Of a stretch of DNA of 64,000 bases, positions 1-64,000 are shown one piece after another. The stretch comes from Tetradesmus obliquus (Eukaryota; Chlorophyta; Chlorophyceae; Sphaeropleales; Scenedesmaceae): NCBI GenBank assembly GCA_030272155.1, contig CP126193.1, positions 4,030,001 to 4,094,000 of the forward strand, written 5' to 3'. The stretch's first letter is position 1. Each line of letters begins with the position of its first letter. The notes under the pieces were generated by a model. The model was not told the DNA's origin and made no database searches. It saw nothing but the letters and a program-made list of their open reading frames with translations. Position numbers and translations under genes: made by a program.

Positions 1-207
1 GGCTGTGATATGTAAAGATGGACAGTCTAGCATGAACAATGCTAATCTGCGCACCTGCAACTATTGCTTGGCCAGGAGACCCCCCGCCCAAGGTCCCCCA
101 GCGCTCTAGTGGGCTGGTATGTGTTATGGTGGTGACGTGTCCCAATGGCTCACTGTCATGCATGCCACGTCCACTGCATCTGCTGCTGTTCCTGCTGCTG
201 CTTGCAG

Positions 208-1548
208 GCAGTTCACTGATGCTGCGCTGGGGCTATCCCTCACCATCCTCAACAGCCTCATCGACCTGGTGTCATTCAGCGGCATCCTGTACTCCATCTA
301 CCCGCCGCTGTTTGCTGCGCTGCTGGCCTACTCCATCGGTGGAACACTCGGATCCATCGCGCTGGGAAAGGTGCGCAGCTTCAGTGCAACCTGCAGCTCG
401 CTGGTGCCTCAGCAAAAGAAGCGCGACCGTGTGTTTGTGAGGAAGGTGGCGACCTAAGTGGGCAATTGGTCTAGTTAGAAGTGCTCTCAAACACTGTGTG
501 CCGCATTCTGCATGCTGCAAGGCTGGAAGGTCCACCAGGGTTTGCACTGGCCATGAGCCGGGTAAGCTTCCACGTCAGTGCACTGGCACGACTGGCCACG
601 ATGCAACTCAACTGGTGTTGTGCTGCTGCACACCTGCCACCGCTGCTGCTGCTGCTGCTGCTTCTGCTGCTCCTTAGTCGCTGGTGGGGCTCAACTTCAA
701 CCAGGAGGCTGTGGAGGCTGACATGCGCTACGGCCTGGTGCGCGTGAGGGAGAACGCGGAGAGCATCGCCTTCTATGGGGGCCAGAACAACGAGATGGCT
801 GCGCTGATGCAGGTGCGCTGATGATGACATGGAGTGTGGCATTGAAACAACGCTGATGCTGTCAAGGAGTGGACACTGCAGACAGCGCTGGGGTGTGTAC
901 ATTTGCTGAAAGGGACGGTCAGGAGGGCTAGCATGCGCAGTGTGCAATTAGGCTGCTGATGATAACAGCAGGTTCCATAACCCTGGTTGGACATGCGTGC
1001 GGTGTGCGAGGCTTACAAGCATGTCCTGCAGAGGTATTGCACCTCCTCTCTTGCGTCCTTCAGCGTTGCGCCCCCTGAGCTGTGTGCTGTGCTCCCACCC
1101 TGCTATCCGCTTCAACTGCAACTCCTCAGCGGCTGCGTGCCGTGATGGCCAACTACGGCAAGCTGCTGATAGCCAGCAGGAACCTGGACTTCTTCACCTC
1201 CTTCTACAAGTTCCTCATCCAGCTGCTGCCAGCAGCGGTGGTGGCGCCGCTCTTCTTCGCAGGTGAGGGCTGGCATGGTTTGCTGAGCAACTGATGCGGC
1301 TGGTGTGGGAGCAGGCTGCTACTTTGGGGTTCCGCCAGCACCAAATGCAGCACTGTTGTCGTGCAAGTGCTATGCTGCATCATCGGGGCTGAGCTGTGCT
1401 GGGATGGCAGTAGCGAGCAGCAGTGATCCTCCTGTTCCAGTTTGGGCATCCGTACAGCCAGTGTGTTTTGGCAAGCTGCATCTGCATTACCTGGTGATGT
1501 TTATGTGCGTCCTTCTGCCTCCTCACATGCGTCCCTGCGCTCCTGGCG

Positions 1549-1586
<38 letters not shown>

Positions 1587-4500
1587 CTGCAGGCAAGATT
1601 GAGTTTGGTGTCATCACGCAGAGCTCCTCAGCATTCAACCACATCCTGAACGATGTGTCGCTGGTGGTGTACCAGGTGAGGCACGCGCCTGCATGGCTGC
1701 ACATGCTGCATGCGTTTCTGACATTGCTGGCAGGGTGTGGGGTGCTGTATGTTCTGCTGTTGCCAATGCCTGGTTGCTATGCTGTCCAAGCCCTCTTTGG
1801 TCAGCACACTCTTTGCTGTACCTGCCAGCTGTTGCTGACTGCGCACAACAGCTGGCAGGGGGTGGAGGCCTTTGGACTGGCTTTGTGCGCTGACCTGATG
1901 CTGCCTGCCTGCCTGCTTTGGCTGCAGTTTGAGACGCTAGCAGGCTTCAGTGCCGTGGTGGACCGTCTAGGTGAGCCCTGCAGGCGCCTGTAAGCTTGGT
2001 TGGTGTTTATCAATGAGATGTTACAACTGCAACCTGCTAGCTGGGATCTCAGGAAAACGCTCACACATGTTCAGCAGAGTGCCGCATGAGCAGGCGAGCA
2101 ACAGGGTCTGAGAGCAGCACATGCCCCAGCTGCAGAGCCGCTGCAGTTGCAAGCAATACTGCATGCAAGGCCAGGTCGATGCACAATACAACAACTTCTC
2201 CTTGTACCGTCCTGGTACCACTGCTGAATGTGCAGGCGAGTTCCAGGAGGTAGTGGACGACAAGCTGCGCCACACACACCCGCGCGTGCAGAAGCAGCGC
2301 GCAGCAGCAGCAGCATTGGCCTCAACCGTAGCCAGCGCCAGCGCTCTGCAGAGCATGGACTTGGCAGCCTCCCCACCCTCTGAAGCAGCAGCAGACGGCC
2401 AGCAGCAGCAGCAGCAACTAGAAGGCCGCAGCCTAGCTGCAGCAGACCTGCAAGCTGCTGCTGCAGCAGCGGGTGCAGCTGCAGCAGCAGCAGTGAATGA
2501 GGGGGTGGGCATCCAGGTGGTGCATGTGGTGCCGTGGCAGGACCCCAGCAGCAGCAGCAGCAGCAGCAGCAGGCGTGGCGATGCAGATGGCGAGGTGCTG
2601 CTGGAGATGGACCATGTCAGCATCAACACTCCTGATGGGGGCCTGGCGCTGGTGCAGGACCTCAGCCTGAAGCTGCATGCAGGTGCGGCAGCTGTCACTC
2701 GCATGGCCACAGCAGTGGGTGCACGTAGATCCCGGTTGATTGGTTCTTTGGTTGTTGCCTGCTAATGTCGCAGTTGATGCCTCACAGGGTGGCATCAACG
2801 TTTGTTTTGATGCAGGTCACAGCTGATTGCAGCCTCTGCTTCTTAGATAGCAGAGGTATCCTCTGCCTCTGCTTCTTAGCTAGCAGAGGTATCCTCTGCC
2901 TCTGCTTCTTAGCTAGCAGAGGTATCCTCCCGTGCCATTCAGCCTGCAACCTGTCTTGCGTTGTGAGCCCTGCTTGCAATGCCCAGCGTTCTTCCACCCT
3001 CCTCGCCATTTCATCCCATCCACTGCTGTGCACCGGCCTCCTCTGCTGCTGCGCCAGGCGTGAGCCTGCTCATCATGGGCCCCAGTGGTGCAGGCAAGAC
3101 CAGCGTGCTGCGCACCCTGGCGGGGCTGTGGCAGTCGGGGGCGGGCACCATCTACAGCTACGGCCTGGCAGGGCTGGGAGACCCAGGTGCGTGGCACAGC
3201 GGCAGCGCAGTGTCTGGTGCGGTGATGAGGCGAGTGATGTTTTCCTGACAGTGGGTTGCCTGATGTCGCTTTGGTTTTCAGCAAGATGGCTGTCAGAAGA
3301 AGGCAGGGACAAGGACAGGCCTGGTCTTATTCTTGCTGCCTGATGTGGAAGCACGGCGCCTTCACTCCAGTGCCTGCTGGTGTTCCCTGAGTTAAGGTGG
3401 ATAGTGTGCCACTGCTGCTGGCTGCAGGTGTGGCCGTTGACGGCGGCAGCGGTAGTGTGCTGTTCCTGCCTCAGCGGCCCTACATGGTGCTGGGCAGCCT
3501 GAGAGACCAGCTGCTGTACCCAACATGGACGCAGCGCAGCGGGCAGCAGGCCGCCAATGGCAGCAGTAACGGGAGCAGCAATGGCAGCAGCACTGGCAGC
3601 AGCGGCAGCAGCAGTGCGGCTGCTGAGGGCATGGAGTCAGCACAGGTGGCGGCAGCAATGGCTGCACCTTCACGCCCGGTGAGGGTGGTGTTTGGCAGAG
3701 CAACTGCTGGCTGCTCTTTTATGTGAACTGCTTTATCCATATGAACATCTCGAAGCAAGCCGACTGAAGCACGTGATACCTTGCGATTGAGTTGCCTGCT
3801 TGCTGACCAAAGCGCACGGCTCATGACATGCATGCGGTTGCCAATACTGTGTGTGTGAAATCCCTCCATGTGTTTGGTATTGCATTTGTGCCAACCAGTC
3901 GTGACGGTCAGCACCCGCACGCATGCATGCTTGCAATTGTAATCCAACCGCAGGTGCCTACTGACGCTGAGTTGGAGGCGGTGCTGGCCAAAGTGCAGCT
4001 GGGCTCGCTGCTGCAGCGCTGCAAGGCAGCAGCAGCTGCCACAGCCGCTGTCGCAACCCCAGCCGGCAGCGATCCCAGCCACAGCCAGCACTCAACAGAG
4101 CAGCAGCAGCAGCAGCAGCAGCGCAGCAGCACTCCTGTCATGACAGCAACATCAGCGCCGCATGCTGTGCTGGACCCGCCACCAGCAGCAGATGCAGCAG
4201 CTTTCAAAGCCACAGCCGGCAGCAGCCAGCCCGTGGCGTCTGCGCTGGACTATGTTGCTGACTGGAGTGGCATGCTGTCGCTGGGTGAGCAGCAGCGGCT
4301 GGCGTTTGCTCGGCTGCTGCTGGCTGCTCCCAAGCTGGCGCTGCTGGATGAGGCCACCAGTGCACTGGACACCAAGAATGAGGCGCTGCTGTACCAGGTG
4401 GGTGGCGGGTGGTGAGCTTGGCTATGGTCTGCATGTAAGCGTGTTCAGCACATGCTGCATTGCAGGCGGCGACTACCGTCAGCTGCATATGCACCACGTA

Positions 4501-4859
4501 AGTATCGTGGTGTTATTATACGCACTGTCGGAGCAAGGTTACTGCAAAAGCTTGGCGTTGGATGTGGACAAAGCGAAAGCCACACACACCTCCTGTTGCT
4601 TCATCGCGCCTGCTGCAAATCCCCCTGGATGATTGAGCTTTAGTGCTGCTGCCCTGCCGCCTGCCTGTACCACGGTGCATTGCCCCTGCAGGCGCTGATT
4701 GACAGCGGCAGCACGGTCATCTCAGTGGGCCACCGCCCCAGCCTGGTGGCCTACCACCAGCAGGTGCTGCAGCTGGGCGGCAGCCAGGCCGGCATGCCGG
4801 GCAAGTGGCAGGTGACGCCCGCACAGGAGCTGCTGGCCACTGGCGCACACCTGCAGTGA
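208..4859 (+). CDS. ABCD2: ABC transporter subfamily D (ABCD2-like), 3' part
   Basis: Half-size ABC transporter resembling the plant chloroplast-type ABCD2 and cyanobacterial relatives; substrates are probably fatty-acyl or other hydrophobic compounds (family knowledge). The 5' end lies left of the window. Exons: 208-370, 678-812, 1130-1262, 1593-1675, 1928-1970, 2236-2682, 3058-3186, 3428-3678, 3954-4397, 4692-4859; 664 residues are visible and all phases agree. The membrane part includes the EAA-like stretch RVRENAESIAFYGG. The nucleotide-binding domain has Walker A GPSGAGKTS, Q-loop LFLPQRPYM, a signature of LSLGEQQR type, Walker B LALLDEATSALD and the switch histidine in SVGHRPS. Odd points are Ala/Gln/Ser-rich inserts before the nucleotide-binding domain and between Q-loop and signature. 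Family assignment is firm; substrate and membrane location are inferred. Confidence 0.9.
2833..2931. repeat. 33-bp tandem repeat, three copies, in an intron
   Basis: Three head-to-tail 33-bp units begin at 2833, 2866 and 2899 in the intron between exons 6 and 7 of the ABC transporter. Each unit can fold, because CCTCTGCT is answered by AGCAGAGG within it. Confidence 0.85.
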
Positions 4860-4971
4860 GGCGGCACGCATGCGGCTTTTGGTGTGTGCTGCTGCTTTTG
4901 CAATCTTGCTGGAGCAGCGGGGCCCGCAAGTGCATTGCCGCAAGTGCTGGAACACGGGTGTGTTCCCGTCG

Positions 4972-4976
4972 TGTAA
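4972..4976 (+). terminator. Polyadenylation motif TGTAA for the ABC transporter
   Basis: TGTAA is the usual green-algal polyadenylation signal. This copy lies 113 bases after the stop codon. The motif is short, so the call rests on position. Confidence 0.45.
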
Positions 4977-5277
4977 CACACAAAACGTGCTGGGCGTTGG
5001 TGATTTGTTGTGGCTTGAAGCTTGATGCTGATGGAAAGTGTGAACAGGCATGCCACAGAGTGGAGCCTGGATGCAGTGCTGCGGTCATCAATACCACAGA
5101 ACCAGAGTAGCACAGACAGGCACACTGGTGCACGGTGTGCTGTTGTTCGAATGGTTTATGAATTACGGCATGCACGTGGTGTACATTTACATTCACATCT
5201 GTAAAAGCAGTACTTCAGCTGCCAAAGTAAGTGACCAGCCGCATCATGAAAGCTGACGGAGCACCACAGAGTTGATG

Positions 5278-5282
5278 TTACA
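5278..5282 (-). terminator. Polyadenylation motif TGTAA for the F-box gene
   Basis: TTACA on the plus strand reads TGTAA on the minus strand, about 560 bases beyond the stop of the F-box gene. Weak, because of the distance. Confidence 0.3.
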
Positions 5283-5843
5283 CAACGGAAGCACTGCCTG
5301 GATTCACCACAATGACCTGCGCCCACCATAGTCCATCACGCTGGGGCATTGACCCACCGAATTATCTCTTCAGGTCAAACATCAGCTGAACATCTAAGCC
5401 ATGTCAAAGGCAGCAATACCATCTGCCACGATGTGGGCGCTAACTCGTGACCCATGCAAAACAGCACAGCCTCGTGATGGACAATCCATGCGCGCCAGCA
5501 GCCCAGCCACGGCAGCTCCCAGCCGCTTTGTCAGCTGCAGCCGTCCCTGTCAACAACAACAGATATGCCATGATGTGCCAGCAGTTTGGATGTTGAAAGC
5601 GCGTGCAGCACTGGTTGAACCACACTTAGAGCAGGAAAAGCAGCAGACATTCCCGACCGCACGCCTTATGATGCATCAACAAGCCCACAGAGACAGTACT
5701 GCAAAATGTGCTTCACGAGGGCCTGCAAATCTGCTGGTTTCACAACCTTTTTCAGCGCAACGCCAGCACTAGAGTGCGGCAACTACTGACATGCCGGTGG
5801 CGAGCCGCAGCAGCAAACAGCTGACACACCCGAGCCAAAGGGG

Positions 5844-8425
5844 TCAAACTGCCTGCGACAGCTGTTGGATCTGCTGCCTGGCCTGCTGCAGTTGCTGTGC
5901 TTGCTCCTGCAGCTGCTGCTCCTGCGCAGCCAGCCGCTGCTGGGCATGCTGGTACATCACTGCCAGCGCTGCAGGGTCGCGCATGCATTCCTGTTGCAGC
6001 CTGGCCCACACATCTGGCGGCGTCACCTGCGGAGCAGTAAGTGTAGTGGTATGGGGAACTGCATCAGCGACTGAGGACAGAAAGCAGGCGAAGATGCAGT
6101 GCATAGTAGGCTTGACAATCAACTGTCCTGCAAGCAGCAGCCCTGCAAACCCTTTCTGTTAAAGGTTACGGCCTGGCCAACACTGATGCACAACTTTCGT
6201 GTAGATTCACCAACATCAGCGAGTGGTGAACACCAGGCACTGCATAGGATGCTCGGCGACAAGTGCAGCCCCGGAAGAGCTCCCACCTGAGGCTGCTGCT
6301 GCAGCTCCAACTTACCTTGCTTTGAAACGTAACAACAGAGAGCGGGCCGTCGCCGTCCTCATCTGATGAAACGCCATCATCCAAGGCAAATGTTCTGCAG
6401 TGCTGCAGCCTCAGACAAGTCAGCGCTGTCAGGCTGGTGAGGTGTGCGCAGCCGCTTGGGGTCAGGCTGGGGCAGTACAGCACTTCCAGGTGCACCAGCC
6501 CTGCAGCAGCACACAAGCAACACACAAGGCTGCTGGGTAACAGCTGCAGCAGAACGCAACAGGCAGGTATGAAGTGCACAGGTGCACTCAAAGTATGATA
6601 CGCAGAGTTTGGGTGCGTTGCTGAGCCTACCAGGCAAAATAATGTTGGTCTAGTGCCAAATTGCGCAGCAGGGTGCGTACAGCCATGGTTGTTTATGCGA
6701 TTTACGCCAGGTGGAATGGTACTTGGTACACTACAAACAGCCAACATTGTGTTTGCATTCGGGTCATGCACACACCATGCATCAATGGGTGCTACAGCGC
6801 TTGCTCACCTGTCATCTTGGCCAGCACCTGCTGCGCCACATCATCGCCACACCCGTGGCCCCCAAGCTCCAACCGCGTCAGCGCAGTCAGCTGCAGCAGT
6901 GGCAGCAGGTCTGCTGCAGTCACGTCTGCCTCGACCGCTAGTGTGCCCAGCGCTTGCAGGCCAGGGCAGCAGGCAGCAAGCCGCGCAGCATCACCAGGGC
7001 CCAGCACCAGGGCACAATCGTCGTCCTCGTCATCAGAATCCTTGTCCTCAGTGGGGAACCACGGGTTCTCAAACTCGCTTTGGATGCTGATGCTGTGTAA
7101 TTGAGGCAGCAGCCGGCCTGCAGCGAACATATGCTCTGCTGCTGATCCAGCTATGCCACACATCGTCAACTGCAGCTTCTCAAGCTGGCTGCTGGCTGTC
7201 AGCGCTGCGTAGTCAGATGCAGCTGCAGCACCCTGCATCTCTTCCAGGATCACGCTACGTATGTGTTGCAGCTGCGGCAGCATAGGCAGCACAGCGTGCT
7301 TCTTCATCGATGCGTCCAAAAACAGCGTCTGCAGCCATGGCACGTGCCGCAGCATTGTGGCGGGCACGTCTGTCGCTGACAGCTCCAGCTGCTGCAGCCG
7401 TGACAGCTGGCAGCAGCTGCTGATGTCTTGAGTGCTGTCGACAATAATATCTGTGAGGCTCAAGGCGGTCAGACTGCCCGGCAGGTTTTGCATCTGCACT
7501 GGGTGCTGGTCTGTTCCCGCTGTGGCCAGCTCCAAGCGCTGCAGATTACTCAGGCTGCTCAGCAGTGCCAGTGCTAGGCCGCCGAGCCGCCATGCACAAT
7601 CGGTTGACAGCGACAGCATTGTCAGCTGCACCAGCTGGCCCAGCGCAGTGCCCAAGACTGCGCTGTATGCAATTACAGCAGCCTGCTCTGCTGCGACTTT
7701 TGATGAGTATGATGATGCTACTGATGCACCCCCACCCACCACACTGCTACAAGTGGGCTGCGGTGTAGAAGTAAGCTCCAGCCGCTTCAGGCCTGACAGC
7801 AAGCCCAGCTGGCTGCAGCTGCTGATACTGCTGCTACTGCTTGCTGGGTGGGTGTGCAGGGCTAGCTCCCATATTATCAAGGCCCGCAAGTGAATAAGCC
7901 TCTCAAATGGCACTGCCAGCTTCACTGGGCTGCACTGCCACATGCCCTGTAGTTCCAGCCTTGATAAACATTCGCTGCTGTGCTTTGCCAGCCACAGCGC
8001 AATGCCATCTGCCCGCTGCTGGTTGATGTTGCTGAGCTGCAGCTCCTCTGTTGCTGCCACTGCTGCTGCCAGCAGTGCACGGCAGGCCAGTGCGCAGCCG
8101 CCAAAGCGCTGCCTGGGGCTGAGCTTGCGCAGCACACGCACCAGCAGCTCTGCTGGCAGGTGCGCCAAGCTGCTGGTGCAACTGCATGAGTGCTCGTTGT
8201 TCTGCACAGCAGCGCCAGAGCAGCAGGATCACAGCAGTGCAGGCACTGTGTATCATAAAAAATCATCAAAGGTTGCAGGAGCTTCAGGTGATGGAAGCCT
8301 GCTGGCCCTGCTGGGTACACTACCGTAGCACACACAACTGCGCAACACAGCAGCAGCAGCACCCTGGCAAGCTGCACAGCAAAACAGCAGCAGCACCTGC
8401 TTGGCTACCTTGACGTACTCACCAT
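5844..8425 (-). CDS. F-box / leucine-rich-repeat protein
   Basis: Predicted substrate-recognition subunit of an SCF ubiquitin ligase. Coding exons on the minus strand: 8425-8423 (ATG only), 8201-6809, 6500-6316, 6026-5844; 587 residues. An F-box-like helix set sits near the N-terminus (SLAHLPAELLVRVLRKLSP, then the CALACRALL stretch). It is followed by many irregular leucine-rich repeats of the SLTDI and LQRLELA type, an acidic insert (DSDDEDDD) and a Gln-rich C-terminal coiled coil. The first exon was chosen because no in-frame ATG precedes the F-box in the large exon, while the ATG at 8425 is followed at once by the donor GTGAGT and joins in phase 0 to the acceptor before position 8201. Target unknown; F-box sequence divergence keeps the SCF role an inference. 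Confidence 0.78.
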
Positions 8426-9778
8426 GAGATCCACCGCCTAGACTTGCGTTGTGTAAGTCCTAGCTTCGTCGTCGAGAGAGGGCAGGATGGCAACCCGAGT
8501 TGTGCTGGACCCGTTTGCAGAATGCCTGTGTCGTCGGCTGTGTGCACACGCTGCGGACGCAGACGCCGTTGTGTGATGTTAGCTCCGCAGATAAACAAGG
8601 GGCCGTGTTCGTATGTATAGCATTACTCATCCCGCAGATGTTATGTGTGGGTTAGGGTTGTGTGTGATGTGTTACCCAGCAAGCCAATGTTATCTGCTCA
8701 TTTCAGCCGATGCATGAATCGTTTTAAAACACACTTCAACGCATCATCATGCCATTTGACGGTTGTAGCAATCAACAGGCGTGCAGCGCATGATACCTCA
8801 AGAACTACACGGTGAAGACAGCACAGAGCAGCTGCTCTGCAGATTGCCCAGGTGAATGCAGCGCAGATGAAGCAGGTACACACCCTCGCCCTGCATTCTC
8901 TTGATGAACAAAGCACCCGACAGATATATGCGTATGATCACTGTTGCTCCATGTCAGGCTGCACGTGCAGCACTGCACTGTGCACAGTGGCCACACACTC
9001 TGGGATAACACATGCCCACGCAACCAGCTTGAAGGACAGACAGCTTTGCTGGCGGCACATGGACTTGGCTGGCCAGACATAGTGAGCATGGCACATTCCA
9101 GGCACCCAATGCGCTTGCGCTTTGTATGCATGCGCTCAGCATGCCCCCCTGCAGCCTCCCATTCAAAACAGCAAGTACCGCAGCACCACACATCGCCATC
9201 CTGCTTCTGCTGCTGAGCTGAAGCTCCTGCTGCTGCTGCTGCAAGTACCCAGCCTCAGACATTGAGCTGGCTGGGCTCAGCAGGCAAGTCGTTGACAGTG
9301 GCTTCGTAGTGTTGTGCTGTGAGTAACACAGGCACAATGCCGCATGCAGGGGGTGCACCCATGCAAACTGCCCAGTTCCACTCTATCAGCACCCTCTGCT
9401 CTGCTACAGGGCAGCGAGTACCACGTAGTGTGCACAGCATGCAGCAGATCACACCAAGCTATGCTTTGCATAGCCTATGGCAGCGAACGTGCTGATTCAG
9501 CGCTGTACACAACCAGCCAGGGCTTGCACCACACGCTGCCTTTCACAACCCAAAAGGTGTCCAACTTAACGCTTCGGCAGCTCAGCCTTGACATGCAGAG
9601 GAGGACGCAAGCACCACCTGCAACTCGCAGTACAGGTGCAGTGCTATAGGTTCTCCAGACTCCAGCACACCTTCATCAACTTTCAAAGGACTGAGAACCA
9701 CGACAGCAGCCCATGCGACAATGTGACGGACCACTGGTGCAGCACGACACCACAGTGCTTCATTTGGTGTGGGCTGCG
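8426..9778. other. Intergenic, upstream of F-box gene and 3' side of THOC3
   Basis: About 1.35 kb. It should hold the 5' UTR and promoter of the F-box gene and the 3' UTR of THOC3. Open frames here are short, Cys/His-rich shadows without splice-consistent partners, so I call no gene. Confidence 0.5.
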
Positions 9779-12331
9779 TCACCTGCCCAGGGACACCAGG
9801 GTGATGCGTGGCTCCAGCAGGGTGCGGCCCTTGCTGTCCTTGCCGTAGCCGCTGTCACCCACACACGCCAGCAGCTTGGGCCAGCGCGGGTTGAAGGCCA
9901 CGTCCTCGGAGTGGTGCGCCAGGGGAATGCGGTGCAGCAGCTTCCCTGCAAATACAGCAGCAATAGCAGCAGCAAGCAGGCATCAGGCTTCGCAAGTTTG
10001 CGTTGTGTGTGGCTTGCATGCTATGGAAAGTACAATGTGGCAGGTGCTGACACATATAGCTTGATCAACGCCTCTTTCCACCGGGCACAGCCATCTGCTC
10101 CTGCCTCTGACGTCAGCTCAACAGCAGAAGGTTTCGGCGATACACAAAACATGTGTGCAAATATCGCAGCCACACCTCAAGCTGCCCACCCCCCTCTCAC
10201 CTGACTGCACCGCCACCACGTCCACGCTGCCTTGCTGCCCCTCCGCAGACTGGCTGCTGTAGGCCAGCAGGCAGTGGTCGCTGCTGAAGCTCATGGCACG
10301 CACAGCATCATCGGGCGTGTACACGGCAGCGAGTGGTGTGGCTGAGGGCAGGTCCCAGATGCAGATGGAGGCGTCATAACCGCCACTAGCCAGGAACCTG
10401 AAAACCATAGAATGTACACCACCATCAGTTGGCTGCAGGTTTCTTTGTTTTCCGTTCTTTTGCTGGCATGTCATGTGGCCCAACCACCAAAACTGTGGCA
10501 TGACCTAGACCATCTGGCAGCGGCAGTTGCAAACGGGGCATATGATGCACGGGCTACACAGCAGGTGCCGCTGCCATGTGTGCACCTCACCTGTCCTTGC
10601 TGCTGACTGCCAGGGCTGTGACGCCGCTGGTGCGTGCATGGTGGCAGGCGTGGCCGCCAGCCAGCGTGGTGAGGTGCTCATAGCCCGGCCAGGACCACAC
10701 CTGGCGCATCAGGCGGCGGCAGCAGCAGCAGCAGCAGCGAAGTTGGGCGGGCAACAGCGTCAGCAGCACCATTGCCGCCATTGGGGTTCGGCTCAGCACT
10801 ACAAGACAATGCAGCTCTGTGACCAGGTGCTCATGCAGCTTTTGGGCACCAGTAGTTGCGGCACACACACCACTGAGCATGGCTCTGCGGGGCTGAGCAG
10901 TAGATGGCTGGCTGGAGCCTGCAAGCCAATGCAGCAAAAGTGCAAGCTGCTGCTGCAAAGCTGTTGTGCGGCAGCGTGCCTCACCTCCACTCCATACTTT
11001 GTGCCCACCAGCAGCTGCTGCTCCTTCTTGCCGCCAACCTCGCTGAAGGCGATGCACACAATCTGGCACCAGGGGCAGCAGACAGCAGGCGGCAGAGGCT
11101 CCGTCGATGTTTGGTGTTCTATACGTCAGCAGGCAGCGCACGTAGCAGATGTGCGGAGCACTACACGCAGAGACCAAAAGGCAGCCTGGGATTTCTGCTG
11201 AAGCCCTACAGCTCTTGCTGTACCTCTCAGCGATGATCGGACAGTGTCCCCACCTACCAAGTTCTGCACACTCTCTGCAGTCCACCTGTCACCCACCTGC
11301 CCAGCTGCCCGAACTGACGTGCCGAGATGCAGCCGCTTCCAGCAACCCACCCCACCATGAATACACTCTCATAACAAGTGCGTGTTCCATTCTCTGCTCA
11401 CCTCGTCCCCCTCGCGCAGCACGTGCGGCTTGCTGGCGCGCTTGCGCTTGGCGTCCAGGTGCACCACCGCGTTGCGCACCTGCGCCACCAGCAGCTGGTC
11501 GTGGCCGTCCCACGCGGCAGCACACGCATGCGGCGTGGGAGCAGCCAGCACCACGGACGCGGAGCGCGAGCGCAGGTCGTAGATCCTGGCAGTGGGTGAG
11601 TGAGCAGGCAGAGAGTGGCAGGGAGTGTTTTGAAGAAGGTAAGAAGAGTGAGGCATGTCGCACAGATGCTCAGCCAGGTAGCTGCAGGAGCTGTGGCTGC
11701 ATTGAGAACACTTGCCAGCAGCACAGGCTGGCGTTTGCCAGTGCACTGGTGCAAGCTTGCTGCACGCCATCTCAGACCCTATTTCACACCAGCTGGGTTT
11801 GCAACAGTTTGACGGCGCCGCATCCTCCCTGCTGCAACCCGGGCACATGCAGCCCCAACGTCAACTGAACTTGACGTGCTCGGCGACAACCCGCCATCAC
11901 ACCAAGCTACAGCAGCCAAGGTTGCAGCGATGCTGCTGCACCTGCTGCTGCTGCTGCTGCTTGCTGGCGCTCACTTGGTGGTGTTGCTGCCCACCACCGC
12001 CAGCAGCTCCTCCCTCCTTGGGTTGAAGGCCAGCGCCACGATCACCTCACGGTCCTTGGAGGCGTGCTGCAGGTCCTGCTGGCTGCGCTCAGCGCGGCCA
12101 TCCTTGGGCTGCAGCGGCAGCAGCGCAGGTAGCACGTGTCAGTTGAAGAGGAGGCACATGTGCAGGCGAGACACACATAGCTTTGAGTAGGCTTCTGCGT
12201 ACGCAGCAGCCATATGTGCATTGACTGCTGCTAGAATGCGGCTTGCAGCTGCTCTGAGCCCCCTCGTCGCAGTCCCCTTCCCCCTTTTTTTGATAACAGC
12301 ATGCAGCCCCGCCACACACCACACATGCACT

Positions 12332-12369
<38 letters not shown>

Positions 12370-12555
12370 CACCACTGGCTCGTCGATGTGCCAGATCTTC
12401 ACCACGCCCTCCTCATCACCAGAGGCCAGGCGCTTGCCGTTAGCAGACCACGCCACGCAGCTGACTGGCTGCCTGTGCCCTGTCAGGTCACGCCGTGACC
12501 ACTCGCTGCTGCCAGCAGCCCCTGGGTGGGGGGCTGTGCCAGGCCTGCTGCTCAT
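9779..12555 (-). CDS. THOC3: THO complex subunit 3 (THOC3/TEX1), WD40 protein
   Basis: Seven-bladed WD40 subunit of the nuclear THO/TREX complex, which couples transcription to mRNA export. Minus-strand exons: 12555-12373, 12108-11975, 11585-11402, 11062-10985, 10700-10591, 10397-10201, 9945-9779; 350 residues, frame closed throughout. Diagnostic stretches are VSCVAWSANGKRLASG near the N-terminus, TKIYDLRSRSAS, the YGVEVWSWPGYEHL blade, FLASGGYDASICIWDL and the C-terminal EDVAFNPRWPKLLACVGDS, which follow the order of animal and plant THOC3. The ATG at 12555 is a true ATG just before the first blade. Intron 1 begins with a donor followed directly by a long CTG run (12331-12366 on the plus strand, read as CAG). 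The family call is based on order and spacing of blades, not on a search. Confidence 0.83.
12331..12366. repeat. CAG/CTG triplet run beside a THOC3 donor site
   Basis: A pure 12-triplet run sits immediately inside THOC3 intron 1, so the transcript reads GTGAGG then (CTG)n. Confidence 0.9.
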
Positions 12556-13564
12556 GCTGCGAGTGCCTCCAGCAGCAGCTGCTGCTGCCTGAGGCTGTAC
12601 ACTGTGTGTCCCTTGAGGCTGCTGAAAAGTGCTCTACTGTACAGGTGTGTTGTATTTGTGCTATAGAGCTGCTAGCTCCCTTGGTGCAGCGAGCACGTGG
12701 TCCAGTCCAGTGGAAGTTCTGTTCTAGCTGCAGGATGTCGACTCTGCTTGGGTGCAGGGCTTGCCTGACATGCACCAGGGCAAGCACTGGCAGGTTTCAC
12801 TGCATCAGTGGCACACTCAAAAATGGTTAACAATGTTGTTACCGTTGCTACTGTGTGTACACAACGACTTGGAGCATGTAGCAGCTGCAACAGCAGCAGT
12901 AGCAGTAGCAAATGTTCAACGCAAGCCCGATCTGATACAGGAGGTGATTGAAATTGAGTTTAACCGCAGTTAAACGAACCGGTCACGCAATGGGTATAGC
13001 AAGGAGCAGGTTCGTAGGGGGGCGGTTTATTTGAGACTGAGACACCGAGTTAATATGATGGGGGGGTAAGCGACAAGCGAGCTCGATTTTCAGGTGCTCC
13101 AGGGGGGGTAAGCGGGAAGCAAAGTGGTCACTGTCAGTCAGCACACTGAACAGGTGGGGAAAGCCTACCAGGGGAGGGGGGGGGGGTGAGCGGCAAGCGA
13201 CTTTGATCAGCAAGTAGGCAAGAGCTTGACCCCCGGTAAGCGGTTGTACCCCTCCACAGATTAACTGGGTGTCTCAGTCTCAAATAAACCGCCCCCTAGC
13301 TCAACTTGTCCTTTGGCAAGTATCAGTGTTACTGGCTGAACATATGAACATCCGCCTCAAGCAGAGTACGTGCCAAGACACCATCATAACTCGGACAAGC
13401 TACTGTAACAAGCGATCGCGTTACTCGCCGTTGTCATGCTCTTGCTGCACTCTTGCTTGTCCCTCTGCTGCTGCTCAACACAACTCACACCTTGCTTGCA
13501 CGCTTGCTAGCTGCTATCTCGGTCTCTAACGTCTAAGTACTGCTCGGGTCTCCCAGCCTGCGTC
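12556..13564. promoter_or_regulatory. Divergent upstream region of THOC3 and SEM1
   Basis: Head-to-head genes separated by about 1 kb. The SEM1-proximal half contains the 280-bp MITE at 13017-13296, which leaves about 270 bases to the SEM1 start. No clear TATA box was seen. Confidence 0.5.
13017..13296. mobile_element. Tc1/mariner-like MITE with 38-bp terminal inverted repeats
   Basis: The ends are inverted copies: left from 13017 (GGGGGGCGGTTTATTTGAG) and right ending at 13296 (TCAAATAAACCGCCCCC). They match over roughly 38 bp with about one mismatch and one length difference. Both sides are flanked by the dinucleotide TA (13015-13016 and 13297-13298), the target duplication of Tc1/mariner transposases. 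The inside holds no open frame but carries three to four copies of a G-run followed by GTAAGCG or GTGAGCG. It is non-autonomous, and the near-identical ends suggest recent movement. Confidence 0.85.
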
Positions 13565-13792
13565 ATGGCTGACCCAGCACAGACGGGGCAGACCCTAGAT
13601 GAGGATGACGACTTTGTGGAGTTTGAAGTGGACAACTGGCCAGATCGCGAGGCAAACTACAACCAGCAAGGCCTCTGGGACAGCACCTGGGATGATATGG
13701 GAGATGGGAACGATGCGGTGGCACAGCAGATCAGGACTGAGCTGACCAAGAAGCAGCAGGCAGCAGCAAACGGCCAGGGGAAGAAGGGCTGA
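13565..13792 (+). CDS. SEM1: SEM1/DSS1, 26S proteasome lid and TREX-2 subunit
   Basis: A 75-residue, single-exon acidic protein. It carries the two acidic-aromatic blocks of the family, DDDFVEFEVDNW and WDSTWDDMG, then a short C-terminal helix (QQIRTELTKKQ). SEM1/DSS1 tethers lid subunits of the proteasome and also serves in TREX-2 mRNA export and with BRCA2 in other eukaryotes. Length is close to the family norm of about 70-90 residues. The ATG follows an uninterrupted leader and is the only sensible start. The C-terminal KKQ and KKG tail is more basic than in animals. Confidence 0.93.
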   Translation: MADPAQTGQTLDEDDDFVEFEVDNWPDREANYNQQGLWDSTWDDMGDGNDAVAQQIRTELTKKQQAAANGQGKKG

Positions 13793-14335
13793 CACAGCAG
13801 CAGCAGAAGCAGCAGCGGGCAGGAGTACAGGTGCAGGGAACTGCATGGTTATGATGAGGTGTGCTATGCCTGAGGCTGTCAGCGAGGCGGTGTTTTCGGT
13901 TGTTGCACGGTTGCTGGGTTCACTGTCCGGGATGAGTCAGCAGCTTGCTGCTGCTCCCAGCCAACGCCACGTAACAGCAGCTGTGCATGTTGGAGTGCAT
14001 GCACACTCAAGCACCACGTACTGTTTTCATGGACTTCCGCATCTATACCTGCTGTCCAGCATATGCAGCTGCTTAGGAGCCAGCAGCTCTTTGTGTGTTA
14101 GCTGGGCATGTGGCGCTTTGCTGTGAAGTGCATCAACCGGCGCTGAAACACTGTGCCCTTGATGGTGCTTTCTTCCTAGCACCATGCACGACGTGAGCAG
14201 CACAATGGCAGCTGTGCAAGGCCAGGGTGTATGTCTATCCAACACTCCTGCAAGTGCATGCCTTGTCAGAATGCGTGTTCTGCATGTCGCGCAGCAGAGC
14301 TGGTTGTGTGCGTACAGCAGCTATTGCATGTTCAT

Positions 14336-14403
14336 GTAAAATGACGAATCCTAGACAAAGCCAGGATGCCGAAGCACGCTGGTCATGCACAGCTGCACAC
14401 CTT
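14336..14403 (+). repeat. 68-bp dispersed repeat, copy 1
   Basis: Matches 27254-27321 on the opposite strand with about two mismatches over 68 bases, starting GTAAAATGACGAAT and ending CACACCTT. Unique DNA lies on both sides. It sits about 540 bases past the SEM1 stop. Confidence 0.85.
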
Positions 14404-16074
14404 GTCATGTGCAAGCAATTGGGATTTGGATGTGGCAGGATCGGATGCTTGGGTGTTGGCCCAGGACATGTGCTACGTTGGTAGCAGGTATTGATGTGAA
14501 CAAGTCACTTCTCGGGGTATCTTATTCAACGGCATGTTACAGTTGCAACTGTAATTGCAGTGGCCAGCTCAGCAGCACCCAGCCACTGCAGCAGCAACCC
14601 TTGCCAACGGTCACAATGTGAAAAGTCACAACTCAGCAGGCGCTGGCAAAGTCAGGCAGACATACGCCGGCAACACAAAGGGTGCTGCTTGTAGCGGGGC
14701 GCCTAACACTGTCTGTTGAAACCAACGTGCCTGTTTTGTGCCTGCCAGTGTAGCAGTACCCCAGGCAGAGCACCAATTTGAGGTCACCAGAGCCGCATCA
14801 GCAGCAGCAGTACGCACAGCCCAGCAGCGGCGTAAGCAGCAGGGTCTCGAAACAGCTGAGCCCTGAGCATGTGCCACCGCCACGCCGCAGCATGCCAGCC
14901 ACCAGCAGAACATCAATATGAAATATACAAGTCATGCTGAGACCTGCTGTTGAGTCGTGACCTCTGTGCTGCTGCTGGCACTGCTGCTGGCACTGGGTAT
15001 GTTTTGAATGGGGGCCTTGGATGGCAGTCCCCAACATGACATCCACAATCAGCACGAGCAGCACCTGCAGGCCTGCCACAGCAGCTGTCCACGAACCTGC
15101 GCCATGCATGCACACTTGCACGAACACCAACCGATAGTAGTTCCTTTCAGCTGCACCGAGTGTTCCACCGACAAAAAATGACGCTGCTGACAGAGAAGAG
15201 ACACCGGCAAGCTCGGGCAGTGCAGCTGCACACCATCACCACCTATACACCGCCAATCACCTGCCAACCGCAACACATGTGCTGCCCATGCACAATCTGG
15301 CATGTGCTGGGGTGGCTGCGATGTAATGCAAATGACAGACCAACAAGTACTCAGCAGCATACACCACAACGACAGCCGCATACACCACAGAAATCATGCC
15401 AACACAGTAGCCACTTGTTGCTGCCCTGGGGAACAGACGAGACAAGAAACTTTGAACAACACAAGTTGTGAACACCAGGCCTGCCGGCAATCGCCTGGTA
15501 CCTACATAATACTCCCTGCATGGGTCCTGCTGCGCTTCTTAAACACCAAAAGGCATGGATAAAGAATAGCTGCATCTCAGCTGCATCACAGCAGCAGCAG
15601 CCCAACGGCAACCTCAAACAGCACACATGCATAGTGCACGCATGCTTGCACACATGCATGGAGCAAGGGCATGAGGAGTGTGTGGTCACAGCAGCCGCTC
15701 AGACTGCAGCCGCGACTGCAAGTTGGGGTGTGTTCCTGCACTTCCTGTGAGATTGAACACGTTTTGAAGAAGCCGCACAGCAGAACCAGCACAGTAACAG
15801 CTGCAGTAAGCATTTCAAACGGAGCAAGCCGCAGAGTTGCCCCAGGTTGTGCGGGAACCTCAGCTGCGCTACACACCTAGCACTACTCACACATACTCAA
15901 ACCCCAGCCATTGCAGCTGGCCATGCCTGTTTGCAGGCGCAGGGTGCCCTCACAGCACTCTGTGATTTGTGTTTCACGACGTGATATACCCAACAGCCGC
16001 ACATGCCGTTGACCACACAAAGCCTGCAACAGACCACACATCCGGCCAAGACACGAACAATGCAAAAATCACGC

Positions 16075-16079
16075 TTACA
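16075..16079 (-). terminator. Polyadenylation motif TGTAA for the OPR-like gene
   Basis: TTACA on the plus strand, 190 bases beyond the stop of the OPR-like gene. The position fits; the motif is short. Confidence 0.4.
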
Positions 16080-16269
16080 CAGCTGCACAGAGGACTTTTG
16101 AGGCCTACTCTGCACTGGCACTGAACCGAAGGACTGCCACACTCCAAAGCACATGCGCCTGTCTGCAGGCACCCAACATTTCACAGCAGCAAACCATGCA
16201 GACCTTCCCGCATTCAGCCTGCTGCCTACCAGCAACGCACTGCTCCCGTCATTTTCCAAGCTGGCCACC

Positions 16270-18405
16270 TCACCACTTGGTAGGGTGCTGCTGCTGCCGC
16301 TGCCGCTGCCGCTGCATTGCCCCCGTCAGCACCTCCACCACCCAGCCAAGCCTGCTGTCTGTGGGCGCGTTGACATCCACACCAACAGCCGCCAGAGCCT
16401 GCAGCATGCGCCAAGCAGCAGCAGCGCACGCAGCAGCTCCTGCAGCAGCGTTTGCACCATCAGGTGCAGCCGCAGCCGCTGCCTCTGGTGCCGGCACGGG
16501 CGCATCTTTCAGCAGCAGCACCTCTGGCCAGCCTACAGCTGGCACCCACCTAGCGCCCTGCTGCTGCTGGTGCAGCAGCCGATCCGCCAGCCGCTCAGCC
16601 AGCCCCAGCACCATCGGCGAAAGCTGCTCCGCATCAACAGGCTGCTGCTGCTGCTCCAGTGCCTCGGCTGCTGTGCTTTCATCCGCAGCTGCCACCAGCG
16701 CCCAGGCCACGTCAGCGACCTGCTGCTTACTCCAGAACGGCAGCAGTGCGCGCCACTGCTGCTGCAGCAGCGTCAGCACCGGCCCATTGAACGGCTCGCC
16801 CAGCCTGGCAAGGCCCCACAGCCCTGCTGCCAGCCAGTGCGCCGAAGCATCTGAGGCGCTGCTGTTGGCTGCTGTGGCCTCAGCGCTTGCTGCTGCAAGG
16901 AAGCTGGTTGCCACATCAGCCAGCAGCTTCTGCTCTGGGTGCCAGTCCAGGCGTGCCCAGCTGTACAGCAACTTAGACAGGTCAGCGCCTGCGGCGGACA
17001 AAGCGGCAAGAACATAAGAAGGCAGGCTGTCAGCTTGGTAGCACTGGAGGGTGTGCATGCAGCGCACAGCAGGCCACCAAATCCATCTACTGTACATGCA
17101 TGTATGGCAAATTGCTGCCAGAACGACCGAGCCGTGCTGTGGTGTCTTGCTGACCCTCGTCTGCTAGGGCGATATGCACGCAGGCATTCGCATGGCAGCG
17201 CTCAACAAACGCAACCACATGCACGCGAAGCAGCACATGCATAACACATGCAGCACATATCCTGCACGCTGCTCTTGCCCTGCACGCACCTGACATATCT
17301 CCCATCATGTGCCAAATCATGTTGCCCAGCTCGCCCAGCATTTGAGCCACAAGCTGCTCCTGCGGCCCGTCACTCTCAGCAGCACGCGCCGTAGCGCGGC
17401 TGAACTCCTGTGCTGCACGCACGCGCGGCTGCGCACGCGCCACGGACGCGCCCCGCCGCTGCGCTGCTGCCTGCGCAAGCTCCTCGTCTGCATGGTGCTG
17501 GCTGCTGCTGCTGCTGCCGCCGCGCTGGCTTGCAGGAGAGGCGCCACGCAGCCGCCTTCCCTCTAAGGTGAGGTGCTGCAGGCACAGCAGCGTGTTGGCC
17601 ACCTGCTCTGGCCCCATGTTGGCTTTGTACTTGAGCATGATGCGGCGCAGCACACCCAGGCCCTTGCAGGCAAGCACTAGGTCGCTGAGCACGTCTGTCT
17701 CCCCGGGTGTGCTGCTGCTGGTGGCGTGGCGCCGGCCGTGCGCAGCATGCAGCTCGCCGGATTGGCGGTGTGGTTGGTGGTGGTGTGGGGTTGGGTGGTG
17801 ATGGTGCTGGGGGCTGTGGCCAGGGCTGTGCTGCTTGCTGCGTGTGGAGCTGCTGAGGCCTGCATGGTGGTGCTGGTGGTGTGGCTGCTGCTGGCCCTGC
17901 TGCGCCGCAAAGCCGTACTGTGGTGGGAAGAGCTGCGCGTTGAACGCTGGTGGCTCTTGCCGCGACTCATCATCGCTGGCGTTGTCAGCGATTGCAGCGC
18001 TGTGTACACTTTGCAAGTGAGCACCGCTGCTGCTGGCGCTGCGGCGCCCGCTGCTTGGAACAAGCTGAGGGCCCACCAAGCGGCCCAAGGACGTGCCACC
18101 AAGCTCACATGCGCCATTGCCTGCTGCAGCAGCATATGGCCGCTGACCTGGGCTAAGCGAATATCTGTGCTGGACATGCTGCAGCTGCTGCGCCACGTTC
18201 TGCACGCTGCCGAGCCACGCCAGCGCTGGCAAGGCCCCCTGCATGCAGACAAAGGTGTAAGCCCGGGATCGTTGTAAGAGCATGCAGGTGCGGGAGGTGA
18301 TGCAAAGCAACCACACACGACATCACAACGACGGAATGTGAGCCACCGCTTGTTGCACACCTTGGCAGCTAGCTGCACCGCAAGCTTGTCAAGTTGGTGG
18401 GTCAT
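16270..18405 (-). CDS. Probable octotricopeptide-repeat (OPR) organelle RNA protein
   Basis: Minus-strand exons 18405-18361, 18238-17290 and 16988-16270 give 570 residues with matching phases. The ATG at 18405 opens a 15-codon exon ending AAG before a GTGTGC donor. The C-terminal half has helical repeats of the OPR/FASTK type, for example LADVATSFLAAA, then AAGLWGLARLGEPF, then VADVAWALVAAADES. In green algae such proteins bind and stabilise or activate plastid or mitochondrial transcripts. The middle is low-complexity, with a His/Gln/Ser-rich tract (HHQHHHA and neighbours, about 17740-17900). The stop at 16270 overlaps a good donor (TG then GTGAGG), so a further C-terminal exon, perhaps a RAP-like domain, is possible. 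The family call is by repeat pattern only. Confidence 0.6.
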
Positions 18406-19616
18406 GATACCGTGCGCGTGCAGCTCTAAAGCGGCCCGCTAACTGCGTGTCTTGGTCCTGCCGTCCGAAGGCACACGGATAGCTGCTGCACGCAAACTCA
18501 GGAGGTAAAAAGACGATGTTGAACGACTTTTGAGCTGGCAAGCGGAGCTTGATGCTACTTCGGCATGCCGCGTGTGCTGTAATGATGCGTCGCGTTCTTT
18601 TCACTGTGCTACACGTAAGCAGGCTTTATGAGTCGTGTAACACCGAATGCTATATGACCTGATGGCGTGCTCTCAGGGACCTAGGCGTCGTTTGGTGGCC
18701 AGGGGCGCAAAAGGGTTTCGGGTGCAAGGACAGGCCAGGAAGGAACGGCTCAGAAGCCTCGTGCAGTCATCTAATTAAGAGCTGAAGCTCATTTGTGCAT
18801 GATCGTGATGCAGTGCACACCCTTCAATCTGCCAGACCAAGCCGTGGCTGAGGCGAGACATGTTGCCAGATGGAACGGCACTTGCCCTGTGGTGTCCAAG
18901 AGCCCATCAGCCCCGATCCTCGGTTTCAACGTGCCTTCAACGTGACCAACAATTTTGTTAGGCGATGTATGTCCAGCAGCATCACTGGAGATGAGCAGCA
19001 CAGCCGCTGACTAGGCAGAACTGCTTTGTAACCATCAAGTGGCTGTTATCACCCCCTGTCACACCCTTCCAAGCCTGCAGCAATCGCCTGGTCAGCGCCA
19101 AACCAAAAACAATCACTGTAAAGTGCTGCCTTGTATACAGTGTACATCAGTTGGACACGTCAAAGCAGTGCCATGGTGCACTCCAGGCTGGCCCAGCTAA
19201 CGTCGTAAAGCACAAACGACTGCATTATTGCAGTGCGCCCGCTGCTCTTTGCGCATGACCCCCCCCCCCACACACACACAAACAAATACAAGTTATAGTA
19301 CATGTCAAAGCATACACAACATGTCACTAGGCTGGGTGCATGTTCAAGCCCAGTTCCATCATTCCAACCTGCACAACGTGCTGCGCCAGGTCACCTGCAG
19401 TGCAGGCTGCCAGCTGGCCTGCAGGCAGGCGTACCAGCCATGTGCATAGCGAGCCATGCAGCTGAGGCGCTGCAGCACAAACATGGTAGCTGAACCAACC
19501 CGCTACAGGGCAGGCTGTTGCTTCATACTCCAGCAACAGTTGTCCAGGACTCCTGATTTGGAATTATTGGACCAGACCAGCTGTGCGCGCATGCAGCCTG
19601 CAGCTGCCTGGCTGCC
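18406..19616. other. Intergenic, nothing recognised
   Basis: About 1.2 kb between the OPR-like gene start and the transaldolase 3' end. Apart from a short C-run and CA-run at 19258-19280 I see no gene or repeat. Confidence 0.5.
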
Positions 19617-22600
19617 TCACAATGTTGCTGCCAGCTGGGCCAGCTGCTCCTCCAGCTTCTTCTGATCAGCAGCAAAGCTGTCGATGCCCTGCAGCATGCA
19701 CAGCAGCAGCACCAGTTGGCCATTGATTTGTTGGTGAAATTTTTCTTTAAAGAGGGGTCTGCTTGCTGCAGCAGCTGCCACCAAACACGCTGCCATTGCA
19801 CGTGTAAACATGGAATTTGCAGAGTTTCTAAGCATGTGAAGCAGGTGGATGTAGTGGAATGTGTATGTATCCACGCCAAACCATCAGCCAAACCCCTCTC
19901 ACCTGCTTCAGCTTCTCCACGGCCATCTCGTCGCTGCCGTGCAGCTCGTCGAACGCGGCCTGGCTGATGCCGCTGACCAGCTCATCGCTGCTGCCGCCCA
20001 TGGTGGGCCACAGCTTGCGCGGCAGCGGCTCGCTGCTGGCCTGTAGCTCATCCAGCAGCGCCGGGGAGATGGTGATGTTGTCGCACCTGCAGCAGGACAT
20101 AGGCAGGTGCATTGTGTGACAGGGCGATACATCAGCAGACAGCAGAGTATAAACAGCCGGAGGCAGGTGCGACAGAACACTTTTGTTCAGCGGGGCAGTC
20201 ATAACACAGGTTGTTGGTGGTTGGTCCTGCCGGCAACCACCTAGCAGGACCATCTGAAAGGGCAGCCAGCAGCAGCAAGCATATACGTCCACCTGGCCAT
20301 TGTTTGAACCTGTCCTCAATCACATCTATGTTTTAAATCGTCAGCACAAACAACCAGCCCTGCTGCATCACAAATGACAGCTGAACGTACTACGCATCGG
20401 CATCCCTCAGCCGTGCAGCCGCCTCACCCCGCAAGCTCGCGGATCTCGCCGGCGTTCCTGAAACTGGCGGCCATCACAATGGTCTTGTAGTCGTGCGCCT
20501 TGTAGTACTTGTAGATGCGGCTCACGCTGGCCACACCCGGGTCCTCGTGCGGGGCAAAGTCACGGCCGTGCTTGGCCTTGTGCCTGCGGCAGCACAGGTT
20601 CAGCGGCGCCTTGATCAAGGTGTCACGGCTCAAACATGTGTGCAATCATGTGTGCACCGCTGAACCGCTTGGGGAGTATCAGTCACATCTGTCTGTCAGG
20701 AGAAGAAAGGGGCAACTGCAATCCATCAAGCTGCCATTTACGCCAAACTGATGTCCTCAAGCAGCCAGCAGCCAGCAGCCTGCAAAGAGTGTTGAACTCG
20801 AAGCATTTCCTCTGTTCAAGCTTCTCGAGGTGTGTCGCAAGCATGCAGCCAGAGGCACGCACCAGTCCAGGATGCGCCCCACAAATGGGCTGATCAGCGC
20901 AGCGCCCACATCTGCGCATGCAGCAGCCTGCAGCACACAAGGGCAGGCAGAACACCTATCAGCTGCTGGTGGGTTAGAGCTGATAAAGGATGACGCTGCA
21001 GCTTGATAGCTACAGCAAAAGAGCTGACTGCTAAAGCAGCAGGCATTAGTTTTTATGAAGCCCCAGCTCACCATCCAGACCATCGTTGCTTTCCACGAAC
21101 ATGCTCGACTCAGAAAACTGTTGCGTACAACTTAAAGCACCTGGCAGCATGTGCCCGCTGTACAGCACCGCACCTGCCCGAAGGAGAAGAGCAGCGTCAT
21201 GTTGCAGTCCACGCCCTGGCGCTGCAGCTTCCTGCAAGCCTCAATGCCGGCCCAGGTGGAGGCCAGCTTGATGTACACGCGCCCCGGCTGGATGCCTGCG
21301 GGGCGGCAGGGCAGGCATTGAGTGCCGGAGCAATGCATGTTGAAGATTGGGCAGAAATCATCCATAGAATACAGCAGCTGTGACCTGTTTTGAAAAGCGC
21401 TCAAGCAAGAATTTCACAAGTATTACTGCAACAGCCCTTGTGGTCCTGATGGGTCTGTATTCTTGATAGCATGGACAGCTGTAACTGGCGTGCAAGCAGC
21501 AGGGCTTGGCTGTGCACTCACCCCTTGCTGCATACATGTCCATGAGGTGCATGGCCTTGTCATAGCAGGCCTTGGCGTCATAGCTCAAGTGAGCATCAAC
21601 CTGATGCAGCGACGGCAGCAGCAACAGCAGCCATTTGGAGCATGACCCTGCCGAAGCAGGCAGCGTAGTGACTTCACGCATTCTGCAGCTGTGGTCTGTT
21701 ACACAGCTCTACTTGCATCACTCCCAGGTGCAATTAGCCAGCAGCTATGCAATAAAACTAGCTGCTGCTTAATGCTGCTGCTGCTGCTGTTGCTGCTGCT
21801 GCCGGAGCTGGGTGCCGCTGCACCACCTCACCTCTGTAGAGACCCTGCCTGGCACGATCTTCAGCATCTCAGAGCCAATGATGACTGACAGCACGTCAGC
21901 AACACCTGCAGCAAACATGGTGCACAAACAACGCATGACAGTTGTTTTTAGCATTTTTAGCAACGCAGGCTTGACGACTGGTCACGGCAGTGCGCTCCTG
22001 CAGCTGCTGCTGTTGCAGCGGGCATAGCCGGCACAGCCTGCTCACCTGCGTATGGCCTGGCGGGGTCGTTGCTCTTGGCTGCCTTGGCCTGCAGTGCCTG
22101 CTGCAGGAAGCCTTGGTACTCAGGGTCCTGCATTGCCTGGTAGCACAGGCTGGGGTTGGTGGTGCAGTCCTGCAGGGGCAGCAAAGTGAGGGTATCAGCA
22201 GGGCCAGAGCAGTCAACAGCACCGCAAATGCAGCACATGCACACTGGTTGAGAGACACACATGTTGAGGGGCGAGATACTCCTGGTACATTACACATTTG
22301 CAACAGCAACAGCATGGTGAGATGCAACCTGGGACCTGTTACCCTCCTGCCACTTGAACGTGCTGAGGATGCATTGCTGACAATGCCTACCAGGCAATAT
22401 CCATGCGCATGTAGCAACTGCACGTTCAGCCAGCCAGCACTGCATCTGCTGCAATCAGCCGCACCTGAGGCTTGTACTTTTTGACCAGCTGTGGCTTGCC
22501 TGTGTCAGCAACCACCACACTCATCGTCTTGAGTGCCTCCAGCTGGTTCGTGCCAGCGCCAACAACACTTGACTCGCCCTTCTGCTTCTCCTCAACATAA

Positions 22601-22704
22601 GCGCGAGCAGGTGCCAGCCGGACCCTGACTGGTCTGGTGGCGTTGGTTGTGCTGCCGCAGCGTGCTGAGGCAGTGCTGGAGGCGAAGTTGTTGTGCAGCA
22701 TCAT
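19617..22704 (-). CDS. TAL: Transaldolase, probably plastid-targeted
   Basis: Transfers a dihydroxyacetone unit between sugar phosphates in the non-oxidative pentose phosphate pathway. Nine minus-strand exons: 22704-22465, 22169-22046, 21905-21832, 21600-21522, 21295-21174, 20927-20863, 20583-20428, 20086-19903, 19688-19617; 371 residues. The Schiff-base lysine lies in [10 protein letters not shown] at about residue 182. Other family blocks are [30 protein letters not shown] and [14 protein letters not shown]. The N-terminal 45 or so residues are rich in Ser, Ala, Thr and Arg with few acidic residues, as in a plastid transit peptide. An MM start is used. The acceptors mostly follow short CTG-rich tracts. 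The enzyme call is very secure; plastid location is inferred. Confidence 0.95.
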
Positions 22705-23696
22705 GGTGCTGTAGCTGGTGTTGGAGGTACTGCCGAGTCAGCAGGCAGTTGCGAGCAAAGGGTCAGTGGGTCGCAACAAGCGGCGAACCTTAAGCGAGTA
22801 ATCAGATAGCTGACCAAATCAGCGAGCGCTTGACATGGCACTGCTGACGCATTCGCGGGCCTCACCGTTTCGTGACCTGGGTGTTGTCTCGACACCTCGT
22901 TTGACAGCAGCGACACGTCTGCAACACTTGCGGCTCCTTAGGACCTGATCACAAGCGCGAATGTGTGGTCAAGCCAGGGGCAACAAAGGAGAGAGCCAAA
23001 GGTGACTGCTGGTGAGGATTCTGGCCCTTTCGCAGTAGCAGTCACTTTGCATTGGCAGCACCTTAATGAGCGTCTGCATGCATGAGGAATTCACAAAAAC
23101 TCTCGTTCAACCGTGCAGAGTCATCGCTCGTAACCTTGCAAAGGGATCAACATCATAGTGTGCTTTGCCACCTCACCTTGCTGTTACAGCAACACGCCTC
23201 ACCAGCAGCGTTTAGAGTGGTGTGAGTAAACAAGTGGTATCATGGTCTAGGTTGCCCTCGCATTGCGTCGACACCTGCTGCGCAATTGCTCTGTGTGCCT
23301 TATGCATGACAACCGACTCTTGCACTTCCAAGGTAATCAGCCTCAACACGCAGCTCATGCCAACATGCAGGATGTTTTAAGCTTCTTTAAACATATTTTT
23401 TTGCAGATTTCAAATTGGACAGCAGGCACTAGCTGACGATCCACGCTTTGACAGTTACAACGGGCTTGACAGACGCCACACAATCGGTATAAAGCAGATC
23501 AGCGAAGCTCAACCCCCACTTCGCATGCTGCTGGATGTGTAGTACACTCCCTCCCTGCTGCAGATTGCGCGCCTTCAGCTGTTCGCCTGCCGGAGTTCTT
23601 ACTGTGTATCTGCTGCTGCCTTGGGGTTGAAGTTGCATCACCTTGATACACATAGCTCGCACTTGATCTCGATAAAACATCTACGTTGAGATCATA
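22705..23696. promoter_or_regulatory. Divergent upstream region of transaldolase and Nup43
   Basis: About 990 bases between two starts that point away from each other. I saw no TATA box at a typical distance, no repeat and no further gene. Confidence 0.45.
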
Positions 23697-26600
23697 ATGA
23701 ATCAACCATCCAGATCGTTCTTGGCAGCAGCTCTGCAGAAGTCAAGGTGGCTTCCTTGCCCAGCTAGCATAGCAACAGTAGAAGATGACGCTGAGTGTGT
23801 GGACATGCCGTGCGTGCTTGCAAGCTGGAGTGAGGACGCAAAGGTGATCTGTTGCGTTGATTGGAAGTAATGATGCAGTAACCAGCTGTTTGGTGGACTC
23901 CTGGGTATGGCAAAGGCACCATGCTGTCTGCGTCGCTGCGTTCATCTTGCCTTACTACGCGCTGTGCATCTGTGAGAGATCCAGTTGCGTATGATATTGA
24001 AATGGCTGCACCTGCCTGTTACTACTTTCTCTGCTGTCGTATTGTTGCCTTGCACGTACTTGCTGCAGCAACATATGCTCGTTGTAGCGGACATCAGGAA
24101 GCAGGCAGACAATCCAGACATCGGCTTCACATCTAGACTGGCAGTACCGCACCCAGGCACTACAACAGACCTACAGGTGCAGTACTCAAGGCTCTATCGC
24201 TGCACAGGGGAGCCGTGGCAATGTTTCACTTAGTATAACGGCAGCAGCAGCAGCAGCAGCACAGCGCACCAGAGCCAGCAGTTGGCTCTTGACAGCTTCG
24301 GCTGCTTATCGCTGTTGATTGTGGTCGCAGGCTCAGCAGGACTCCTTGGTTGTCATTGGGTATCTTGCTGACTTGCTGATGCACGCCTCACCACCGTGAT
24401 CTGCAACTGGCCACCTGGCGTAGCCGCGGCTGCTGCAGCCCCACTGCTTGCCAGCTACTGATCTCATCTCGTTGGTGTGGTTGCCTGCTGTGTGCGCAGG
24501 TAGCACGCATCGATGACAGCATCATCGCAGCCAGCAGCAGCACCGATGGCGGCATCTACCTGCTCATGATGCAGCTGCCGCCCATACCTGGGGCCAGCAG
24601 CGCCGACCTGCAGGTGATGAGGCGCTGCCCTGGCAGCAGCAGCAGCAGCAGCATGTCCAGCATGGGATGCTGGATTGTGCGTCAACTGTTGACAAACAAC
24701 CCAGAACTCTGTGTGGTGGCAACAGCAGTGATGTAGTCATGTGTGTGCAGCATGATGTGGCGGCGCATGGTTATTTCCTATCTTGAATGCATGCAGTGTC
24801 TGTGAGCCATATCATTGTGTGTCCTGCTGATTGCTGTTATGTTTCTCTGCGTCATCTGCAGCATTTAAACCCCTGTAACCTGCTGTCGTCGCTGTTGCTG
24901 TTCGCCTGACATCCATGCAGTTTGTGCCGCCATCAGCCGACGATGACGACAGTGACGATGATGCAGCAGCAGCAGCAGATGACACCAGCAGATTCCTGCA
25001 CAGGCTACCGGAGCTTCATGAGGCGCCAGCAGCATCGCTGGACATAAACACCACGCGCCAGGTGCGAGGGCCCTGCAGCAACAGCAGCAGCAGCAGCAGC
25101 TGCCGCCGCCGCAACAGCGACACGAAGATTTGAATGTGCATGCCATGCCAGCAGCTGCTGCCGCACCAGCAGTGGCGCTGGGCGGAAGCGGGAGCTGTGG
25201 TGCATGCGTGTCGGCAGTTGAGGCTGTCAGCAGCATGCAGGATGTCATGCTCACAGGTCAGATTTGAAGGCTGTTGTACATCAACATTTGTACTTCTTTG
25301 TTATGCCAGCGTATGTTGCTGACCGCGCCTGCTGCTGAATGACCCTGCCCCCAGGCGCTGCTGAGCGTGTCAGGTGACGGCAGCATCTGCATTGTGCCGC
25401 TGGATGCGCTGGCGCAGCTGGGAGGAGATGCCAGCTTCAGGGCGGCCAGCAGCTGGAGCGGCTACAGCCAGGGGCGCTGGGTGGACAGCCAAACCTTCGC
25501 AACAGTAAGCAGAAAGCCATGTGCTGGCCGTGAGTGCGGCTGTGTGCACTATGACATCTGCTCTCAGGAAGTCTGCTTGCCTGCAAGGTGTTGCGTACGA
25601 GCTGATCTGGGTTGTCAATCTACTACTTCTGGCTGCTTGCCCTGCCTGCCTCACCGAAAGCCACGCTTCCACTCTGCCCCTGCCTGCCTGCTGCCCCTGC
25701 TGCTGCTGGGCTGCAGACTGGCGTGCTGGGTGGGCTGCAGGTGTGGGACACGCGGCGAGGCGCCAAGCCAGTCAGCAGCTCGCCTCTGGCATGGGGCCAC
25801 ACAGGCTGCGCGGCGCTGGACAAGCAGCAGGGGCCCGCACGGCAGGTGTGGTGCAAGCAGATCTGCTCTAGAGCATTGCAGGGTTGCTGGTGCAGAGTCG
25901 CGTCAGCCTTACAGAGGCCCAGCGCTACAGCAGCAGCAGCGTGTCTGCCGTGCACGAGCAGCAGCTGCATTGCACCAGATGCAGCGGCAGCCGCGGCTGC
26001 ATGTAAGCGCAGATGGCAAGTTGCTCCAGCACACAGCACAATGCTTTGAGTGCTGTGCAATGTGGTTGGCATTGGAAGCCGCTTGCGGCAGGGTAGGTAT
26101 TGTATATGGCTCCACAGTGCCAATGAGCAGCAGAGCGACAGCTAGCCACATTATACGCCATGACACACGCGCCTGCATTCAGTGCTAATTGGTGCTTGTG
26201 CTGCTGCTGCACTGTGCAGCTATTGTGCCTGGATGTGCACCCGTCGCGCCCCAACCTGGCGGCCACAGGTTCATCAGGCGGCTGCGTGGCGCTGTGGGAC
26301 CTGCGCTTCCAGGCAGCCCCGCTGGCACTCACTGGGAGCCCTGCAGCAGCAGGGGACGTGTGGGAGGTGAGGCCCTGCTGAGCTGCACAGCTGGGCAGAG
26401 ACTGCACAGCATGCGGAGTGCTTACTTGTTGCTGCCGCTTACTGGGGCAAGGAGGCCCGTGGACTTCTGGTGTGCTGTGCATGCTGGCCGTTGCGTGTCA
26501 GGCGTTGCTGTGCAACACACCGAATGCGCAACCCCTGCATGTATAACAGCAGCTGCTGCAACCACCGTGGTTGAACGGTGGTGACCGTGTGTCCTGCGCT

Positions 26601-26880
26601 GCTGTCCCGCCCCCGCCACCAACCGCAGCTCAAGTTTGACCCCTGCGAGCCGCTGATGAGCAGCAGCGTGGCAGCAGTGCCACCACTGCTGTACTGCACC
26701 TCAGACGGCGCGCTGTGCAGCGCAGCAGCAGCAGCTGCTGGTGGCCTGGTGTCACAGCTGCTGATGCGTGAGAGCTGCAGCATCAACTCCTTCGATGTTG
26801 ACCAGTCGCTGGGCCAGGATATTGTGGCGGTGACAGATTACGAGTGCTTGATGCTGCTGCACAGGCCGGTGGAGATGTAA
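23697..26880 (+). CDS. NUP43: Nucleoporin Nup43
   Basis: WD40 subunit of the Nup107-160 (Y) scaffold of the nuclear pore. Exons: 23697-23843, 24069-24176, 24500-24613, 24921-25061, 25355-25504, 25717-25845, 26220-26366, 26629-26880; 395 residues. All seven introns are phase 0. It aligns by eye with animal Nup43 end to end: KSRWLPCPASI at the N-terminus, DDSIIAASSSTDGGIYLL, the GLQVWDTRRGAKPV blade, CLDVHPSRPNLAATGSSGG, then ALWDLRF, DVWELKFDP and the C-terminal NSFDVDQSLGQDIVAVTDY. An acidic insert (DDDDSDDD) interrupts the second blade region. The ATG at 23697 is in frame with the conserved RWLP. The stop lies inside a TGTAA. Confidence 0.88.
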
Positions 26881-27253
26881 GCAGCTGCGTGCACAACGTG
26901 GGTCTGGCAGGGGTCACCCCCTGACGGTCAGGTCAATGAAACGCGCATGCATAGACCCAGGCTCGGTGCATGCTGCACGCAGTCAGTGCACACCGGTGTG
27001 CTAGTACCAGCAAGACGTTGTGCACATCTGTTTGTGTCGCATGACCCTGCATGCATGCAGCCATAGTTGCCGCAACGGTTGCGGCAGCCCTTGCAGGCCC
27101 AGCTTGCAAGCTTGTGGGCGGGCATGTTCTTGTTGGCGGCAGGCGCGGTTTCCCTGGCATCCTCTGTGGATGCACTGGATGGATCGTGGATGCCTTACAC
27201 TTGTCGGAGGGCCAGGAGACTATGGCGGGGGTCTTCTGGCTCAGCATCGCTTG

Positions 27254-27321
27254 AAGGTGCGCAGCTGTGCATGACCAGCGTGCTTCGGCATCCTGGCTTT
27301 GTCTAGAATTCGTCATTTTAC
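27254..27321 (-). repeat. 68-bp dispersed repeat, copy 2
   Basis: Inverted relative to the copy at 14336-14403, with about two mismatches. It lies about 370 bases past the Nup43 stop. Confidence 0.85.
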
Positions 27322-28310
27322 TTGTGTGCTCAGTAAGCAGCCGCCGCAACCAGTCAGGGTCGTACCCCCAGGTTGCTACAGTGCTCATCATGTAACATGG
27401 GCCGGTCTTAGCCAGAGTTGCCCAGGTGCTGTAGCACCGCTACAGTTGAAGAAAAAGGTTTGTGCAGATTGTGGTCCACAGGAATGTTGCTACGGCAGGC
27501 AAATTAGACATGCACAGATTCTGATGCCCAGCTAGCGCAGCAATGACTTGCATGTCTGCTGACGCACATCATATAATCTGCTACTACGGGAGGTGACATG
27601 TATCCTCATAGCCCAAGGAGGTATTCTCAATGCACACAACTCATCCCATTCAGTCACTCGGAGGTGACAATGGGGAGCGCTGAGCGCCCGTTGTCTGATT
27701 AAGGACGACAAAATCTACATATGGCCATACATGGTCAATAGGACAGTCAACACTGAATGACAGCGGTATGAAGCAGTAAAGCAGGCATACACACACCCCA
27801 ATACATGCAATTTACACTACTGCCCCTCCTGCTTCTTGCGAGGAAAACATAAACCACACACACACCTGTGTTGAGGTTGACAACCATGGAGTCACTGACA
27901 AGGTGTCACTACCAGGACTACGGCTGACTACAAGAGCGCTGAAGACCGTCAGTGCCGTTGCCCCCAAAAGGCATCATGGCCTTTTGGGACGGCGCTGACC
28001 AGGTGTTGTTATGAATGCAGGTATTGCAAAAGATACGTAGGAGCAGGAGCTGCACATGCTTGCAATCTGAGGTTCAGCAGCCATGGTGGCCTTTTGGGGG
28101 ACCACTTCTAGCCATGTGAGTACTCATTATGCTGCATTGTGCTTGAAATGATTGACCTGCTTGCACGTTGTACCAATTATATACTGCTGCAAGACATGAT
28201 GCTGATCAGACATGAGACGTCTCAGGTGAGCAGATCCAAACATGAGCAGAATCAAACACAACCTCCAGGTTCGCCGAATTGATTGTGTGAGGCCAATCAG
28301 TGTGATTGCG

Positions 28311-28326
28311 CCCCCCCCCCCCCCCC
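28311..28326. repeat. C16 homopolymer
   Basis: Sixteen consecutive C residues in intergenic DNA. The length may be uncertain because of sequencing. Confidence 0.8.
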
Positions 28327-28800
28327 TCCCTGGTAAGCATAAACGACTCTAGGACCACCCACCACACCATTGAAAACGCCAACAACAGCAACCTGAAGAT
28401 GGCCTGAAATGGCCTGGTTGTGCATGCAACGCATACGCAGCAGTCACATCACTGGCAGGAAGTGTTCCAGGTACTCCCAGCTGCCCCAAGCTGTGACCCA
28501 CAAAGGACGTGCTTTGCAACAAGCACTACTGTGCCTGCAGCACCCTCAGCCAGCACAACAAGGAATAGCATTGCAAACAAAATATGTGTGGATTAATCCG
28601 GGCAGCAGCACAGCAAAATCACAGAAAGTCCTAGTAGAGTACATGATGTTTGACGCCAGCTTAGATCCGCTGCTTACATGTAACATAAAACTCTCTATCA
28701 ACAGTAAAACACAACCACCAGCCTCGCACACACGCAAGAGGCATGCATTCAAAAGCGCTTGCAGGGCATTTCAAGCCAAGAAGATAGGCTATCGAGTTAC

Positions 28801-28863
28801 AACAGTAACTCGACAGCATCATCATGTTGATGCTATGGCTTGATGGGTAACATGTTGATGCTG
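28801..28863 (+). mobile_element. Short retroposon-like insert with 9-bp direct repeats
   Basis: The 63-bp insert is flanked by TCGAGTTAC on both sides (28792-28800 and 28864-28872). It contains the family core TTGATGCTATGGCTTGATG followed by GGTAACATG, shared with 38094, 50308 and 55123. The ends are also inverted copies of each other, so the insert plus flank folds into a long hairpin. Confidence 0.65.
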
Positions 28864-29119
28864 TCGAGTTACTGTTGTAGCTGTGGCTGGGCTGAGGCTA
28901 AGGCTAAGTTGCGCGCATGAATGCATGAAAGCAGCAGGATGTGACCGTGCATTTGTGGATATCACATGCAACCACATTACCACTATACCAACGGGAGCAG
29001 CTAGCACAGATTGGCAGTGCATGTGACCTGTCAACACAACACAACAACCCCATCAGAGCAGCACTGAGACTCTGGCGTCCAAAACGGCCACAGCTGCTTG
29101 TCATGCCGCAACTAGCCCA

Positions 29120-30217
29120 TCATCCAAAAAGTATGTTGCGCAAGAACATCAGCATCCCCAGGAGCAGCAGCGCCCGCAGAGTAAGGTTTATATACTCCCA
29201 CATCAAGTTAGGGTGTGCCATGTACGAGTAACCAGAATGCCAGCCGCCGACTGCAATGGGCACTGGCACTCGCCAGTCCCGCTCAGCTGCTACAATCATC
29301 TTGTCGCTGACCAGCCCAGAAGGGTGCCAGCCATAATACCCTGCACAAAGGCGATGAACGCACCCATTGTGATGCACACCAATGTAAGGGGTCAGGGTTC
29401 AAATCAAAGGCAAGGGGTTTGCAGACATGATGATCCACAACTGAAGCGTCACAGGCTGTACTACAGCACATGTGCGGATGCTTACCTATGGCTTGCTGGT
29501 CATCCGGCCACCTCCACTCCATGAACTCTTCGTGCCTCTCACGCACCCAGCCGCCTGAGGCGGGGTTCAGCCAGCGCACGCCGCTGACCTCACGAACCTG
29601 TGCAGTGACAGGAGCAGCAGCACAAAATGCAGGATGCAGCTCATACACCAGCTGTGTAACTTCACAGACATGTGAATCTGTACATGTGTGCACAATCAGG
29701 GTGTTGGCTCTGTGAGTGGTGGCAATGGCATGCATCACAAAGCTGCAGCGTGACCATTGTTGGGCGCATGCCACCCCGAGATTACTTATTATGACGACTG
29801 CAAAATGCTGCCAACACAGGTGACTGTCTGCTGTGTGTCCCGTCTGACAGTTGGTTAGCGCGCAATGCTGTGCTGCACTGCTAGTGGCACTCGACGTGGT
29901 GCCAGGAGCTACCTGTGTGACCGTCTCCCGTCTGCCATGCCTGCATGCAAAAAAAATGCAGGTGGGAAAGGCTGGATGAAGAGGAGGGAGTGCTTACGGT
30001 TGCTATTCTGCAGGGGAAAGCCAGAGCGTACTTATCAGGGGACATGCTGCTGGGCATGTGACATGTATGGAGGGAATAATCGCACCCCCTGTTATGATAT
30101 ACCGTTACTATACAGGAGGAGAGTAGGTATATGCTGCTGGGGATACATGTATACTCTGAGCCAGAACTTGCAAGCTTTGCAGCGGATTTGCCCACTCTGC
30201 TGAGCACACACTGCTGC
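29120..30217 (-). CDS. Small single-pass membrane protein, probably mitochondrial; unrecognised
   Basis: Minus-strand exons: about 30217-30155 (first coding exon not found, 5' limit uncertain), 29940-29913, 29597-29486, 29340-29120. The three internal junctions agree in phase (2, 0, 1). About 140 residues are visible: a basic, Ser/Ala-rich N-terminal stretch (SRVGKSAAKLASSG) like a mitochondrial presequence, then a Trp-rich soluble part (VRWLNPASGGWVRERHEEF, MEWRWPDDQQAIGYYGWHP), then one membrane helix close to the C-terminus (ALLLLGMLMFLRNILFG). No in-frame ATG was found in the first exon shown, and a TAA lies just upstream, so a further 5' exon is required. I do not recognise the family. 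Size and layout suit an accessory subunit of a respiratory complex, but that is only inference. Confidence 0.6.
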
Positions 30218-32064
30218 ACACAGTGGGGTTACGCCGTCAGTTTGTCACAGCAGCCGTGCCCACATACGCAGCATGCTCACAGCAGCTGCTTATTCAACTT
30301 GCACTGCCAATTATGCTGCTGTCTGGGTCGGGCGCTGAGCGCATGTTCCAGCCGCGCGATCCAACCTGCAGTCACAGCTGCTTGTTGAGATGACTCCATG
30401 CAATGCAGGCAACACTGCCCGTGACTCTCCCTAAGATTGCACCGGCAACCATGTTTCGCAAAGTGGTGAACAGGCATACTGGAGGAGCACACATTATGCT
30501 GCACTGTGCATTATCTGCTATGCAGGTCCTCATCATGTCTGGTCCCTGATACAGTTGCAAGCGTGCAGTTGCAAGCATGTCTACTTTCTCCCTTTGCGGC
30601 ATTGCTGCTGCTAGCCTGTGATAAATACCCAGATGAACAGTTTTGACGAAAGCCAAGCAGTTGCTATGTTAAATTGACGGTGCACAGCGCTCACAGGGTA
30701 CAACAGCACAGCAACGCTGTTCGCCTGAGTCCTAGGCAGCTGGGGTCTATGTTCGGCAGACGCCATTTCGGGTTTTTTGACAACTCCTATCAAATTGACG
30801 TACTGCTGGTGTACTGAAGAGCGTGTGATGGACAGGAGCTGGAATGATTCAGCAGCAGAGACCGGGTATGGGCGACCACTCAACACAGACACTTGACATA
30901 CCAAAGAGTATAAACAAAGCATGCCTCAGTAGTCTTGTCGGCGGTCTTCTCATCAGGATCGCTGAACCCCCTGTCATTGACTCAAAGCAGTACAGTTTAT
31001 AGCTTCATCGCGATGCCGCTTTACGATGTGAAACAAAAGCTAAACTTTCCAGTCTGTTACGATGTACCAGACGGCGCTGGCAGCACAGCGAGCACGTTCT
31101 GCGCCACTTCTCGATCACGGCCACCTGCCAGGTGAGTTCACAATGAAATCGGCACGTCCTGCCACCTGCGTCGCAGCTGTTACAGCTGGTGCCAGTAAAA
31201 TGGATTTCAGGGAAGACAATACATTCTGGTGACCGCAGCTGGCCTTCGCGCCTGCATAGGAACGTATAAAAAGCCATGTCCAAACCAGCAGCAACTGAGG
31301 CATGTTGCCGCGCCAGCTAAGTCAGCCTGGCTGCCTTGACCTGGCAGGCAATCCAAAAGCCCAGCAACACAAACGTATGCACCGCCCACCTGCCTGTAGG
31401 CTGAGGTTGAGTCCGCGCATGTGCGGTCTCTGAGACTGTGCCAACATGATAATGCGCCACGCATGCGTCCCAAGCAGCAGCGTCACAATGCACAACTGCC
31501 AGTGCCTGCAGGCCAGCTAGCTTGCACAGAAGCTTCACTGAAACAGCTGACAGCTGTTTCTCAGGCCTGCGCTTCAAACCATCTACAGCCGGAAGAAGAT
31601 CGTGTCAACCATAACATATACATCTTCAACGTATCATACAACTTGTTGACCTGAGCACTGCTCAGGTGCATGTCATACACACTGACTGTACACAAAACAT
31701 CCCAGCGCAACAGCTGTCGCTCAACCCCAGTACACTCCCAGCCTCCCACAGACCTATCAAGAGACTCAATGCCAGTGGCTGACGCAGGCGGCCTTTGCTA
31801 TGCTGCAGACTGCAGCATGCACCCACACGGCGCATGCAACAGCCCCTGCCCCGCCCACCTCTGCCACACCCACATTCCAACACAGCGCACACTCCACCTG
31901 AACTTACTCTACAACAGCACACTGAAACACGTAGGACGCGTCTCAGCGTGACACCCAGCCCAGTGCGCCAACACACACTACTCTTGGCCTTGCTGCGCAG
32001 CGTGCGCCGCCTCTCAGCCGCAGTGCTCGTTAAAGCAATCAGCGCAACATCAGCAGCGGAGCGC
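30218..32064. other. Intergenic, nothing firm
   Basis: About 1.8 kb. It should include the missing 5' exon of the 29-kb gene and the 3' UTR of MMAA. A plus-strand open stretch from the ATG at 31012 ends at a good donor (CAG then GTGAGT near 31133), but no matching second exon was found. Confidence 0.4.
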
Positions 32065-32114
32065 TCAGCCGCAGTGCTCGTAGAAGTAGCTGAGCGCAAT
32101 GTCAGCAGCAGAGC
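32013..32114. repeat. 51-bp tandem duplication over the MMAA stop codon
   Basis: Two units, 32013-32063 and 32064-32114. The second unit encodes the last residues of MMAA (SYFYEHCG) up to the stop. The first unit is a diverged copy in the 3' UTR. Confidence 0.7.
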
Positions 32115-34189
32115 GCGGCGCCATGGCACCAGCCCGCACGCAGGGCAGCAGCCGCTCCATGAGGTGGCGCGTGTGTGGGTCGTGGCGCAGCGCTCCCAGC
32201 AGCGCCTCCTCCAGGCTCAGCCAGGTGATGGCCTCCGCACGGCGCACGCGGCACCTGCACAGCATGCACGAGTATGTATTTTGACAAAGTTGCAAGCCTA
32301 ACCACCATCATGGCAAGTATCACAAGGCATGCAGGAGTGTCAGGGCCTCCAATGACCGCAGTCAGCAGCGGCTGGGTGTGCTGCTGGGTTGTACGCTAGC
32401 TGGCTAGCGTTGCACAAAAGCATGACGAGCGGTCTGCATCGTGATCAGTTCGGCTGGCCATACAACTGCATGCTTAGGCTGCACTGCTGCCAGCTCCAGT
32501 TGCAGATTCTGCCTGCCATGGTGAACCAGCGCTGTTGGGGCGACATTACTCCTAGCAGTGCAACTGTAGGTGCAGCAGGCGCGGCGCATGCGACCAGCCC
32601 ACCTCTCCAGCTCCCCTGATTCTGTGATGGCTTCTTGGAACTGAGCCACAAGGCGCGCCAGTGCAGGCACGTTCCGGCCCGTGAAGGCGCTCACCGCCAG
32701 CACCTGCGGGCTCCAGCCCTGGTACCTGCAGCACGCCGTGAGAAAACAGAGCAGCGCAGCACCACACAGGTCAAACTGACATGCTTGATACCAGATACAG
32801 TGAGGCAAATGTGCCAACCTGCCACTGCACAGGCCAGGCAATGATTGTCGCATTGCAATGCATGGAACGCACAGACATCCTAGAGAAAGGGGCCTGGCAG
32901 CGCACACACCCACCTGTGTGGCATGAGTTTCAGGCAGCCGCCGTACTCTGCCGCCGCGCGCGTCGCTGCTGCTTCAGTGGCGCCGTCTGCCTTGTTGACC
33001 AGCACCACATCAGCCACCTCCATGATGCCACGCTTGATCATCTGCAGGTCGTCACCACCCTGTGGCACGGGTGGGGTGGGGTGGGGTGGGGTGGGGTGGG
33101 GTGGGGTGGGGTGGGGTGGGGTGGGGTGGGGTGGGGTGGGGTGGGGTGGGGTGGGGTGGGGTGGGGTGGGGTGGGGTGGCGTGGCACCAACGATGCGGCA
33201 GCGAGGGCAGCAAGCGACGCAGCAGAGTAAGCATGAAGCAGCTACAGTGCACCACTGCGAATGTAATGTAGCTGGACACATGTCAGCTGCCAGCTGATAC
33301 TAATGCAGCTCGGTGGTGGATGACAGCAATGTGTGTGCAACCATCAAGCAAAACCTTGCACGCACATGTCCCAAGATCACACCAACTCCCAAATGCTTGC
33401 TCAAGTTTCAAACGCAATACCACCTGTCAACACACTTCCCCTAGGGCCAGACCATAACTTCCATACAATCCAGCTCACCACGGGCGGCATCACCAGCAGC
33501 ATGCAGTCCACCAGGTCAGCCACAGCCACCTCGCTCTGCCCCACACCCACGGTCTCCACCAGCACAGCATTATAGCCAGCAGCCTCAACGATCAGCATGG
33601 CGTCATACGTGCCCCGCGACACGCCGCCTGCAGGCAAAAGTTACACAGACGTGGGTTTCACGTGCAGTGATATGATGATAGCTGGTGTGATGGCACTGGG
33701 ACTACAGACAGGGAAGCGGGGCACACTGCCTGCAGCAGCACAGCATGCAGACGCATTGCAACCATCACACAAGAGACGGGGTTGCAGTGGAGTGATGACA
33801 GCTTGTGTGCCTGCGATAGACTGAGAACCAAAAAATGTGCTGGCAGCAGGAACAGCCTTGAGCTGGACGCCCCCGCCTATGCTGTCCGACTAACCCAAAC
33901 CCACCTAGCGTCCCACGCGCCGGTGATGGCCGCACGTATGCATTGGGGTGCGAGCTCAGGCGTGCCATGCGTGTCTTGTCACCCAAGATGGCCCCACCAG
34001 TCTCAGCGCTGGAGGGGTCGACCGCCAGCACTGCCACCCTGCTGCCATGGTCAGCTAGATAACAGCCCCAGGTTTCAATCAGGGAGGACTTGCCAGCACC
34101 TGGCGGGCCGGAGACGCCAATGCGTAGCGCACTGTGCTGCAAGCTGCTGCTGCTGCTGCTGGTATGTGAGGCTGCTGTGAATGATGCTG

Positions 34190-34248
<59 letters not shown>

Positions 34249-35417
34249 GGTACTGCTGGGGCCACTTGCAGGTGGCTGTGCTGCCCTGCAGGAAGAGCAG
34301 CAGAACAGCAGCAGGGTCACAAGGAGGCACTGCTTACAGAGAACGGCGCTGTGCAATAGAGGGGTTGCAGCAAAAGAGCAGGGTCATCAACGGCAAGGTG
34401 CTGACAGTCATGGCACCTGCTGCTGGGTGTAGGCATGCCCCATAGCATGGCTCCACAGCAGCATGATCATCACTGCTGCATCCACGCTGCGAACATCTCA
34501 CCTATATCTTCTAACTGCTGCCCGCCACTATCACTGCTGCTGCTGCTGCTGTTGGAGTGTGGTTCCTGTGCCAGCAGCCGCTGCTGCTGCCTGTTGTCTA
34601 TAAGCTTGCGCAGCAGTGCCGCTGCCTGCAGTGCATGATCCGGCCGCGTGCTCTCGCACAGTGTGAGGCTCCTGCTGATGGCCAGCCTGTTGCCTGCCCA
34701 TATGCCTGCTGCCAGGTCATCCACGAAGCTGCTGCGGTCTATTGATGCTAGGTACTGCTGCAGGTGGTGGCGTGCTGCAATGTGTGGCGCATGGTGCGGC
34801 CTGCTAGGGGTACCAGGTGCATCTGGCACCTGCCGTAGGGCTGCCCTGACTGCCATGTAGCCACTTGGGCTGCTGCTTCTACTGCTGCTACTGCTGCTGG
34901 TAGCAGTGGTGTTGCTTGAAGCGGTGCTATGTTGGTCCTGTTGTGTGGTAGGGCCAGGTGCTGGCATGGCACGTGTGGTGCTGCTGCCGCTGCTAGAGGG
35001 GCTAACACTGGACTGCGTGTTGCTGTGTCTACGGGGAGTGCCATAGTCTGGACTATGGTGTTGGCTACTTACAGTACTGTGTACAGCTTCTGTTACTACA
35101 CTACTGCTATTGCTGCTGCCACTGCTGCGAGGAGCTGGATGCCTGCTGTTGGCGGTGCTCTTCACGCTACCAGCTGCAGGCGATGCATGTGCTTGAACGC
35201 CTCCCGGGCGCGCCTGCTGTGCTGATGCTAGTGTGTGATGTTGCCGGCAGTAGTAGAAACTGTCAGACTGCAGCTGTTCACTGGCAGCGTGCTCCACTTG
35301 CCGCAGCATGCTGCTATGGGCCGACCTGACATGCTGCAGCAGGTGCCAGGCTGCTCCCCAACCCTGAGCAGCAAGCAGGCACACAGCTGTGTCCACTACG
35401 GGTGATATAGCGTGCAT
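32065..35417 (-). CDS. MMAA: MMAA/MeaB-type GTPase, methylmalonyl-CoA mutase chaperone
   Basis: G3E-family GTPase that loads and protects the cobalamin cofactor of mitochondrial methylmalonyl-CoA mutase. Minus-strand exons: 35417-34502, 34285-33905, 33627-33479, 33059-32914, 32725-32603, 32254-32065; 634 residues, well over the roughly 420 of human MMAA. Motifs: Walker [46 protein letters not shown], the switch region [10 protein letters not shown], and the specificity motif LVNKADG. The extra length is a Ser/Thr-rich N-terminal region and a poly-Gln run of about 20 residues just after exon 2 begins. A conserved helix before it ([20 protein letters not shown]) matches the MeaB N-terminal domain. 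Presence implies B12-dependent propionate metabolism. Mitochondrial location is inferred. Confidence 0.92.
33069..33178. repeat. (GGGGT)n pentamer array in an MMAA intron
   Basis: About 22 uninterrupted GGGGT units in the intron between exons 3 and 4, ending only ten bases or so from the acceptor of exon 4. The plus strand, which is antisense to MMAA, is the G-rich strand. Confidence 0.95.
34194..34251. repeat. CTG/CAG run coding for poly-Gln in MMAA
   Basis: About 19 triplets, read as CAG on the coding strand, starting about 35 bases inside MMAA exon 2. Confidence 0.9.
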
Positions 35418-35836
35418 GGTCTACCGGCGCTGCTCATAAGGTGACTGCTGAGATAGTGGCACCATAGTGACGTGGGAGAGCAGTTGCTGCTTGGGGTTTG
35501 AACCGGGCAACCGCTGTGTAGTGCTGAGACGCCTGCGAGAAGTGTTTTAATACGACGATCGTAACTTTGCATCAGGTGCTGGACATTTATAACACGAATG
35601 GCACGAGCCCGGGACTTGCACCTCGCTTGCCGTAACTGTAACAGTTCCGCGTGCTGTCATGTATGGAAAAATGCACAAATCAAGAACACTTATGTATTTG
35701 CCGTATCTGTTCGTGCCAGCTTGATCCATCGCACCACATTCCGTTGTCATCTCTGCTGTCTGTGGCAGCTCATCACTAGCAGCAGCACCTGACAGTCCGT
35801 GATTGGCTCCGCAGCAGCGTCAATCAGGCAGCAACT
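35418..35836. promoter_or_regulatory. Compact divergent promoter of MMAA and SPT4
   Basis: Only 419 bases separate the two ATGs, so both promoters and both 5' UTRs must fit here. A TTTATAAC stretch at 35587 is the only TATA-like sequence seen. Confidence 0.55.
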
Positions 35837-36928
35837 ATGGCAGAACGGGATGGCCCTCCCAACAGGCGCCCAGCAGATGTACCCAGCATAGCAGAGAAGG
35901 GCCAGCCCCTAGCAGGCAGGGAAGCAGAGTTTGCTCATCTGAACAAGCACCTGCGAGCATGCTTTGTATGTAAGCTGATAAAGGCAACAGCACAGGTAAG
36001 GGTTCAGCTGCCGGCACAGCCATGCACCCTGAGCTATGGAGCACTCTGTAGAGCGTAACCATCCGCAACAGCACACACTCGGCTGGCACTCCAGAGCCTG
36101 ATGCTGTTCTTTGCTGCTGTTGCAGTTCATGGACAGCGGCTGTGACAACTGCAGATGGATGGACATGTCTGACATGGAGTCGCTAGAGCAGTGCACCACC
36201 ACCAACTTCAGCGGGTGAGCAGCGGCAGCTGGTACTAGCAGCAGCAAGAGCAGTTGCAGCAGCAAGAGCAGCAGGCCTAACGGCAGGTGTTGCTGGACGT
36301 CGCCTAGCTGGTCAACAAGGTTACCTTGCAATGGCAGCGGCAGCGTCCGGCTGCATGCATGACGGGTTGACGGCGCCCTCAGCAACAGCAGTACAGCAGG
36401 CGTTGCAAGGCCAATGTTGCACGTGTCATCACAGGCTCGGCTGGAATGATCTCAACTAGTGTTGCAGCAGTGATGCAGCTTGACAGCTGCCACCAGCTCT
36501 GGTAAGGATGGCAGGGCACAGCAGTGGCACCAAGCATGTTGCGTTGTGCTATGATACGCCTTGTCATCCTGCAGGCTGATGACGCTCATGGAGCCTCCAA
36601 CCAGCTGGGTAGCAAAGTGGACACACACATGTGAGGATGATGACACAGCAGCAGCGACAGCAGCAGTGCTTGTGCCGCGTTCATGCAGCTACCGCTAGTG
36701 ATGCAGCAGATGCAGTTGCCGCATCGCCTGCAGGAGCAGCACCAGCTGCAGCAGCTCGCTCAGCCAGGGTGCAGCATGGCGAGAGGTGTCTCATGTGTGA
36801 GCAGCAGCGCATGCAACTGCACGTTACGGCGACAGGCATGCGCTGATTGCCAGCACAGATGCATCGTGCCCCTGCGGCGGTTTGTAGCTCTGACAGCGCT
36901 AATTGCTGCTGCTGATTGCTGCTGCTGC

Positions 36929-36961
<33 letters not shown>

Positions 36962-37382
36962 AGCCAAGTGCGTGCCAGGCTGCTACGCGCTGTCCATCAA
37001 TGAGGAGATGCCCAGGAGGCTGCAGGTGAGGCAAAGGCAGCAGTGCAGGCCAGGCAACCTGGCTCAGGCTTGGCTCAAGCAACCCACCTTGTGGTGCACA
37101 CCGTGCTAAACGGGAGACAAATTTATCTCGCTGCATTCATGCCTTGATGACAACACAGCACGGTGTTAGTGCTGGGTTGGATTTCAGGCTGTAGCACGCG
37201 TGAGCATTTTGCTTGGGCGATGCAGCATCCATACGCATGCTGGGGATGGCAGCTGGCCAGTACTTGCCGCCTAGTGTCCACAGGCGTGACTGTATCTTGG
37301 CGGCGAGTGCAGGCATGTGATGTGCTGATGCAGCATGTCTGGGTGCTAGTAGTAGCTTTCACAGCTCCTCTGCCGCTGCTGC

Positions 37383-37423
<41 letters not shown>

Positions 37424-37478
37424 TGCTGCTGCGCTGCAGGAGTCGCTGGAGAACAGGGGTGTGCGCATGCGGCGATAG
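35837..37478 (+). CDS. SPT4: Transcription elongation factor SPT4
   Basis: Small zinc protein that pairs with SPT5 (DSIF) on elongating RNA polymerase II. Exons 35837-35995, 36126-36214, 36575-36630, 36964-37025, 37440-37478; 134 residues, frame closed. Zinc ligands C42, C45, C59 and C62 lie in RACFVCKLIK and DSGCDNC. They are followed by the family blocks CTTTNFSG, LMEPPTSWVAKW and CVPGCYAL. The N-terminus is about 20 residues longer than in yeast or human. The last two acceptors are preceded by long CTG runs (36924-36963 and 37386-37439), which serve as the 3' splice tract. Confidence 0.93.
36924..36963. repeat. CTG run forming a 3' splice site (SPT4 exon 4)
   Basis: CTG triplets with one variant run directly into the CAG acceptor at 36961-36963. 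Confidence 0.85.
37378..37439. repeat. CTG run before the SPT4 exon 5 acceptor
   Basis: About a dozen CTG triplets, then a short CT-rich and GC-rich stretch, ending in the CAG at 37437-37439. Confidence 0.85.
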
Positions 37479-37855
37479 CAGCAGCTGGAGCTGTAGCGCG
37501 TGTTATCTAGGGCACGGTGGTTGCTTGCAGCAGACATCGTGGCTGCCTGCGAGTGCGTGGGGCTTGCTACTGTACAGTATATGTTTTGTTTCGTTTCGGT
37601 GGTGCCTGACACCTGGCGCCTGCTTTGAGGCGGGCGTGTGATGGTGGTGTCAAACAGCATGGGGCGGCGCGCATGGTACCAGCGCAAACCTAGGGTTCAG
37701 AATTGTCGTTATGCAAAGCGCTGGTAGCTGCTGCAGTTGCTTTACTGCACTGATATCTGTTGTGTGAGGAGTTTGCATGTCTTGATGGAATGCTGACGCA
37801 TTATCAGAGCTGCTACAGCTTGCAGCTGCAGGCGGTGGCTAGGCATCATGCCTGA

Positions 37856-37860
37856 TGTAA
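37856..37860 (+). terminator. Polyadenylation motif TGTAA for SPT4
   Basis: TGTAA 378 bases after the SPT4 stop. Plausible but not unique. Confidence 0.35.
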
Positions 37861-38084
37861 CCGTTTCATGCGTGATGAAACAAGTCGGTCACGACAGCCT
37901 TGCTGAGGTTACACTTCTTGCCACCGCGGCCGTGCCAGTGACTGGCACACATCATCACACAACGTATCCATCAGTAGTTCGTGGACGTCACCGCTGACTC
38001 GCCCTTAACAACGCAGCAACAGATGATGATGATGATCATCCCCCCTCTCCCTCTACTCTGGAATAGGGGTAACCATGCTACCCA

Positions 38085-38135
38085 TCAAGCCATAGGCATC
38101 AACGCCATCGGCCCCGGGGCCGTGCCCCAATGGAC
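38085..38135 (-). mobile_element. Retroposon-like fragment (same family as 50308 and 55123)
   Basis: On the minus strand it reads CATTGGGGC, a GC-rich stretch with GGGCCGATGGC, then GTTGATGCC, TATGGCTTGATGGGTA. This is the longest 5' extent seen, shared with the copy at 50 kb. No flanking duplication was detected. Confidence 0.6.
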
Positions 38136-39574
38136 CAACACATGATCACAGGTCAACAGCATGCTCCTGATCACATGCACACCTGGTGCAATGCAGCGTA
38201 ATCCAGAAAAGCTCAAGCACACCGTGTGCTGGTTCAACCAAAATTTGCAAGGGGTGAGGCCTGGCTGCCAGGCTGTACAAACCAAGTTTGCCTGCACACT
38301 TGACACAGCTTGAGATCTTTTGTCCGACAAAGGACAGAGAAAGGAAGGCTTCCTGCAAATGAGGATGTAATATAGATGCACAACGTTGTGTGGGAGTTGT
38401 CAGTGTCAAGACTGGCTGCAGACACCGTTTACTCACACCCAACTCAGGTGATACCACCGTCACCACAAACCTCAGACATACTGCTACATTACTGCTTCTC
38501 ATATACTACTCACACGCGACCTTGGCTGAACCCAGAAAGATGTGAATTATGTTTCTAAATTGAGACAAGACGATTCAAGTGAGTAGGTCATGCACTCTGT
38601 GCACACGTGGACCTCACACACCCCGGGTGATGGGCCGTCAATAGATCATGTGGTCTAGTCCACATGCAGACATTGTGCATGCCGAGCAACACATCAACCG
38701 GTTAGGTTTCATACGCCTTCTGCCAAGTTTCACCTAAGGATTCCTGTTCAACATCCATCCAACACGCAGTATGCCACTCTGCCAGTGATAAACTGTATTG
38801 CTTTTTGCACTCACATGCTTGGCTACTCTGTAGCACTGGATTTGTTACCTTGTGACATTCGACGGCCACATCGTCTGCACACGCTTGACAGCGTTGCAAC
38901 ATACTTCCTTTCTCTTCTTCACACCTGCCAACTCACGGCATTTCATAACATGTAGCTGTAACTGTTACGCTGACTCAGCATAACACTGTTATAACAGCTG
39001 AACCTAGAAGCGCAGTGCCTCAGGCTGACTCTTCATCACAGCAGGCGTACACACAGAAGCTGCAACACCTTTCCATCCTTACTCTGGCTGTGGTAGATCA
39101 CACCACAAAGCTTCAGTGAAGTCTATCAGTCAGCGCTGTGTGTAGCCTACACCTTCACCCCCTCCCAAAAGAGAAGATTGAGGCACAAGCAAGCCATCAC
39201 AAGCCAACACTAGCACCAAACAACCGACAGGCAATGCAAACAAAGCGTGCCAACACAAACAATCCCGAAACAAGCACAGAGCCACACCAACCAGGGACAT
39301 GCAGATGCAGCACAGCGGTGGCAACAATCAGCACTCACATGAGCCAGTAACCAAGCACCACTCAAAACAGCAGAAACTCGAACAAACACCCAACAGTGTG
39401 TCACTGCGAGTGTGCTGGCTATAGGCAAGCACCGAGCATGGCATGTGTTACTCAGGGTTCTGCAACCACAGAGCAGTGCACAGCAACAGCAGAGCGCTGC
39501 GAATCACAGACTACATTATGTAGCACTGGATTTATTACCACCGCTGCGAGCATGTAAGCTGCAGCCCTCCAAAC

Positions 39575-41124
39575 TCAAGACGCTGCTAGAGCAGCACGCA
39601 CAGAGCGCTTGTCCAGGTACCTGGCCAGATTGCTTATGTGCCGCGTGAACGCAGCAGCATCACGAAAACCTGTACTGCCAGTCGTAAGCAGAACTACGCC
39701 ATTGTCACGCACTTCCAGCACACGGAAAGGCCCACGCACACCATCTCCTAGGTTGGTAACAGGGCCTGAAACCACCTCAAGCACAAGATCGCCTTTATCA
39801 AAAGTAACAGAGCTGTCAACAGTGCGGCGGGCACTACGCAGGGGCCAAGCACGCGCATTCCGCTGAAACTGCTGCTTTATCCTGACAAATACATCCTGAT
39901 CAACAGCCGCCAGCTGCTGACGCAACTGCGCTGCATGCAAAGCCGGATGCTCACATTCAAACAACTCAGGCCAAACCCACACTCTAGCAGATGCTGCTAC
40001 TGCCAGCACATTACGTGCCAAAGGTAACACAGGCACAGGCTGTCTGTCAAACACCATCTCCTGCGGCGAAATGCCCAAGGTTGCATGTACACGAGCCCAG
40101 TACTGCTGCCGCATCACAGGAACACTCTGCACCCAATGAATCGGATGAGAGTTCACATGCCGCTCCAGCATGCTTTTGAAAGAGCCCACCAACTGCTCCG
40201 CCACACCATTAGCAGCAGGATGACAAGCTGACGTTTGAACATGCTTGATGCCCAAACGTGCCAGCAAATGACCAAACTGAACCTCAAACTCAGTACCATT
40301 GTCACTGGTGACATGGCTGGGCACGAAGTACCGGCAGATCCAACTGTAGTAGAAAGCCCGAGCAACCGAAGCAGCTGTCTTATCATAAATAATAGCAAAT
40401 TCTGCAGCCTTTGTAAAGTAATCGATTATAACTACCACCCAAGCCTTGAACACCTGCTCCTTTGCTTCAGGCAAATACAACCGTCCATATACATCAGCAC
40501 AAGGAGTCACAAAAGGGCCACACAAGTCGATATGCACATGCTCAAACGGCCCCCGAACGACTGGCTCCTGCATGGGGAAAGGTGCAGGCAGTGCCAGCCG
40601 ACGGCGCTGACACGCATCACACTGAGCCAGAAACAGCCGAACATCACCAGGCAAGCCCCGCCAGTGGAAATGCTGTTGTAAATAAGCACATGTCTGCTGG
40701 ACCCCAGCATGTCCCAAAGCATCATGCATACTGCGCACCAGATCCCAGCGGTAGGACACAGGAGGGCAGCACAACCACACAGGATTAGCGCCTTTCACAT
40801 GCCGTAACACCATCGACCAGTCCTGCAAAGTGCGGTGAGGCCGCAGAGCAGTAGCTCTGTGCCGTATGGCGCGTACTCTGCTGCGATTCAAACCTTGTAG
40901 CACACCATCATCCATACCACTGCGCACATAAGCCAGCAAAAATCATCCACGTGAGGATCTCCAGGTGCATACAGCAGCACTGTATCCGGATCGCACAGCT
41001 CAGAAACATTGGAAAACCAAGGGTCACATCCAGGGCAAAACCAGTCACCACTGGGAACAGTAGACATGGGTGGCATGACACAGCGCAGGTGAAAGCACCG
41101 ATCGCACCCAGAGCAGATTGCCAT
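39575..41124 (-). mobile_element. Fossil LTR-retrotransposon fragment, Ty3/Gypsy-like: PHD finger and integrase
   Basis: Two recognisable parts read on the minus strand. One is a PHD-type zinc finger (CSGCDRCFHLRC and GDWFCPGCD, about 41110-41000). The other is an integrase (39575-40939) with an HHCC zinc domain (HDALGHAG to CDACQRRR), a catalytic core around HIDLCGPF, TSDNGTEF and GVAEQLVGSFKS, and a C-terminal domain. I see no gag, protease or reverse transcriptase part in the window, so the element is a broken fragment and probably old. A 35-bp direct repeat with one mismatch brackets it (39481-39515 and 41138-41172). A 21-bp direct repeat (38829 and 39519) may be LTR debris. Domestication of the open integrase part is possible but not shown. 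Confidence 0.75.
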
Positions 41125-41380
41125 GTTATCAAAACCACAGCAACAGCAGAGCGCTGCAAATCACAGACTACAACTCCACCATCAACAACAAGTTGAGGTC
41201 AACTCGTACAATAACACAACATACATTGGCAATCAACAGTTTGCTACGTGCATCACGAAACAGCTGGACAAAGGATCACACATACAGTGACCTGCCGCAG
41301 GACAGCAACATTGATGATGTGCGCAGGTGTGGTGTACACATGTGGCGGCCTTGCCTTGTCCTTGGGTGTCAGCAGCCGCC

Positions 41381-44300
41381 TTACCGGCCGCAGCAAGTGA
41401 AGCCGATGCGGTACTGGCGAGCAGGGTTGTTGGTCTGCAGCTGCCACTGTGTCATCACCTTGCCTCCAGGGCAAGAGGGGCGGTGCCTGCAGCAACGTCA
41501 AAGCAAGCATACGTGTACAGAAGTTGGCTGCAAATTGGATGATGTGGTTTGTGCAACAACATACTTGCGGTCAGCATATGTGTCTTTTGCAACCTGATCA
41601 TCAGCCGGCAGCTGTTGCATGCAATCATGGAAAGCTGAATTTCGCGAAATCGATCGAGTGTGTTGTTGCCCAACCCGGCAGTTGTGCCGAGTCCTTTTGT
41701 AGCGACAGTAGCAAGTACCCATCCACAGCAGCGCAGCTACTGCTTGATGCTCACCTGTCGAGGAAGTTCACTTGGCCATTTCCGTTGTCGTTCCAGGGCG
41801 TTGCGAGCTGCTCACACGTGCCAACGTTGAGGCTGGCTGGGGCGCAGAAGTACTCAAAGGCGATAGTGTTGCCACTGGGACGCACCAGGCGCCAGCGCTG
41901 CAGCACTTGGTTGGCCGGGCAAGCAATGTTGTGCCTGCGGTTGGCGGACAAGAGGCACAGCATGTCATCACCTGCTGCTTGGTTGCCAGAGCAGCAGCAG
42001 CAGCAGTTGCGCATCATGTTGACATGAGCAATGCCTGCTACCGCTTCCGGCTGAGGCAGGGAGCTTGAACGTTGCGCGGCCGCGTCAAGACAACAGCATG
42101 CCAGCTTGCTGCAGAATGGCCTCAGTCCTCGGCGGTGTATACTAGTATTGGGGGCACTGCATCCGGCACTCTTTGCCCCGACACACATTAGTGAGCTCAC
42201 AGCTCACCTGTCAAAGAAGACGGTGTTGCCGCCTCCCCAGTCGTTGGTTGGTGTGACGTAGCGCACGGCAGCAGCGCCAGTGTTGGCCCGGAAGCCATCG
42301 CATTGGTAGCGCACCCTCATCTGGTTAGGATTGTAGCGCATTTCGACCTGGAAAGATTGCATCGCTTGAAGGGCGTTGCAGAACTCTCCAGCGTTGTGCC
42401 TGCAGGCAGGCAGGCAGAAAGGCACACATGACGGCCAACGCCAGCATGGGTTCGCCTGACATGGTTGCAGCATTATTGGGTGCAGTCATGCGGCCTCTGT
42501 GTGCACGCGCACACAGCAGAAGACTGCTTGCAGAGCAATGCTGTGCATTCCTGTAGGCGCTTAACACAAAACCCCAAAGGATATCAATATCAAGCAACGC
42601 AACTGCTGCTCTGTCAGCAGCTGTGGTGCATGGCCTGCCTCATCCCTCGCTGCCGCTACAAGAGCATTGTCAACGCATGATCTGCAAATCAATAGACTAT
42701 TCGGTTGCAAAGGCAGCACACCTGTCCAGCCAGACATTCTTGTAGCCATCGCCAGAGCCGGCATCATTCCATGGCGTGAAACTGCCTGCACAGCAAATGC
42801 ATATGCACAGTAAACATGGCCACAGCACACATTACTGCCTGTGTTTGTGCTTGCCGGTAGAACGATGATGATGATGCAGCTGTGCTACACAGCTGACTCA
42901 CAGTGCATGAGGCAGCCCACATGCTTTGTGATTTTGAAACTGCTGGGCAACCACATACACATCAGGCTTCATCTTGTGCTGAGGAAGGCAAATGCAACAG
43001 CGCATCAACAGACAGGTACACGCGGCATCGCAATATTACAACTTGCCAATTGCAATGTTGCGCATTGCAATGTTGCGCATCATGATTCAGGTCTGATTTT
43101 GCAGCATGGCACGACCGCGGCTGCCATAACTAGTGGCACCATGCTGCTGCAGCACTGTAGGTCCCACCTCCGGCCCAGCTCAGCATATCCCAGAAGCGGT
43201 TGGTTGTGATCTGCGTACATAGTTGTACATAGAGCAGCAGCAGCACGTCAATAGGCACCATACAACTAAATCAACGCAACATGTGACAGTCTTCCGTGCG
43301 GCCAGACATGCATAATTGCCGGGCCGCACGCATAGTGACCATCTCTACAACTGTTCAAAGTGAACGGTTTGACAGCAGAAAGGGGCATGAGAGCGTCCAA
43401 AGAGTGTGCAACCCTACAACTGTGCAAACTGAACGGTTAAGAAGCGGAAAGGGGCGTGAGAGCGCCCAGAGAGTGTCCACAAGCTTTTGCTAAAATGCAC
43501 CACAGCTGCCCTTGAGTTCTGAGACAGCAACTTCAAAGTTCCAGATCCAACTTATATCTTGGGAGGAATTGCCGATATGCAGATCTGGCGCAGCTGCTCT
43601 CATGTTGTACAAAACATCACCAATGCAGAACAAGCCAAAGGTGTTGCTCATCACCTGCATGAACCCATTGGAGCTGTCGGAGCTTCCGTGTGACAGCACT
43701 GCACGGACTTGGTTGTTGTCGTTCTGCCACATCCCAGAGCCAGACTGGCCCCCCATGGTGTCACAGTCCCTGAAACAAATAAACAGCAACACCAGCCACG
43801 GTATGGCCACAGTTATGCAGGCATGAAACAGCAGCAGCAGCAGGCGGCACATTCAGTATATATATCTGCTGAATTGAGTCTGGTTCAACAGCAAGAACAA
43901 CCCTTGGTCATGTATTCTGTCCTTCTGGCCATGTTGCTGCAGCTTCATCAGATTAGACATCACATTGTGCCAATGCCTTTGTGTGCCTGCATGGTACCGC
44001 CTCATGTTTAGAACTGATGTACTGTTCTGACATGCACGCTGCCAGCTGTGCTAGATGCCTTGCACTGCCTTTTCGCATGTCGCTGGCATTATTGACACTT
44101 GTTCAATCTAGTTGCATGACAGTGCGTGCCAGGCCGTCGCAGCAGCTGTGAGCACCTGGTGTTGGTGATAAAGTCAGAGGGGTTGTTGTCAGAGATGGAG
44201 CACTGCGCCCGCCACATCGTGCCACCTGGCTTGTCGCCTGGGTACCTGCAGCACACAGGTGCACACGCCACGCGAGTACAAACATGGTCAGTGACACCTG

Positions 44301-46151
44301 GGCTGTAACAATGATTGATGGTTCAGTGTCAGCACCTCGCATGGTACCAGTGACAGTGGTGGGCATGCTGCAGCGTTCTAGCTGTACAGCTATCACATGT
44401 GATACACTTCAGTGAGGTGCTGGGCAGGCTGAATGGCTGGCTGGCTGTGAGGCCCCGCTTCCATGTTGCTCACCATCATATATATACGATTATGTAACTC
44501 ACCGGGCGTCCAGCTTTACAGCTGAGGGGTATGCGGGCCTACATGATACACTCATGCATCTCGACGCCCCTAGACAGCAAGGCCCGATGTAAGCACCCTC
44601 TATGTGTGCGGATAGCTGGTGACAGTCAGCACATACACCCCAGACTCCATCACACCCCTGTTATAAAGAGGCACGTACTTCTGTACGTTACTCACCCGGC
44701 AGTGGTGACAGGGATCTGGTTGAAGACGTCGCTCGCTGCCAGGCCCAGCCATCCAACATTGGGCGCAGAGGACAGGCGGACCACTGCCAGGTCGTACCGG
44801 AACTGATCTATGGGGCAGCCGTTTGGATCGTTGCAGCCATTGTTGATCCACTCCTGGTATGTGGTGACCCAGTCCCAGCTGATGGTGCCATAAGGGCGAC
44901 CTGATCCATCTGTGGCAGCAGCAACAATGACAACAACAAGACAGACCAAACAAAGGTCGCATCCGGATCTATGTTCCACCCCCAAACAGTATGTTCAACC
45001 TCCGAACAGTGTATGGTGAGCCGTGCGGCTCAGTGTTGCATGATGGCTGTCAGCATGCAAACCTCAGCATGCAGCATGCAGCATGCAGCAGTTCTCATGC
45101 GCTGACAACCTTGCATGTCTCTGTTCTTGCCAACACATGGATCTCCCTTCCACTGCGTCGCGGCACGGGTCATGTTGAAACACTGAAACAACGGTTTCGG
45201 ACACGACAGCATGCGTGGGGCATGGCATGCCTTCTGGTTTGCTACGACATACCCTCACAACGTCAATCTTTCAGTACTTGATTCGCCACGGCTGCGCACC
45301 TGCACCAGGTGAGAAGCGAATCTCAGATGCCCAGGCCCCTCCCCTGCCGCTGTGCACGCAGTGACCAGCTGTGATGAAGGATGTGGGGGACATCATGGCG
45401 CCAGAGCAGCCGAAGCTCCTGCCTTGGACAGTGAACTGGACCAAACCCACAGTCCTCCTGCAGGCATTGCATCAGGCGTGAGAAGGGCTGGGCCATGAGG
45501 CGCTGGATCCCGTGAATGTTGCTGCATGATGCCCGTGGCAGAGATGAGATAGCAACTGCGCATTCGCATGCAGAGTGACGGTGTATGTATTTAGTGATGA
45601 CAGCAATAAGCAACAGATGGTGTGCTGCCGAAGTAGCTTGTTTTGGTGTGGCTGCCACACTGCCATACGTGTACAGCAACGCTGGCAATGAACCACAGCA
45701 GTCGGAACACCAACATCGGGTCGGACACGCAACGTAGCTGAGGTATCACTGCTAGCAGCACTGTGAAGGGAGTCAAGCATTGGTGCAGAGTCTAGCGCAT
45801 GGCATCCACTCACCAGGGGTAAGTGTTGGTTGGGCTCACGCGCACACGGTCATCTGCAGGCAACAGCAGGCACAGCATACGTTGCTACAACAATACCCAC
45901 AACAGCTTCGTGCAATACTGGCAGCAGGCGCACCAGCTGCTGCAGTACAGTGGCCCTTGTGGCTGGGGTGCAAGCAAATCTGCGTTCATTCTTATTGCAG
46001 AGGTAAGTGAAGTTTGCAAGCTGTGTTTGACGAAGGGTGTGCAAGAAGTCCAATGCATTTGCCTCACCAGACCCAAAGACTGCCTGACCAGACACGAGGT
46101 CGAGCAGCTTGCGCCCCAGGCTGGCAACTGTGGGCTCAGGCACTGCTGCCT

Positions 46152-46183
<32 letters not shown>

Positions 46184-47715
46184 GCGGCTCCGCTCTCTTC
46201 CACAACACTAGCTGCAGAGGCGTTGGTGCCACCGCGCAGCAGAGGAGGCATGACGTCTGGGTTGTAGGCAGGCATGATAGCAGCAGCAGCAGCGGAGGCT
46301 CCAGCTGCAGTCACCTCAGCCTGTTGCACAACAGACTTGAGGAGAGCTGCAAGGGGGGACCCGACGGTAGTGGTGGCGTACATGAAGCCAGTTGATGGGT
46401 CAAAGCGCACCGCAGCAGAGTTGTGGCGTGGTGCGCCAGTAGATGCACGGCCAGCGCTGCAAGGGCAGACATATACTGTGGTCAGTGGTTTAGACACATG
46501 GGCGTTAGGTGACTGCTGGATGGGGCAAGACACTGTACAGGAACAGATTTGAATACCCACCGAACACTGGACAGCATGTCGCATTCCAATTGCTTTGCAA
46601 AGGCATAAGACATGCTGGTGGGGCTGGGCAGAACATTCTGCAGTATGCACGGGCAGCAGTAGCATGTCTGGGCTTTTGTCGAGAGTTCCTGCTGTTTGTT
46701 ACAGTGCAATGCAGTGCAGTGCAGTGCAGTGCAGTGCAGTGCACTCCAGTGCCTTCATGCAAAGATGTTCACATCTGTATCTGCAGGTGCAAAAGCCTTC
46801 AGGTGTGCTTACGTGGCCCTCAGCTGCCGTGGCTTGAAGTTGGGGTCAGTCTTAGCCTGGCCAATGAACGAGAAGCCCTCACTCTTGAACCTACAGGCAG
46901 TGGCAACAGCGTTATAACAGTTGCGTTATGTTACATTTGAGCAGGCGACCCTCCTTGCCTGCCAAGCGTCAACTTAACCTGCTACTGTGCTGGAATTTGC
47001 AGTCAACACAACAGACAGACATCTGCACAACCGCTCCATTTGACCAGCTTGCAGCCCTTACTGCACACGAATGTACAGCTGTGCACAAATGTGCAGCTGT
47101 TGCTGCAGCCACAGGCATGCTGATCCCCAGGCTCAACCGCTGCAACTGCCCTCACCTCTGCATCGTCTCAAGGTCAACTGTCGTCTTTTGCGCAGCACCA
47201 CGTTGGGCGGGGTTGACAGGCGCGAAGTTGCTGCCCTCGCGGGGCCTGCAGGCACGCTTCCTGGCCACTGCCACGCCCTGGCACACGGCCAGGCAGCTGC
47301 TCTGGTACGTGATGCCATCAGCACCGCAGACAGGGCTGACCTCGCTCAGATCACAAGGTTCAGGGCAGGTTGCTGCAGTAGAGATGGAGCGACAAGCGGC
47401 GAGCGATAGTCACCGGTCGTGTGCTTTGCGCACAGCTTCACGTATGCGTACTAGGGCTGTTGCTACTGCAGCGCACACTTCCTGCAAAAACATGTACTGT
47501 TGCTGCAAGCTCATTACCAAACATGAAGCAGAACGTGCAGCGACAGGCGAGTGTCAACATGCCATGCGTGGGACTGCCGGTGTTTCAGCCGGTTCACTTC
47601 CGCCAGTGCAACGCAACTCACCGGAGCTTTCTTGTGCATATGCATTAGCACATATGAGACCAGCCAGGAGCACCAGCAAGCTGGCGTTCCTGACGAAGCA
47701 CGCGTGATTCCACAT
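41381..47715 (-). CDS. Secreted Kazal - trypsin-like protease - Cys-repeat protein
   Basis: Minus-strand exons: 47715-47622, 47372-47156, 46890-46813, 46456-45897, 45853-45814, 45457-45306, 44909-44696, 44245-44156, 43769-43655, 43210-43168, 42785-42722, 42399-42208, 41934-41755, 41486-41381; 714 residues, all phases consistent. Signal peptide at 1-27 (ASLLVLLAGLICANAYA). Kazal domain at about 33-75 (CPEPCDLSEVSPVCGADG, then YQSSCLAVC). An Ala-rich linker region follows. The S1 protease has His362 (ITAGHC), Asp420 (RYDLAVVRL) and Ser491 (GGQSGSG). Its last helix (ITTNRFWDMLSWAG) joins Cys/aromatic repeats of about 60 residues that end in FFDRHN or FLDRH; two full units are each one phase 2-2 exon. 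Likely extracellular or cell-wall. The biological substrate and the repeat family are unknown. A donor-like GGTAAG overlaps the stop, so the C-terminus may extend. Confidence 0.8.
43345..43482. repeat. 69-bp tandem duplication in a protease-gene intron
   Basis: Two diverged units start at 43345 and 43414 (CTACAACTG). They lie in the intron between protease exons 9 and 10 of the coding model. Confidence 0.7.
46704..46743. repeat. (GTGCA)n pentamer run
   Basis: About seven AGTGC units in an intron of the protease gene. Confidence 0.8.
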
Positions 47716-48778
47716 TTTGTTCGTGCGTGTGAGCTGGCGCTCGACCGGCCAACAGTATGGCTGATGCAAGGCTGTGCGGCTTTTAAATATGTTCGTCGCC
47801 CTGGGAATGTTCAGGGACTGGGACTGCCAAGCCCAACAAGAGGCTTGCAGAGGCCCCTGATGGGCAGCCAGTCCCACTGACCTTCTCCGACACCTTCTTT
47901 GACCTTCACTTACTCTTCAACACCGACCTTGGAGTCGATTTCGGCACCCGTCTGATAACTGAATGTGAATTCGGGTCTGTGCTAGCTCTATTATCTCTAC
48001 CTGCCGGCAGCACTAAACAGTACTACGGCAGTACTTCTGCAGTAACTGTGCACAACTGCACTGAACAAGAAGCTGCTAGCTTCCAGTGGCCAGAGGCCAA
48101 GGCTCGTCTGGATGCAAAAGGACATGTTTGATGGCTTACAATCTGTGCAGAGACTTCCACGTGTGCTGCCAGCACGAACCGACAGCTCTCAAAACAGCTG
48201 TGAGTGCATCATGATGGCAAGCAGCAGGCTCTGGGCCCTGCCTTGCATCTCCCTGCCTAGCAGGTCCTCACTGGATCATGCAGGCGATGCTCATCATGTA
48301 GTTCTTGGCCAGGGCCGCTGTCTAATAGCTCGTGTGAACATATCTGCATCTAGATGCAACAGCGGCTGGCATATGCACCGCAGTGCTTGTACAAGGTGCA
48401 AACTAACGAAAACTCCATGTCAACAACGCGCGCTGATGTACAACTCGATAATGTACAGGTGCTACGATGCCAGCGTGCGCTAGGCTGGCAGCACGTGCTG
48501 TGCACAGCAGCTGTGGCAATGTCAGCCACCAACCTGCAGGCCTGCAGGCTGCCAGCTGGCGGCTGCCTGTGCAACGGCCGCACATCTGGCAGGCGCCACC
48601 ATTTTTAATCCCACATAGCCACACAGGCCCTGCAGCGAACTCATTTTAAGAAGGCAGCCAGGCTGCAGGCCTTCGCCATGTACAGCCACCCCACGCCTCA
48701 TCACCCCACACACGCCCAAACCTCACCCCAGCCACACTCCAGCCGTAGCAGCCTGGTCCTGTCACTGCCATCCGCCTG
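47716..48778. other. Intergenic with one unexplained open frame
   Basis: Holds the upstream region of the secreted protease gene and the 3' side of GID8. On the plus strand the frame 47787-48131 stays open for 114 codons with balanced composition but has no ATG. See findings. Confidence 0.5.
48136..48140 (-). terminator. Possible polyadenylation motif for GID8
   Basis: TTACA on the plus strand, about 640 bases beyond the GID8 stop. Weak because of distance. Confidence 0.25.
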
Positions 48779-49946
48779 CTAGCTGCCCACCTGCGACAGC
48801 CGCGCAGTGGCCAGATCCGTCAGCCGCGGGTAGCTTGCCTTCTCATCCAGCTGCCCCTGCGCCCACAGCATCATCTTGAGCAGCAGCAGCAGCCGCGACT
48901 CCTTCTCCTGGCCCTGGCTGGCCAGGATGGCTGCGTTGAGCTCGCTGGCAGTCTTCTGGCGCTGCGCCACATCCATCAAGCCGCCCACTGGGCTGGTCGC
49001 GGGCTGCTCAAATGCCAGCAGCGACACCGTGCGCTCTGCATTGCAAAAGCAGCAGACACATGCAGCAGGCATGTGGTGCGTCCTCTGAGTCACACAGCGT
49101 GCACTGGTGTATGTGTATATGTGCATTCAAAGGCGTGCAGCAAGGAGGTGTGTAGAGGATGAGCAGCACCGCACGCCTCACACTGCCAAGCCGTCTGTGA
49201 GAAACCGCCGCAGAAGCCACAACAACACAGCAAGCAAGCAAGCGAGCAAGCAGCCAGGCAGCAGCGCCGCACCCAGTGCCTCCAGCAGTGCCTCATCGTC
49301 ACAAAACAAAACAAAGCTAACAATCAACCAAAACAGGCCAGCAAGCAGCCAGGCAGCAGCGACGCACCCAGCTCCTCCAGCAGCGCCTCGTCGTCCTCAC
49401 ACTGCGGGGCCAAGTACTCCTGGGCAAAGGCCAGCGCGGCCTCTGTTTGGCCTTGCCTGATGAGCTCGATCAGGCGCTGCTGCTGCAGGTGGAAGAACAG
49501 CGCCGCCTGCTCCTCCAGGATCTGCATAGGTGTGAGTGTGTGAGTGTGGGTGGGTGTAAGGCAGAGAGACAGGCAGAGAGCGAGAGTAAGTAAGGCTTAA
49601 AAGAGGGGTTGAGACAGAGGCAACAAAGAGCAGCACGAACTAGGCCGAAGGCAAGGGATGCACCGCCAGATTGCTGCTGCTGCTGCCCGCTGCTAGCACC
49701 TGCTTGTACTGCCAGGCTAGGCACCACCACAAGACACAGGCACGTCGCGCACCATGCGCCTTCCTTCGTCTTCACCGCACTCCACCCAAACATCCTTAGC
49801 AGCAGCTGCCCAGCCCCGCCCTGTGCCACCTGCACCTGATGCAGCTGCTGCTGCTAACAGCCTCACCTCGGGGTTCATGTCATTCAATTTGTTGATGGCC
49901 GTCTCCACCTGGCCACTGTGCACTATTTTGCATCATGCACCACCAC

Positions 49947-49977
<31 letters not shown>

Positions 49978-50737
49978 TACAAGCCCTCACCTCCGGGTTC
50001 ATGTCGTTGACCTTGTCGATGGCCGCCTCCACCTGCCCGCTCTGCACCGCCTGCCGCACCTGCATGCGGTCGGTGATGCCGCCCAGCTGCACACCTGGCG
50101 CAGTGCCGCTCTCCTGCTCAAAGGTGCGCGCGGCATCCACATAGCCCTGCAAGCAAGGGTGTTGCACATGACATACCCATGATGTCAACCAGAGGAGTGT
50201 GAGCATGGTATGTTGTGGGTGGAGTCCTCCGAGCGCTGTTGTTGCAGGGAATGACGGCGCTGTGGGTAGCAGCTGTGCTGGTTGCGACATGTGCGCTACA
50301 TCATCATCATGTTACCCATCAAGCCATAGCATCAACGCCATCGGCCCCGCGCCCCAATGGAGCGGCAACAGAAGGGACTACACCATCATGTGCATGCAGA
50401 CCTGGTCTGTCAGCATGCACGCAGTTGCATGCATGCTCGATAACGCACACCTGCACACTAGCTCTTACACGGTCAGCTGCACAGGGACTCCAGGTTGCAT
50501 CATGTTCATAACGGATCCAGCAGCAGCTGCTACTGCTGCTGCTGCACCAGACGCCGCCAAACGCTACTGCCACAGCCTTCCGGCAAGCTGCTGCATCTGC
50601 TGCTTGCTGTGTACCTCTGTGACCAGGAAGTTCATGACGAGCTTGTTCATGTCTTCCTTTGCCACCTTGACTGCTGCCAGCTTGGCCTCCCACTGCTCAT
50701 TGCTGATGCTCTTCTTGCTGGCAGTTGTGGGAGGCAT
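48779..50737 (-). CDS. GID8: GID8/TWA1, GID (CTLH) E3 ligase scaffold subunit
   Basis: Core scaffold of the GID/CTLH ubiquitin ligase. Minus-strand exons 50737-50615, 50146-49991, 49521-49368, 49035-48779; 229 residues, essentially the length of human GID8 (228). A LisH motif spans the first junction (MNKLVMNFLVTE then GYVDAARTFEQESG). The CTLH follows (QVRQAVQSGQVEAAIDKVND). The strongly conserved block FHLQQQRLIELIRQGQTEAAL and then the CRA part (LLAFEQPATSPVGGL, DVAQRQKTASELN, LWAQGQLDEK) complete the protein. Intron 2 contains a second copy of the end of exon 2 with its donor (about 49867-49916). Using that copy would shift the frame. Confidence 0.95.
49867..49916 (-). pseudogene. Duplicated end of GID8 exon 2 inside intron 2
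   Basis: Reads SGQVETAINKLNDMNPE against SGQVEAAIDKVNDMNPE in the true exon, and both are followed by a GTGAGG-type donor. An acceptor-like CACAG precedes it, but the unit between that acceptor and the donor is about 49 bases. Inclusion between phase-0 exons would therefore break the frame. Confidence 0.75.
50308..50362 (-). mobile_element. Retroposon-like fragment with (ATG)n tail
   Basis: On the minus strand it runs CCATTGGGGCGCGGGGCCG, then ATGGCGTTGATGCTATGG, CTTGATGGGTAACATGATG, ending in a few GAT units. It lies in GID8 intron 1. Confidence 0.65.
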
Positions 50738-51453
50738 GGCTGCAGAGGGACGAGCAACCAGCGTGCTTACTGACACCGAGACCAAGAATTAGATTAACGG
50801 ACTGGTTGTAATGTTTCTGGCTGGCTTGCAAACGATCAAGCAAGCAGAGGAAGGCAGTGCCAGAGTTGGGGAGGGTGCAACAGCAAGCCCTGATGTGAGT
50901 CAGCAGCGAACGGCGTTGATAAAAGCTTGAAAGGGGATCAAGGTGATGTGAAACAAAGCGTTCACTAGGACACGCAGCTTGTGTAATCGAGCAAAACTCC
51001 CTCAAAGCCCTGGCACTCTGCTGTGAAGTGACAGGGTGGTGACCTTCTTCGGCATGTATGGCGTCCTTCCCATGCACGATCCAAATCCGCTGTATTAGTA
51101 CGTCTTATAAGCCTAGAAGGGACTGTAGAGCAGCGTGCCGCCGAATTTTGGAGTCGAGGTTGGTGAATTGCTTTGCAGCAGCCACTTGTGCTCATTGGTT
51201 CGTACATTTGTCTCATATACTGTTGTTTTGCTTATATATTAGTTGTCCTGGACACCTGAATTGGAGCTGCCTCAAACAAACTGTGGCAGCAGCAGCAGCA
51301 TCACCTCTCTGACAGCAGCAGCAGCAGCAATAGCAGCAGCAGCAAGTCTGGGTTCACCCTTTGAAGGCTGCACGTCAAGTTGCCTTGGTAATCTGTGCAT
51401 AGTCGCTTGAGTTCACTCTGCCACACTGCAAATTGCTGCGTCACAGGCACAAC
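50738..51453. promoter_or_regulatory. Divergent upstream region of GID8 and shikimate kinase
   Basis: About 716 bases between two head-to-head starts. A TATATA at 51233 lies 220 bases before the shikimate kinase ATG. CAG runs at 51287-51346 fall in its likely 5' UTR. Confidence 0.5.
51233..51238 (+). promoter_or_regulatory. TATA-like box for shikimate kinase
   Basis: TATATA, the only clear one in the intergenic region. Distance to the ATG leaves room for a long 5' UTR. Confidence 0.3.
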
Positions 51454-53579
51454 ATGGCTGCCAGCATGCGGCAACAATTGGCCAGCAGGCCATGCAGCAG
51501 CACAGCAGCACGCTTCAGCAGCAGCAGCAGCAGCAGAGTCCTAGCAGCACCGCGCTGCCACACACCAGCAGCAGCCCGCCGCCAGCAGCAGCTGCTGCAG
51601 CCGCTTTTCACACCGCTGCAGCAGCAGCAACAGCAGAGGCGGCGGCAGCAGCTGCTGGTGGTGTATGCAGCTGCGCCGGACTCTGCAGCACCGCAGCCAG
51701 CAGGCGAAGATGCTGAATCATATGACCCTAACATCCCTGCAGTTGACCAGGACTTTGACCTGCTGGGCGCTGAGGTGAAGCGGCTGCAGGAGGCGCTTGG
51801 GGATCAGCTGAAGGGCTGCAGCATCTACCTGATTGGTATGATGGGCACTGGCAAGAGCACCACAGGGAAGATGCTGGCCAACACACTCAAGTGAGTGAGC
51901 GGTGCTGAGCAGCAGGTGGCGTGGTGGCGGCTGCTTTCAGTGTGCGTTGCGCAGGTGCTGGTCAAGGTGTTGGTCAGCAGAGGCAGCGCAGTGGACGCAG
52001 GGGTAGGCAACAGCCGCTGGTGCTGGGCTGGTGTGCATGTGTGTGCCAGTTTTGTGAGCCGCAGGCTGATTTGAATGCGGTCAGCCCACGCCAGACAAGC
52101 AGCAATCGTTTGTCAGTACACTGCGTTTCGCTACAGCAACGTGGCATCACTACATGGTCGGCAGGCTGATGTGGGTGAGCGCATGCATTGCTGTGATGTA
52201 CAATTGAATTGCTGCTGCTTGCTGCTGGGTGCTGCTGACCTGGCTGCTCATAATTGCCGCCGTGCTATGTTGTGCTGTGCCGCAGGTATGCCTTCTTTGA
52301 CACGGACAGCGTGATCGAGCTGGCGCACCCCGGGGAGTCTGTGGCCGACATTTTCAAGAAGTACGGCGAGGACTACTTCAGGAACTGCGAGTCACAGGTG
52401 AGCCGCAGCACAGCACACCACATGCAGGCACTTTGTTGTTACATGGTGCATGCAACGGCTTGACTGACTCATGTGGGATCAGCCTAGGAATACTTCAGGA
52501 ACTGCAAGTTGCAGGTGACGCTGCTGCCCCCAACTCATCAAATGGTGGGCGTGGAAGCAGCACACTGCACAGATTGCGCCGCTTCCTCCTGTCAGACAGC
52601 AAGCAGGCTGCCAACCCCTTATGTATGGTTGGCGGCCTTTGATACTGGTACACGGCACGCACCAACACCAAGAAGCCGCCCCTCACTGCTACCACTGCTG
52701 CTGCTGCTGCCGCTGCTGCTGCTGTGCATGATTTGCCTCACCCCAGGTGCTCAAGGAGCTGGCGCCTTACAAGAACCTGGTGGTGGCCACAGGCGGCGGT
52801 GCTGTCAGCCGGCCCAAGAACTGGAGCTACATGCACAACGGCATCGTGGCGTGGCTGCAGGGCGCGCCCGAGCTGCTGGCGCGGCGCGTGGTGGCGGAGG
52901 GCATAGAGAAGCGGCCGCTGCTGTTTGGGGACGGCGTGTCAGGTGAGGGGCGAGGAGGGCGCGAGGAGCGGGGGCAGGCAATTTCTTGTACAATGAGCCT
53001 ACTCTGGGTGTGGAGGCTGGGGTGGCTGGAGCTGGCTGACGGCGTGTTCAGCAACTGCAGCTCAAGATGACCTGATTATGCCTTCCAAACGTGCGTTACG
53101 CTTTATCAGGAGGCTGTGCAGTTGTGGCTGTCAATTCTTGTGCTTGTGGCTGAATTCAGCGCCAGACGCATGGCTGCACAACCCGGTACACCTTCACTGC
53201 TGTTGCACAGCACCCATGTAGCTCACATGTAGCTCAGCTCAGCTCTGCCGTTGTGTTTGCTGTGCTGCTTGCACCTGCAGAGGACGAGGCGTACAGCATC
53301 AGCCTGCAGAAGTTGCAGCAGCTGCTGGAGGACCGCACCAAATACTACGAGAACGCAGACGTGTTCATCGACCTGCGCGGCTACGGCAAGGACGAGCAGT
53401 CCGGCGCGCCGACTGCTGTGGTGCTGCACAGGCTGATGCAGGCGGTGCATGAGAAGATCAACCAGACAGAGGCGGAGCGTGAGAGCCGCAGGCAGTTCAC
53501 GATTGACCGTGCTGGGGAAGTGCCGAGCTTGAAGGTGCAGCCGAGCCCTAATGCAGCACAGCCCGCAGCCGAGGAGTAG
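51454..53579 (+). CDS. SK: Shikimate kinase, plastid
   Basis: Phosphorylates shikimate with ATP, a step of the plastid pathway to chorismate and aromatic amino acids. Exons 51454-51890, 52286-52397, 52747-52942, 53281-53579; 347 residues. A transit-like leader of about 70 residues (Ser, Arg, Gln-rich) precedes a helix and Walker A GMMGTGKST at about 128-136. The substrate-binding block FDTDSVIE follows across the first junction, then NCESQVLKEL, the GGGAVSRPKNW loop and LARRVV. The C-terminus is extended by some 40 residues beyond the usual kinase fold. The leader has in-frame poly-Gln runs. Intron 2 ends with a CTG-rich tract before the acceptor. Confidence 0.94.
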
Positions 53580-53814
53580 GCAGGGCGGTGGCGTGCGGTT
53601 GAGTTGAAGTGTATGTGGTGAGTGCGGCGTGCGGTTGTGTTGTTGCTGGATGATGCGGCTGCTGCAGCTGTACCAGCTGCATGCAGCATGCCAGGTAGAG
53701 CATGCACATGCAACACATTGCAGCAACATCTGGCAGCCCATGACGTTGTTCGGAACAGCCATGGATTCATGGATGTTGTCAATGTTTGGCATGGCGGGAT
53801 TGTGCTAGAGCACG

Positions 53815-53819
53815 TGTAA
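53815..53819 (+). terminator. Polyadenylation motif TGTAA for shikimate kinase
   Basis: TGTAA 236 bases after the stop, a typical distance. Confidence 0.5.
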
Positions 53820-54120
53820 GGCTCCCATAACTTCATCCAACAGTCAACTTTCACTGTACATGTTTGCACGCTTGGCTAGGGCTCCGTACCTATTGCAAGG
53901 CTGGCTCAACAGCCCGGAACAAGTGAAGGTGGCAGTTGAGGGTGTAAGCATAAGAATGGCAGTTGGCGGTTATCAAGGCAGCTGATCAGCTGTCTGCTGC
54001 ATTTCTAAACACGACAGCAGTTGCTTGCAAATGACGCCGCAGCAAGCTTTGCTTCCGTATTTTTCACACTGCGAGACAGATGCGAAACGGGTGACCCCGA
54101 CAAACCCGAACAAAGCTTTG

Positions 54121-54242
54121 TTACTGGGCCCGGTCACACTCGGTCACACTCGGTCACACTCGGTCACTGGGCCCGGTCACACTCGGTCACAAGGCTTACT
54201 GTTTGTTACTGGGCCCGGTCACACTCGGTCACACTCGGTCAG
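54121..54242. repeat. CGGTCACACT minisatellite
   Basis: A 10-bp unit repeats in three blocks. Each block starts with ACTGGGCCCGGTCACACT, giving a higher-order pattern. Confidence 0.85.
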
Positions 54243-54291
54243 TAGCACCGTCCATCTTTTCGACACAGCCCGACAGTCAGGAGGTGTACAC

Positions 54292-54297
54292 TATATA
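54292..54297 (+). promoter_or_regulatory. TATA-like box for the 54.6-kb membrane protein
   Basis: TATATA 282 bases before the ATG at 54579, just after the minisatellite. Call rests on sequence and position only. Confidence 0.3.
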
Positions 54298-54578
54298 TGA
54301 GCTACAGGTGCTGTCGAAGTACTGACGAGATCGCCTGTACAAGCACCCGAGACCATCACAACCGGATTTGATAGCGGAACGGCGTTTTCTTGCGTGTTGC
54401 CATCAGCCCTGACAAGAGTTCAATTCCGTGACAAACATCACAACTCACTTCCTCAACACTGCTCAACAGCGGGCAGCCCGCCTGCCGGCAGCAGTACCGC
54501 TACCAGTGTCACCCAGCTGCAGGCAGCTAGATCACGCAGTCGGTCTGCTTGCGCAGCTCGACAACTCAGAAAGGCAAC

Positions 54579-56941
<2,363 letters not shown>

Positions 56942-57048
56942 CGAAGCAGGGCAATATGTGAATAGGTTGGCTGTCAAAGTGTATATGTTGATGCTGCACC
57001 TGGCACCTTGGCCACTGATGTTGCTCACTGCGCTGCCAGCCTCAGGCT

Positions 57049-57053
57049 TGTAA
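57049..57053 (+). terminator. Polyadenylation motif TGTAA for the membrane-protein gene
   Basis: TGTAA 108 bases after the stop. Confidence 0.45.
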
Positions 57054-57804
57054 AGGCTGGCTTGAACAACACTTGACACAGCTGTCTGCACAGCTCATGT
57101 TGACAAGCTGCCATGGTTTGGTTCAGTAATCAAGTGGTATGACATGTCAGATCATTACAGTTCTTGTCCAGCGGCAGAATGGCTGGCCAGATACCTGGTG
57201 TGTGTACAAGTTGGTGTTGTTTTCCCTTGATAGCTCGAGTGCATGAGGCTGCAGCGCACATTCTTCTGTCTTCTGGCGCAGCTTTGCTTGAATGTGCAGT
57301 TTCGCATCTAATGCAGTCCGTGAGGACTCTGCGGATGTGTGAATTCGTTCTTATACATTCTGCACCACCCACATACAGAGTGCGCCCCCAGTCTTGCATG
57401 CACGATGAGCACAACCAGAAGTGTCCCTCCGATCAGTTCATTGCACCCTGGCAGTGGTGTCTACCTTTCATTTGTTGCAAGTTCCAGTGCATTGCTAGCT
57501 AGCCCCGAAGTGGTGTTGGTGTGTGTTGTGATTGGGGCCCTTGTGCATGGTGCCTCTGGGTGACACTGCTGAGTTGGGCAAGCGGGTGGGTGCTGAGCTG
57601 CAGACCTCCTGTGCATGCATGCTGTGCTGCAATACTCACAGTCTTGGTGGAGTGTCCTGAAGGGGCCACATTGTTATGGGCGCATCCCATGGGCTCCATC
57701 TCATTGTCGCACGCCTGCGGCAGGTTCACTATAGCTACAATTCCGAAACCACATCACCCTGTCACACGACCTGGTTCCTTGGTATTGTTGATTGTGTGAA
57801 GTGT

Positions 57805-58280
57805 GCGCGAGAGAGGCTTGTTACAGGAGAAGGCAAGCTATCACCCGAGAGTGAGTCACTCGCCCTACTTTCAGCTCACATATCGTATGAACTCGATAGC
57901 AAGCCACAAGACGCCATCAAAGAAAACTCCAGAGGCGTCTCGCAGCCCCTACCTCCCCATAAACGAACATGTACATGCAGGGCAGCAAGTGCGAAATGCA
58001 GCACGAAAAGCAGCATGTGCTCCACGCACTAGGCACAAAGCGCAGAGAGAGAGGCTTGTTACAGGAGAAGGCAAGCTATCACCCGAGAGTGAGTCACTCG
58101 CCCTACTTTCAGCTCACATATCGTATGAACTTGATAGCAAGCCACAAGACGCCACCAAAGAAAACTCCAGAGGCGTCTCGCAGCCCCTACCTCCCCATAA
58201 ACGAACATGTACATGCAGGGCAGCAAGTGCGAAATGCAGCACGAAAAGCAGCATGTGCTCCACGCACTAGGCACAAAGCG
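57805..58280. repeat. 238-bp tandem duplication
   Basis: Two nearly identical units (start near 57805 and 58043), with only a few differences, for example ATCAAAG against ACCAAAG. Recent by its identity. Confidence 0.92.
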
Positions 58281-59882
58281 CACAGGGAAGGACAAGCATG
58301 GTCCAAACAGCAAGCGGGGTGCACAAAGGTGCTGCTCACCATAAATGTCTGGCATGATTGCATCAAGGCACTGCTGTACTCACCAGACTGCAGCAAGCAG
58401 GAGCATGCACAACTGACGCGGCGTACGACCGACAGGCAAATCAAAGCAAACTAAGGCAAACTAAGGCAAACTAGGGCTCTGCTGCTTCTGCAATCCTTAC
58501 TGCTGACAAGGACAGAAACATGCAGCACGGAGCAAAGAGCTGAGAAACCAGCGCTGCGACACCCACCACATGCAACATGCCCTTGACAGAAACTGGAAAA
58601 TCGACAACTGCTGACAGCACAACATGCAAAGGCAGGAAGGTCAACCAGAGCGGGGCGCCAGTACAATGCGCAGCTGTGCTGGATCAGAGCACAGAAACGG
58701 GTGATTGCCAGGCACCGCAACCCGGCAACTAGCGGGCGCTGCCTCTGTCGCCACAAAATCAGCAAGCAACTCCCAAAACCTCAATACCGCAAAGCGCACA
58801 GGGAAGGACAAGCATCGTGCGCGGGAAGAGGGGTTACACGGTGTGCACAGGCAACTACGTTGCAACGAACACCCGAAAACACAGGAAAACTGCAGGAAGC
58901 TCAGCACAGACCGTCACTCATGTGAGGCCCAACCCCAGAGAAATGGCCCCCGTGTGTAAGTTTCGGCATATGGCCATGCTAGCACAGCCGCCTTCCTTAC
59001 TCCACACAGTTCGCCCCCAGAAAATGTATCCTCATACGAGAAGTGGAAAAACAAGTGCTGCCAGCAGTGTCAGTGACGGCAAGCAATGCAGAGAGAACAC
59101 AGGGCCGCCGGCACTAACTGCATTGCGGGCGGGCTGAGCTCACCAAGCCGCAGCTCAGCCTGGGGCCGAACGCAGCTCGCCTTGGACAATCTTGGTGTTG
59201 TTGGTTCAAGGTGGCCTGATGAGCCTCTCATCGGCTGAAAAGTCACATGATGTGGGGCCGTCGTGGAATGACCCAAGTTTGTGGGTACTTGTATTGGTAC
59301 CGCTTTTAGCCAGGTGAACTTCAAGGCACTATTGGGTCAACACTCTGGTGTTTACTATGGTTTCAGTGCAGCTTGGGCTGCAAGGAGAAGAGATGGGCTG
59401 TTAATGCCATTTGCAAGCCTAGTCTGGTCCCGCGCCAGGCCAACACAGTGCAGTGTGCAGTTGTTTACAGCTCACCCATGTAAGCGCTTGATTTTTCAAA
59501 TATGTCACTTGTAACCTTGTTGACGGTTCAAACAACCAGTACGTGTTTCCTGGGCGACTGGTGGGCGCCTTACCTCTGCCTGACCTGTGCATGTGCTGAC
59601 CGGCAAAGTGATGACCTCGGCAGCGCAAGCACCCCTTGCAACTTTGTGGCGACGTGTTAAGTACATTCTGTAAAGTGATCTACCTACATTAATTGGCTTG
59701 GCTGTCACGGACCCTCGCCCTGTCACAAAAGTTGTGGCTCAGCAGTAGCAGTGTGAGTGTAGAGCACCTGGAGCATTCAGCAGGTGTCGATTGTGTAAAG
59801 TTGCTGAGACGGTGTTTGGTTTATAGCGATATTGCTGGCCGCCGGAACTTGACTTCCTGCTCGGCAGCAACACACTGCAGCC

Positions 59883-61090
59883 ATGGCTGCTTCATTGATG
59901 CGCAGCAGCACTGCTTTTGGCTGCTTCACATCCCGCACCGTTGTTCGTCGGGCCGCAGTCAGCGTTGCTCCCCGCCTGAACACCATTGCTCCCGTGGTGG
60001 TGCCATCATGCTCGTTCCTAGGCGGTGCGTTGCGCTTAAGGCGATGATACATAGCAAACCCAGCCGCATGGGGAGCAGCTGCAACCTTAATGGGATGCTG
60101 CAGGGCTTGCACCAGCAACAGCAGCATGCACCAGCAGCAGCCCTGCCAGGCAGCAGCAGCCAGTGAGCTGGCTTCACCCATGCTCAGAAGCTCAGCTTGC
60201 AGGCGTATTCATGTTGCAGGGTGGCAGTTCTGAGCGCTGCAGGGTGTCATTAGTGCTCAGCTGTGAAATGGTGTGCCTTCTGGACGTGCTCAGTCTGACG
60301 GCGACAGGCAGCGGCAGTGCTGGACTTCCTCAAAATATCTCGAGCACTGAAGCATGCAGCGCTGCATACGGTTGTTGATTTTCCTGCAGGATCTTTTGCC
60401 AGCCCAGTGTTCAGGACCAGCCCCGCCAAGGGCAGGGGTGCACTGGTGGTGGTGGCAGCTAACGGCGGCAAGTCCCTGGGCTGCACAAAGGGCGGCACAC
60501 GCAGGTGCGCAGGCACAGCAGTTGCTGGGGCATGCATCATGTGGAACAGGCTCCAGGCCGGAGCGGCAGCAGCAGCGGCGGCGGCAGTGTTGCAGTAACA
60601 GTAGCCCAAGAAGCGGTAGCATGTTGCAGCATGGGAGGTGCACAAACAAGCAAAGCACCAGCGGCAGAGCCCTACAGCTCGGCGCAGGGACAGGAAAGCA
60701 GCCACATGCAGCAGGCACTGTGGTGCATCATACCGCGTGAGCAGCAACGGCGGAGCAGCAGGCTGCGATTGCTGCACTAGCGATGTTGCAGCAGTCGTCA
60801 GCTTGCAGGCTGTGGGGATGATGCCAGCCGGCAGCTCCCGTCAGCCGAGCAGCCAGCACATGATGCCCGAAGCTCCCCGTTGCTGTCTGTTGTTGATGTC
60901 TTTCCGCTGAACCTCTGCTGCTGCTGCTGCTGCTGCTGTGTGGTGCTGCAGGGCGCGCCGCCGCACCTCTGGCTTCCGCACCCGCATGGCCAGCCCCACA
61001 GGCCGCAAGGTGCTCAAGCTGCGCAGGAAGAGGGGCAGGAAGAACATCTGCCCGGCAAGCACACGCTCCAGCGCCGGCAAGAAGCAGTAA
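59883..61090 (+). CDS. RPL34: Plastid ribosomal protein bL34
   Basis: Nuclear-encoded bacterial-type L34 of the plastid large subunit. Exons 59883-60024, 60390-60504, 60952-61090; 131 residues. A transit-like N-terminus ([20 protein letters not shown]) and a linker ending [17 protein letters not shown] lead into the L34 core, [20 protein letters not shown] then [15 protein letters not shown]. The core glycines and basic ladder match bacterial L34. The tail [10 protein letters not shown] is an algal-type extension. Intron 2 ends in a CTG run before the CAG acceptor. A TGTAA lies at 61286. Confidence 0.93.
60915..60951. repeat. CTG run at the bL34 exon 3 acceptor
   Basis: Eight CTG triplets followed by TGTGGTGCTGCAG, the 3' splice site. 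Confidence 0.85.
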
Positions 61091-61285
61091 CCGCCATGGC
61101 AATGCTGCTAGCCGGCAGGGTGCCGGCGTGCGGCGCGGCCTGGCGATGCTGCTTTAGACACGGAGTAGTGTTGGTGCTGCTGCAGGGTTGGGTGGGGTTG
61201 GGTGGGTTTGTGAGGGGTGGTAGCTGTTGACGTTATAGAATGGGTTACTGGATCGAGGTTTCAGCCTATAAACGAGCGGGATGAT

Positions 61286-61290
61286 TGTAA
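61286..61290 (+). terminator. Polyadenylation motif TGTAA for bL34
   Basis: TGTAA 196 bases after the stop. Confidence 0.5.
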
Positions 61291-62202
61291 CACGGACATC
61301 TTTCCTGCTATAAATGGCATCTTCCCGGTGCCTCGGCACCAGACCGGTGTATCAAAGAGTGGATGCGTGCACAAGACCATGGGGTGTGACTTGAAGCTCC
61401 CGCAGCCGCAACTTAGGTAGGAGCGTTACCAAAGTGCAAGGCGATACATGCTTGCAGCCCTGTGGCCAGTTAGCCCAGCAATGCAGTACTACCGTAGTAC
61501 TGGTGGTGACCACTGGCAGTACTATCAGCACGCTGCTACTGGTAGTAACCAGCATGAAATGCTCTGCAAACAAAGCAGCCAGCAGCGACTGCCTGCAGCG
61601 CATCAGGTCATGCGCCATGACATACATATGTAGATCAAATTCCGAGCAGCAGTGCAAGTGCCGAAATAATCCCACCACAGCGCTGTCACACAGTCGGCGG
61701 CTTTTGATGGCTAATACAGTTGCTGCGGCGCAAACACCACTTCAGCATGGGGTATGCAACTGCCGACTGGACCACTATGGGGTGACCCTCAGCACCCTGC
61801 ACCATTCACTTCAAAGTTGACGAGCAAATGCGGCTCTCGGCAAGTCAGTGCGTGAGCCATGCGGCTAGCGCACCACTGAGTGCCACTCAGTGGCTGGCAC
61901 ATCAACAGGGGTGGTTAAACCACGAAATAGGGGTTCAAAGGGGTTCAAACACATGCAACATCATTGACAATGACAACTGAGGAAATCCCGTGTGGCCGAT
62001 ACAATAGGACACGTGCACGACCATGCACAGCAGTACAGCACTGTACACAAGCCGCATGCTTGCCGATGGCACGCAACCGTTGCCTCAAATGCTGCTGCAA
62101 CCGCTGTGATCACACGGCAATGCATCAAGGCACAGCAGGAGGCAGGCGCGCTGGTGCTGCAGATCATGCTGCCAGCGAGCTCAGTGGGTGATGCAGCACT
62201 GC

Positions 62203-62207
62203 TTACA
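62203..62207 (-). terminator. Possible polyadenylation motif for IMP2
   Basis: TTACA on the plus strand, about 570 bases beyond the IMP2 stop. Confidence 0.25.
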
Positions 62208-62778
62208 CAGCAGCCCTGCAGGCATCAGGACTGGCTGTGGTGCAAAACCATGCAACAGGACTTGCATGGTACAGACATGCAGCTGCAGCCTGTGCACCAG
62301 AACATCAGCTGAGCGCTGCCTGGGGTGGCTCTGGTGGTTGCGAGCCGGAACAGTCGGCTGTGAAGGAATAGCATCACCTGCTGTTGCCAGCCAGATGCTG
62401 CCCAGGGTTGCGGCGCATGCAGCAGCTGCCTTGGATCAGCTGCTGCGCAGTGCTGTGGCTCCACAGTGGAGGGGCGTGGGCGGTGTCAGCAGCTGGTGCT
62501 GCGTGGCTGCTGAGGCAGCCTGCAAGCAGACACATACACAGCCTGGTTGGCGGCACGGCATGCTCAGTGCTATCACCTAACACCAGGCAGAGGTGGCAAG
62601 GTGCGACACAGCCACCACTGCTCGGTAGGTAGTCGACAATGGTGGGACAGAGAGCAGATTTTGCTGTTGCACAGTGATTACCAGAGTCTCTGGAGTGATG
62701 CCACAAGTCAGCTAGCCAACATGCCTGCGCCAGCCCACCTGGAGATGCAGAGGTGAAGCGCTGATGTGTTGACGCTTG

Positions 62779-64000
62779 TCACACGTGCCTCCTGTCTGTC
62801 TGCAGCAGCCGTGCTGGCTGCTCCTGCACAGCCACCCTGCCCATGCGCGCTGGCGGCCACACAATGTGCGTCACGCGCCCCTCAAGCAGCCCCAAGTGCA
62901 CCTGCAGCAGACAGGTCAGAACACAGCAGCTAGTGTGACGCGCAAGCATAGCAGGGTGTGCTAACCACATGGTACATGGTGAAAGCTGTGTATCCCTCAA
63001 GTGCCAGCAGACGCAAGATATCCAACATAGTTTAGCAATGCTATTATTGCCGTGTGCTGTGCCCTGTGACCTGTAACGACTGAGGTGTAGTGACACCTGA
63101 TGCGTGCACAAGCTGCCTTGCTGCGCTGCGTGGCGCATACTCACGGGCCCAAAAGCTGACTTGGAGTCGCCACTCATGGCTGCATTGTCGCCCTCTATCC
63201 AGCACCTGCCCTGCAGAGGCAGCAGCACCAGCAGCAAACGGCATGCAGTTGACACATATTTCATTACCCAGCTTCAACTGTGCATGCTGCATTGCACATG
63301 CGCTTGAGGCCGTGAAAGAGCTCAACATGCTGGTGCAAAACGCACAGGATCTGCTGCAGCAGCAGGCAACTTGCATGCTCACAATGCCAGAGAGCTGGGT
63401 GGGCCGGCACCCAGCCGTGGCTCACCTGTGGCACCTCTGTCCAGGAGTGTGTCTTTGCGTCCTCTATGATGGTGTCGCCCTCCACTGCCAGCAGCCGCTT
63501 GATGATCTGCTGGTGGGGGTTGTCAGGCGCCCTGCGGCATCAAAGTTGAGGTTGTTGTTGCAGTTGCAGTTGCGGCGGAAGCGCTTGCCAGCGCTGCTTT
63601 GCTTGGCGACCAGCAGCGCTGTTGCAACAGCTTGCTGTCCTGCAAGCAAACGACTGTGGAATGCCTGGCGCCTTGCTCGGGCAAAACAGGGTGCTGCTGC
63701 AGCTGCAAGAGCTGGTTTCGCCCTTGTTCTGGTGCGCCGAAGCAGTTCAAAGCGCTGGCGGTTGACTGCTGCACCAACGCTTCTGTTGCTGCTGCTGCGT
63801 CTGTTGCTGGCGGTCTGCAGTGCTGCTGCTGGTGATGCTACTCAGCACTGGTGCTCACCACAGCACGACTACTTCTCCACGCGTGTAGCAGCGCTGCAGC
63901 TTCACGCTCAGCTTCTCAACCAGCACCCAGTCTGATGGGCCGTTGCTGTCTGGGTTGAGGGTAGGACGCATAGACGCGCCCTCAACTTTCAGTACACTGG
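62779..64000 (-). CDS. IMP2: Mitochondrial inner membrane protease subunit 2 (IMP2), 5' end outside
   Basis: Signal-peptidase-I-type serine/lysine protease that matures intermembrane-space proteins. Minus-strand exons: from the window edge to 63859, then 63531-63426, 63210-63145, 62901-62779; phases agree. The nucleophile Ser lies in EGASMRPTLNP and the general-base Lys in QQIIKRLLAVEGD, both family signatures. WVLVEKLSVKLQ, RGEVVVLWAPDNP and the C-terminal block CWIEGDNAAMSGDSKSAFGP then GRVTHIVWPP match IMP2 rather than IMP1. The N-terminal membrane anchor is off the right edge. The last 20 residues are not conserved. Confidence 0.92.

Follow-up and report, generated by a model that had tools for sequence, protein, structure and literature searches.

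A predicted secreted Kazal-S1 protease with a C-terminal Cys-repeat tail in Tetradesmus obliquus

We asked whether a Kazal domain, a trypsin-like protease and an array of Cys repeats are joined in a single protein of Tetradesmus obliquus and, if so, what the domains on either side of the protease may contribute. The window, i.e., the whole stretch of DNA analysed, comprises 64,000 nucleotides (contig CP126193.1, positions 4,030,001 to 4,094,000). The gene lies on its minus strand at 47715-41381, in exact agreement with the limits originally predicted, and consists of 14 exons and 13 introns with GT-AG boundaries throughout and consistent phases. Its coding length of 1980 nt, including the stop, yields a product of 659 aa in which a signal peptide, a six-Cys Kazal domain, a pro-region, an S1 protease and three C-terminal Cys units follow one another. 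The annotated frame was the best frame by codon usage in 12 of the 14 exons, including all four tail exons; exon 1 was one in which it was not. A search of NCBIfam with the product returned a single, irrelevant match. Judged from the DNA itself, this is a real gene, and its exons are as follows.

47622..47715, minus strand: exon 1, start codon and signal peptide (MWNHACFVRNASLLVLLAGLICANAYA-Q), phase 1 at its end
47156..47372, minus strand: exon 2, Kazal domain and beginning of the pro-region (gene model, Pfam)
46890-46813 and 46456-46068, minus strand: exons 3 and 4, pro-region (paralogue alignment, basic motif)
43168..45853, minus strand: exons 5-10, S1 protease (Pfam, PDB matches, paralogue alignment, exon 10 profile)
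42722..42785, minus strand: exon 11, second half of a repeat exon-unit (SFTPWNDAGSGDGYKNVWLD), phase 1 after exon 10
42208..42399, minus strand: exon 12, full exon-unit, 192 nt, phase 2-2
41755..41934, minus strand: exon 13, full exon-unit, 180 nt, phase 2-2
41381..41486, minus strand: exon 14, first half of a unit (RHRPSCPGGKVMTQWQLQTNNPARQYRIGFTCCGR) and stop

The signal peptide, assessed by eye and by hydrophobicity, had a score of 3.23; the four real signal peptides of the window gene and its three paralogues (see below) ranged from 2.39 to 3.23. The protein is probably secreted. The Kazal domain that follows retains all six Cys (C34, C38, C47, C58, C62 and C73), and the P1 residue of a Kazal domain is the second residue after the second Cys.

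47248..47367, minus strand: Kazal domain C34-C73, C-x3-C-x8-C-x10-C-x3-C-x10-C, predicted P1 Leu40

The full protein matched Kazal_2 at 26.3 bits (cut-off 22.8) and Kazal_1 at 23.7 bits (cut-off 21) in Pfam, and the domain alone scored 31 and 27.4 bits, respectively. The complete Kazal Cys pattern proposed in the original prediction was thereby borne out. The protease also scored above its Pfam cut-offs (Trypsin_2, 37.2 bits against 27.6; Trypsin, 34.5 bits against 20.6), so that profile searches recovered both of the predicted domains.

The S1 domain extends from about aa 255, at the end of exon 4, to aa 480, its last residues being contributed by exon 10. It matched 3cp7, 1p3c and V8 protease in the PDB, and among proteins of solved structure it is closest to glutamyl-endopeptidase/V8-type S1 enzymes. 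Comparison with the paralogues and with bacterial S1 relatives, of which 80 of 179 were compared, located the following residues.

45361..45363, minus strand: catalytic His305, H in 4/4 algal and 79/79 listed bacterial rows
44791..44793, minus strand: catalytic Asp365, D in 4/4 algal and 79/79 listed bacterial rows
43742..43744, minus strand: catalytic Ser436 (GGQSGSG), S in 4/4 algal and 76/79 listed bacterial rows
43694..43696, minus strand: Leu452, where Glu-specific enzymes have the S1-pocket His (chymotrypsin 213)

The predicted His, Asp and Ser of the triad are thus present, but they are numbered 305, 365 and 436 and not 362, 420 and 491; the offset of 55-57 presumably arose because the exon calls differ. 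The window protein shares the catalytic triad, the S1 domain and the GYPGDK and SGS motifs with glutamyl endopeptidases and V8 protease (S1B; 1p3c, 1qy6). The S1-pocket His (chymotrypsin 213) confers Glu specificity. It is present in all three paralogues and in 39 of the 79 listed bacterial rows, whereas the window protein has Leu452 there; this assignment could reflect a misplaced alignment because the window protein has a His two positions later.

In our searches of the same genome, scores were given to the best candidates only. They returned 20 Kazal matches, and at least three further Kazal-S1 genes are located outside the window (C7:929 kb, C7:960 kb and C8:2.04 Mb). Like the window copy, all three paralogues encode a signal peptide, a Kazal domain, a pro-region and an S1 domain with an intact triad. 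The phase-1 intron after the signal peptide occurs in all four copies, and the Kazal exon of the paralogues is of phase 1-1. In contrast to the window copy, no Cys-repeat tail was detected in the three paralogues. The C8 paralogue, modelled from its first three exons and the protease exon only, differs further in an inserted segment, with which a search of solved structures gave no match. In the C7:960 kb copy, a GTGAGT word contains the stop codon; therefore, a spliced longer form may exist.

The original prediction regarded the domain combination as unlike any described family, which is incorrect for its core. A "V8 proteinase" of Chlamydomonas, Cre06.g267750, is described with an N-terminal Kazal domain and a C-terminal trypsin-like (V8) domain, so the Kazal-protease core is already known (PMC8643629). 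As in the window protein, the V8-type domain of Cre06.g267750 has bacterial relatives that lack a Kazal domain, its closest bacterial homologues being protease only (PMC8643629). The account of Cre06.g267750 in that review mentions no C-terminal Cys repeats; the two proteins were compared by description and not by alignment. Animal HtrA1/3/4 likewise pair a Kazal domain with a trypsin-like domain (PMC8509474), and share with the window protein a signal peptide and a Kazal domain ahead of that domain. Their layout is IGFBP-Kazal-trypsin-PDZ, the N-terminal domains having been acquired by fusion in the vertebrate ancestor (PMC8509474, PMC5823240). The window protein lacks the C-terminal PDZ of the HtrA (S1C) group: neither IGFBP nor PDZ was matched in Pfam at E up to 5.

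A first Kazal motif was found in three of the four algal copies and in none of 85 listed relatives, and a looser one in 4/4 algal copies, 0/80 listed bacterial relatives and 0/5 relatives from viral contigs, the S1 search of which had given seven relatives. An S1 tree was built from the four algal domains and 79 of the 80 bacterial ones, namely those over 150 aa. In the free tree the window copy and bacteria shared an open fork (85/92). A single clade of the four own-genome domains was not rejected (p-AU 0.312) and appeared in 0% of 200 bootstrap trees.

The pro-region, encoded mainly by exons 3 and 4, contains an Ala-rich linker, and in a four-copy alignment the segments F..EGF.F.GQ and AVRFDPSTGFMY were common to the window copy and its paralogues. 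A basic residue precedes the mature start in all four copies: the motif before the protease is GRK-L in the window protein and RR-L, GRH-L and HRM-L in the paralogues. The GRK-L near the end of the pro-region is a likely processing site. We consider it fairly probable that the window protein is a secreted V8-type S1 endopeptidase precursor, in which the Kazal domain would act within the pro-region and the tail would tether the active enzyme. The protein would be made as an inactive serine endopeptidase precursor that, after removal of the signal peptide, consists of the Kazal domain, pro-region, protease and Cys-repeat tail. A cut after the basic residue before the protease would expose the N terminus of the mature enzyme and, at the same time, release the Kazal domain together with the pro-region. 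The Kazal domain would most likely serve the pro-region, in folding, in stability, in defence against other proteases or in recognition by them, and not act as a permanent inhibitor in cis. The tail of three units would stay attached to the active enzyme, most likely tethering it to the wall, the extracellular matrix or a substrate.

It had been suggested instead that the protease controls itself, i.e., that the Kazal domain occupies the active site of the protease in the same chain and keeps the enzyme blocked until the domain is cut away. The six Cys of the window Kazal domain and the long linker between it and the protease would permit this, the 20 Kazal matches in the genome make inhibitory Kazal domains plausible, and a hydrophobic fit between the Leu at P1 and the Leu that replaces the pocket His is conceivable. 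However, the predicted P1 differs across the copies (Leu, Gln and Ala) while the catalytic residues are all kept, and it is never Glu, although three of the four copies retain the His of Glu-specific enzymes. Moreover, one paralogue has lost the Kazal loop and two Kazal Cys. The variation in P1 argues against a conserved target of the Kazal domain. Because P1 varies, one Kazal domain is degenerate and the domain is N-terminal to the likely activation site, the four-copy comparison does not bear out self-control, and we regard self-inhibition as unlikely; on the sequences compared, a Kazal domain belonging to the pro-region is more likely. In HtrA1, proteolysis is reported to be unaffected by the Kazal-like part (PMC8509474), and whether Kazal inhibitors act on the Chlamydomonas V8 proteinase is left open in the review that describes it (PMC8643629). 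If the window chain is a single protein, this set of four, in which P1 changes, one Kazal domain is degenerate and one copy has a tail, would form a natural series for the question of inhibitor versus pro-region.

The reading of the tail depends on whether the protease and the repeats share a transcript. Phase, an exon 10 profile test and codon usage support one transcript and make a single secreted gene with Kazal, S1 and Cys repeats, as originally predicted, the best reading. Against a profile that combined the three paralogues with 79 bacterial domains, the window protease scored 207.4 bits with exon 10, 199.1 bits without it and 201.7 bits with exon 9 read-through. As good a score was obtained by 0/400 exon 10 shuffles with the all-relatives profile and by 11/400 with the profile of the three paralogues; when exon 10 was simply compared, unanchored, with the paralogue ends, 2399/5000 shuffles were as good. 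The exon 10-11 junction rests on a single phase match, for which the chance is 1 in 3, and the annotated frame of exon 11 was the best by codon usage. An alternative exon at 42978-42921 (HKMKPDVYVVAQQFQNHKA) was out of phase after exon 10 and was rejected.

Alternatively, the protease may end by read-through of exon 9 or 10, with the repeats forming a separate gene or an isoform with its own start. The modelled paralogues stop after the protease, and reading through exon 9 continues for 54 codons before the stop at 43490 is reached; a protease form ending there is possible because the codon score of this stretch was above that of all 414 open intron windows. Unspliced exon 10 would stop at 43130, with TGTAA at 43040, while no such word was found within 1.08 kb after the stop at 41381, and an ATG at 43261 opens a signal-like stretch (hydrophobic score 2.59) in frame via exon 10 into the repeats. 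However, exon 10 completes the protease profile, carrying the match to position 224 of 225 where it otherwise ends at 208 or 217, and adds 8.3 bits over its omission and 5.7 bits over read-through. The codon score of unspliced exon 10 was -0.29, and that of the piece 43261-43211 was intron-like, 736 of 1777 open intron windows being as high. Between 43130 and 42786, a search for single-exon starts found no signal-like start exon that joins exon 11, the hydrophobic score reaching 1.0 at best. TGTAA at 43040 was dismissed as proof of an early end, the word being present in three other introns as well; within 1200 nt after the paralogue stops it occurred in only one of three (at 455 nt). Two transcripts are improbable in our estimation. 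If the chain is one protein, a targeting tail has been added to a little-studied algal family of Kazal proteases.

The novelty at this locus looks to be this tail, which was seen only in the window copy among the four paralogues and is without a second example, since none of the other three has a detected tail. The tail joins the protease in phase and its codon usage fits. Searches of the same genome with three protein queries gave two weak places outside the window gene (E 0.115 and 0.573). A three-unit profile run over 141 sources had its best match outside the window gene at a bacterial locus (E 0.11) and none in six fetched stretches of the own genome; in viral contigs, nine pattern matches included no relative. 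Secreted proteases of the oomycete Aphanomyces also carry an extra C-terminal binding domain (PMC10084794). The account of them mentions no Kazal fusion, and they belong to other protease classes or carry other modules (PAN, CAP, CBM1 and ML) (PMC10084794).

The tail might also be a true dermatopontin domain, acquired elsewhere and binding matrix as in animals. DERM (dermatopontin, PF14704) was the sole Pfam match of the whole tail at E up to 5 (E 0.022; units 2-3, 0.024), the Cys spacing and CC ending of dermatopontins are similar to those of the tail, and a low-confidence structure model of the exon-13 unit (mean pLDDT 59.9) predicts a beta hairpin at residues 9-32. Nevertheless, the similarity of 15.4 bits is below the curated cut-off of 28.3, and exon 12 plus half of exon 13, units 1-2, unit 2 alone and unit 3 alone gave no DERM match; unit 3 alone matched MIB_HERC2 about as weakly (E 0.046). 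Dermatopontins carry a D-R-x-W motif, which is absent from the Cys loop of the tail. The exon-13 model was too poor for a fold search, and the best match of the tail among solved structures had an E of 0.61. The DERM search gave nothing in the own genome or in 14 control genomes and hence shows no absence. We consider a dermatopontin origin quite unlikely.

The repeats themselves are real: in the comparison of exon 12 with exon 13, 0/5000 shuffles scored as high. Exons 12 and 13 are both of phase 2-2, as originally predicted; however, the introns fall inside the protein units, which they cut at D-R|H in all three cases. The array begins with a second half (exon 11) and ends with a first half (exon 14), so that three protein units result. 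A bolder proposal, which we hold to be doubtful, is a matrix-tethered cassette, in which a Kazal exon was shuffled as a latch in front of a bacterial-type V8 protease, a new Cys-repeat binding module grew behind it through phase-2 exon duplication, and the enzyme would be set free and directed against the cell wall during one life stage; the tail would then represent a new extracellular module family. As for the precursor that we favour, its tail was probably gained and then enlarged by phase-2 exon duplication in the window copy. Intron position and phase are identical at all three repeat junctions, which keeps the proposed growth of the array by exon duplication plausible, and the window gene, if its chain is one protein, points to symmetric exons as a route of module gain in an alga.

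The window gene (47715–41381, minus strand) was modelled with 14 exons, with all introns GT-AG and all junctions in phase; the coding length of 1980 nt including the stop gives a product of 659 aa. The exons were assigned as follows.

Exon 1, minus strand: signal peptide, assigned by eye
Exon 2, minus strand: Kazal domain
Exons 3–4, minus strand: pro-region and Ala-rich linker
Exons 5–10, minus strand: S1 protease
Exons 11–14, minus strand: Cys repeats

On the full protein, Kazal_2 (26.3 bits), Kazal_1 (23.7 bits), Trypsin_2 (37.2 bits) and Trypsin (34.5 bits) all exceeded their Pfam cut-offs, and the Kazal domain alone scored 31 bits for Kazal_2 and 27.4 bits for Kazal_1. The top solved-structure matches were the alkaline serine protease 3cp7, glutamyl endopeptidase 1p3c, extracellular serine protease 9s74 and the V8-type enzymes 1wcz and 1qy6. 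The catalytic triad of the original prediction was present; however, its numbering (His362, Asp420 and Ser491) was off by 55–57 residues from this model, which has His305, Asp365 and Ser436.

Searches for Kazal and S1 domains covered the 104.7 Mb genome and gave 20 Kazal and 12 S1 matches, the latter comprising four in the window gene and others at six more loci. A Kazal match lay upstream on the same strand at three of the six, namely C7:929 kb, C7:960 kb and C8:2.04 Mb; the S1 loci on C9, C13 and C15 had no Kazal upstream among the 20 genomic matches. For C7:960 kb, Kazal_2 (21.6 bits) was below its cut-off, whereas Kazal_1 (25.9 bits) was above its cut-off of 21. All three paralogues, with C8 modelled in part only, showed the order signal peptide–Kazal–pro-region–S1 and a Kazal exon of phase 1-1; a phase-1 intron followed the signal peptide in these and in the window copy, and the catalytic residues were intact in all four copies. 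A repeat-unit profile found nothing on the paralogue stretches, which extended 2.9–4.8 kb beyond the protease. Separately, 11 of the 20 Kazal matches fell within C12:198044–213252, probably multi-Kazal genes. Between its pro-region and protease, the C8 paralogue (C8:2041001–2051000, minus strand) carried a stretch rich in Pro, Ala and Gln and a ~190 aa segment; the ~190 aa segment, assembled from pieces of four ORFs, matched nothing in Pfam (E up to 1) or in the PDB (E up to 5), and looked jacalin-like by eye only.

We assessed whether the Cys repeats belong to the protease chain. Against an S1 profile built from the three paralogues and 79 bacterial relatives, the window protease scored 207.4 bits when exon 10 was included, 199.1 when it was left out and 201.7 under exon 9 read-through, and none of 400 exon 10 shuffles reached 207.4 bits. 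The paralogues-only profile (n = 3) gave a smaller gain (123.5, 121.0 and 121.2 bits, respectively), with 11/400 shuffles as good, and when exon 10 was simply compared locally with the ends of the paralogues, no signal emerged (2399/5000 shuffles as good). The gain in profile score makes it very likely that the protease is completed by exon 10. Exon 10 joined exon 11 in phase 1. Under a codon table derived from 1312 paralogue codons, the annotated frame scored best in 12 of 14 exons, including all four tail exons; the misses were exons 1 and 6. Third-position GC was 0.74 in the tail vs 0.67 before it.

The gene could yield a shorter protease or an isoform made of the repeats only, because exon 9 read-through is open and an in-frame ATG lies upstream of the repeats. 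Unspliced exon 9 (43654–43490, minus strand) ran for 54 open codons to a stop at 43490, a possible alternative protease end, and its codon score of -0.02 was reached by none of 414 open, overlapping intron windows. The ATG at 43261 (43261–43168, minus strand) continued in frame via exon 10 into the repeats and could begin a secreted repeat-only isoform: the hydrophobic, signal-like stretch after it scored 2.59 vs 2.39–3.23 for the four real signal peptides. However, the piece 43261–43211 had an ordinary codon score, equalled or exceeded by 736 of 1777 open intron windows. TGTAA occurred at 43040, and none was present within 1.08 kb past 41381.

The Kazal domain had been proposed to provide self-control of the protease. 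In Kazal domains, the P1 residue lies two positions after Cys2; in the proteases, a His in the S1 pocket is typical of Glu-specific enzymes. The predicted P1 was Leu in the window, Gln in C7:960 kb and Ala in C8; no copy had Glu, and the pocket His (chymotrypsin 213) was kept in 3/4 copies, its position being Leu in the window copy. The Kazal of C7:929 kb (C7:925001–934000) lacked Cys2, Cys5 and the reactive loop and still exceeded the Pfam cut-offs. Between Kazal and mature protease start, the copies had a basic residue (GRK-L, RR-L, GRH-L and HRM-L), its distance from that start being some six residues longer in the window copy. As the Kazal is N-terminal of this residue, a cut there on activation would remove it. 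We therefore prefer a role as part of the pro-region over self-inhibition, judging from sequence, because P1 varies, one loop is lost and the Kazal precedes the likely cut site.

The repeats resembled one another: exons 12 and 13 scored 67 against a shuffled mean of 22.5, and no shuffle of 5000 was as high for this pair, for 13 vs 14 or for 11 vs 13 (32/5000 for 12 vs 14; 43/5000 for 11 vs 12). The array consisted of three protein units with the pattern TPWND...FLDRH...CP...C, each interrupted by an intron at D-R|H; introns 11–13 fell in the same D-R codon each time, in phase 2. Thus, duplication of a symmetric repeat exon adds a unit in frame, as predicted, but the exons are permuted units rather than the units themselves. 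With E up to 5, the sole Pfam match of the whole tail was dermatopontin (E 0.022), and its 15.4 bits fell below the cut-off of 28.3. Units 2–3 matched at E 0.024; units 1–2, unit 2 alone and unit 3 alone had no dermatopontin match, and unit 3 alone matched MIB_HERC2 about as weakly (E 0.046). The tail was not classed as dermatopontin. Three protein queries found no further repeat copies among the best-scoring candidates in the same genome, and no title among the literature matches listed for dermatopontin and algae named a green algal dermatopontin.

S1 relatives comprised 179 bacterial matches, of which 80 were compared. A first Kazal motif occurred in 3/4 algal copies and in none of the relatives, and a looser version in 4/4 algal copies, 0/80 bacterial and 0/5 viral-contig relatives. 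A tree of 83 domains united the three paralogues in one group (99/93) and placed the window copy, flagged among the long branches, at an open fork shared with bacteria (85/92). The four algal copies were united in 0% of 200 bootstrap trees; a single algal clade was not rejected (p-AU 0.312). The protease domain may have had one origin or two, and a single origin is favoured because Kazal, pro-region and first intron are common to the copies.

In Chlamydomonas, Cre06.g267750 combines an N-terminal Kazal with a V8 proteinase, and the protease review reporting it (PMC8643629) was the sole paper found by locus name. Passages of PMC10084794 describe oomycete proteases that are secreted and carry binding domains at the C terminus, and passages of PMC5823240 trace the N-terminal domains of HtrA1/3/4 to one fusion in the vertebrate ancestor.

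Beside the gene, a multi-copy LTR-type element occupied 38829–41172, its end ~209 nt beyond the stop codon, with stretches up to 98–99% identical to other genome places. Match limits suggest an LTR-like repeat at ~38829–39515, with just its last 37 nt at 41136–41172. One ORF of the element looks by eye like an integrase.
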